Positions 1 to 64,000 of a stretch of 64,000 nt of DNA are shown here, in pieces; within the stretch, counting starts at the first letter, position 1, and every line of letters starts with the position of its first letter. The stretch covers positions 1,827,501 through 1,891,500 of the forward strand of contig JARUPZ010000006.1 in the NCBI GenBank assembly GCA_031213475.1, written 5' to 3'. A program made the position numbers and the translations under genes. Below the pieces are notes generated by a model, which made no database searches, had not been told where the DNA came from, and saw nothing but the letters and a program-made list of their open reading frames with translations. This stretch comes from Nereocystis luetkeana (lineage: Eukaryota; Sar; Phaeophyceae; Laminariales; Laminariaceae).

Positions 1-247
1 CAAGGCGGTACCAGCACCAGTACGAGCATGAATACGAGTCCTTTCGGGACGACGCATCCTCCACGACACCAAGCGCGGGCGAGAGGGTACCGTAGCAGCG
101 GGCTGCCGGCGTCCCACCGGCACCATCCAACGCCGCTCGTGCGCGTTGTACTCCAGCAATACGTCTCGGCCATCTGTGCTCCCGGCGGTTGTTGTGTTGT
201 TATACAGCTAGCAGCATGGTGCGTGGAGGCATGGAAGATGCTCGGTG

Positions 248-786
248 GTTATGATACTGTCTTGAATGAAGTTGAAAGCCCGGTACAAACCTGGGTTCAG
301 GCACTGGGATCGTGTTTGTAGTACTTGGAAGGCGCATCTTAAGTGGAAAACCAGGGGTTTCCAGAGACGCACGAGCTTGGTCTCAGTCTCCACCGTGCAC
401 GGGTGGCATGGCGATGGCTTTCGTTGACGATTTCTTCCCGCCCCTCAAGGCTAGGTATTCATTTAATTTGTTTTCAAGTGCCGGTTTCATTGCCTTGCCG
501 TTCAGAGGAGGTGTGGGAGTGGGTTTTGGGGAGCCGCATCTTTGACTCATGTTCTAGTTCGTGGGATCGGGGTTTCCATGAATTTCGCATAATTCGGCAG
601 ATTATACGGCTCATCAGAGTGGGCTAGTGTTACGATACTGCCTTGAATGAGGTTGAAAGCCCGGTAAGTACCTGGGTCCAGGCGCTGGGATCGTGTTTGT
701 AGTACTTGGAAGGCGTATCTTCTTAGATGAAAAGTTTTCCAGAGACGCACGAGCATGGTCTTAGTCTCCACTGTGCACGAAAGGAA
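248..786. repeat. Direct duplication of a ~158-bp segment
   Basis: 248-405 and 627-786 match closely across their length. The shared core is TTGAAAGCCCGGTA, GGGATCGTGTTTGTAGTACT and CCAGAGACGCACGAGC. The second copy reads CAG|GTACTTAC on the minus strand, a donor-like junction. It could be another exon-tail duplication of an unseen gene, but no protein family is recognisable. Confidence 0.6.
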
Positions 787-903
787 TTGCGCTGCTCTTC
801 TTCTTTCTCTAAGCGAACAACAAAGCAAACTACACACGCGTGTACCAACGTACCGACTTGATAGGCAGACCTGTCCAGGGATACAAGGTGTCGCCTGCCG
901 CTC

Positions 904-1000
904 TTAACCCTTTTAGAACCGCAGTCCCGTTCTGGGGACAAACCAGTCAAATTTCAAGTAGTTTTGTCCCCAAACGGGACCGCGGTTCTAAAGGGGTTAA
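904..1000. mobile_element. Family-B foldback MITE, copy 1
   Basis: A ~97-bp imperfect palindrome. Arms run TTAACCCYTTTAGRACYGCAG then TCCCGTTYTGGGGACAAAC, and their complements close the element at GGGGTTAA. Confidence 0.8.
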
Positions 1001-1194
1001 CACCAATGATATGGAGAGCAAAAATATACCGTATATTTATGTCGTCAAATTCCTAGCTTACCATACCAGGCAATAAAGTACTTTTTAGCCCATTTTTCGA
1101 GAATTTGCCTCAAATCCTACATTCGGCGCTTTTGGGGGCAGGGAAGTAACACAAGCACATTGTATTTTCTGTACAGTACAGACCGGCGTCCCCG

Positions 1195-1445
1195 GGCTTG
1201 GTAGGTGGCCCGCGCGCCCACTAAGATCAAGTTCGTGGGTTCGAGTCTCACCGAGTGCATGCTCGTAGGGACTTTTTCTTGCATAAAGAAATTGATCAGC
1301 GGAAAGCGCGAGAGCGTGAGTTAGCTACATTCGATGAAAACCGACGAGCAGTGGGAATGCTGAACCGTATGCGCGACAAAAAATAAAGGCACGTACCGGG
1401 GGGGAGAAGGGACGACACCCGTGACCACGGCTTCTCCAGAAGAAG
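1195..1445 (+). repeat. Family-G dispersed repeat with a possible tRNA-derived head
   Basis: 1238-1262 reads like a T-arm with a B box (GTGGGTTCGAGTCTCAC), and an A-box-like TGGTAGGTGG lies about 40 nt upstream. The acceptor and anticodon stems do not pair, so it is not a working tRNA. The body from about 1264 recurs at 55335-55565 (inverted) and, in part, at 15470-15560, 55060-55200 and 62820-62930. A tRNA-derived SINE is possible. Confidence 0.35.
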
Positions 1446-3353
1446 ATCGCCGAGGGCGAAACCTTATACCAGGTATTATAATACGAGTTTAGGGTGGAAA
1501 AGAAAAGTAATCACGAGAAAGAAAAAAGACTAACCAGGTACCACAGGGTACGTACCAATACGCAAGAGCGCCTGACGGGTCGACTATGCTTGTTTCATTG
1601 GCTTCGTCTTCAGTCTTTGTATCGCCCTTTCTCTCCCTCTCTTTCGGCGGAGCCCCTAACTCATAGTTTTGCCCAAGAGGCTACCACTGCCGCTGCACCG
1701 GGGCAATCCAAGCCGAAGCAGCACCTGCCTGCACCCAACTGAGACGATGACAGCTTCTGTTCCTCCGGCAAGCGTGGCGGAAAACACACAAAAAATACCC
1801 CAAATTGAAGACAAGGCATCGTATGTACCGAGCGTTGAGCTGCCACGCGCAGTTCACGGGCGGGACGTGCACGAACTCAGCGATCGCGCTTGGCTTGCGC
1901 ACGCATTGCGGCGGCGTCAGGCAAGCAGCGCCAAAAGCAGCAGCAGCAGCAGCAGCAGCAGGGTAGCAGCAGCAGTGTTCCAAGTTGAGTTTCCCACTTC
2001 AATGCTACATACACTCTGCTGTAAGGCCCCTTGATCTGTTTGTTTGACTTGCCTCAAACCCGGCCTGCACTAGCAGATCAACCGCAGTATCGTTCCCTGC
2101 AGAAGCATCCATCTTCTCGGCACGGAGTGACGGAGGTCCTGGCAGCTTGGGGTTCAGCTGTGCCTGCTGATGGAGCTATAGCTACGAGACCAAGATGCAA
2201 GTTTGCAGCGAGGAGCAGCAGTTCGCTCGCTTTTTACCCGATCTAAAAACAAGAAATCCTCCGCCCTCCCTTCGCCTCTTTTGAGTGGAACACCCCAGGA
2301 GGACAAAAAAAAACAAACATGAAAACGAAAACATGATGACTCGATATACCGTACGAAAACACGCACATACACTTGATTACTTTGCATCAATGCATGTGTT
2401 CTGCGAGGAGACACAGATACGTACCAGGTACAACAGTAGCCTACAGACACCCCAGCAGCGGTTGTTCGCCCCAGGAGTGTTGGCACGAGAGGCGGACGAA
2501 AGAGAGAGAGAGAGTTGGCTGCGAGCGGTACCTTCTCACGATAAAACATGGTTATTAACCGTTCGTTGTTCTCGGGGCCACGAGCATAGGAAATATAACT
2601 CTGGGACCAGTATCATTCCTGTTCCTCGTTCCGCACACTACACGCGTACTCGCACCTCGTACACCTGCCGCTTTGCGAGCTACGATACCTGCAATTATTT
2701 ATGAGGTGCACGCTTCGTTTCGAAGTCAGTTTTTTCACGGGGCCTTGAGGAAGCAGTAGCGATCATGTTGCCCGTCGACGTGGCAACCTCCTGCATGATG
2801 TTACTTCGAAAAAAAAAGCGGCGTGTGCAACGAACGGCAACCTGTCTGTCGTGCCTACTTACTTCAATTAGTCGAGAAGTTCCCATTGATCGGTTGTCGT
2901 TCATTACAAATTGATGTTTCAGTGTACGAAATGGTACAAGTATTATCGTCTCGTCGACCCTGGTAGCATTCAGGGGAGTCGCCGGCCAGTAGTCAATCGC
3001 TAGGGAAATAATGGAAAACACGCGATCGGATCACGCAGCTTGCAAAGTAGAGTATCGATCGATCTGCCGATCGGTTGAACTCACAGCTGACGTACTCTTT
3101 TAGTCTCTTATAAAAAAAAATGCACGTGGATGCGGCGTGCTGAACTCAGGGACGCTCACGACCGGTTCGTAGCACCATTAGCACCAACAAACCAATGTGA
3201 GAGCAAACCTGCTTGCTTGCTCAATCAGCCCGCGATACCACGCGTATTCATTTTGCGCGTGATTGGAGAGAAGTATGTGCACCCATAAGTGCGATGTACC
3301 AGCATGAATAGATAACTCAACATACCCCACGTAGAAAAAGGAGTACGTATTGA

Positions 3354-3462
3354 TATTACGGGGGGCCATAGTTAACAGGACCAACTATTGTTAGTAAAAA
3401 TTGTTAAGCATACAGGTTTTTATGTGTACCACAGGTCCTGTTAACTATGGTCCCCCGTAATA
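3354..3462. mobile_element. Family-C MITE, copy 1
   Basis: Terminal inverted repeats begin TATTACGGGGGGCCATAG and continue TTAACAGGACC; the complement closes the element. A ~110-bp element. The outer TA on both sides fits a TA target duplication. Confidence 0.8.
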
Positions 3463-3475
3463 GTACGGTACGAGG

Positions 3476-3583
3476 TATTACGGGGGGCCATAGTTAACAG
3501 GACCAAATATTGTTAGTAAAATGGTCAAATGTATAGGTTTTTATGTACACCATAGGTCCTGTTAACTAGGGTCCCCCGTAATA
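3476..3583. mobile_element. Family-C MITE, copy 2
   Basis: Lies 13 bp after copy 1 in the same orientation with near-identical arms and loop (TTGTTAGTAAAA, GGTTTTTATGTA). Confidence 0.8.
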
Positions 3584-4339
3584 GCAGGTTTTTCTTGCAA
3601 CACAAAAAAGCGGACTAAATCAAAAAGGGCTTGTCGAAGCTGGTCCATGGATGTGGATGGATGTCGAAACGCCCGGTGAAAAAACAAAAAATCAAAGAGA
3701 GGGCGTGAGGCCACTGACTGGTGCTGCGTTTACACATTCATGACGACGTCAACCATATGAATGATGACGACGGTGGGCGCAACGAAGACAGCAACCCGCC
3801 GAGTCACCACCCACCCATCTGCCGGTTATCACAGGCACGAAAAAGCTCTGATAGATGCAAGAATTACCAGGCGGACGATTTGTGACACACATGATCGTCA
3901 TCATCATCATCATCATAATAACGTGCGAGCACACCCATCTGCCAAGTACGACTGGCACGAAAAAAAAGTCAGATTGATGTAAGAATTACCAGGTGTGGAC
4001 GATTTGTGACACACATGATCGCCGTCATCGTCATCACCACAAAGTGTGCGCACAGCAGGTGCAGAAGAAATAAGACACAGCCAGCGCGCACATTATGCGC
4101 GTGAGGGCACGCACCACCACCAACCTCGGCCGTCTACGAGCAGAACCACCCTGCCCCCAAGCATGTCCAGACCAAAAACACCTAATTCTTGGAGGACAAA
4201 ACAAGAGCCGCACTCTTCTCTCGATTCGAGGGCAGAGGGTCGTGGTGCATCACTGACCGCTCGCTCGACTCTTTAGGAGAGGCTCTTTCAACCAAACCAA
4301 GAATAACAGAGGGGACAGTGTGCCTTTCCCCCCCAGAGG

Positions 4340-4677
4340 CTTTCGCTGACAGGGTTTCCCTTATCCTGCCAGGCTTTAACCAGATTCTCCCCCTTCTTGC
4401 CAGGCTTCCACCGCCAGGGTTCCCCAGCCAGGATATGTACCCTACCAGAGGTTCCCCGCCAGGCTGTTGCTACCAGGTGTTCCCCTTTCCTGCGAGGGTT
4501 TCCGCTTCTAGGCTTTTCCTACCAGGAGTTGGTGCTGCCAACATTTTCCTCTACCAGGCGTTTCTTGGCAGGGCTTCACCGACAGGGTTTCCCAGCCAGG
4601 ATTTTCCAGCCAAGGTTTCCCCAAACCAGGCTTTTCTTTGCTACCATTGCTTGCTGCCCCCCCCCCCCCCCCCCCCC
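4340..4677. repeat. Degenerate CCAGG-rich minisatellite and a C21 tract after the PSMA6 stop
   Basis: Irregular repeats of CCAGGnTTTCCC run from 4340 to 4640 and end in an unbroken C21 at 4657-4677. In PSMA6 sense this is G21 starting 24 nt after the stop codon, so it probably lies in the 3' UTR. Confidence 0.7.
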
Positions 4678-4701
4678 TGCGCTACCAGGTTAATCCAAGT
4701 C

Positions 4702-19420
<14,719 letters not shown>

Positions 19421-20055
19421 GGTGCTGCCACAGGATCACAGTCGAAGTCCTCGAAGAACAAGTCTGGGTTACTATTAATAAAGACAGAGCAAAATTCCGC
19501 ACAGCAGCCGTCTCCGTTTTCTGTCACGTCCCAAGCAAATTCCGTCGCCAAAGAACGGTGCAACAGCAGCAGGCCTTTAAGAAAGGCTCTCTATCTCTTT
19601 CTCTCTGCCTCTGAGCAATACAGACGCTATTCTTCTGGCTCCTTTTCCTGGGTTGCAGCTTGCTCTGTGCGAGTCGATCGGCCCGATGATGGGTGCCTCT
19701 GTGGTAATCTTCTGCAATACCGTCCCCGCTTTTTACGCTTTCGTCTTTCTCCTGAACTCCAAAGTGCCCAAAATCGGGGAGGAAAATTGTAGCACCCCTC
19801 CCAAGTACGCCAAAGGCATAAAATATTTCATATATTTTTTTCCCTATTTCCTGTTTCGCCTAAAAGGGGCATTATTATGTCAAATTGTTTAACCTAAAAT
19901 GATATTGGTCTGCTCTGCTGTGTCATGCCGTCATGTCATGTTTGGCTCACCATGTCACAACAGACAACATAAGCAGACAAAACCGCTTACAGCACAGCAG
20001 AGCAATAGTAAATTCCTCACCAAGAACTCACGAATCCCACCTCCTCCACATCATC
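19421..20055. promoter_or_regulatory. Divergent promoter region between PSMA6 and the ferredoxin-like gene
   Basis: The 635-bp gap separates two start codons that point away from each other. It is free of the MITEs and microsatellites that fill the neighbouring introns. A TATA-rich stretch lies near 19818-19845. That the gap drives both genes is inference from layout. Confidence 0.4.
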
Positions 20056-23000
20056 ATGTTCTCCAACGCTCTCTCCACTATCGTCGCACTGGCCTGCCTA
20101 CTGGCGGGCTCCAACGCATTCATGGCGCCGTCGCCGGTGGTGCGATCAGTCTCCCGACCTACCACATCTAGCTTGCAGATGGTGAGTTGTTTTGCTCCCT
20201 CACGAACATTTCATACCCTGCCCAGTACACGCGATCGCATTCTTTTGATTACCTCGATCGGCCTGAGGCCTGCTGCCCTGTGCGCCTGCCTTCCCCAGCA
20301 CCGCCCCCTTGCGGCCGCAGACAGCAATGGGTGCAGATCTAGCAGGCTCTAGGTGGGGTCTCGAAACCTTTGCTTGTCGTGCTGGGGGGAGGGTGCGTAG
20401 ATCTCCTTCTCTCTCTCTCTCCTGCCTCTCTTTGTCTGGCGGTGGTTCAAAGTGCAACGTACTTTGGACGACAGAACGCATGCGTCGGTCTGAGAGAGTA
20501 CATACGTAGCGATCATGATTTCTGCTGTAGCTCTCTGCACGGCAAGACCCGACACCTCTCGAGTTGAAGGATGGGAGGAGGAGGAGGAGGAGGAGGAGGA
20601 GGAGGAGGAGGAGAGGGGGGGGGGGAGGGAGGAGAGGGAAGTGCGGCGCGCCCTATAGGTTTCGCATGGTCGTCATCAACCGTGTTTTGCGCTCTGTGTG
20701 CTCGTCTGTTTCGAAATGGCATGATGCCTGGTAATGCCCTACTGCTGTACAACAAGCAGTATTACAGCACAGCCGTACGCACGATATATACGTTCGTAGT
20801 TACTCTTTGTTGTCGTTGTTGCAATTCGCTTTCCAGTGGTCCCCTCCCTCCCCTGGATCTGGCATGCTTCGCGAAGATGAATATACGACGACATGAATCA
20901 ACATGACAACATGATCTTGCCATGAGTACGGAAACGCGACCAACTGCTGCTGTACGAGCATGCACGTACCCACCACGTGCGTCCAATCGTCCTACTATAA
21001 ATAGGATACGAGTACGAGTATCGAGGATATCTAGAAAATCGCAGGAGCCCTGCCCTCCCCTCCCCTCCCCTCCCCTGCCCTACCGTTGTTGTCATGCTGT
21101 GATCCGGTGGCGCACTGGCGCACGTGCGTGCCACCCGGCAACGGAGCACCCCAAGTTCACGCTGCTTGCTTGCCTACGCTGCTTATTTTCATGCCCAGCA
21201 GTACCCGGGTATTTTCTATTTTCAGTTCTCAGGTTTGTCCTGGTGATTTTTATTGACCCTGGGGTCATTCCACGGGACGCCTTGTCGACTCCGGGACGAT
21301 ATCCCGCGGGACTCAGTTACCCAGGGACTACGTAAAGGTTTTTTTTTTTTCCGTGTTTCGCCGTTACACGTATCTACTTTGCTGTACGCGCCACGAAGGT
21401 CCGCCTTGACTAGACCTATATATGTGCAGCTGCATCCAGCACAAAACTTTGTGCACAATGTGCGTAAGAGCTTGTGCACAAAACTTTGTGCAGGATGCGG
21501 GTCTTATCGGTCAAGGCTTGGGCCTTCCGGCCGCCCGTTTTTTTTTGGAACAACGCCGCCAAAACACGCGGCGGGGACGGGTGACTGCCCCTGCCGACCT
21601 CGAGCCTCCCAAAGGGTTAAGGGTTAGGGTGAGCTTCAGGGTCAGGCCTAGGGTTGGGTTGGTCTGGGTCCACGTGCGAGGTTGAAATGGACGGTTCACG
21701 CCCTCCACAAAGTTTTGCGCAACATGCAGCTGCACATAGCGGGGCACCGCCCGCCGTGCGTAACACCTGTGTTGCACTGGCCACGAAACAAAGGCTGACA
21801 TTTTTTTTCAAATAATTTATAATTGCCATGTCTCCCGACACAGACACTGGAACCACGTCTGCCCGCGTTTTTTTTCCCTGTGGGATTTTTCCAGGGCTTT
21901 TCGCGGGTCATGACCTGACCCGCGGGTCGGGTCACGAGGTGTTCAAAATGTCACGGGTCGGATCGGGTCGGGTCTGAAAGTGTTCAAAATCTCACGGGTC
22001 GAGTCGGGTCAAGATTTTTTTCAAATTTCGCGGGTCGGGTCAGGTCGAGTCAAGAATTTTTCAAGTCTCACGGGTCGGATCGAGCCGGGTCATGACTTTT
22101 TTAAATCTCACGTGTCGGGTCAGGTCGGGTCAAGAGGTGATGAAAAGCTCACGGGTCGGGTCAGGTCATGACCCGCGAGAAACGGGTCACTCGCGGTTCG
22201 GGCCAGCATGACCCGCAAATTGTTTTTTGCCGACCGGCGGGTCGGACCCGCCCATCCGGCTCACGGATCCGACACTTGAAACACTTTCCTCTCTCTTACC
22301 CAAAGGCTTATCTCGCGCTTATACTCAATAATACTCCTTTGGTACAGTGTTCGAACATTAAAACGTCGCCAAATCCATACAGGCATGCCCGCATCCATCC
22401 ATACCCACTACAGCCAGCCCACATATCGCTGCGGGACACAAAAATGAGTTTTTTAATTGTTTTGGAAGTGTCGACCCACGTGCCGGATCTGCGAGTCGAA
22501 CCCGCGGGTCAAGATGAATTATCTCGCGGGTCAACGTGACCCGACCCGCATGAAACCCGTGTCTCACGGGTCAATCGGAAGGTGGCGGGTCGGGTCGGGT
22601 CGGGTCAGGAAACTTTGAAATCTCGCGTCGGGTCGGGTCAGGAGATGTTCAAATCTCACGGGTCGGGTTGGGCCGGGTCAGCAGTTTTTTTTATCTCGCG
22701 GGTCGTGTCGGGTCGGATCAAGAGGCTTTCAAAATCTCGCGGGTCTAGGTCGGATCAAGTCAACATACCTCAATATTTTCGTGGGTCGGGTCGGGTCAGC
22801 TGACCCGACCCGGCCCGTGAGGTTTGATCTGACCCGCTAAAAGCCCTGGATATTTCGTTTGTCTACCCTAGCTCCGAACGCTCCCTTATGTACAGAGCCC
22901 AAATTTGGCAGGGCAGATATGAGCACCTTGGTGCACTCCCGTGAGTGTGCCAAAGCGACAGCACTTTCCGTGTACTCCTCCGGGGCGGACCTCGTCGCTG

Positions 23001-26000
23001 TAGTTTTGAAATTATGGTACCAGGCGCTTGAATCTACAGTTTCTTGTACTGTACGAGTATATAGCCATTTTTTTTTCTTTCGGGAAGGAGGAACGCAGAA
23101 GCTACATACTCACGATGTGCTGTTCACTGTTAGTTCGGCTCGCGTGCCCTCGCTTACGCCAGTAGAAACATGCCATATAACTCCGCTCCTACGTAGACAG
23201 GTACCGGTAACATTTAGTGCGCTGACCTTGATATTGTACGTGCACTGGCCAACTGGCTGTGTTCTTGGAAAGAGCAGGGAGAGAACAACGGAGCGTATTT
23301 TATATTTGTCTACAATCTGGTGTGTACGTGTAAGTATACCAGGCACGCATCAGTAGCTCCTCCTGCTCTTCTGCGACTTCGTTCCTGAGTCCCATTAAAT
23401 CAGAAAAATAAGCTACTTGACAGCTGTACAAGAAACCGAAAAATTCAAGCGCCTCCTGGAACCACATTGTCAAACTTTAGCGACGAAGTCCGCTTCGAAA
23501 GAGAACACGGAAAGCGCTGTCGCTACTCTTAGGAGTGCACTATTAATAGAGAGCTCATAGCTGCCCTGCCAAAATTTGGAGATCATGGGAACGTTCGGAG
23601 CTAGGGCAGAATAACGAAATGCCCTAGAGGAAAAATAACGGGGGCAGGCGTGTTTCCAGTTTCTCTGTGTGGGCGACTTCTTTTGGTGTTTCGTGGGCAG
23701 TGCAACACAGGTAACCAGGGGTGTAGTCGACCTGGTACAATTATACACTCGAACTTGGATGGAATGCCACAGCAGGCGTTCTTTCGATGTCGAGGAACAC
23801 GTCCTTCATCGGCGTCCAACATTGATTATGGACGGCACGTGCACGCTGACACGAGAAGCAACCGGCCCCACAACCCCCCCCCTCCCCCTTCCCGATTTCC
23901 CCCTCCCGCATCCTTTGACGGTTTCAGGCTGACGTCACCTTCCCCGGGGGCAAGAAGACGAAGGCCAACAGCGGCGAGGCCCTCAAGGGAGTGGCGAAGA
24001 AGGCCGGCTACAAGGCGGCCTACGGATGCGAGGAGGGCAAGTGCGGCACCTGCGAGCACAAGGTCAGACGCCCTCATTTACCCCTCCGCTCCCATCCCCT
24101 CCCCTCTCGTTCCCTCCCATTCCCTCTACCCCCCTCCCCTTCCTCCCCTCGCCCCCCCCCCCCCCCCCCGCCCCGCCCCCCCCGCCCCCTCCCCCCCCCC
24201 GCCCCCTCACCACCCTCCCTCCTCCGCACGGTCATCGTCCCCCCTCAGTATTTACCGCTGATTTTCATCTGGACCGTTGCCCTCCCCTACCCCCACCTCC
24301 TGACCCTCCCATCCCCTCCCCATCTCCCTTCAATATTTAGGCTTGCCTGAGTTATGGAACACCCCTCCCCTCCGCTCCCTCGTCTCCTCCTCGAAAAACC
24401 GTAACAGATGCAATTGACAGCGGTAGCAGTAGAGTAAGCTTGTCCTTCCTTGTTCTTTTGTCGGCGAGCTTGGTGAGATTGTTGCACGCGCCAATCCGTA
24501 CGTGACTGCATACCTCGTATAGAAACGCCCTCTCGGTCGAAGTTTAACCGTTTTAGGACTGCAGCCCCGTTTTGGGGACAAACCACTCAAATTTATTTCA
24601 AGTACTTTGTCCCCAAAACGGGACTGCGGCTCTAAAAGGGTTGAGGACCGTTTGGTCTCTATGTGTATGATTAATAGCACAACGCTCCTTGCTTTTCCGC
24701 CATCTCTTTATTAGAAATAAATGATTACCTGGTACGGTGTATAGGCCAGAGTAATACATGTTATAAATTAGAACCCACAATGGACCCGAAAGTCGTTTCC
24801 CCCCCCCCTGTGTATTGGCACCATTCTAGGTTCTGATTACTTTGTTCCCCCGTTTATAGTGGCAGTTGCCGTCGGTGAATACCGTCGGTATGCGCGTCGA
24901 TCTCTTTGTTCTCTCGAGCTTGCAGACGCTGGCGGAGCGTCCTTTCTTTATTGTTTTATGTTGCTGCCGATGTAGCTGATATGGACGTTGTTGTAACGAG
25001 TATTAATACTGCTGTATTATCTGTTTTTTTTCCGACGCGCATTCGGTGGTTTTACTTTTTTAATTGTTTTTCAGGTGAACGGGAAGAAGATCCGGCTGTG
25101 CATCGGCAAGCTGCCCGGGGGCGCGGGACCCTTTGCGGTGAGTGTCTTCCCTCAGGCCGGAGATTCCTCGGACCGTTCCACAGATTTCTCCTCAATTTGA
25201 ATACAGATTGCTGTTCATAGACGCTGACGGGTCCTTGTCTGTCTATTGTTGGGCGGGTCGATATTAGCTATGGGTAGACGTCTGGGTTTTTTCACGCCCA
25301 CGATGACGGTGGCGGTAGCGGCAGCGGTGGCGGTTACAATGGTGTTGGCGGTGTCATCAGCGGAGGTGGCAACGGTTATGGCGGCGGCGGTGACAGCGGT
25401 AACGATGATTAAATCTGAGGTGGTAACGGTAACGACGGTTGAAGCCGAGGTCGTGACGGCAACCATGGTTGTAGCGACGGTGATGGCGCTTACAATGGTT
25501 GTGCCGGCGATGGTTGTGGTTGTGGTGGTTACAATGGTTTTTGCGGTGGCGGTGGCGGCGGCGGGGGGGGGGGGATATTCCGAGAATGGCCCGATCGAGG
25601 GGCCACTCTGTTCGAGGTCGAGTGCAAATTCGGATCGCGTTACGTTACAACGAGCACGACGTGCCTTCTGTTGATTGTTGTTTTGTGCTTGTCGAGCGGA
25701 GAGAGGGCGGTGAACAGGTCGCCACAGCGCTTGCGGATGCCTCACGGCTCAACGCAACGCACCCACAGATGGTCCTTGAAGCGGGTGTGTTGCCTGCTGT
25801 TGTCCTCGCCCCCCCCCACCTCCTCGATATAGCGACAGAACGTCGTACATAATTCAACCCCAGACAGACAGCTAGACTCATACCTACCCCCCCCCCCCCC
25901 CTACCGCAATTAATCGTATCACGTAGTGTTCATGGTAAGGCACCCAAGAGGCAGTTTCATAGTACTCCCATTGCTGTCTCTGGAAGTGGCCAGACCGGAA

Positions 26001-26327
26001 ATTAAATTAACTCATTGAAGCGGTCATCCATATGCAAGTCCGCCTCACAAGCGGTTCTTAGTAGGATGCAGTTCACCCCTCATGGGACTGGCCGGACACC
26101 TCAGGGCGCTTTGCGTTTGGTGCAAGTAATGTCTGCCTGGTCGGTGAAAACCCGGCATGCTCCGTCCCGGCATTGTAGGGATGCGAGGGTTTATGGTCAT
26201 ACGACTACGGCCATGCATGAGATCGAGTACATCTCTTCTATCGAGTACCCCCCCCCCCACCCTCCCCGCGCTCTCGCTTACTTCCTTCTTTCTACGTGTT
26301 CTTTCTCTTCCGCAGTTCACCCCGTAA
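20056..26327 (+). CDS. Plastid-targeted short [2Fe-2S] ferredoxin-like protein, 4 exons
   Basis: Predicted iron-sulfur electron carrier of the plastid. Exons: 20056-20181, 23928-24062, 25075-25137 and a tiny last exon 26316-26327 (Phe-Thr-Pro-stop), about 111 aa. The first 21 residues form a hydrophobic signal peptide (LSTIVALACLLAGSNA) followed by FMAPSPVVRSVSRP, a bipartite heterokont plastid signal with Phe at the cleavage site. The mature part reads VTFPGGKK, then GCEEGKCGTCEHK and GKKIRLC: cysteines spaced C-X4-C-X2-C-X11-C. The first three match plant-type ferredoxins; the fourth comes much sooner than the ~29 residues usual there, so this is a short divergent ferredoxin and not PetF. 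An in-frame ATG at 19933 would bury the signal peptide, so 20056 is preferred. The last exon is inferred from a strong pyrimidine-rich acceptor; read-through of exon 3 would instead stop at 25200. Divergent from PSMA6. Confidence 0.8.
20571..20640. repeat. (GGA)n microsatellite and G-rich tract
   Basis: GGA repeats followed by a run of G, in intron 1 of the ferredoxin-like gene. Confidence 0.85.
21765..23715. mobile_element. Large inverted-repeat (foldback) element hosting a hAT insertion
   Basis: The left arm is 21765-21891 continued at 22849-23060. The right arm is 23400-23715 in inverse orientation. Matching blocks include CACCTGTGTTGCACTG, GCCCTAGCTCCGAACG, AAATTTGGCAGGGCAG, GCGACAGC(A/G)CTTTCCGTG and GGCGCTTGAAT, at very roughly 80% identity by eye. 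The ~340-bp spacer has no recognisable gene. It lies in intron 1 of the ferredoxin-like gene. Confidence 0.7.
21892..22848. mobile_element. Non-autonomous hAT-like element with GGGTC subterminal repeats
   Basis: Terminal inverted repeats CAGGGCTTTTCGCGGGTCA and TGACCCGCTAAAAGCCCTG. The flanking 8-bp target duplication is GATTTTTC (21884-21891) / GATATTTC (22849-22856), 7 of 8 matching. Direct and inverted CGGGTCGGGTCA repeats fill 21905-22200 and 22540-22845. An 8-bp duplication, CAGGG tips and subterminal repeats are hAT hallmarks. There is no transposase ORF. Confidence 0.8.
24063..24340. repeat. C-rich low-complexity stretch after the exon 2 donor of the ferredoxin-like gene
   Basis: Almost pure pyrimidine (C far over T) including a C run near 24148-24168. 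The proline-rich open frames here are artefacts. Confidence 0.7.
24542..24643. mobile_element. Family-B foldback MITE, copy 10
   Basis: A well preserved palindrome in intron 2 of the ferredoxin-like gene: TTTAACCGTTTTAGGACTGC to CTCTAAAAGGGTTGA. Confidence 0.75.
25300..25560. repeat. GGTnnC-type degenerate minisatellite
   Basis: Recurrent GGTGGCGGTTACAATGGT / GTGACGGCAACCATGGTTG blocks in intron 3 of the ferredoxin-like gene, ending in a G run. No stop occurs for long stretches because of the trinucleotide bias; not coding. Confidence 0.6.
26010..26256 (+). mobile_element. Family-E retroposon-like repeat, copy 1, with poly(C) tail
   Basis: Starts near ACTCATTGAAGCGGTCATCC. Core blocks are GCAATGTCTGCCTGGTCGGTGAAAACC-like (here GTAATG), CCGGCATTGTAGGGATGCGA and CATACGACTACGGCCATGCA, ending TCGAGTAC followed by C11. 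It sits 60 bp before the last acceptor of the ferredoxin-like gene. Confidence 0.75.
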
Positions 26328-26381
26328 TTTGCAGGAAAATAGCACGCGGACGGCTTCAGGCAACCGGCGGAGGACGAGGGG

Positions 26382-26384
<3 letters not shown>

Positions 26385-26415
<31 letters not shown>
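26385..26415. repeat. G31 tract after the ferredoxin-like gene
   Basis: Unbroken G31 starting 57 nt after the stop codon, preceded by shorter G runs and followed by GCGGGGGAGGGGGG. G-quadruplex capable. Confidence 0.9.
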
Positions 26416-27269
26416 CGGGGGAGGGGGGAGCATGAAACCATTAACAGCTATTAGTGGTGGTGGCCTTTTGCAGTGACAGCAGGCGGTGGTATCGATTTTT
26501 TGCCACGCCGTAAGCGTGTCACGCGTTTATCGGGTCAAAATGAAGGTGCCACCAGTTGGGTGACTATGGTTGATTGCGACCGGCCGACTGGTCAACCAAC
26601 GCACTCAGCATCGTCGTTGATTGGCCGCCCTCTTCCCGCTTGTGTCTTCGTTTCCCTGTCTGTCTGTGTGTGTCTCCTTTGCTTTTCGGAACACGACCTC
26701 TAGAAGTGTGCCTGTGTCGAGATGTGTTGCGTTTTTGTATTTGGAGGGAGGGGTGATTTGGTCCAGGGGGGGGGGGGGGGGGGGGTTAACACAGAAGGCG
26801 AAGGGGAAGATCACAAGCGAATTCGTGATTTGTGGAATCTTCCACGTCGCGGCCGTAAAATATAGAGAGGGCGGGGAACAAATTACCAAAATTTGTTTTT
26901 TTTTTCCCCTGCCCCGTTTTGCGGTTTGCGCGCGCACGCGCGCGGCTCGGGCGTTGTGTGAAAACATGACAGTCCCGCGGCTGCTTTTAGAATCACAGAA
27001 TCACAGAGCAATACTCACCATGGGTGAAGAAATTGCGCCCCGGCCGCCGAGTAAAACGGTCGGTGTCGAACGACACAATCGGTGTCGGTAGGTAGCTTTT
27101 GATCAAAGGACGGGCCCTTGAAAACGCGGGCCCTCCGTTAGTGACACAGCCACACACCGCGACTTTATACGTGCAGGCAGGCGGGCACAAGCAGGGTACG
27201 AGTACACTAGCGGTTTTGCTTGGTTTTGTTTTGTTTTGTTTTTTTGCCTGTGTCTCGCGCGCGCGATTG

Positions 27270-27850
27270 GGTTTTGTTGAAACCCATCCCTGTGGGCACA
27301 ACCTTATCACAAGAGTCAACTAGCACAGCAGTGGGTGGGAGAAAATGAAGCGATTGGATTCGCTGGGCTACTCGCACGACTAGCCCCGCCGGTTCGTTCG
27401 GCAATGTCTTCGTTTTCGAGTGGAGCCCAATCCTTAACACAAACTTGTCACACAGGAGTCGCGAAAGGAGAGTAGCGGGTGGAAGAAAACATTTGAGCGA
27501 TTGGATCGGCCTCTTCTTTATAGCCTGGCCGGTTCACTTACGCCTTATTTTCGTGGAAACCCGACCCTGGACTTCAAATTTATCACAATCAGAGTCGAAC
27601 CAAGAGCAGTCGGTAGGTGAAGCAGGTGGGGGGTATGATTGGGCGGCTACTCGTATGAGTAGCCCGACCGGTTCCTGTCGGCCCTGTTTAGGTAAACCCA
27701 ACCCCACAAACTTGATGCCGGTACACGAGAGAACAGCAGGCGGGGAGAAAACAACTGAGCGATGGGATTGGCCGGCAGCGGCCGGTTCTGTCCGCCTCGC
27801 TTGGCACTATGTACTCGTACAGCGGAAGGGGCAATGTCTCGCACTTAATA
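27270..27850. repeat. Four diverged ~125-160-bp tandem units, each with a hairpin
   Basis: Units share GAGCGATTGGAT(T/C)GGC, an internal hairpin, a CCGGTTC block and CAAACTT/ATCACA with an AGCAG-(T/C)GGG link. Hairpin stems differ between units while still pairing: GGGCTA/TAGCCC near 27362, GGCTACTC/GAGTAGCC near 27643, GGCCG/CGGCC near 27772. Confidence 0.6.
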
Positions 27851-29636
27851 CAGCATACTACTACATGCCTGGTACCTCATACGGTATTGGAATAGGGTTT
27901 TGATGTTGGTGATACTTTTTTTTTTAATGTATACCCTGGTAGTTTTTCTCTTGGACGTGTTTTTCAGTTTCTGCCTGCCCTTAAGCAGGGATGGACTTGA
28001 ACAAAAAGGGGTTTCAGCGAGATGCTCCCCTTCTTTTTTTGGAGAAGCTCGGCAAACATGGAACTTTCGAGATGGAGGGGTTTCGACTGGATAATTCGCT
28101 TGTTTCTAGAGAAGTTCAGCGAAGATGTGGACTAAAAAAAACACATGGGTTTTCCGCAAGTGGTGCACTTGTGGTTCCTATTAATAGAACGGATTCAGAA
28201 AAAGTGTCTTATTGTCTACCTGTCGGATGAGGGTCACGCTATGGTCACCTATTAGGCGGACAAAATTATTTCGGAACGGCTACGCCCATGCCGCACGCAT
28301 CATTGATTCAGGTCGAAGCCCTCGCAGAGGCGATCGCCATGGTCCAAACCACACTTCATCGGGTGCCCTCTCTGTGTGGAGTTATCAGAGTTGACTTCCA
28401 GCATCCCAAACGGGGTGACGGGTCGAGCAGCACAGCGATCGCTCGCCCGAGGCCAGCGGGAAAATCGTTTGTCAACTCTATTTAGTTTCACGTGGAATAG
28501 GTTGAATGAGATTCATTTTTGCAGTGTGCTACAAGCGATGGTAATTTTCATTCGCCGAGTTTTTGCTTCGATATAAAAGTAAAACGTGCCCGCCTTCATT
28601 TTTCTATATGCCGTTTTTTTTAAAGCTTCACGATACGTGACGTATCGAATTTCGACCGTGCAAGCCCGAAAAATGAAGAGAAAAATGCCGAAGATCACCC
28701 GGGAAAATTTCATCTGCCCAACGTTTTCAATCATTCATCATTAAAAAGACAGGATGAAAACAATTCGACGTCGAAAATTCGAAATACATATCGAAATCCG
28801 AAACACCAGAGGGAAGAAGAGAGAAAAAACAAAAAAAAACAAGCGAGAACCAAGAAAGAAAACACGCAATACATGACAACACGCAGGTTTTCGCAGATTT
28901 TCAGCGCGAGGGGGTGTTAAACAGATACCAAAAGATATGCGGCCTTCCAACTTCTGATACAAACCCGACCAACTATGAATACAACAAATAAATGGTTACG
29001 AGAACTCACACGGAGGACCTCTAACAATCTGGGAGAAGGGATCTTTAGGTTGGTAGGCTGTTCGGATGTTTTGGTTCCTGTTGGGATCAAGGTACGGGTG
29101 AGACCCAACCCAGCCCCTGACTCTAACCCTAACCCTGTGACCCCAAACCGCAGCCAAAACGGGCCAAAACTCGCCATAAACGCGGCTACGCCGAGGTTTG
29201 CATCGAACCAGGAAATTTCTCAGATGCGGACGACGATTCCGAAGTGCAGACCACGCTACACATTTAGCAAGTAAAAAACATCCCTAAAGATCCCTTCTCT
29301 CCGTTCCTCCTCACACGTGTGGAATAAGCACGCCAACCCCGTTCCTTGACCGTGCAATAACAATTGATTAATCACTTTTGTTTTTGTTTAGATAATTTCA
29401 GCGAAGAAGGCGGACTAATAGAGAGAGGGTTGAAATTGTGTTGCGCCTTCAACTGGAGCTCAAGCAAAACATGGATGGATGACGAAGCAAGAAAGGACGA
29501 ACGAGTGAGTTCACAAAAAAAGGGGGGTTTTGATGAGATACTCGCTTTTTTTTCAGGCGCCCAGCTAAGACAGACCAACAAACAAAGGGATTTTTTGAGT
29601 ACACGACGTATTATTGTAGTAACTTCAACGAAAAAC

Positions 29637-29745
29637 TATTACGGGGGGCCATAGTTAACAGGACCAAATATTGTTAGTAAAAATGGTTAAACATATAGGT
29701 TTTTATGTATACCATAGGTCCTGTTAACTATGGTCCCCCGTAATA
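29637..29745. mobile_element. Family-C MITE, copy 4
   Basis: A full copy with TATTACGGGGGGCCATAG and CTATGGTCCCCCGTAATA ends, nearly identical to the copies at 3354 and 3476. Confidence 0.8.
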
Positions 29746-29813
29746 TTTCTTTGAGAGAAATTCAAGCGAGAAGCTGGACCGACAGAGAGAGGGTCGAAAT
29801 TGGATCCGCTTTT

Positions 29814-29922
29814 AACCCACTTAGTACTGCAGTGACGTTTTTTTTGGGGACAAACCACTCAAAAATTGAGTCAAAAATAGATTGGGGTGCCCCAAACTGG
29901 ACTGCAGTCCTAAAGGGGTTGC
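29814..29922. mobile_element. Family-B foldback MITE, copy 11
   Basis: TTTAACCCACTTAGTACTGC to AGTCCTAAAGGGGTTG. The loop is enlarged by A/T-rich sequence. It lies 69 bp after a family-C element. Confidence 0.65.
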
Positions 29923-30076
29923 TCACCGAATGAATGTGAAAAGACGGGGGAAGAAAGGCTTGGTGCATATATATCTGGTACACATGGTTCACTTCTCGGC
30001 TTGTGATGGGGGGGGCTCAGCGTCGTATAATAAGTATTTACGCGGGCGGACGAAACAGGTGAAGCTTTTTTTGGAA

Positions 30077-31010
30077 AACTGCACACCTCGGAGATATCAT
30101 GATCTATCTGATCTATCTACTGTAGATGATCTAGTTCCTCCTCACCTGCCCTTCCTTGTGAGAGGTCGAGCAGGGGCTGCTATAATAGTATAGTACAGAT
30201 CCAACGCAGGAAACATGTATGTATGTGCTGAAAAAAAAAGGAGGAAGACTCACACCTATAAAGGGAGAGAAGGCCTGAAGAACAGGACTAGTGAGGGGGC
30301 GGCCACGAGCAGAGAATCTGATGCAGTCCTGGCGACGACGCCAAATGTGTTGGGGGAGAAGACAAGAGTGCCAAGCGACGATGATCCACACGGGACAATT
30401 AAATATGACACTCAGGTGTCTGTGCTTGGTCGAGCTCAGACCCGGTTCGTGTTGACGTACTCTTACCAGGTATTTATCGGTGAGAGGCTAGTTGCTCAAG
30501 GAGGTAGGTAAGTGAAACGACTGAAAGAGGGGGGGGGTGGGGGAGGTGGCTTGAAGCCAGACAGAAGTAGTATGTACTCTCTGGCTCCAACCGGGTGTAT
30601 TCTACTTGCGAGGGTGCGTACGCCATCCCCAACTTCAATCATACGAGCAAACACCCCGCGAAGCCTGACGTATGGACATACATACCACGTGCGTGCGTAC
30701 ATCTGATATGATTCAGCGTTTCCTCGGGCTACTTGGAATACTAGCCTTGCCCACCTGTACGAGTATTGAAAATGCAAATATATTATCCCAAACGGTAAAT
30801 AAAGGAGATGAATCCAACAATAATGAACACTATCCAACAGATCCTACAGATGTACGGTAGGTAGGTGTATTTACTGTCAGGTATTAATTTAAACCAGGTG
30901 AATACTCCATCACACCATGCGGATTCTGTGGGTCCCACCCGGCAACATGAGCTAGATCATACAGATCATACAGGATGGGGAATACATTTTCTTTGAAACA
31001 TCTGTCGGGG
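30077..31010 (+). mobile_element. Family-D repeat, copy 3, split by about 0.7 kb
   Basis: The left half (TGCACACCTCGGAGATATC to GATCCAACGCAGGAAACATG) ends near 30215. The right half (TGGGTCCCACCCGGCAACATG then AGATCATACAGATCATACAG) resumes near 30928. The sequence between is absent from other copies and may be a later insertion. Confidence 0.5.
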
Positions 31011-31726
31011 AATCGGGTATTATTGGTGATCTGTCCGAGTAGTACAATGTTGAAGTTCTCCGCTTGAAGCTCACGGAAGGTGGTCGGACACGAAGACAAA
31101 TCTTGCTTGAAATTATTCAGTTCTTGGCCTTTGTACCGTAGAAAGAAAAAAGAAAACAAAACAAATCAAGCGAAGATGGCGATCGAAAAAAAAAATGGCC
31201 TAGCTGTACGTATATATGACATGTGCAGTATGTCTAAGTTCACGTGAGGTGCATGTTCTGTTCACGACCGACGGATTAAATATTTATAGTCATGGGCTCT
31301 ACCGACGTAAACTAAATGGCTTAATTTGTTCAGACTCTGAGGCAGAAAGAAGAGAAGATTGCCCACAATCGTCCCGTACCCCCTCCTAGCTTCTCGTGGT
31401 AGGTGCACGATTAGGGCACAGCACTGCTCGCTGCCGATTGATAGGCCTAGAGACTAGGCCTACTGTTGTGGCTTCGTATATTATACGAGGCTACTGCTCA
31501 GTACGTATTTTTACAGCGACAAATAGTATGGACGAGGTGCGTTGCAAGTTGCACGTGATGAGAGGATGGTATCGATTGGTCTGGCGACGACGACCTTTGG
31601 AAAAAGCCCGTGTTCATATTGTATACTCGCAGTGTTCTTAAATCCATCATCCATTGAATGGCAGCGCCCATCCCAACTATTAATAGCATCAACGCATGTA
31701 TGCCAGTTTACACATGATGAGCCCAG

Positions 31727-31835
31727 TATTACGGGGGGGCATAGTAAATAGGACCAAGTATTGTAGGTAAAAATAGCAAAATATATAGGTTTTAGTGTGT
31801 ACCGTAGGTCCTATTTAATATGGTCCCCCGTAATA
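31727..31835. mobile_element. Family-C MITE, copy 5
   Basis: Arms read AGTAAATAGGACC / GGTCCTATTTAATA in place of AGTTAACAGGACC, a second arm subtype. Confidence 0.75.
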
Positions 31836-31876
31836 ATAGCAAACCATGACCCTCCCCCCCCCCCACGCCCCTCGAC

Positions 31877-32146
31877 GCTGTCATCCACATACATGCAAGA
31901 AAGTCCGCCTCACAAGCGTGTCTTATAGAAGGACGTAGCCTGCCCTTCATGTCATTCATGCCCTCCATGCGACTCGCCCCATACCTCACGGCACTGCGCG
32001 CTTGGAGCTAGCGATAAAATGCCTGGTCGGTGAAAACCCGACGTGCTCCTTCCCCGCATTATAGGGATGCGAGGGTCTTTGGCCATACGACTACGACCAG
32101 GCAACCAAGCGTTACAATGAGTACGCCCCTTCCCCCCCCCCCCCGC
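31877..32146 (+). mobile_element. Family-E repeat, copy 2, poly(C) tail
   Basis: Same order of blocks as copy 1 (TGCCTGGTCGGTGAAAACCC, CATTATAGGGATGCGAGGG, CATACGACTACGACCA). It ends ATGAGTACG followed by C-rich sequence and C12. The 5' part has small insertions. Confidence 0.7.
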
Positions 32147-32945
32147 CCGCAGGCGACACCGCCTGATTTGATGTAGGCGTACGCAAACTCCTGACATTCA
32201 ATCGGACGGAACCCCTTAAGCAAGACGTACCGGTACACTATTTAATACTTCTGCTTCATGTATCCTCCTTTGGACCCATCTTAGGCGCGTGATTAGGGGG
32301 GGGTGGGAAGGGGGGGCAAATAGCTGCGAAAAACACGAACCAAACCAAGCACTACCATGCGCATGATGAGCAAACTAGCGTCGAAGTGTCGCTGCTGCTG
32401 CTGCTGCCGCTTCTATTGCTGCCTCGGCTACTGCTCTGCGGTGTCGTATCTCATACCAGGTATATAGCGTGCTATCATGGTGCGGTCGACTGCCGTAAAA
32501 TATACAAAACACGGCCACGAAGCACGTTGTATCCCGCTCGCCCCACCCCCAGGCGAGCCGAAAACAGTATTTTCGCTCGCCTTTTTTCTTCTTTCTGAAG
32601 CGCCCCTTTTTGCGGACAAGCTCAAGCTTTGACAGAGCTTTCAACTTACAATCGGACACTATTTATATTTTTTCGGTGCACCCCCCCCCCTCTCGTGCTA
32701 CGCGAACGTACCCGCTAGTTTTATTTACCCGCTGCTACATTTCAAATAGGCATTTTTCTCCCCCCTCTTGCGACGCATATTCCTTTCATGCACTGGCCTT
32801 TTCCTAAGCCTTGCGGCGGCGCCAATCCGTAGGAAGAGGGGAAGGGACGCGGATCAACACGCGGGGAACATTTACCAGAACCAAAAACCAGTCTTTATGG
32901 GAAACCGAGATGTTCCGCGCGACAAACATAAGAAAGACAGCAGTA

Positions 32946-33793
32946 TATTAAAGGTTTATGGCGCAGAACCTACTAGGTATGGCGATTGGCGTGTGTACCA
33001 GCTCGTAGCTGGTGTGTACGCCTAGACTCGATTGCCGATGGCCGGCAATACACAGTCAAAATGTTCGAGGCAAACACGTAGTCACTGTCAGGTGACTAGT
33101 ACGTGAAGCTTCAACATAGAAGAGAAGAAGATGGTGTGGTGACCCCAAGCCACATTGTTGATTGATTGCTCAGCTGGAAGCTGATGATGATGAGCAGATG
33201 TAGAGCAAAAGTAGAGTGAGCTCAAAGGGGAGGGCGGTGCGCGTGTGCGCTCGCAGCTCGCAACAAAGGACGACCCTTGCACTTCGGTCAAACAAAAACA
33301 AAATGAGGGAATACCCTCGTATTCCGTTCAAAATAAAAACAACGAAGAGAACCCCCAGATTTACTGTAAAGAACAATATATCTTGGGGTACATATCCATG
33401 ACCCCAGTGTAGCCTATGTTGTTCCTCCAACCAGAACTACATTGTAACAGTAAAACTATGCTACCGGTCTCGGAGGGATACTGAAGATACCCTTTCCATT
33501 ATGCACCAATGATAGCACGTACTAAATGTGCTGTCTACCGTAGATCATGTACGTACGTACCACAACAACAGTAGATCCATGGCACTACTCGTCATTGGGA
33601 CTTTATTTTGTGCGTACGGGTGTGCACAGCAGTATATGCGTAAAAAGACAGCTGCTGCTATCCTGCTATACAGTATAACTCAGACTGGAAAACTGTCTGT
33701 TGTACATATAATGCGTAAATGTATACCAGATGATGTAAGTGTAATCGAGTAACGAATATGATGGTTACTGACAAGTAAGTATCATCTCTAATA
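32946..33793. repeat. 5' LTR
   Basis: Begins TATTAAAGG and ends CTCTAATA. Consists of a ~210-bp hairpin-rich head and a ~637-bp body. The body contains a 74-codon open frame (33528-33752) of no known family, present in all three copies. Confidence 0.85.
32988..33105 (+). ncRNA. Structured RNA head of the 5' LTR (three hairpins)
   Basis: H1 at 32988-33022: a 15-bp stem with G-T wobbles and loop TCGTA. H2 at 33031-33049: 7-bp stem ATTGCCG/CGGCAAT with loop ATGGC. H3 at 33075-33105: CACGTA/TACGTG plus GTCAC/GTGAC. CTCG (33027) can also pair with CGAG (33066). No known ribozyme core (for example hammerhead CTGANGA...GAAA) is present. Transcription and strand are inferred. Confidence 0.55.
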
Positions 33794-34644
33794 CCTCCTC
33801 CCGTTGAGCGTACACTGTGTCAGCTCGAAGCTGGTATACGCGTAGCGTGTGTCAGCTCGTGGCTGGTATACGCTCAGACCCGCTTATCGATGGCCGATAA
33901 GACACAATCTGGAGAGGGCAAACGCTTAAGCTGCCGTTAAGCAAACTTGTATGTGTAAGCTTCTCTTGTAAGATAAAGAGATGTTGTTGGCGACTCCTGG
34001 CCAGTGTTGATTGATTGCTCAGCTGGAAGCTGATGATGATGAGCAGATGTAGAGCAAAAGTAGAGAGTGAGCTCAAAGGGGAGGGCGGTGCGCGTGTGCG
34101 CTCGCAGCTCGCAACAAAGGACGACCCTTGCACTTCGGTCAAACAAAAACAAAATGAGGGAATACCCTCGTATTCCGTTCAAAATAAAAACAACGAAGAG
34201 AACCCCCAGATTTACTGTAAAGAACAATATATCTTGGGGTACATATCCATGACCCCAGTGTAGCCTATGTTGTTCCTCCAACCAGAACTACATTGTAACA
34301 GTAAAACTATGCTACCGGTCTCGGAGGGATACTGAAGATACCCTTTCCATTATGCACCAATGATAGCACGTACTAAATGTGCTGTCTACCGTAGATCATG
34401 TACGTACGTACCACAACAACAGTAGATCCATGGCACTACTCGTCATTGGGACTTTATTTTGTGCGTACGGGTGTGCACAGCAGTATATGCGTAAAAAGAC
34501 AGCTGCTGCTATCCTGCTATACAGTATAACTCAGACTGGAAAACTGTCTGTTGTACATATAATGCGTAAATGTATACCAGATGATGTAAGTGTAATCGAG
34601 TAACGAATATGATGGTTACTGACAAGTAAGTATCATCTCTAATA
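33794..34644. repeat. Internal LTR-like tandem unit with a different head
   Basis: 34006-34644 matches the LTR body apart from a 2-bp AG insertion (GTAGAGAG for GTAGAG), while 33794-34005 is a strongly diverged head. Both this unit and the 5' LTR are followed by the same 22 bases (starting CCTCCTCCCGTTGAGCG), so the junction was duplicated too. Confidence 0.8.
33808..33942 (+). ncRNA. Structured RNA head of the internal unit (four hairpins)
   Basis: Equivalents of the LTR hairpins with changed bases but kept pairing. H1-like pair: 33808-33841 (loop TCGAA) and 33844-33874 (13-bp stem, loop TCGTG). H2' at 33883-33901: CTTATCG/CGATAAG with the same ATGGC loop. H3' at 33924-33942: GCTTAA/TTAAGC. 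The GGCAAAC linker before H3 is conserved. Confidence 0.55.
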
Positions 34645-36238
34645 CCTCCTCCCGTTGAGCGTACACTTTCTTACTCTGCGTTACATGCTAAAACTTCTTA
34701 AAAAGAAACACACATGCAACATCAAGGAGTGATATTGTTTTGGGAACACTTACTTGTACATAATGTACCTGTATGATGGTTCCAAGGATATTCAGGTGTA
34801 CATGATGTACCTACCGGATGAGATCCAAGGAGTGAATTCAACACATGAAAGGGCAATAAAATAACCGAACATAGAATCGTTCTGTTCTATACCTGGTATC
34901 ATACTACTGCAACACCTGCTTGTATGAGGTGGGTGTGTATACCTAAACTACATACGAGGGTTGCTACAGGAGTACCTGGTAGTCTTTATAAAGTGAAAAT
35001 GGTTTGTCGATCCGCTACAATCACAGGAAAGAATAAACCTGGTCGAAAGTTCCTGCCGCCCCCAAAATAAACAAAGGAACAATGTGGACGATCACTGCAA
35101 GTGGTTTACTGCTTGCTCAAAAGACTACCAGATACAGTAAGTAGTACATTACCAGAGTTCCCTGCTGTATCCCCCAGGTGCGTCCCCGGGTAAAAAAGAA
35201 GATGCACACGATGATACATCCTGATGATGATGACACTCCAGCTTGTGGCGGTGGTAGTGTTCCATTCTGTGATGATGACGTTCCGGTCCCTGATGAGGAA
35301 TCTTTTGTTAAATATTGTAGTTCTTGGTGAGGTGATCTCGTACGATACTACAACAACACCAGTAGTACCGTATACCAGGTACCTGGTATACAGCAGTATT
35401 TCTTGGAGTAGCTGCCGCACGATGCTCGGGGATCCCGAGGCTTTATATTTGCCGTATGTATATTACAGCAGTCGGCAGTGTACTGCTGTAGTATCATCCA
35501 GATGAAGGTGATGATACAACAGTACACGGGTTCCTTCTTGATGATACAAGAAGCAGAGCTCAGCAGTCACCACAGGCAGCGATGGCCGGGAGATGCTTCC
35601 TATAATAGATTTTGCTCGTGATTCACGAGGCTGACAAATCCACACCAGTAGTGGATGGCGCCTAGCAATGCCTCTAATCTACAGGAGTACTGTGATTGTC
35701 TTTGGGGTAGCTATTGAAACAGCACCAAGCTACGTAAGTACTCGACGCGATGCACTATCGAGATTTGAGTTATTTTCAGGGGCTTCTCCTTGATGATCCC
35801 GCGGGGAGGTCCCTGTTGGAAATTTGTGAAGTCAGGGTCCCTTTTTACAGACGGTGGTACCGCCGGGAGTTACTTCTATACAACTGCAGCTCGGATTGCC
35901 CGAGGCTGACGATCCACGATGTGGACTACACTAGGCAGAGCTCCTTAACCCCAGCGGTGCTGTGAGTTGTGGCGAAGTTGTCCTTGACAGCGTACAGCAG
36001 TATAATAATACTCGACGTTGAGTCAAGATTTTTCGAGTCCACACTTCGTATGAGAAATATGGCCGGAGGTGAGATGCACACAGTAGATAGCAGTACTGCT
36101 CTGTGCTGTGTGATCAAGACACGAAACTAAACTGTTGTCGTACGTATCCTCCTCGGAGAAACTATTTGCTATTATTATAGTTCTTGTTTCAACGGTCGTG
36201 TGGGGTCACGGATCCACGTGGAGTCCAATGACGACTGT

Positions 36239-36660
36239 CGAAACAAAATCTCTCTGGGGCCGATGGCCCTCTTGGAGAAAGAAAATCTCTCTGGGGCCGA
36301 AGGCCCTCTTGGAAATGTATCGAAATAAGTTCAGAGACAGCAGAACGCTTGTCGGGAGATAACTTCAATGTCGCTGTTGCTCAGAGTAACTGAGGCTTAC
36401 GATCCACGAGATGGACTACGCTCAGCAGAGCTCCTAACCTTCAGATTTACTGGGTTGTAATTTGGAGTTGCTGTTGGGCAGCGTACAGCGGGTTAATTTA
36501 TTTATCGAAGTTCAGCGCTCCTTTAACAGACAGCAGAAATGCTTGTCGGCAGTTGACTTAAATGTCGCTGTTGCTCAGAGTAACTGAGGCTTACGATCCA
36601 CGAGATGGACTACGCTCAGCAGAGCTCCTAACCTCAGGTTTGCTGGGTTGTAAAGTGGAG
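36239..36660. repeat. Tandem repeats inside the LTR element
   Basis: A ~45-bp dimer (AAATCTCTCTGGGGCCGA) whose units carry GGGCC-GAT/GAA-GGCCC hairpins, then two ~192-bp units starting at 36369 and 36561 (TGTCGCTGTTGCTCAGAGTA, GATCCACGAGATGGACTACG). A weaker copy of the 192-bp unit is visible near 35905. Confidence 0.65.
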
Positions 36661-37144
36661 TTGCTGTTGTTCAGCGTACAGCAGCAGGTACACTCAAGGT
36701 TTTCTCGAGATTATTGGTCCTCGTCTATGGAAAGACAAAGCGGAGAAGGTGAGATTGTCACAACTCCTACGCGGTGGTACTCTGTAGGTGTCTCTATCGT
36801 AGTTACAGCAACTAGACTACAGCAGCAGTGAACTACAGCAGTACAGCAGTAGTGAACTACAGCAGTAATATAATGCCCTACGCAGGACCCTCGTACAAGC
36901 ACGCGGTATATGTACCACGTGACACTCACGTTTCAACGAAGTACGTGGGTCTTCGATGTTTCGTTCCTCTCGTCGCAGAAGAAGCTTCCTTTTCGTCGTA
37001 CGTAGCAGCAGGTTTCTTGATCTTGAAAAAGTCCAGTCCTCCTCCTGCTGTATGTATAGCGAGCCAGTAGCAGTCCAGGGTGGCAGTCTTGGGCCACCGC
37101 TGCTAGTAGCTTGCCGCGTTTACGCGTTTCGAGGCTACTTAACC

Positions 37145-37992
37145 TATTAAAGGTTTATGGCGCAGAACCTACTAGGTATGGCGATTGGCGTGTGTACCAG
37201 CTCGTAGCTGGTGTGTACGCCTAGACTCGATTGCCGATGGCCGGCAATACACAGTCAAAATGTTCGAGGCAAACACGTAGTCACTGTCAGGTGACTAGTA
37301 CGTGAAGCTTCAACATAGAAGAGAAGAAGATGGTGTGGTGACCCCAAGCCACATTGTTGATTGATTGCTCAGCTGGAAGCTGATGATGATGAGCAGATGT
37401 AGAGCAAAAGTAGAGTGAGCTCAAAGGGGAGGGCGGTGCGCGTGTGCGCTCGCAGCTCGCAACAAAGGACGACCCTTGCACTTCGGTCAAACAAAAACAA
37501 AATGAGGGAATACCCTCGTATTCCGTTCAAAATAAAAACAACGAAGAGAACCCCCAGATTTACTGTAAAGAACAATATATCTTGGGGTACATATCCATGA
37601 CCCCAGTGTAGCCTATGTTGTTCCTCCAACCAGAACTACATTGTAACAGTAAAACTATGCTACCGGTCTCGGAGGGATACTGAAGATACCCTTTCCATTA
37701 TGCACCAATGATAGCACGTACTAAATGTGCTGTCTACCGTAGATCATGTACGTACGTACCACAACAACAGTAGATCCATGGCACTACTCGTCATTGGGAC
37801 TTTATTTTGTGCGTACGGGTGTGCACAGCAGTATATGCGTAAAAAGACAGCTGCTGCTATCCTGCTATACAGTATAACTCAGACTGGAAAACTGTCTGTT
37901 GTACATATAATGCGTAAATGTATACCAGATGATGTAAGTGTAATCGAGTAACGAATATGATGGTTACTGACAAGTAAGTATCATCTCTAATA
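37145..37992. repeat. 3' LTR
   Basis: Offset from the 5' LTR by exactly 4199 bp at both ends. TATTAAAGG to CTCTAATA, directly followed by the CAGTA duplication. Confidence 0.85.
37187..37304 (+). ncRNA. Structured RNA head of the 3' LTR
   Basis: Sequence and folds identical to 32988-33105. Confidence 0.5.
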
Positions 37993-38678
37993 CAGTAGTA
38001 TTCTAGACAGCAGGAGAGATGACAACCTGACCCGACCGGAGCCGGTCCAACCCTCTAAACCCCTATCCCACTCATTCTCCAAGTCCGACACAACAAAATC
38101 GATCGACAGCATAAATAACGCGAAAAATAACTTACCTATAGCAAAACCAGTGCAGGATATACCAGGTATAGTGGTGATTACAGTAGATGCACACATTGAC
38201 GGGAGCGCGATGTCATCACCCCCCCCCCCCCGCTTCCCCTCCAACAACAATAAAAATATCCTCGCCTTGCCTGGCAGCCAGCCAACCCACGGATAGGTTG
38301 GTTGGGTGGGTGGGTGGTTGGGTGCGTGGGGTGGGGGGGGGGGAGAGAGAGGAGGGGAACTCGTTGTGTGCCTCACGCGAGGACGGGAACGAGTGGGGCT
38401 CATTGGGGGTATGTGTCCAAGAATACGCGTTGTTTGTTCTGTCTTTGCGAGCCATTCTCCCAAGAGACTCGACGGAGAGCATAATAATCACGTCGTCGCC
38501 ACATGCTGCTGCTGCTGTCAACCGCTGCTCGACTTGGACGGGGGCGACGCATCCATCCGTCCTGCCATGCAGCTGATCATCCATCCATGCATTAATGCTT
38601 CCATCCATCAGCCATCCGAGCGCTCACGTGTAAATGTATGTTTTCATGCATGTATCCCACCGATGTCATGCTATATGT

Positions 38679-39440
38679 TCATGTTGGTGTGATACCATGC
38701 GATGATAGAGATGCGATGCCACGCGACACTACATGACATGATGCCAAGCCATGCGATGACTTGTCTTTGCCGCCAGGCACGCCCTCGGCGGCCACGTTGA
38801 CTACACGGTCGCTGACCACGGCACGCTGATAGGACGTACGGTTCTTCTCGGAAGTCCTGTACTCTTCCCTCCCTGTATAACCCATCTCGGACAGCACGTT
38901 AGCAACTGCGACCAACACGAGCTTCGTCGCAACCCTGATAGCAGCCAAGATGGAATAGCCAAGTGCTCAATGGCATATCTCTTCAAAGCCACGTGCACCG
39001 CGGAGGAACCTGGGCGGTTCTGCTCAAATAGCTCAACGGTTTGTATTTGGGTTGCGTTTGAACGGCGAACGACTGCTGTCAGTTCCCGTGGCTGGACTGG
39101 GCACAAGTCCACCATGCTGCTGTTCGTGGCTTTGATGCCAGTGGGAGTCTTACTAATAGTAAACACTGGGACTGAATCATTCCACCATGTATGTGCTTCC
39201 ACCAAACGCTCCCTCGAGCAGATGATCGAAAACATACGTGTGGAATGAATCTTCGACATCCTCGAAGATGTCGTCGGTATCATACTCCGTGATTATAGCA
39301 TGTATGATACAGACGCTCTTGAACTTGGGGTGCGAGCGCATATATGTATGTATGTACCAACTGTATGTATCCCTACTCCCGACTACGCCCACCACGACGA
39401 TCAACAACCAACTACCAGACATATCTGCGAGAGGTGGCAC
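38679..39440 (-). other. Unrecognised protein-like segment in overlapping minus frames
   Basis: Successive open stretches: 39440-39177 (DTDDIFEDVEDSFHTYVFDH), 39283-38801 (PVQPRELTAVVRRSNATQIQ, AVHVALKRYAIEHLAI) and 38948-38679 (IRVATKLVLVAVANVLSEMG). Shifting between frames would give a longer protein, so this may be a frameshifted relic of a gene or transposon. I recognise no family. Confidence 0.25.
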
Positions 39441-39860
39441 ATCCGCGTTGTACTCTTGGCTACTGTACCTGTAGTTGCAAGTAAGTGTCGGAGCCTACGA
39501 CGGATCATCGAGGATGTACAGGCATAAGTTGGGGTGCGGGCGCATGTATGTATGTTTGTACGTATCCATGTATCCTGACCCCTGACCACGCATACCACAG
39601 CGATCAACGACCAACTGCCACCAGACAAAAATACTCATCCTCCAGCAGCAGCAGGCAAAATCATGCGCGTAAGGTGGCACATCCGCGGTGTACTTAATGA
39701 CTATTAATACGAGTGGTTGCATGTATCGGAGCCTACGATGCAGCACCTAGGGTGGATAGTAGGCAGAGCTGGGGGCGCGGGCGCATGTACAGCATGAATG
39801 ACATCCCGACTCCAAACGGCACCGACCACAACGATCAACAACCGCCACCAAAAAAAAAAA
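39313..39860. repeat. ~235-bp tandem repeat, about 2.3 units
   Basis: Each unit has TTGGGGTGCGGGCGCATGTA, a TATG run, ACGATCAACAACCAACT-like sequence, AGGTGGCACATCCGCG and GTCGGAGCCTACGA. Units start near 39322, 39528 and 39768. Extra partial similarity reaches into 39292-39320. Confidence 0.6.
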
Positions 39861-41855
39861 ACTGCTGTACTCTCCTGCTGCTCTTGTTCAGAGCAGCAGC
39901 GCAATTCTTACAGCCAGTCGAGAGGACAGCAGTACGCACGTGCCTGCTATCGCCACTAGTCCGCCTGCACCACCACCACGCACCGCCGTCTCTGCTGCTG
40001 TTCGAGCTGCGCGGTTGTTATTTTGGATCGACAAGTTCCTCACAATTTCATTGACGTACACAGTGGACCCAAACGCTGCGGCATAACAGCAGGGTAACCA
40101 CTCGAGAGCACAGCAGCAGTAGTAGTAGTAGTAGTAGTAGCAGTAGTAGTGGTAGCAGTATAGTTCCTGCGGTCGTCCTTTGCCTCCACATTACACACAC
40201 CGCCTATATCTTGTTGTGCAAAAGTAAATTGCCCGATCGGCATTGAGACGAGACAAAAATCGACTGAAACGCCTCCAAACAAAAGTAAAAGTTGTCCCTA
40301 TCCCTAGGATATACCAGGTATATATCTATTTTTCATCCTTGATTGTTATTACCCTAGATGAAATGCATTCGAGCGCTGTTCTCAGTTTGCTTGTCTTTTT
40401 TTTGTGGAGTCGCAGTTGGAGTTGGTGGGATTGTGGAGAGAGACCAGTCGGCACCGGCATAGACGGCACCCCAGCAGGCGGGGTTTGGCTCTCAGACTGA
40501 ACGTCTGTTTTTTGGAAAACCAAGACAACAAAATCCCTATCCCTACAGCAGGAGGTGAGCCGAAATCTTGCCTTAAAAGATACATATATCTTGTTCGATG
40601 CCATGCCATGATGATGACGATGTGAAGCGATGCGATGATGATGTATGTACTCGTAGTGATGCCATGCGACGTGATACCATGCCACGCGACACTATAACGG
40701 GATGCGACGTGCTTCTGTGACGATGCGCGAAGCTCTCCCGAGAAAGATCACCGTCTCTCGACAAACCACACCACACCACGGGCGACGAGCCACGAGCCGG
40801 CGGAACGAGCAAACAATCATACAAAACACATTGAGTCAAGAGACAGACCGACCCAACGATGCACGGCACGAAAAATAGCCTGCGGGGCGCATACTTACTC
40901 TTTTTCTTCTGTTCGCAGGAAGGAGCGTACATTTTATGATACGTTTGTGCGTCTTCCCCGCACACACCCGCCCGCATCGCGCCACTCAGACAACGCCCCA
41001 AAAATACAAAAAAATACGCCCCCCCCCCCCCCGCGCGACACCCTCTCGCCCCCCCCGCGTCTCTCTCTCTCCCTCTCCCCCCCCCTCCTCCTCCACGCAT
41101 CTCTCTCCCTTCAGCATATATATTTGCTTTTGCTCTCTGTCTTGCTCTTCCTATCGCTATCTCACTCTCTCTCCCCCCCTTTCTAGCTTAGGGTTATACC
41201 TCTCTTTCTCCCCCTCCCCCCCCTGGCTTCCCAGGACACGTTAAAAGCTAAAAGCAGGGCTGGTCCAGACGGCGGCGGCGGTAGCTCCACAAATAAAATG
41301 CACAAACAAATATAATCGCGAGGAACGCGCCAACCTCCTCCAACCCCCCCCCCCCTCCCCCGCCCCCAGCCCCCCCGCCTCCTAATTGGCAACTTTGGAT
41401 CTCCTCCTGCGGCGATACTCGGGGGTCGACCACGACATACAGGGAGAGGGGTCAGGACTGCAATATATCATCCGCTTGTCCCTCTCCATCCTACCACACC
41501 GCAGAGAGAAAAAAAAGGAGAGCAAAAAGCTTCCACATGCATCGATACATATCCCCCCCACCCCCACCCCCACCCCCACCCCCCCCCTCGCACATATACC
41601 GCTCCCCCTCCCTCCCCCCCCCCCCCCCCCCCCCCCCCCCGCCCAGTTCCGCCGCTCCGCCTGTGGGTTATTTTTGCCCGCACTCCTGATAGGGCAAACT
41701 CTTTAACCTATCCGACAACCGCAGCACCCCCTCAAAAGCAGCAGGCGCACCATCGTACGTTTAGAAATTTTGACACCCCCCTCCCCCCTTCATCCGCCCC
41801 CCCCCCCCCCCTCTTCACCTCCCCAGCGTCCCCGACGGCACGGGTCATGACCGCG

Positions 41856-44800
41856 CTAGCTGCCACTGAGCAGGGCGTTGATGGCAGCGTTCTCGTCCCA
41901 GTCGTTCGAGGCTAACGCTCTCCTAGCCTGAGGCTCGGGGAAACCCATGTCGCACACCCTCTTTACGACGTCCTCGTTGCCCTCTGGATCGCGCACCTGG
42001 CATCGCAACAAGTATTGTCGTTGGCATTGTCTTCTTGTTAGTGGTGTTACTGTTGTTATCATTATTATTATTATCAATATTATTACTACTATTACTACTA
42101 GTAGTAATGTTATTATTGTTATTGCAGCAATATCATTGTCAATATTTTTCGAAGTACTACTGCTTCTCATAGTATTATTACTACCTGGTATATTAAATAC
42201 CATTACGCTCTGAGTCGACAAATAGTTTAAATAAAAACCAAAATAAACGTGGACCTGGCAGGAAGATTTACCAGCAGGAGCAGCAACAGCAGCAACAACA
42301 ACAACAGCAGCACCGCCACAGCGGGTACAAACTTCCGTGCCCAGTATTGATGTATCGACAGTACATAAGAGCACCTGAGCGTAAGTCTCTGTCCAGAATG
42401 TGGCGGTACGGTTGTACGAGTCCCGATTCATCTTGTACATATTCGCCACCTCGGCGTCCTAACGACAAACACGCGAGCAGCATCACATGCATGCATGTTC
42501 AGGAGGGGAATGGGGAGTATCGCAATTGACGGCCCAATTCATTGTTTTCACATCTCGGGAAGACCATGATCTATCTGATCTGTCTACAGTAGATGATCTA
42601 GTTCCTCCTCACCTGCCGTTGTGAGAGGTTGTGCAGGAGCTGCCTTAAGAGTACAGATCCAACCCAGGAATTCATGTGCTACTGCTGTAGATTAGACGGG
42701 TCCCTCCCGGCAATAAGAGCCTAGATCATACAGATCATGCAAGAATATAGATAGATCTGATCTGCTTTGAAATATCAAGATCATCAACGGTGGGAATCGA
42801 TAGATTATCTGTACATGATCTGTTCGAGGTGTGCAATAATCTCAAATAATGGACCCACGCAAATTGAAATCATGGATACAAACAATCCCGAAAAATTACG
42901 CACGCAACAAAACCAAAAATCATGGCTACAGCCAAGGACACAAACAACCCCAACCATGGGCCAACACGAAGTAAAATCATGGACACACACACTATCGCAG
43001 AACATGGACCCACACAAACCTAGTGATGGGCATGAAACATATCATAGGGCTATCACACTGGATCAGTATAAACTGGCAGCTTTTCATCGACTGATAGTAC
43101 GTATATGCCGACTGAGAGCGTGCCAGAAAAATGTCAGTATGCTTGGTCTCACTTCCCGCATGATCATTGTACCAGTAAGTAGTTCTACCAAATAATGGAC
43201 ACAAACTATCCCACATCACGAACACGCACAGACAATACCAATTTTTGGACACACGCATATACGGAGTGTATATGTACCTGTGGGTCGTTCGGCTTCGTGG
43301 AGCACCCCACAGACCCACAGATCCAAATCATGGACCCACACAACACACCCAACTCATGGACACACACATTATACCCAGATCATGGACTCATATATATAAT
43401 ATAAAGTATAAACCAAAGGTAGATCTGTATCTGCCTGTGGGTGGTCTGACTCGAGAGAGTACACGATGGACCCACACATCTCAATCATGGACCCACAAAA
43501 CACCCTCAAACCATGGACACATACCCAAACAATGGATACACGCACAGCACATACAAATCATGGACACACACATCAAACCTGTACGAACTATTCTACACAT
43601 AAATACACGAGGTATACAGTCTACATTTAGTACCTGCGGGTGGCTCGGCTCGGGGGAGCACACCATGGACCCCAAAACCCAAATCATGGACTCACACAAC
43701 ACACATATACAACACACACACAAACACACACAACACCCAAAGCATGGACACACGTGTTCTACCTGTGGGTCGTCCGGCTCGGGAGAGCACATGAGCGCCT
43801 GCAACGAAAGCAGCGCAGTCTTGATCGTCAGCGCAGGGGACCACTGGTCTTTCAAGATATCCTGAAACAGTTCACAGCATAAATGAGGGGGGGGGTCAGG
43901 GTAGGGACGGCAGGGCGGGTCGGGGATGGTGGCGGCGGCGGTGGGGGTGGGGTACGGAGAAGGGGGGCTGGAGGGGGGGGAGGGTGGGCGGGGAGTGGGA
44001 CGGGGCGGGGAATCGAGGGTATTGGGGAGGCAGGGGGGCGGGGGAGTACTCGATATTATGCATGGCCGTAGCCGGGAGGGGGGGGGATATGTCATGCATG
44101 GCCTTAGTCGTACGATCGTAGACGTTCGCATCCCAATATACAATGTCGGGACAGAGAGAGGACGTCTGGTTTTCACCCAGCAGGCTGGGTGGGCAGTGGG
44201 GGGGGAGGAGGCGGGGTGGAGGAGGGGGGGTAGAGTCGGGGGGGCGGGGGGAGGGGGGGGCGCTCGAGGCCGGACGCGGTATCGCTCGCTCGCGCATATG
44301 TATGCTTGGCGTCGGACGATACCCTCAATTTGTTGTGGAGAGAGCGTCACGACGAGCGACGCGCACCGCTTACGCAGTGACCACGACGGCGCGCGGCCGC
44401 GCGCCAGGACAAAGAAGCGGGGCGGCACGAGAGGGTGTTCAAGGGACCTTCGTCGCGGAAAAGGAAGAAAAGCCGACGGAAAAGGTACCAAATATGATTT
44501 TTGCCCGACAAGGCACATACAACGGAGGTGTGACAAATAAACAAATCGTTTCCGCTGTTCACAAAAAAGAAAAGAAAAAAGAGTGACAGTCGCAGCAACA
44601 GCAGCAGCAGCAGCAACAGCAGCAATTTTGTCCACATGCAACTGACCAAGCACATCGTGCCAATAGCAGCAGCAACATCAGAAGAAGCAGCAGCAGAAGC
44701 AGCAGCAGAAGCAGCAGCAGAATAAGCAGCGGCATGTATTTGCCTGTAGCTCACCAAGCACATCGCGCCAACAGCAACACCAACAACAACAACAGCGGAC

Positions 44801-46649
44801 AGCAGCAGCACTATTACCCCAACACCTCCGGAAGTGGCTACAACGGAAATAAATTTGACTCATTGAAGCTGTCATCCATATGCAAGCCCGCCCCACAAGC
44901 GATTCTTATTAATAGGAGGATGCAGCTCGCCCTTAATGCGACTCGCCGGACACCTCACGGTGCTTCGCGCTTGGTGAAAACAATGTCTGCCTGGTCGGTG
45001 AAAATCCAACGTGCTCCGTTCCGGCATTGTAGGGATGCCAGGGTCTACGGTCATACGACTACGGCCATGCATGAGATCGAGTACATCTCTCCTATCGAGT
45101 ACAACCCCCTTCCCACCCCCCCCAGTATGCCTGGTCGGCGAAAACTCGACGTGCTCCATCTCGGCATTGTAGGGGTGCAAGGGTCTATCCATGGTCATAC
45201 GACGACACCCCCCCCTATCCTGCCTCGCCTTCCCCGCCCCCCACCAGCACCAGCACCACCAGCACCCTTGCCCCTCCCGCAACAGAAAGGGGATACGCTC
45301 AGCCAAAAGCTTTCATGTAACGTGGATGCGGCATAACGAACGCCCCAACCGTTGAAGGTGTTTTTTAGTAGGAATAGGAGCGGCTCCCCGTCTCGAAAGG
45401 GATGCTTGGTCAATGGCCACATGACTGAGGGAGGAAACAAATGGGTACCCCCCCCCCCCCCCGAACCACCCCACCCCCAACACTCCCATGGCACCATCAA
45501 CGCCATGGTCAGGTTGCAACTCAACTCACCAAACAGATAGCGCCGGTCTGGGAGGATATGTTCGGGTGCCAAATTTTGGTAACAAATTTCATCTTGGGTG
45601 GCTCGAAAGGATAGCCTGACGGGATGTCGATGTTGATGAGAAACGTGCCCCCCTCAAACGGCGAACCCTTCAAGACAGAAAACAAAAAACACGAAAAAAA
45701 CACGAAAAAAAAACAAGGTCAAGGGAAAAACAAAATATGGGATGGGATGGGATGGGATATGGTATGGTATGGTACGGGAATGGGGATGGGGTGGGGGATG
45801 GGATGGGAAGGGATGGGAATTTTGATAAGAAAAGTGTCCCCCTTGACAGACTAACCCTAAAACACAGCAGAACAGCATCAATAAAACAACGTGGGGAAGG
45901 ACAAACATATGGGATGGGATGGGATGGGATGGGAGAGGAGGGAGTGCGATAATACCACATGCATGAAAAGAGAGACAATATTAATAAAAAGACAAGAAAG
46001 TGGGATGGGATGGGGTGGGATGGTACGCCATGAAATCATATCTACATAAAAAACGAGAGAATGTATACATGTGAAAAAAAGGAAAGAGAGACGGGATGGA
46101 ATGGGATGATAGTTTGTGGGATAGGATGGGAGGGGTGGAGGGAGAGGGTGAGGGGGGAGGTCAAGAGAGCAAGCGAGAACAACAGCGCCAACAACACGAA
46201 AATAACAACACCCCCCCCCCCCCCCCCCGCTCCCCCTCTCCCATCACCACAACCCCCCCCCCCCCCGTACGCCAACACAACCATCTCCAACTCCCGCTCC
46301 TCACCACCGGCCCAAACACGGTCCCTTCTAGCTCCGAAAAGGAAACCCCTTCAGGATCGCCGTTAAACCCGAACTCGTGTCCCCCTTCCCACAAACACCC
46401 CTCAGCCGGTTCTTAATGCCGATCTCAGACATGGAACTCCCTTTAGGGTCACCAACTACCACCAATACCACCACCACCACTACCACTGTCACCACCACCA
46501 TCGCCACCCCCGCTTCTCACCTCCGGCCCCAGGACGGTCCCCTCCAGCTCAGACATGGAACTCCCTTTAGGGACAGCCGTCACACCCGAATTCGTGTCTC
46601 GAGCGCACTCGGCCAGCTCCTTGCGGACGCGGCTGGCATCTCCCGCCAT
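41856..46649 (-). CDS. UBE2K: E2 ubiquitin-conjugating enzyme with C-terminal UBA domain (UBE2K / yeast Ubc1 type), 5 exons
   Basis: Class II E2 that carries ubiquitin as a thioester and passes it on with an E3 ligase; this family builds mainly K48 chains. Minus-strand exons in transcript order: 46649-46521, 45667-45530, 43861-43763, 42458-42375, 41996-41856; frame holds through all joins and gives 196 aa (human UBE2K is about 200). Visible: the N-terminal helix ([12 protein letters not shown]), [13 protein letters not shown], the [16 protein letters not shown] strand with the HPN motif, the active-site Cys in [15 protein letters not shown], and [15 protein letters not shown]. The UBA domain covers about residues 155-196 ([27 protein letters not shown]). 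An in-frame TAG lies 18 nt before the ATG. Introns 1-3 contain decayed copies of the tail of the exon before them. Sense poly(G) begins 44 nt after the stop. Confidence 0.95.
42551..42834 (+). mobile_element. Family-D repeat, copy 4 (most complete)
   Basis: The left end CACATCTCGGGA is inverted relative to the right end GTTCGAGGTGTGCA. Internal blocks are GATGATCTAGTTCCTCCTC, GTTGTGAGAGGTTGTGCAGG, CAGATCCAACCCAGGAA and AGATCATACAGATCATGC. It lies in UBE2K intron 3. Confidence 0.6.
43276..43308 (-). repeat. Exon-tail echo of UBE2K exon 3, farthest copy
   Basis: The minus strand reads [12 protein letters not shown] against the exon end [12 protein letters not shown]. The CAG|GT junction is kept. 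Confidence 0.75.
43432..43464 (-). repeat. Exon-tail echo of UBE2K exon 3, middle copy
   Basis: The minus strand reads [10 protein letters not shown] where the exon ends [10 protein letters not shown]. The donor GT has become GC. Confidence 0.7.
43632..43661 (-). repeat. Exon-tail echo of UBE2K exon 3, nearest copy
   Basis: The minus strand reads [14 protein letters not shown]. It is the closest match to the real exon end, lies 102 bp away, and keeps an intact GT. Confidence 0.8.
43870..44260. repeat. G-rich low-complexity stretch upstream of UBE2K exon 3
   Basis: Mostly G with A and T on plus, so C-rich in gene sense, forming an extended pyrimidine tract before the exon 3 acceptor. It produces a spurious 390-codon minus frame. 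Confidence 0.7.
44040..44185 (-). mobile_element. Family-E repeat fragment, copy 3 (minus)
   Basis: On the minus strand GTCTACGATCGTACGACTAA, GGCCATGCATGA and ATCGAGTAC precede a C-rich tract (G-rich on plus). GGCCATGCAT occurs twice. UBE2K intron 2. Confidence 0.55.
44640..44665 (-). repeat. Exon-tail echo of UBE2K exon 2, far copy
   Basis: The minus strand reads IGTMCL then GTCAGT; the exon ends TGAICL|GTGAGT. Flanked by CAG/CTG repeats. Confidence 0.7.
44746..44775 (-). repeat. Exon-tail echo of UBE2K exon 2, near copy
   Basis: The minus strand reads VGAMCL|GTGAGC, with the donor consensus kept. It shares CACGATGTGCTTGGT-type changes with the far copy, so one echo was copied from the other. 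Confidence 0.75.
44858..45205 (+). mobile_element. Family-E repeat, copies 4a and 4b in tandem
   Basis: A full copy at 44858-45120 (ACTCATTGAAGCTGTCATCC to ATCGAGTACAACCCCC) is followed by a 3'-half copy at 45123-45205 (TGCCTGGTCGGCGAAAACTC to GGTCATACGACGAC) with its own C tract. It lies in UBE2K intron 2, antisense to the gene. Confidence 0.7.
45352..45461 (+). mobile_element. Family-F repeat with poly(C) tail
   Basis: CCCGTCTCGAAAGGGATG, TGGTCAATGGCCACATGACT and GAAACAAATGGGTAC, then C14. The complement appears at 46839-46925 and 63126-63230. Confidence 0.7.
45735..46110. repeat. (GGGAT)n degenerate pentanucleotide array
   Basis: Runs of GGGATGGGAT at 45737-45765, 45905-45935 and 46000-46020 with looser copies between. 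UBE2K intron 1. Confidence 0.75.
46300..46381 (-). repeat. Exon-tail echo of UBE2K exon 1, long copy
   Basis: About 80 bp aligns with the exon 1 tail. The minus strand reads DTSSGLTAI, shifts frame, then [10 protein letters not shown] and a GTGAGG donor; exon 1 has DTNSGVTAV...[17 protein letters not shown]. Confidence 0.85.
46424..46448 (-). repeat. Exon-tail echo of UBE2K exon 1, short identical copy
   Basis: 25 bases are identical to exon 1 positions 46548-46572 (encoding PKGSSMSE), then similarity stops. It lies 72 bp from the real donor. Confidence 0.85.
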
Positions 46650-46740
46650 GGCTACCCTAGCTCGCTACGCTAGCTTCTAACGTCGCTTCTCGCTACACAA
46701 CGGGAAGGAGAGTGAGCGAGGGGAAAGGAGGCCAGGAGCG

Positions 46741-46766
46741 GGGGGGGGGGGGGGGGGGGGGGGGGG
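46741..46766. repeat. G26 homopolymer upstream of UBE2K
   Basis: Unbroken G run about 90 bp upstream of the UBE2K start codon, followed by GTTGAGG. In gene sense it is a C tract. Confidence 0.9.
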
Positions 46767-46838
46767 TTGAGGACGGTGTGTTCGGCGCTCGCAGCTCGTA
46801 GTTCGCCGGGCATGGTAGGCTGGAGGGGGGGGGAGGGG

Positions 46839-46925
46839 GGGGGGAAGGGGGCGTACTCATTTGTTGCTTACCTTAGTCATTCATTTGACCATTGACCTCG
46901 CATCCCTTTCAAGACGGAGGGGGGA
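46839..46925 (-). mobile_element. Family-F repeat (minus)
   Basis: The minus strand reads CCGTCTTGAAAGGGATGCGA, GGTCAATGGTCAAATGA and ACAAATGAGTACG followed by C-rich sequence. Upstream of UBE2K. Confidence 0.65.
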
Positions 46926-47319
46926 GGGGGGGGGGGGATCGGGCTGTGAGGTCAGACGCTCGCTTCTCGCTGGATACCACGGTGGGCCTGAGGGCAGGGG
47001 GGGGGGATGCGGGCGGTGTATCATGTGTCCCGAAAGAGCACATTGGCAGAGTGAACTGCCGATATTAATACAGCTGGCGGACGGTTAATATTAATACTGG
47101 TGGGGTGTAGTGTAGTGTGGCGTGGTGTAGCGCAGTATAGTGCAGTGTGGTGTGGCGTAGCATGGCGTGGTGCGGTGTATTTAGTAGTGTGGTGTGGAGT
47201 GTTGTGTGGCACCCCCCCCCCGTCCCCCCCGCCCCCTCCCCCTCTCTGGGAAACCCGAGTCCATTTGGCTGTGAGCACGACACGTTCCGTGCGGCATTGC
47301 CGCCGCCGGCGAATACCCC

Positions 47320-47362
47320 CCCCCCCCGACTACGGCCATGCATGACGTGAGTGTACCTCCCC
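47320..47362 (+). repeat. Family-E 3' fragment
   Basis: CGACTACGGCCATGCATGACG then GAGTGTACCTCCCC, flanked on both sides by C runs. Confidence 0.5.
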
Positions 47363-49116
47363 CTGCCACCCCCCCCCAAGCGAGCGTCCACGTATTGGAC
47401 GAGCAGGTACGAGTACAAGTAATAGGAACTACGCAAGGTGATTTCAATCGGAACACCAAACAGACAAGGCAGCGTGGCCGACAGACAGACAGAAAGACAC
47501 CACATAAAAAAACACAGACACACAAAGGGAGCGTCAAGTCAAGCAACAACAGCACTTCTGTACCAACAGGTATAGATATGGCGTACTCTTAGAGAGCACA
47601 CCATACACCACGTCGACGTAGATACATACATATGTATACGTATGTTTGTCAATTTTTCGTACTTTTACCATTTTTTCTCTTCGTACGAGCGCCTTTCGGC
47701 AAAACCGCAAGTAATCGGACACATGCAGCCCGGCCGGACACATCGGTCGAGGTCTCGGCGCGATCCGTGCACTCTGAAGCGCGTGACAGGCGCTCAACTT
47801 TTTTTTCCGGCGGGAGTGGATAAGACGATTTCCCTGGTTTCGATACGAGAGGGCTTTTTTGTACGTACGTACCCCTGAAATGTCGTCATTTTTTTGGGTC
47901 CTTCATGTACTCGTAGTCCCTACCGGTACGTTTTTTAGCGTCTGAACACAACACACAACACAGACGAGAGACAACCCAATACAGCAGCAGAGCAGAGAGC
48001 GTGGTTAACCCCAGCTGCATACAGCACTGCAACCCTGTCTTCCAGCAGCAGCCCAGTGATCAGTCACGGGCACGTGTGGCAGGTCTACATGCTTCTGTAT
48101 TGCTGAGGCTACCTGCTTTTTTCTGACCCGAGATCGATCATCCCGCAACAACACACCTCTCTCTCTGCTTCTTCCACGTATCGCTGTGTGTGATCCAACG
48201 CTGTCACTGCTCCAGCCGTGCTCGACACAGTGCGCCAACAGCAGCAGGTAGCGTACTATGCACATGTGGCAGATCCGCGCTGTACTCTCAGTACTACAGC
48301 AAGCAGTGGTGTTTGTTGTTGTTGTCTTCGGCATATTGGCCTATGCACGTACATGCTGCATGCAGTGTGTGACCGGCCTTTTTTACTCCGTACCGATCAT
48401 CCCCGGATCGCAGCACATCATTCCTACAAGGCATCGCGTACAGCAGCATTCGTACAAAAATACTCTAAGTTACGGCCTACTGTGTGCCCTACACTGCTGA
48501 CCGATCCTAGAGCCAGCCGAAAGAGCACCAGTACGCTCCTTTTGTCGCAGTACGCGTATCTTATGCTGTCGTATCATATCACATGGCATTTTAAAGCAGT
48601 ACTCTGCTGTATACATACTTGCTGTTATATCCTGCAATGTGTTTTAGATTGCGTGAAAACACACAACGTGTCAGTGTGGGAGTACTGCTGTATGTAGCGT
48701 ATGTATGATCGATGACAAACTGCACTTGATAATTATATATTTTTCGTCTGTACCGAGGTTCTCGACTCGGACGATCCTTGCTCTTTTCTCTTCTTCAAAT
48801 TTCCACCAGCACATAAATTATTATAGTACTCGTACTCACTCGTAGTATCATACGACGAATAAACCGATCTGATGCACATCAAGACTACCACAACCACCAT
48901 CCCTCCATCAGTTCCACCAGAAAAACAACCACTCCCCCATGAGACGCATCTACCAAAAACCCGCTGTCCACACCCACCTTGCTGTTCTGACGCGCTATTT
49001 ACGCGTACGATACACTTAGCCGTACAAGTTGTGTGTTTTCACGCAATGCCACGGAGTTTGGGCGCGCATACGCTTGGCGTGCGTTCATACACCTCAACCT
49101 TTCACAGTGTAATTAG

Positions 49117-49251
49117 TTATCACGGGGGGCCATAGCAAATAGGACCTACGATGGACACAAAAAAAACTACCAGGTATACTTTATACCAGTATTTCGCTAT
49201 TTTTACTAACTACCCTGGTAACATTTTGTCCTACTCACTATGGCCCCCCGA
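49117..49251. mobile_element. Family-C MITE, diverged copy 6
   Basis: TTATCACGGGGGGCCATAGC to CACTATGGCCCCCCGAAGT. The loop is enlarged and contains TACCAGGTA. Confidence 0.6.
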
Positions 49252-49495
49252 AGTAGTTGCTCCTAATACTTGGGACTAAATCGAAGTATGTTGGAGAAAA
49301 CTACTGTAGGTAATACTTCGTGCACTCGCAGTATTCCGGGTTTTCACTGCAGCAGCAGATAAATACTGCGAGTACTCGCAGTATTCCTACTGTGTAGTAT
49401 TTCGAGGTTCTGTACTGCTACTATATACTGAGGATACTACTCTGCGGATACTTTCGGGCTCGCACTAATTCGGGATTCGATTCGAGGTTCTGCAC

Positions 49496-49610
49496 TTAAC
49501 CCCTTTAGAACCGCAGTCCCGTTAGAACCGCAGTCCCGTTTGGGGACAAAACTACTTGAAATTTGACTGGTTTGTCCCCAGAACGGGACTGCGGTTCTAA
49601 AAGGGTCAAG
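49496..49610. mobile_element. Family-B foldback MITE, copy 12
   Basis: The left arm contains a tandem duplication of GAACCGCAGTCCCGTT; the right arm ends TTCTAAAAGGGTCAAG. Confidence 0.75.
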
Positions 49611-50363
49611 ATATTTTCTGTACTTCCAAGTATTTCTTGTTTCAATAGTACCGCGGGTACATATTTTTGCCTCTATTCTCGAGCTCCCGTACTGTTGATA
49701 CTCTCAGTATAATACTCTCAGCAGTTGTGGGCGTTGTCAGTACTCACTATATATTGGCCTCCCTACTGCTCATACTCTCAGCATGCTCTCAGTAGTTGGA
49801 CCTTCTCAGTATACTCACCATGTATTTGCCTCCAGTACTTCAATACTCTCAGTACTTGGACTACGACTTGTTCTCGAGCATCTTCTACTCCGTGTCCGTC
49901 AAGATTTTGTTTTTACCCAGAGCGCCAAAAAACATATTTTTTTAGGGAGGAATGGAGTTCGTATGTATGTGCTGGATTTTACTCAGCCGGTCGCAAAGTA
50001 ATACCAGGTATAACGCAACCTCGACCTCATGCAACTTTTTGTAATAAAAGTTTACGCCGCAAGCAACGAAATGATCGCCGCGAGTCATCTGTTCAGGATC
50101 AATATCCACTTACCGGTATACCCTCTTTTATTTTATTGTATGTAGTAGTAAATTAATATGATCGCACATTATTTCCACTACATGTAACAGCATTATGTAG
50201 TCTGTCCTCAAAAATAGGTGTGTGTTTTCTTCACATGATGGGTGGATGCAGTTAGTTCTCAACAGGCACTTACCAGGTAGTTCTCAACAGGTGTGCAGGT
50301 ATTTCATACGAGCATTAGCTCGCTCTTGCGCCACTCCCCTAGCCACTTCCCGGAGGGGAGCCT

Positions 50364-50414
50364 TGTATATATATATACTGGTATATATATGCATATATAT
50401 ATACCAGTATATAT
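50364..50414. repeat. ~50-bp AT-rich perfect palindrome
   Basis: TATATATACTGGTATATA and its complement meet at ATATGCATAT. Confidence 0.75.
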
Positions 50415-50689
50415 GCAGACGACCGTTTCTGGAACACAAAGCAAAGGGACAGGTACACGCACTATAAAATACTATTCATAAAACACAAAATCAACGAGGC
50501 AGACAGACACTACTGTACATATAAATATACGTCCGTACATACAGACGAGCAGATAAGGCAGACCACACCACTGGCTTGTAAGTTGGCTGCCTGGAAGGAT
50601 CTTTTTCTACCAAAAACACACACACGATTCAAGATTTGTTTTCGCGCATTGCTTTTTCATCTTCCAGGTCTTTGTGGTTCGTTTTCTCT

Positions 50690-50798
50690 TACTACGGGGG
50701 GCCATGGTTAACAGGACCTATGGTATACGTAAAAACCTATATATTTAACCATTTTTACCAACAATATTTTGCCCTATTAACTATGGTCCCCCGCAATA
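50690..50798. mobile_element. Family-C MITE, copy 7 (opposite orientation)
   Basis: TACTACGGGGGGCCATGG to CTATGGTCCCCCGCAATAG. The loop reads as the complement of the other copies. Confidence 0.7.
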
Positions 50799-51069
50799 GC
50801 TTTTTCTTTCCCCGTTTTTTTTTTTATCTTCCCGAATTTTCCTGATTTTTTCTTTATGAAATATGTGAGAGTTACCTTGCCTGATACATGTTCGTCCTGT
50901 TAAACGTCAAATATCATGACAGAACGCCTCCGTTTCTCGGCAAACACAAAATTCCAATTTTTCCAGATTTCCAAAATCTGGAAAAAAAAACTCTCTGATA
51001 CTAACGGCCCTAAGTCGCCGACTACCAGGTTGTTTTACCGGTGGCAGGCCGTCTACAAGACCCTCTTAT

Positions 51070-51160
51070 AACCCTTTTACACTACAAGTGCAGTCCCGTG
51101 GTGGGGACTCGCGGCTTGAAATAAAAGTGGTTTGATCCAAACACGGGCCTGCAGTCCTAA
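51070..51160. mobile_element. Family-B MITE, diverged copy 13
   Basis: CCCTTTTACACTACAAGTGC to CCTGCAGTCCTAAAAG. The arms pair less well than in the other copies. Confidence 0.55.
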
Positions 51161-51539
51161 AAGTCGGCGCCGCGGTTTGCGGAGGTCGGCGTGTTCGCAT
51201 CTGACTAATAATACTTTAATAGTTTAATACTTTAGTAGCAGGTAGCGACTTTGTAACAACACCAAGTCATCTGTCTGTCAACAGTTCTGTCAACAGTTGG
51301 CTTATTGATTCGCCACCCAACTACAGTACCAGGTAGTAAGTATCTGGCAGCCGTGAAGGAATAGTCAGTTCCAACTATTACTAGTAGTTGGATTATAGCT
51401 CCGCCACCCAATTTACCGGTAGTGACGACCGCTAGCCGCCACCATCAAATCCAGACAATGTACAGGTGCATCAAGATAGACAGACGGACAGACAGACAGA
51501 CAAGACAAACAGACGTGACAACATAACCGAACACATGCA

Positions 51540-51988
51540 CACCTCTGATATTTCATTTACAGATAGATCATCTGCAGCTATATCATCTACAGATATACAT
51601 TTCAATACATATCATCTACAGATATATCATCTACAGATATATAATCTACAGATAAATCATCTACAGATGAAGCATCTACAGATAAAGCATCTACAGATAA
51701 ATCATCTACAGATAAAGCATCTACAGATAAATCATCTACAGATAAATCATCTACAGATAAATCATCTACAGATAAATCATCTACAAATAGATCAGATAGA
51801 TCATATACAGATAGATCTACAGTAGTTCCTCGCCTGCCGTTGTGACAAGTTGCGCAAGAATCTGCAAACTACTACTACTGTACATACGGATCCAACCGAG
51901 GAAACATGTGCTGCTGTCATGTAGATGATGCAGATGATACGGATCCCACCAGGCAACATGAGAAAGATCATACAGATCATACAGATAG
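51540..51988 (+). mobile_element. Family-D repeat, copy 5, with a 15-bp satellite expansion
   Basis: The conserved block GTAGTTCCTCGCCTGCCGTT through GGATCCAACCGAGGAAACATG to AGATCATACAGATCATACAG is present. Its 5' part has grown into about 16 copies of a 15-bp unit (ATCATCTACAGATAA) at 51560-51815, some with AGC for ATC. Confidence 0.65.
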
Positions 51989-52119
51989 AATTTTCGGGGA
52001 GAACAGAAAAGACGGTGGACGATCGGGCAGCCGCACCGCAGGCGCACCGCTTGAGCTTTGCCACCACTGGCGAGCGAACGCACAACACTGACTGACCAGG
52101 GTTCATCCCCATGACCACT

Positions 52120-52440
52120 CACAGGCCATGGCCGATAGCAGCAAGCGCAGTGGGTTTCTGGTCACTCTTCGTCGAGTCAAGAGAGTCGATGTACCGACAT
52201 ACCCGAGCGACTCAACTCGCTGAGCAGTGCTGAGGGCAACATCAGTCAATCTCGTGCCTTTGGGCGTCGACACGCGAATAGGTGCTGATAGATTCACAAC
52301 CGGGGCACAGACGCCTGCCCTCTAGCCAGGCCGACTCCAGCTGAACCACCATGCGCCTGATTTCCGCGAGCACGGCCGCCGTAGTGACTGACGGACGGCT
52401 CTGTGTCGGGTGGACGATTTTTCGAGCAAGTTACGCATGT
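52120..52440 (-). other. Protein-like fragment, unidentified
   Basis: The minus strand reads VTTAAVLAEIRRMVVQLESA then WLEGRRLCPGCES before a stop near 52254. An overlapping frame (52297-52103) holds LSAPIRVSTPKGTRL and TDVALSTAQRVES. It could be a frameshifted relic. I know no matching family. Confidence 0.2.
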
Positions 52441-53924
52441 ACGTACGTATATACGGCAGCAGCTCATCCTGACTGCTATGTCAAGGAAGTCCGCTTTCTG
52501 CTGTCCAGTGAAAGCCGAAACTTTCAGGGAAAAACTGATACTACACTACGGGCCGTCAAGAACGACCCTTTTTGCCTTGTTTGTCTTCCGATTGGCCTTT
52601 TTTGTGTCGCCCTCTCTACGAATACATAGGACTGATCGTACCGTACCGGCGTACAACTATTTTCTTCCCTCGGGACTCGGCCTGCGCCCATATAAGGGCA
52701 TGCTCTTCATTTCTGTTATTTTTCTTATTCTTTTGTTCTTTCGATTTTTTTTTCGTTTGCTTCTGCCTCCTCCGTGTAATGCGAGCTCCTTTTTTTTCCA
52801 TTCCATCTTTATTCGGGTGTACTCACAAATGTTATGCTTCGTACCTGGTACGACGCGCGTATAATGTCATGGAATGTTCCTGGAGCTTTATTGTAAAACT
52901 TGTAACGGGATGGTACACCACCGCTTTGGAGTATTAGGATGAATACATGCTTTCATATAATATAATTTCGTGCATACTATTATACCTGGTAGTAAATACT
53001 GTACCGTTATATTTTCGCTTTTGCTCATCAACGAAGCGCTCACCAGATTATTAAATCTGTTCATACTCGTACAGCAGGACGAATACGATACACACGGGCG
53101 ACACGGGCGGAGAGCTCTATTCGTCTAGTTATATCAAAACGTGCGTGACTCGAACCACTGCCCGGACCGGGATACTCCACATTCGTCACTAAATCCACGC
53201 GGAGGAAAGAAAGCAGGAGACGCGGGAGAGTTGCCAACAACAAGCGCACACACACGGATGCGAACAGCCAGTGGCTCGCAATCTAGAAGGGTCGCAAAAC
53301 AATACCAGGGTATGCAGCTTTGCCAAGAACAATAGCGCCGAGGTACGTCGGAGGTGTATGATACATATGGGTGCACAAGAGGCCCAGAGGAAAACGGCGG
53401 CAAGAGGTACGTGAGGCACAAGACACGAGAAGCACCAAACATACGGGCTACGTATACGTAGGTGATGAGAGCACTCCGAATAGAGCAGAGACAACGGACA
53501 CGAAGCACCACCAGCAACGGCTGGAGGCCTCCTTCCAACCCAACTCTCGACATAACGGCAGAATACATCAGTAAAGGCAGCAGTGCCGGTCCCTCTTTAG
53601 TGCCGGTGTGTATGCGCCAGCCTTAACAAAAACGGAACTATAGCGGCAACCGGCAGTAACTACTCCGCACACTGTCCCACTTGATAATCTCACCTGTGAC
53701 CCAAGCGACTCCGAAGGCACTACGAGTATAGCGGGCAACCAGCACCAAACAACCAGCACTATGGAGGGACCACTACTCCGCTCTGTACCTGGTATATAAA
53801 ATAACGCTGAAAAAAAAATATATATATATATATACGGAGGGTTTCGACAACAACATGAAGACGGAACGGTTATTTTACTGCTGTAGTTTGTCCGGCCATA
53901 ATGACGTACGGCAGTAGTAGTAGT

Positions 53925-55038
53925 AGTGGTCCCGATGTAGCGGTGACCTCAATACCAGGTAGCGGTTTTTTCCCTCTATAGCGGTGCCAAAATCGCCTGG
54001 CCCGACTGCACCCCGGTATAGGGGCATCCTCACCGCTATATCGGTATAGCGGCATACCCACCGCTATATCGGAAGTGCGGAGCCCCCAGCTGTCTGCTGT
54101 ACGTGCCATGTCTTAAATCGTACCTGGTATGATAAAGAAGCAGTGCCGTATTGCTCTACTGCTGTTGTACGCACGAAAGACACACTGAGCTGCCGCCACC
54201 CACACGTGCTCACACATTATGCCCTGCGCGCACGGACAGCAGTTGCGTAAGCTTCCAAACGTGGAACCGATAGTAGCCAACGTGGAGAGTTGTTGAAACA
54301 TAAAATGTCTCGTATACCGTAGGTGCTTCAGTAAAGTAAAGCACAGCAGCACCGCTGTAGCTTTTTTCTATGTTTGCATGTCTTCTGTATTCCGGCTGCT
54401 CTTTTGTGTGTGGAAATTTGATTCAACGTGGTGCGTGGAAGCCTCGGTACTGCTGCTGCTGCTGCTGCAGTGTGCGGTATAATACCTGGTACAGTATTAA
54501 TAGTGCATACCTGGTACAAAAGGGAGGAGGAGGTGGTAGTTTGTCGACAAATGTGATACATCAGTACCTATTTTTTCATGCTTACATTTCTTCTGCATTC
54601 CGGCTGCTCTGTTCAGTTGTAATTTAACGTTTGTGGAAGCGTGTGTTCTGCTGCCGTTGTGTGTGGTACAGCAGTAGTCCTAACTGTACTGTACACTGTT
54701 GTACTATACTGCTCTACAGCGGTTTTTAACGACATAATGCTCAAAGGCTTCGTATAGAGACGCGTTCCCGCTACTGCTGTCGTACGTTGACGCTGCAACA
54801 TAGGTACTGCTGTTGTGGTTTGTGTGAGCAACTACCAAACAGTACCGTACTGGCTGTACTACTACTGCTGCACTGCTGTTGTTCATGACGCGTTGTGGGG
54901 GTTTTGTCCGGTATAGCGGCATTTATGCCGGTATTGGCGGATAGCGATAACATGCCACTATTGATGGAATAGCGGCATATGCCCGGAACAGCGGCAACAT
55001 TTGCTCTTGGCACCACCTGCCGCTATATCGGGGCCACT
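53925..55038. mobile_element. Terminal-inverted-repeat element with CCGCTATA subterminal repeats
   Basis: Ends AGTGGTCCCGATGTAGCGG and CCGCTATATCGGGGCCACT are inverted repeats. GTAGTAGT and GTAGTAGG flank it, a possible 8-bp duplication, though the left side is an AGT microsatellite. TATAGCGG and CCGCTATA recur in the outer ~190 bp on the left and ~130 bp on the right. No transposase. Confidence 0.6.
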
Positions 55039-55059
55039 GTAGTAGGCACAATTCGATGC

Positions 55060-55200
55060 GAGTCGACGAGGGAAGAAAAGGCTGAAATCTTCTCGCGATA
55101 AAAAAATAGGCACGTACCGTAGCGGGAAGGGGGGAGAAAAGAGCCTGCTATGTGACCCCGGATCTGAGTTACGAGTGGGAAGGAGAGAGAGAAGAAGATG
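55060..55200 (+). repeat. Family-G repeat fragment
   Basis: CTTCTCGCGATAAAAAAATA, GGCACGTACCG, GGGGGGAGAAAAGAGCC, CCCCGGATCTGAGTTACGA. It partners 1370-1440 and 15470-15560. Confidence 0.55.
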
Positions 55201-55334
55201 TGCGAAAATAATGAATGGGATGAGAAAATATATATATATATATATACCGGTACGAGGTATATATATATCGGGGCCAATACTTTTTTTTTTTTTTTTTTTT
55301 TTAAAACATCAATTTCACAATTCAGCCTAACTCG

Positions 55335-55565
55335 TAGGAGGTTTACCCTCAACGAGTTTCTGGACAAGCCGTGGTCACAGGTGTCTACCCTTCTCCCCCC
55401 CGGTACATGCCTTTATTTCTTGTCGCGCATAGGGTTCAGCATTCCCACTCCTGTTCGTCGATTTTCATCGAATGTACCAGGTACCTGGTAGCTATTAATA
55501 ACTCACGCTCGCGCTTTCCGCTATTGATATTCATTTTTTTTATGCAAGAAAAGCCCCTACAGCTA
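55335..55565 (-). repeat. Family-G repeat, near full length (minus)
   Basis: On the minus strand CTTTTCTTGCATAAAAAAA, GCGGAAAGCGCGAGCGTGAG, TCGATGAAAATCGACGA, GGAATGCTGAACCCTATGCG and CCGGGGGGGAGAAGGGTAGA follow the order seen at 1264-1445. Confidence 0.65.
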
Positions 55566-55606
55566 GATACTGCTAGTATTATTATACGTGGCATCGATAG
55601 AACACT

Positions 55607-55713
55607 ATTAACCGCTTTAGAACTCCAGTCCCGTTTTGGGGACAATCCACTCAAAATCCAAGTAAGTTGCCCCCAATTGTCCCCAAAACGAAACTGCAGT
55701 CCTAAAAGGGTTA
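55607..55713. mobile_element. Family-B foldback MITE, copy 14
   Basis: TATTAACCGCTTTAGAACTC to AGTCCTAAAAGGGTTAA, with part of the right arm (TTGCCCCCAATTGTCCCC) duplicated. Confidence 0.7.
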
Positions 55714-57178
55714 AAAAAAAGAAAAAAACAACCCGCTTGGGACGAATCCAGTGCCGATTTCGCCTTTTCAATAATGATAAAACACAAGCAAGAGGAACCA
55801 CCCACAAAAACAAAAACGGTGTCTTTGGAATGATCTCTCGCCGAGATCTTCGCGCACAGATCAACATGCATCGCTCGGTGCTTGCAACTCTCCCCGTAGG
55901 CTCAGTGGCATTCGTCCGGGGGGTGTGTGGCTTTCTTGCCTCGCAATCGTACTCGTACGTACCTCGCCCTCGCCCGGAGAGATGCGTACGAGTATCAGGT
56001 GCCAGGTACCTTGTACGTACGTACAGCAGACCCCCTGCAGTAATACTTAGATCGGTACAATTTCTTGAGGTTTCGCGGATATTACCGCGTACAATGACCA
56101 GGTACCAGTACTGCTGTAGAAAACGAACCAACGTTGCATATCCGGTGAACTCTTCCCCAAAAAGCGCGAACTACGCGAGCGTGCGCGCTGCCATCGCACG
56201 CCGGTTGGCCTCCGCTGCTGGGCAGCGGCGATGTGCGTGCATCTCACTCAGCACTGGATCGAGCCCTGCACTGTTGCTTTTACTCCGTCTGCCCCTTGCT
56301 TCGTGATTGTGGCAACGCCATGCGACGGCTCCATGCGTGTGGCACAACTTGATGAGTCGTAGTATGCTGACCTCATCAATCTGCAATAGGATTTTAGAGT
56401 TACTACCGTACTCGTGTGGTAATAAAAGTCACATATCCGCCCCGCCATGAGCTCCGTCCCTTCTCTCTCACATCTCACCACGAAAGCAGCCTGCGGTCTT
56501 GAACTCGTGCCTGCTGCCGACGAAGAACGATCCTGTGGATTGCTACTCCTGATTCGCCAACGCAATGCAAGCGCAAAGGGGAGGAAGCTAGGCACCTTTT
56601 CCGTAGGCGGCAGGTGGCAGGCAGTCAGGGGTTTCATTTGATATGGAGGCCAAACCTATCCGGGTTTTTCCTTTTTGTTTTTTTTCACGTTTGGATCTGG
56701 TGCGTATCTCGGCCAACTCGAGCTGCACGAGGCAGACACCCAGATACCTTGTGTCCAAGCCGTGTAGTGCGTGATATCGAGATGATCACATTCGAGCACC
56801 CCAGGCACAAGCTGTGGCGCCGTCGGAAGCGAACACAACAACACACAGCGATAGCCTTGGGCGTATCCTTTCCATATATGATTCTGACGAAATCGTTTCA
56901 ATTCTGAATTATGAAAATAAAGGTGTTCTGTGTGTCTTTTTACTGGTGCTGTTCGAGTGCGGTGCAGCTGCGTGTTGCTGTTCGACTGTTCGACGAAAAC
57001 CGTTCGATTATTATACCCAAAACGCACGTACCGCTTGCGTGCTGAATACATGTACAGCAGCATGTGCACTTGCAATACGCATTATATCACGACGCCTGCT
57101 CGCCTCGTCGGCATGTACAGTAGTAGAGATTCTTACGAGTAAAGCAGAACCACGGACCTCTCCGTACTGTTGTAGAAC

Positions 57179-60100
57179 ATGAGTGAATCATGCTACGAGT
57201 ATACGGACTCGATTGCCAGCGATTCGTTTGCGGCCGGCGGCGATGACGGTGGCGGCATCGGCATCGGCGACGGTGGCGGCGGCGGTAGCGTCTGCCAGCC
57301 CGACTCCACGGATAGCTTTGAGTCGTCCTACAAATCGTCGCGTCCCCACCGCCTCAAGCTACTTGCCCTGTCGGCCGAGCTAATGCACTCACCGACGAGC
57401 AAAACGGGCAAAGAGTCGTCGGTGATGACCGTAGGCCTACTAGAGGAGGCCAGAAACAGGCGGAGTGGTAGGAAAGAGCGCTGCGTGCATTGGGATCGGA
57501 TCGAGGTCAAAGGTCGAGAGTTCCCTCTGCAGCGGGCGGACACATCCACGGCGGCGCATACTGCCGCCGCCACGGGCGCGCTTGGTCGTGGACGGAGAAA
57601 GTCGGATCCGATCGACGAATCGGACCCGTCCTATCTCCTTGTCGGACACACGGTGTGCGACATGTGCCTCGTGTCCTTCGAGAGCTCGAGCGTGTCGGGG
57701 GTGATCACGATGAAGCGGATCATGGAGGCTCGACGAGAGTGGGGCCTGCCTGGCTCCAGAAGCAAGAAATACGCGGCCGCAAGTAGCCTTTACGAGCCGG
57801 CCAGGCTCTGCGTGCTGTGCAGCCAGTTCTTCCGCTCGAAGATGGTGGCGAGCGGGAGAGGAGAGGGCGAGCTAGTGCCGTGCGGCGTCGGGCGCTCGAC
57901 CGAGCGCGTGTCTCTGTCGCTTGAAAGCATGGCGTCCAACAAACCGCTCTCGGACAGAGCGACAACCGCCACCACCAAGGCAATTGTGGGCACTGCTGGA
58001 GCAGCCGACAATAAGAATACGAGGTGTCTGAGCATCAGCAAGCAGGGTACGAGAGGCACGACCGTCGGTGGTGCCAGCGGCGGCGGCGATGGCGTACCGG
58101 TAGCGCCTAACTTCCTGCTGGACGAGCTGATCGCAGACGATCGTTTAGTCGTGAACGAGACCGATCTTGCGCGACAGATCGGTACCAGGGCCACGCAAAG
58201 CAGCACCGCCGACGGCATGGGCCCGCACGTTTGCATCTCGTTCCCAGCGTCGACAGACCGCCGCGCTCGCGGTCACAGACCCATTTGGCGTCCACAACAC
58301 GCTGCTGCTGCTGCTGCTGCCGGAGAAGGCGGAGGACCCCCGCCGAGAGGGACACCCAAAAGGGGGGAACCTGATGCCAGGAACCCGGTTTCCAGGGTTA
58401 GCTCCAACACCAACGACACCAGGTCAACAGCACTTGTCGGCAGCAGCGCCGGCGAACAACTGAATCGGCCCTCGCCTAAAAAAGCACCAGCAGCAGCTTT
58501 TGGTCCGGCAACTGCATCTTCTTCTGCCCCTGCGGCCGCTCCTGTCCCGGAGACTACCCTTCCTCCTAGGAAGATGCGAATGGACGAGATCGCGGCGGCC
58601 GCGGCCGTGGCGGTCGCCGCTCGCACTTGCAGCCGCACCCGGCGGGAGAGTCAACCGTGGTGGGAGGTGGACTTAGGGGGGGCGTTCCCGGTGAGATGCA
58701 TCCGGGTGCACCACCCGGATCGTCGCACGGAGGCCACCAAAGCCGGAGCGTCGCCGTTTGTAGACGTTGCTCCGTTCTGGATTATGACCTCCGCGGGGCC
58801 CATCGGGGAGGCTGCGCCGGAGGAGGCGCAGGGGAAAGCGATCGCGTCCAAGCGGTTTGGCAGCCACGGAAAGGTCACGACGTGGGAGTTGGGGGCTAAC
58901 CACTTCGCGACCTCGGTGCGGGTGCAGGCGGAGGGCGTCAAAAGCCTTCAGCTCGCCAGGTAAAAGGGAGGGCGGGCGGGCGGGCGTCGGGGGGGTGGGG
59001 AGGGGGCAGGGACAGTTCGATGCCTAATTTCACACCGGGTATGGCAAATGTAACTTTGCACAACCCCCACCTTGCTCCCGCCTGGCACTCTGATCCCACC
59101 CTGACCTGACTCCCTCCGAACTGACCCTCCTCCAAACTGACCCTGGGTACATAATTAGCCGCCGACAGGCCCCCCCGTCTGGCAGCCTGATTCGACGCCG
59201 ACCTGATTGAACAATACTGAGGGTGTTTACCGAACTGATATCTAGAGCTCAAGAGCACAATACGCTACAACCAGCATATACTGTAGTCTAGGGTGTGCAG
59301 TCAATATAGGATAGCGTGCCCAGAGGGGTTGCTCTACGCGCGGGTCCCAGGGACACTTGTTCGAGGTTTCACTGACACACTCCGCTTTCTGTGGCCATTC
59401 ATAATCGATTTTTATCAGTAAACCAGACGGTGTGAGGCCATGCTCGACTCGTACACGGGGTTCTCGGCCCGCGTCCCGCCGCCCCGCCTTGCCCTGCCTG
59501 TGAAATGTAGCGATGATGAGTACTCGTACGAGTACATCCAATTCGCAATCAATCGTAGAGTGACCGACTCTCCTGTACTGCTGCTGCTGCTATGTGTTGT
59601 GTACAGCAGTAAGAAGTAGTATTTTAGTATATACCGGTACATGGTGTGTCCGCAGAGTCTATACCCCTCCATCCTGCTGCAATTCGTACTGAATGTTCGA
59701 GGAACAAGAACTTCGTACTGCTTGGTGCTGCTTGGTCGTCTGCTCGTATCACACGGCAAGAAAGTATGTTGTCACTCGATCGAAGAAAACGCAGAGCGGC
59801 GTAGCTTGTATCTCACCATCGTGTGATTTTTCTGGCGTTACATTTCGGATGAACATGGTGGAATCATGGGCCATGGACGCGGACTCGGCCTCATGGACCA
59901 TGGACCATTTGGACCACGACAATGGAATGTGCTTCACAACAAATAGACGAACGACTGGGTGATCCACGAACACGTACACGGAGTTTGGCAGCTGGGCGGG
60001 GGGCCCACTCCCCGCCACCTCGACTCTGAATTTGTAGCTATGCCTGGTATTTCTCATGAACCAGCTTCTTGTGCCCAGCTGTTGTTCGTACGCACCACGT

Positions 60101-61215
60101 ACCGGTATGGAAACTAGTAGGCCTGAGGTCCCGCACTAGACAACTTAGACGACTTATTGCATTTGTGCGTGATTAGCGACAGCTTCTTCAAACACCGGTT
60201 CAGGGAACAGAGCCAACACTTATATACACATCATATCAACTATTATGATGCAGCTCAACCTTCATGCGACTCGCCTAACACCTCACGGCGCTTCGCGCTT
60301 GGTGCAGGCAATGTCTGCCTGGTCGGTGAAAACCCCGACGTGCTCCATCCCGGCATTGTAGGGATGTGAGGGTCCATGGCCATACGACTACGGCCATGAA
60401 TATCATGAGCACACCCCGCTCCCCTTTCCTCCCATCTTGTTCCTCCTCCTGCTGCTCCCGCCCCCCCATGATCCTATGACTACGGCCATGCATGACATGA
60501 CTGCACCCTCCCCCTGTCCCCTCCCACCCCGCCCCCCCCTTCCCCTAACCCCCGCCGACAACCGGTGCCCATGCAGGGTGGAGGTTATTAAGGGCGGTGG
60601 TACCCAACAGGCCAAGGACGCTATCCAGCAGCAGTCCCTGGCGCGAAAAGTCGGCCCTCGCCCCCCCCCCCGAAGCGGTCCGGACGATTCGTCTAGCTCG
60701 CAAACGATTCCTTCGTCATCGGCCCAGGCTGCTCGGGCAAAGGACCGACCGGAAGGAGAGCACGCCATGGCGAAGAAGTTTATCCTGCAGTTCTTTCTGC
60801 AGGGGAGGGGTGAGACCGTGGCAGGCCTTGGCCCCAGCGGGTCCACCGCCGTCGCTCCAACCGCGGGTCTCCCCTCCGCCGCTGCTGGAGTGGCAGTATC
60901 AGCAGCAGCAGCAGCAGCGGTACCGACGACGGCCGGGTTACCGACGGCCGGGTTACCGACGGCGGTAGCGGGGAGGGAGGGGGGGTCAGGGGACGCCGGA
61001 ATGACAGGCTCCGCGGCTGCGGTGGCGGTGGGATCGGTGAAGCCGTCGTCGTTACAGCCAGCGTCCGCGGGAGGCGGTCTCGAGAAGCATCGCCCGCAGA
61101 CGTGCCCCGCTCTCGCGACAAGCTCATCCGTCGGCAATCATTCTGGAACCGGAGGTGGAGATGGTGGCGGTGAGGGCAGCGGTGGCGGTGGTAGGTGCAC
61201 CACTTCAGGGTGGCC

Positions 61216-61265
<50 letters not shown>

Positions 61266-62284
61266 GGCGGCGGCGGCGGCGGAGGTCTCCGAAGGCGGGG
61301 TTGCCGGGGGAGGACGTGACGCACCTGTTGCTGAGGGCCATGGTGGGATACGACTGGGTGGACGACTTGAACGGGCAGGAGATGCGGGTTCGAGGAGCGT
61401 TCACGGAGCAAGATGTCGTGATTCTCGAGGTATGCACCCTATACTGACTGCAGCCCAAGATGGCGTTAAATGCGGGAAAAAAACGAATGTGCTGGTGCTG
61501 GGGACGCGCGAGCGAGCGAGCGAGCGAGCAAGCGGGCGAGCGCCTTTGGTCGATATTCCTGGGGGAAAAAAAAAACTTGAAACATATCCCGCGACTCGAG
61601 TCATTTTTTCCCAAGGCGAGTGGCATGCCTTGTGTGCTTCCAGCGGCCTCGCAGCGACAACACTGTTCCATTCTAGCCGGTGCTCAGAGGCGTTATTGGT
61701 GGGTTTGAGGAGGCGTTATTGGCGATTCTCTTGGCAAACAGCCAAGATTACGGTGACAGACGCGGGAAAAAAGCAGAAAGGTGCCAGGGCGCCATCGCTC
61801 CTCGTAGGTATGGTAGCCAGAACCTCCGAAAAATAACCGGTATGTACGAGCGCTTTTGGTAGAGGTATGGTTGGTAGCCAGGCTCCTGTAACCGAGCGCC
61901 TATCCCGTGCCCATCAGAATTTTATGAGATGCATGAGATATGGCATTTTATAGCGGCCGAGTAGCGACAATGTGCATATACATGCCCCGTGCTTTGCGGC
62001 CTTTCACGAAATAGATGTGTGACATACCTTTTGCAGCGAGCGGTGGAGAAGCGCTGAACGGGGTCGGGATTGGGTTGTTGAGAGAGAGAGGCTAACGCTC
62101 GGGTTTCGTCTCTAGATTATGAGGCGTTATCCTAAACAATGTCTAGAGCTGAGAGGACGTTGGACTGGTGTAAGGGGGAACCGCGTGCACTGGAATGCCG
62201 ACATCAGAAAAGCATACATACAGATACCAACGTCTGCTGTGTACACACATATATGTATATATATATACATATATACTTCGAAGG

Positions 62285-62334
<50 letters not shown>

Positions 62335-64000
62335 CACCGCGTGAGCTGTAGCCGTGGTGCGAGGTGTGAGCTGCAGCGGCGGTGGGAGGTTGGTTGCCCA
62401 CACCGAGGAGTGGAAAGGGTCCAGGGGAGGGCGCGACCGGAAGCACTGCGATTACCGCCCTTGCCACCCTCGAGGAAACTCCACAGCAGTGTTGTGAAGT
62501 TTCTGTTCTACATCGCCGCTGCCATGCCATACCTACGGGAAGGGAGAGCCTGGATGCTACGCACTTTTTTACTCCTTTTTATTATCCTCCGGCGGGCTGG
62601 TGGGAATATTTGAATGAAGCCTAGCTCATCATACCTCCACGGAGAAAAAAAACGTGTGCTGTATACATATACGCACCTCGAAACCAGAGGAGCCGCACCT
62701 GCTGCTGTGGCGGTGTACACTGCTTGTTTGGTTTCGATAGAGCCCTCATTTTCACCTTCCACACCAATCAACTTGTCATATACTACCTGGTATGAATGAA
62801 GTTACTGTAGTATCTAATTCTTTTACCCTCAGCGGCATTCTGGACAAGACGCACGAGTGAGTCACGGGTGTCTCTCCCTTCCCCCGCCCGGAAACACGCC
62901 TACTTTTGTATTGTGCAAGGGGTGCTATCTACTTTACGCCTAGTTTTGTATCTACTTCACCGCCGGTTGTCGGCTTTCAGCGTTCTTGTTTTATGCCAAC
63001 TTCTTGTTTTTACCAGAGCAATCAATGCTTCCATTCACGCAGCACATACTCAGCCATTGTACAAGGATATTCTTCGCCGAAGACACCGAACAGTCGGTCC
63101 AAGCGTGTTTTCTCGCACCTAGGAGGGAGGGGGGGGGGGGGAGGGGGGCGTACTCAGTTGTTGCTTGCCTTAAGTCACTTGACCATTGACCACGTATCCC
63201 TTTCGAGACGGAGCACCGTTCCTAATCCTAATAGAGACACCTCCGACAATTGGGCGCTCATTGCGCTGTTTCCATATACATTACATATAAATGTTTTGCT
63301 AGTCTTATCCCCTCCCTGTTTGGCCGCCTGTGGCCACCATCTATCTCCTAGGATAGCAATCGTTTTCTCGCCGCTATCTAGGAGGGCGGGGGGGAGGTGT
63401 ACTCGATATCATGCATGGCCGTAGTCGTATAAACATACCCCCTCGCATCCCTACAATGCCGGGACGGGTAGGGGGGGGGGGGGGGTTACTCATACCATGC
63501 AGGGCCGTGCGTGATCGGAATGACCATAGACCCTCGCATCCCTACGAAGAGCCGGGACGGAGCACGTCGAGTTTCCGCCGACCAGGCAAAAACATCGTGT
63601 TTGCACCAAACGCGCCAAGCGCCGTGCGGTGCTCGGCGCGTTGCATAAAGGGTGAGCTGCATCCTACCTGAAGACAACCGCTTATTAGGTGGACTTCATA
63701 AACCTCGTGCGCACTTTCTTGCATATGAATGGACGGCAACGTCGATTTTTTTGGGTTTGTAACTCGAGGAGGGGCTATTTTTGCTGTTTTTAACTTAAGG
63801 GGCGGCCGTGCTTCTCTTGGCCTGTCCCCCCCCCCCCTCCCCCCCCTTGTCCAACCTTTGTATGAGCAGGACTTGTTTTTTCGCTGCGCGCTGGGAGACG
63901 ACGCGGAGGCGAGAGCGGCCGCGACTGTTTCGGACCCGCTGCTTCGACTCGACGCGGGAGAGCTGTGCGGCAACCTCCGACGCCTGCAGCTGCAGGTGCG
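57179..64000 (+). CDS. Large protein with paired CxxC motifs and an F5/8 type C (discoidin-like) domain; 3' partial
   Basis: Exons: 57179-58959, 60577-61429, and 63870 to about 63995 or the window edge (a CAG|GTGCG donor sits at 63996). Frames join as AG|G and then phase 0. Exon 1 opens with an acidic, glycine-rich stretch. A possible zinc-binding pair follows: C160-X2-C163 (VCDMC) and C211-X2-C214 (LCVLCSQFF). A low-complexity linker leads to a domain at about residues 480-600 with SQPWWEVDLGGAFPVRCIRV and, across the splice, VRVQAEGVKSLQLARVEVI. This is the WW-x-VDLG start and closing strand of F5/8 type C / fucolectin-like folds, which bind glycans or partner proteins. Exon 2 encodes a (CAG)15 polyglutamine tract followed by eight arginines, then a compact segment (LLLRAMVGYDWVDDL). 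An in-frame TAG precedes the ATG by 3 nt, but 57175 could also be a 3' splice site, so the start is uncertain. The function is unknown; an extra exon between 61430 and 63869 cannot be excluded. Confidence 0.7.
60240..60505 (+). mobile_element. Family-E repeat, copy 5, plus a 3' fragment
   Basis: ATGATGCAGCTCAACCTTC through TGTCTGCCTGGTCGGTGAAA and CCATACGACTACGGCCATGA, then C-rich sequence. The fragment at 60472-60500 repeats CTATGACTACGGCCATGCAT and its own C-rich tail. Both lie just before the exon 2 acceptor of the F5/8 gene. Confidence 0.7.
61217..61261 (+). repeat. (CAG)15 polyglutamine tract in exon 2 of the F5/8 gene
   Basis: Fifteen pure CAG codons followed by eight arginine codons, in frame with the gene. 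Confidence 0.9.
62278..62332. repeat. (AT)n microsatellite
   Basis: Pure ATAT run in an intron of the F5/8 gene, preceded by shorter ATAT blocks from 62247. Confidence 0.9.
62820..62930 (-). repeat. Family-G repeat fragment (minus)
   Basis: The minus strand has GGGGGAAGGGAGAGACACCC, GTGACTCA, TTGTCCAGAATGCCGCTGAG, matching the 3' part of the copy at 55335. Confidence 0.5.
63126..63230 (-). mobile_element. Family-F repeat (minus)
   Basis: The minus strand reads CGTCTCGAAAGGGATACGTG, GTCAATGGTCAAGTGACT and AACAACTGAGTACG followed by a long C tract. Confidence 0.7.
63385..63680 (-). mobile_element. Family-E repeat, copies 6a and 6b (minus)
   Basis: On the minus strand a 5'-to-3' copy runs from GGATGCAGCTCACCCTTTAT to GCATGGTATGAGTAA then C14. 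A second 3' fragment ends GGCCATGCATGATATCGAG-TAC followed by C-rich sequence. They precede the third exon of the F5/8 gene. Confidence 0.65.

Follow-up and report, generated by a model that had tools for sequence, protein, structure and literature searches.

Exon-edge copies in introns as probable relics of local tandem duplication

Several long introns carry degenerate copies of the edges of their own exons, and we interpret these copies as relics of local tandem duplication rather than of a mechanism that targets 5′ splice sites (probability about 0.8). The copies are specific to the neighbouring exon, lie nearby in the same orientation, mostly comprise both exon and intron parts, and occur on the donor side as well as the acceptor side. 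Array units are mostly about 70–240 nt apart, and some have been amplified to three to six copies. Local duplication appears to be a general habit here, with the exon copies as its fringe where it reaches into exons.

Exon copies in the window

The window, the whole stretch of 64,000 nt that was analysed, corresponds to bases 1827501–1891500 of contig C6 in an assembly of 465 Mb and 1987 contigs. The copies reported in the initial annotation belong to two minus-strand genes, a UBE2K-like gene, which also encodes a UBA domain (41868–41999), and a PSMA6-like proteasome gene; on homology, they are putative orthologs of UBE2K and PSMA6. Exon ends in the window were set by the reading frame together with GT/AG. 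Exon tails were aligned with their own introns by the Smith-Waterman method (scoring 2/-3/-6/-2). The exons and copies are as follows, a slash within a motif marking the exon–intron boundary.

46521–46649, minus strand: UBE2K-like exon 1, source of two tail copies; open reading frame from ATG, ending CCGGAG/GTGAGA
46424–46451, minus strand: tail copy A of UBE2K exon 1; 27/28 nt identical, exon part only, score 51
46290–46381, minus strand: tail copy B of UBE2K exon 1, with donor-like GTGAGG at 46304; score 83
45807–45874, minus strand: acceptor-side copy of the head of UBE2K exon 2, in intron 1, spanning TTTTAG/GGTT; score 38
45530–45667, minus strand: UBE2K-like exon 2; PF00179 match, 4.6e-18
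44750–44769, minus strand: claimed tail copy of UBE2K exon 2 in intron 2, marginal; score 25
43763–43861, minus strand: UBE2K-like exon 3, source of three tail copies; defined by reading frame and GT/AG
43631–43662, minus strand: tail copy 1 of UBE2K exon 3, with donor-like GT at 43633; score 39
43430–43466, minus strand: tail copy 2 (middle) of UBE2K exon 3, donor decayed to GC; score 39
43275–43305, minus strand: tail copy 3 of UBE2K exon 3, with donor-like GT at 43277; score 38
43188–43752, minus strand: degenerate tandem array beside UBE2K exon 3 that holds all three tail copies, defined by self-matches; family D8
13686–13891, minus strand: PSMA6-like exon 4, source of one tail copy; PF00227 match, 1.5e-13, on 13687–13889
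12825–12876, minus strand: tail copy of PSMA6-like exon 4, no GT (AC); score 44

The array in UBE2K intron 3 is delineated by the self-matches 43188–43367/43349–43524, 43316–43549/43518–43744, and 43271–43390/43628–43752. In strict alignments, its three tail copies include just 3–5 intron bases. The copy in PSMA6 intron 4 lies about 850 nt from its source exon.

Eight tail copies in four introns had been claimed. Six of them, in UBE2K introns 1 and 3 and PSMA6 intron 4, are well supported, with own-intron scores of 38–83. The remaining two, in UBE2K intron 2, are not established: both sit in a CAG-repeat stretch, and the better one, for which alone an individual score is available, reaches 25, which lies within the range of the control pairs and is attained by 7/400 randomised introns. 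The acceptor-side copy in UBE2K intron 1 had been overlooked; it scores 37–38 (31 after masking), and 0/400 randomised introns reach 38. The first intron-like bases of the copies are at 46304, 43633, 43277, and about 44754, a shift of 1–8 bases from the donor positions first given. A GT is present at 46304, 43633, and 43277, but the PSMA6 copy has AC and the middle intron-3 copy GC.

The window provides 12 usable introns, from the UBE2K-like and PSMA6-like genes and a ferredoxin-like gene (PF00111 on its second exon). Own-intron scores of at least 30 are obtained for 3/12 tails and 1/12 heads, versus 0/264 mismatched tail/intron and head/intron pairs, the maximum of which is 27; the start of PSMA6 intron 6 is one base off in this comparison. 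None of 400 locally randomised introns reaches the best observed score for UBE2K intron 1, UBE2K intron 3, or PSMA6 intron 4, the null maxima being 32, 28, and 30, respectively. Chance similarity within low-complexity introns could explain the intron-2 candidates in their CAG repeats, but it is refuted for the three other introns by the randomisation and the mismatched pairs, and we regard it as a most improbable account of the copies as a whole.

Exon edges across the genome

To the window we added 77 conserved proteasome and ubiquitin-conjugating-enzyme exons outside it, picked genome-wide regardless of copies; the window loci L020, L044, and L066 were set aside. Exon ends in this sample are predicted, and the flank per probe is 600 nt. 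After removal of 13 donors and 10 acceptors (weak or unfound splice site, short flank, or probe largely masked), 64 donor and 67 acceptor probes remained. Searches with the Cpn60 and AAA families added no exons, the listed matches all being equal-scoring, on small contigs, and apparently of plastid origin.

Donor probes match their own downstream flank in 5/64 cases versus 2/960 shuffled pairs, and acceptor probes match their own upstream flank in 3/67 cases versus 0/1005. The observation thus withstands the shuffled-pair comparison called for in the initial annotation. Inverted own matches number 2/64 and 0/67, respectively. The donor match at L061 consists of intron only, and that at L036 enters the exon (by 19 nt) under permissive scoring only; hence junction-spanning donor cases amount to three (strict) or four (permissive) of 64. 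On the donor side, L033 has five copies of exon tail, donor, and intron head, with starts 118–157 nt apart, L039 has six copies (permissive scoring), and L023 has two. On the acceptor side, L072 and L076m have three copies each, and L021 has one clear and one weaker copy. Judged by position, L033 and L072 are one gene. Exon-edge relics therefore occur at a notable rate of about 5% of junctions per side, a figure based, outside the window, on six to seven cases that span a junction, some in a shared gene (L033/L072, as with UBE2K introns 1 and 3 in the window).

The copies have the attributes of partial tandem exon duplication: exon-derived sequence is present in introns of the same gene above chance, it is close to its source and predominantly in the same orientation, and it includes flanking intron sequence, except in UBE2K copy A. 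The proposal of a recurring duplication across exon–intron junctions holds in that such copies recur in the genome, as the shuffled pairs indicate, add intron sequence, and leave decoy-like donors. The part of the proposal that does not hold is the anchoring on the donor. Acceptor-side copies are similarly frequent (3/67 versus 3–4/64; Fisher p 0.71 with 4), and the exon part of the copies is variable, from 12 to 78 nt. Heads are copied as well as tails, the head copies being those of L021, L072, L076m, and UBE2K intron 1. The first 57 exons outside the window had given five tails and one head at scores of at least 30; a donor-only bias was considered on that ground and dropped because 20 further exons gave no tails and two heads.

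Local repeats near exons and deep in introns

Local copies are found for 16/101 intron probes placed 40–240 nt from the exon on the donor side and for 15/107 on the acceptor side. The combined rate, 31/208, exceeds that of the junction probes (8/131; p 0.014), indicating that junctions are repeated less often than the adjoining intron. Deep-intron probes, 440–640 nt from the exon, have local copies in 5/92 and 6/90 cases (11/182 in total), a rate equal to that of the junctions (p 1.0). The near-exon excess over deep intron has p 0.005 by probe and 0.025 by locus; probes from one locus are not independent, and the deep-intron probes come mainly from loci with 1.5-kb flanks.

Repetition on this scale extends across the window. 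Of 145 evenly spaced probes of 105 nt, 11% are followed by a direct copy in the next 1.5 kb downstream, whereas distant comparisons give 0.7% (n = 435). Inverted local copies are frequent too (7.6% of the 145 probes), indicating that local similarity is not all due to tandem duplication.

Structure and decay of the arrays

At least three copies besides the exon's own sequence are present in L033, L039, L072, L076m, and UBE2K intron 3, and fewer in UBE2K intron 1, PSMA6 intron 4, L021, L023, and L036. Array units have changes in common that are not present in the exon. The two units of L023 agree with each other at 88% and with the exon at 70%; the sharing of changes absent from the exon indicates that part of the growth occurred within the intron, and the lower agreement with the exon arises partly because the unit starts just 15–21 nt inside it.

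Copies closer to the exon had been described as more similar to it. Identity to the exon falls with distance in 4/5 arrays, a weak tendency that is convincing in none of them (the one perfect order comprises three points only), and it rises in UBE2K intron 3, where the identities are 0.65, 0.64, and 0.67 with growing distance; three more filler units that lack the exon tail were set aside in that alignment.

Across 27 copies of ten junctions, exon and copy diverge by 0.164 at the first codon position, 0.124 at the second, and 0.209 at the third, and the intron parts by 0.176; differences at third positions are mildly over-represented (p 0.009). This pattern fits, without proving, the expectation for a constrained exon and a freely decaying neutral copy. 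The G and T of the copy donors are kept in 31/40 places versus 351/417 for 22 neighbouring positions (p 0.28; totals summed by hand).

A model for the origin of the copies

Units would arise by slippage, template switching, or unequal exchange, and would occasionally extend over an exon edge. A duplication across the donor would not alter the protein as long as splicing continues at the first donor, and the same would apply to one across the acceptor as long as splicing continues at the last acceptor; such exon-overlapping duplications may therefore survive selection. The extra copy would then become intron, so that the intron lengthens and the copy decays, and the donor-like GTs within copies would be by-products. 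Two observations stand against the simplest form of local tandem duplication. Introns are repeated more near exons than deep inside, which plain uniform duplication does not predict, and the distance of the PSMA6 copy from its exon is far for a single tandem unit.

The near-exon excess leads to a more specific and more tentative model, which we consider possible but doubtful, in which the first and last 200–300 nt or so of introns are a hot zone of tandem amplification on both exon sides. Introns would grow outward, and the order of splice sites (first donor, last acceptor) would let arrays that overlap coding sequence persist, with exon relics at about 5% of junctions per side. The same excess could also come from mobile elements filling the centres of introns.

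Alternative explanations

The initial annotation favoured duplication anchored on exon–intron junctions, which could take the form of a process triggered at the 5′ splice site or by its transcript (an R-loop, bound U1, or a nick) that repeatedly copies the exon tail with its donor. Such a process would account for the excess of tails over heads in the window (three introns versus one) and for the enrichment of repeats immediately downstream of donors; yet elsewhere acceptor-side copies are equally common, the near-exon rate is similar on both sides, and the junctions themselves are repeated less than the adjoining intron. We consider donor anchoring improbable. Still less probable is that the copies are functional, that is, alternative exon ends or decoy donors maintained by selection. 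Some copy donors are as strong as the real one (in L023, GAG/GTGAGATA), and the mild third-position excess also counts in favour, but GT is lost in several copies, the donor G and T are kept no better than their flanks, and codon positions 1 and 2 diverge almost as much as intron.

Re-insertion near the own gene of exon pieces that had been reverse-transcribed or captured by mobile elements is very unlikely. In its favour, UBE2K copy A is devoid of intron sequence, and PSMA6 intron 4 and UBE2K intron 3 share the filler motif GTCCATGATTTG. Against it, most copies include a donor or acceptor together with intron sequence, and the copies are nearby and same-oriented, with few inverted own matches. 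Local tandem duplication remains the reading we prefer.

With regard to the filler motif, GTCCATGATTTG (sense strand, at most one mismatch) occurs 12 times in the window, at 13562–13617 and 42843–43749. These sites are confined to PSMA6 intron 4 and UBE2K intron 3, both of which contain exon copies, and among 80 exon records the motif is found only in the window's own L020 and L066.

Relation to known duplications

Minisatellites and degenerate tandem arrays in introns consist of head-to-tail units of local origin with shared unit changes. The arrays described here have these properties as well; unlike in intronic minisatellites, one edge of some arrays falls inside coding sequence.

Exonize classifies exon copies that cross exon boundaries or lie in introns, and in the genomes analysed there, significantly more genes have such partial copies than full-exon duplications (PMC12343006). 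Our copies resemble its classes in that a portion of an exon has a match within an intron of its own gene and degenerate exon pieces lie in introns. Exonize relies on protein-level matches in annotated genomes, whereas the present comparison is at the nucleotide level, the units are partly intronic, and the arrays have up to six copies. Genes in human segmental duplications have internal tandem repeats at exon–intron boundaries (PMC2812944), which likewise change gene structure, but those repeats are recent and variable and can give rise to new introns or to alternative splicing, whereas ours are degenerate and within existing introns. It is accepted that introns can be gained when AGGT-bearing segments undergo tandem genomic duplication (review PMC3443670; further entries PMC2891723 and PMC4974935). 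There too the duplicated segment has splice-site sequence, but the duplication is within an exon and makes a new intron, whereas the present duplications extend across a junction that already exists and do no more than lengthen its intron. Among the titles and abstract openings listed from a partial literature collection, none describes such arrays of an exon tail together with its donor.

The kind of event is therefore already known, and it is the rate that is notable. The present figure is the first measured rate of exon-edge relics, on both exon sides, in the introns of this long-intron genome. The relics are a record of intron lengthening, their decoy splice sites may be taken for real ones by gene predictors, and they offer events for studying how the spliceosome chooses between near-identical adjacent sites.

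Other repeats in the window and the genome

In the flanks of the 77 exons (L009–L088), local repeats are commoner at 40–240 nt than at 440–640 nt on both sides. In PSMA6-like intron 5, (AAGC)n repeats extend over about 3.4 kb (7705–11114; 99% matches), and the donor of PSMA6-like exon 6 lies about 60 nt from a regular 27/55-nt minisatellite (6146–6704) with 19 copies of the unit CCGATATCCATCACTACCCACCACTAG. Direct copies at 32946–33794, 33831–34667, and 37145–37993, two of them of 849 bp and 100% identical and a third at 92%, resemble an LTR element of recent origin that has one additional LTR. A dispersed short repeat family at 42549–42850 has further copies in the window at 14087–14296, 17484–17760, and 30082–30218, and at least 43 genome-wide matches for a query covering part of the family.

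Among the small contigs (C53 onward), at least 70 have an equal-scoring groEL-like match and at least 20 an equal-scoring AAA-family match. Judging from these matches, the contigs are probably a plastid genome in many fragments, and the combination of the two families suggests a plastid genome of the red lineage.
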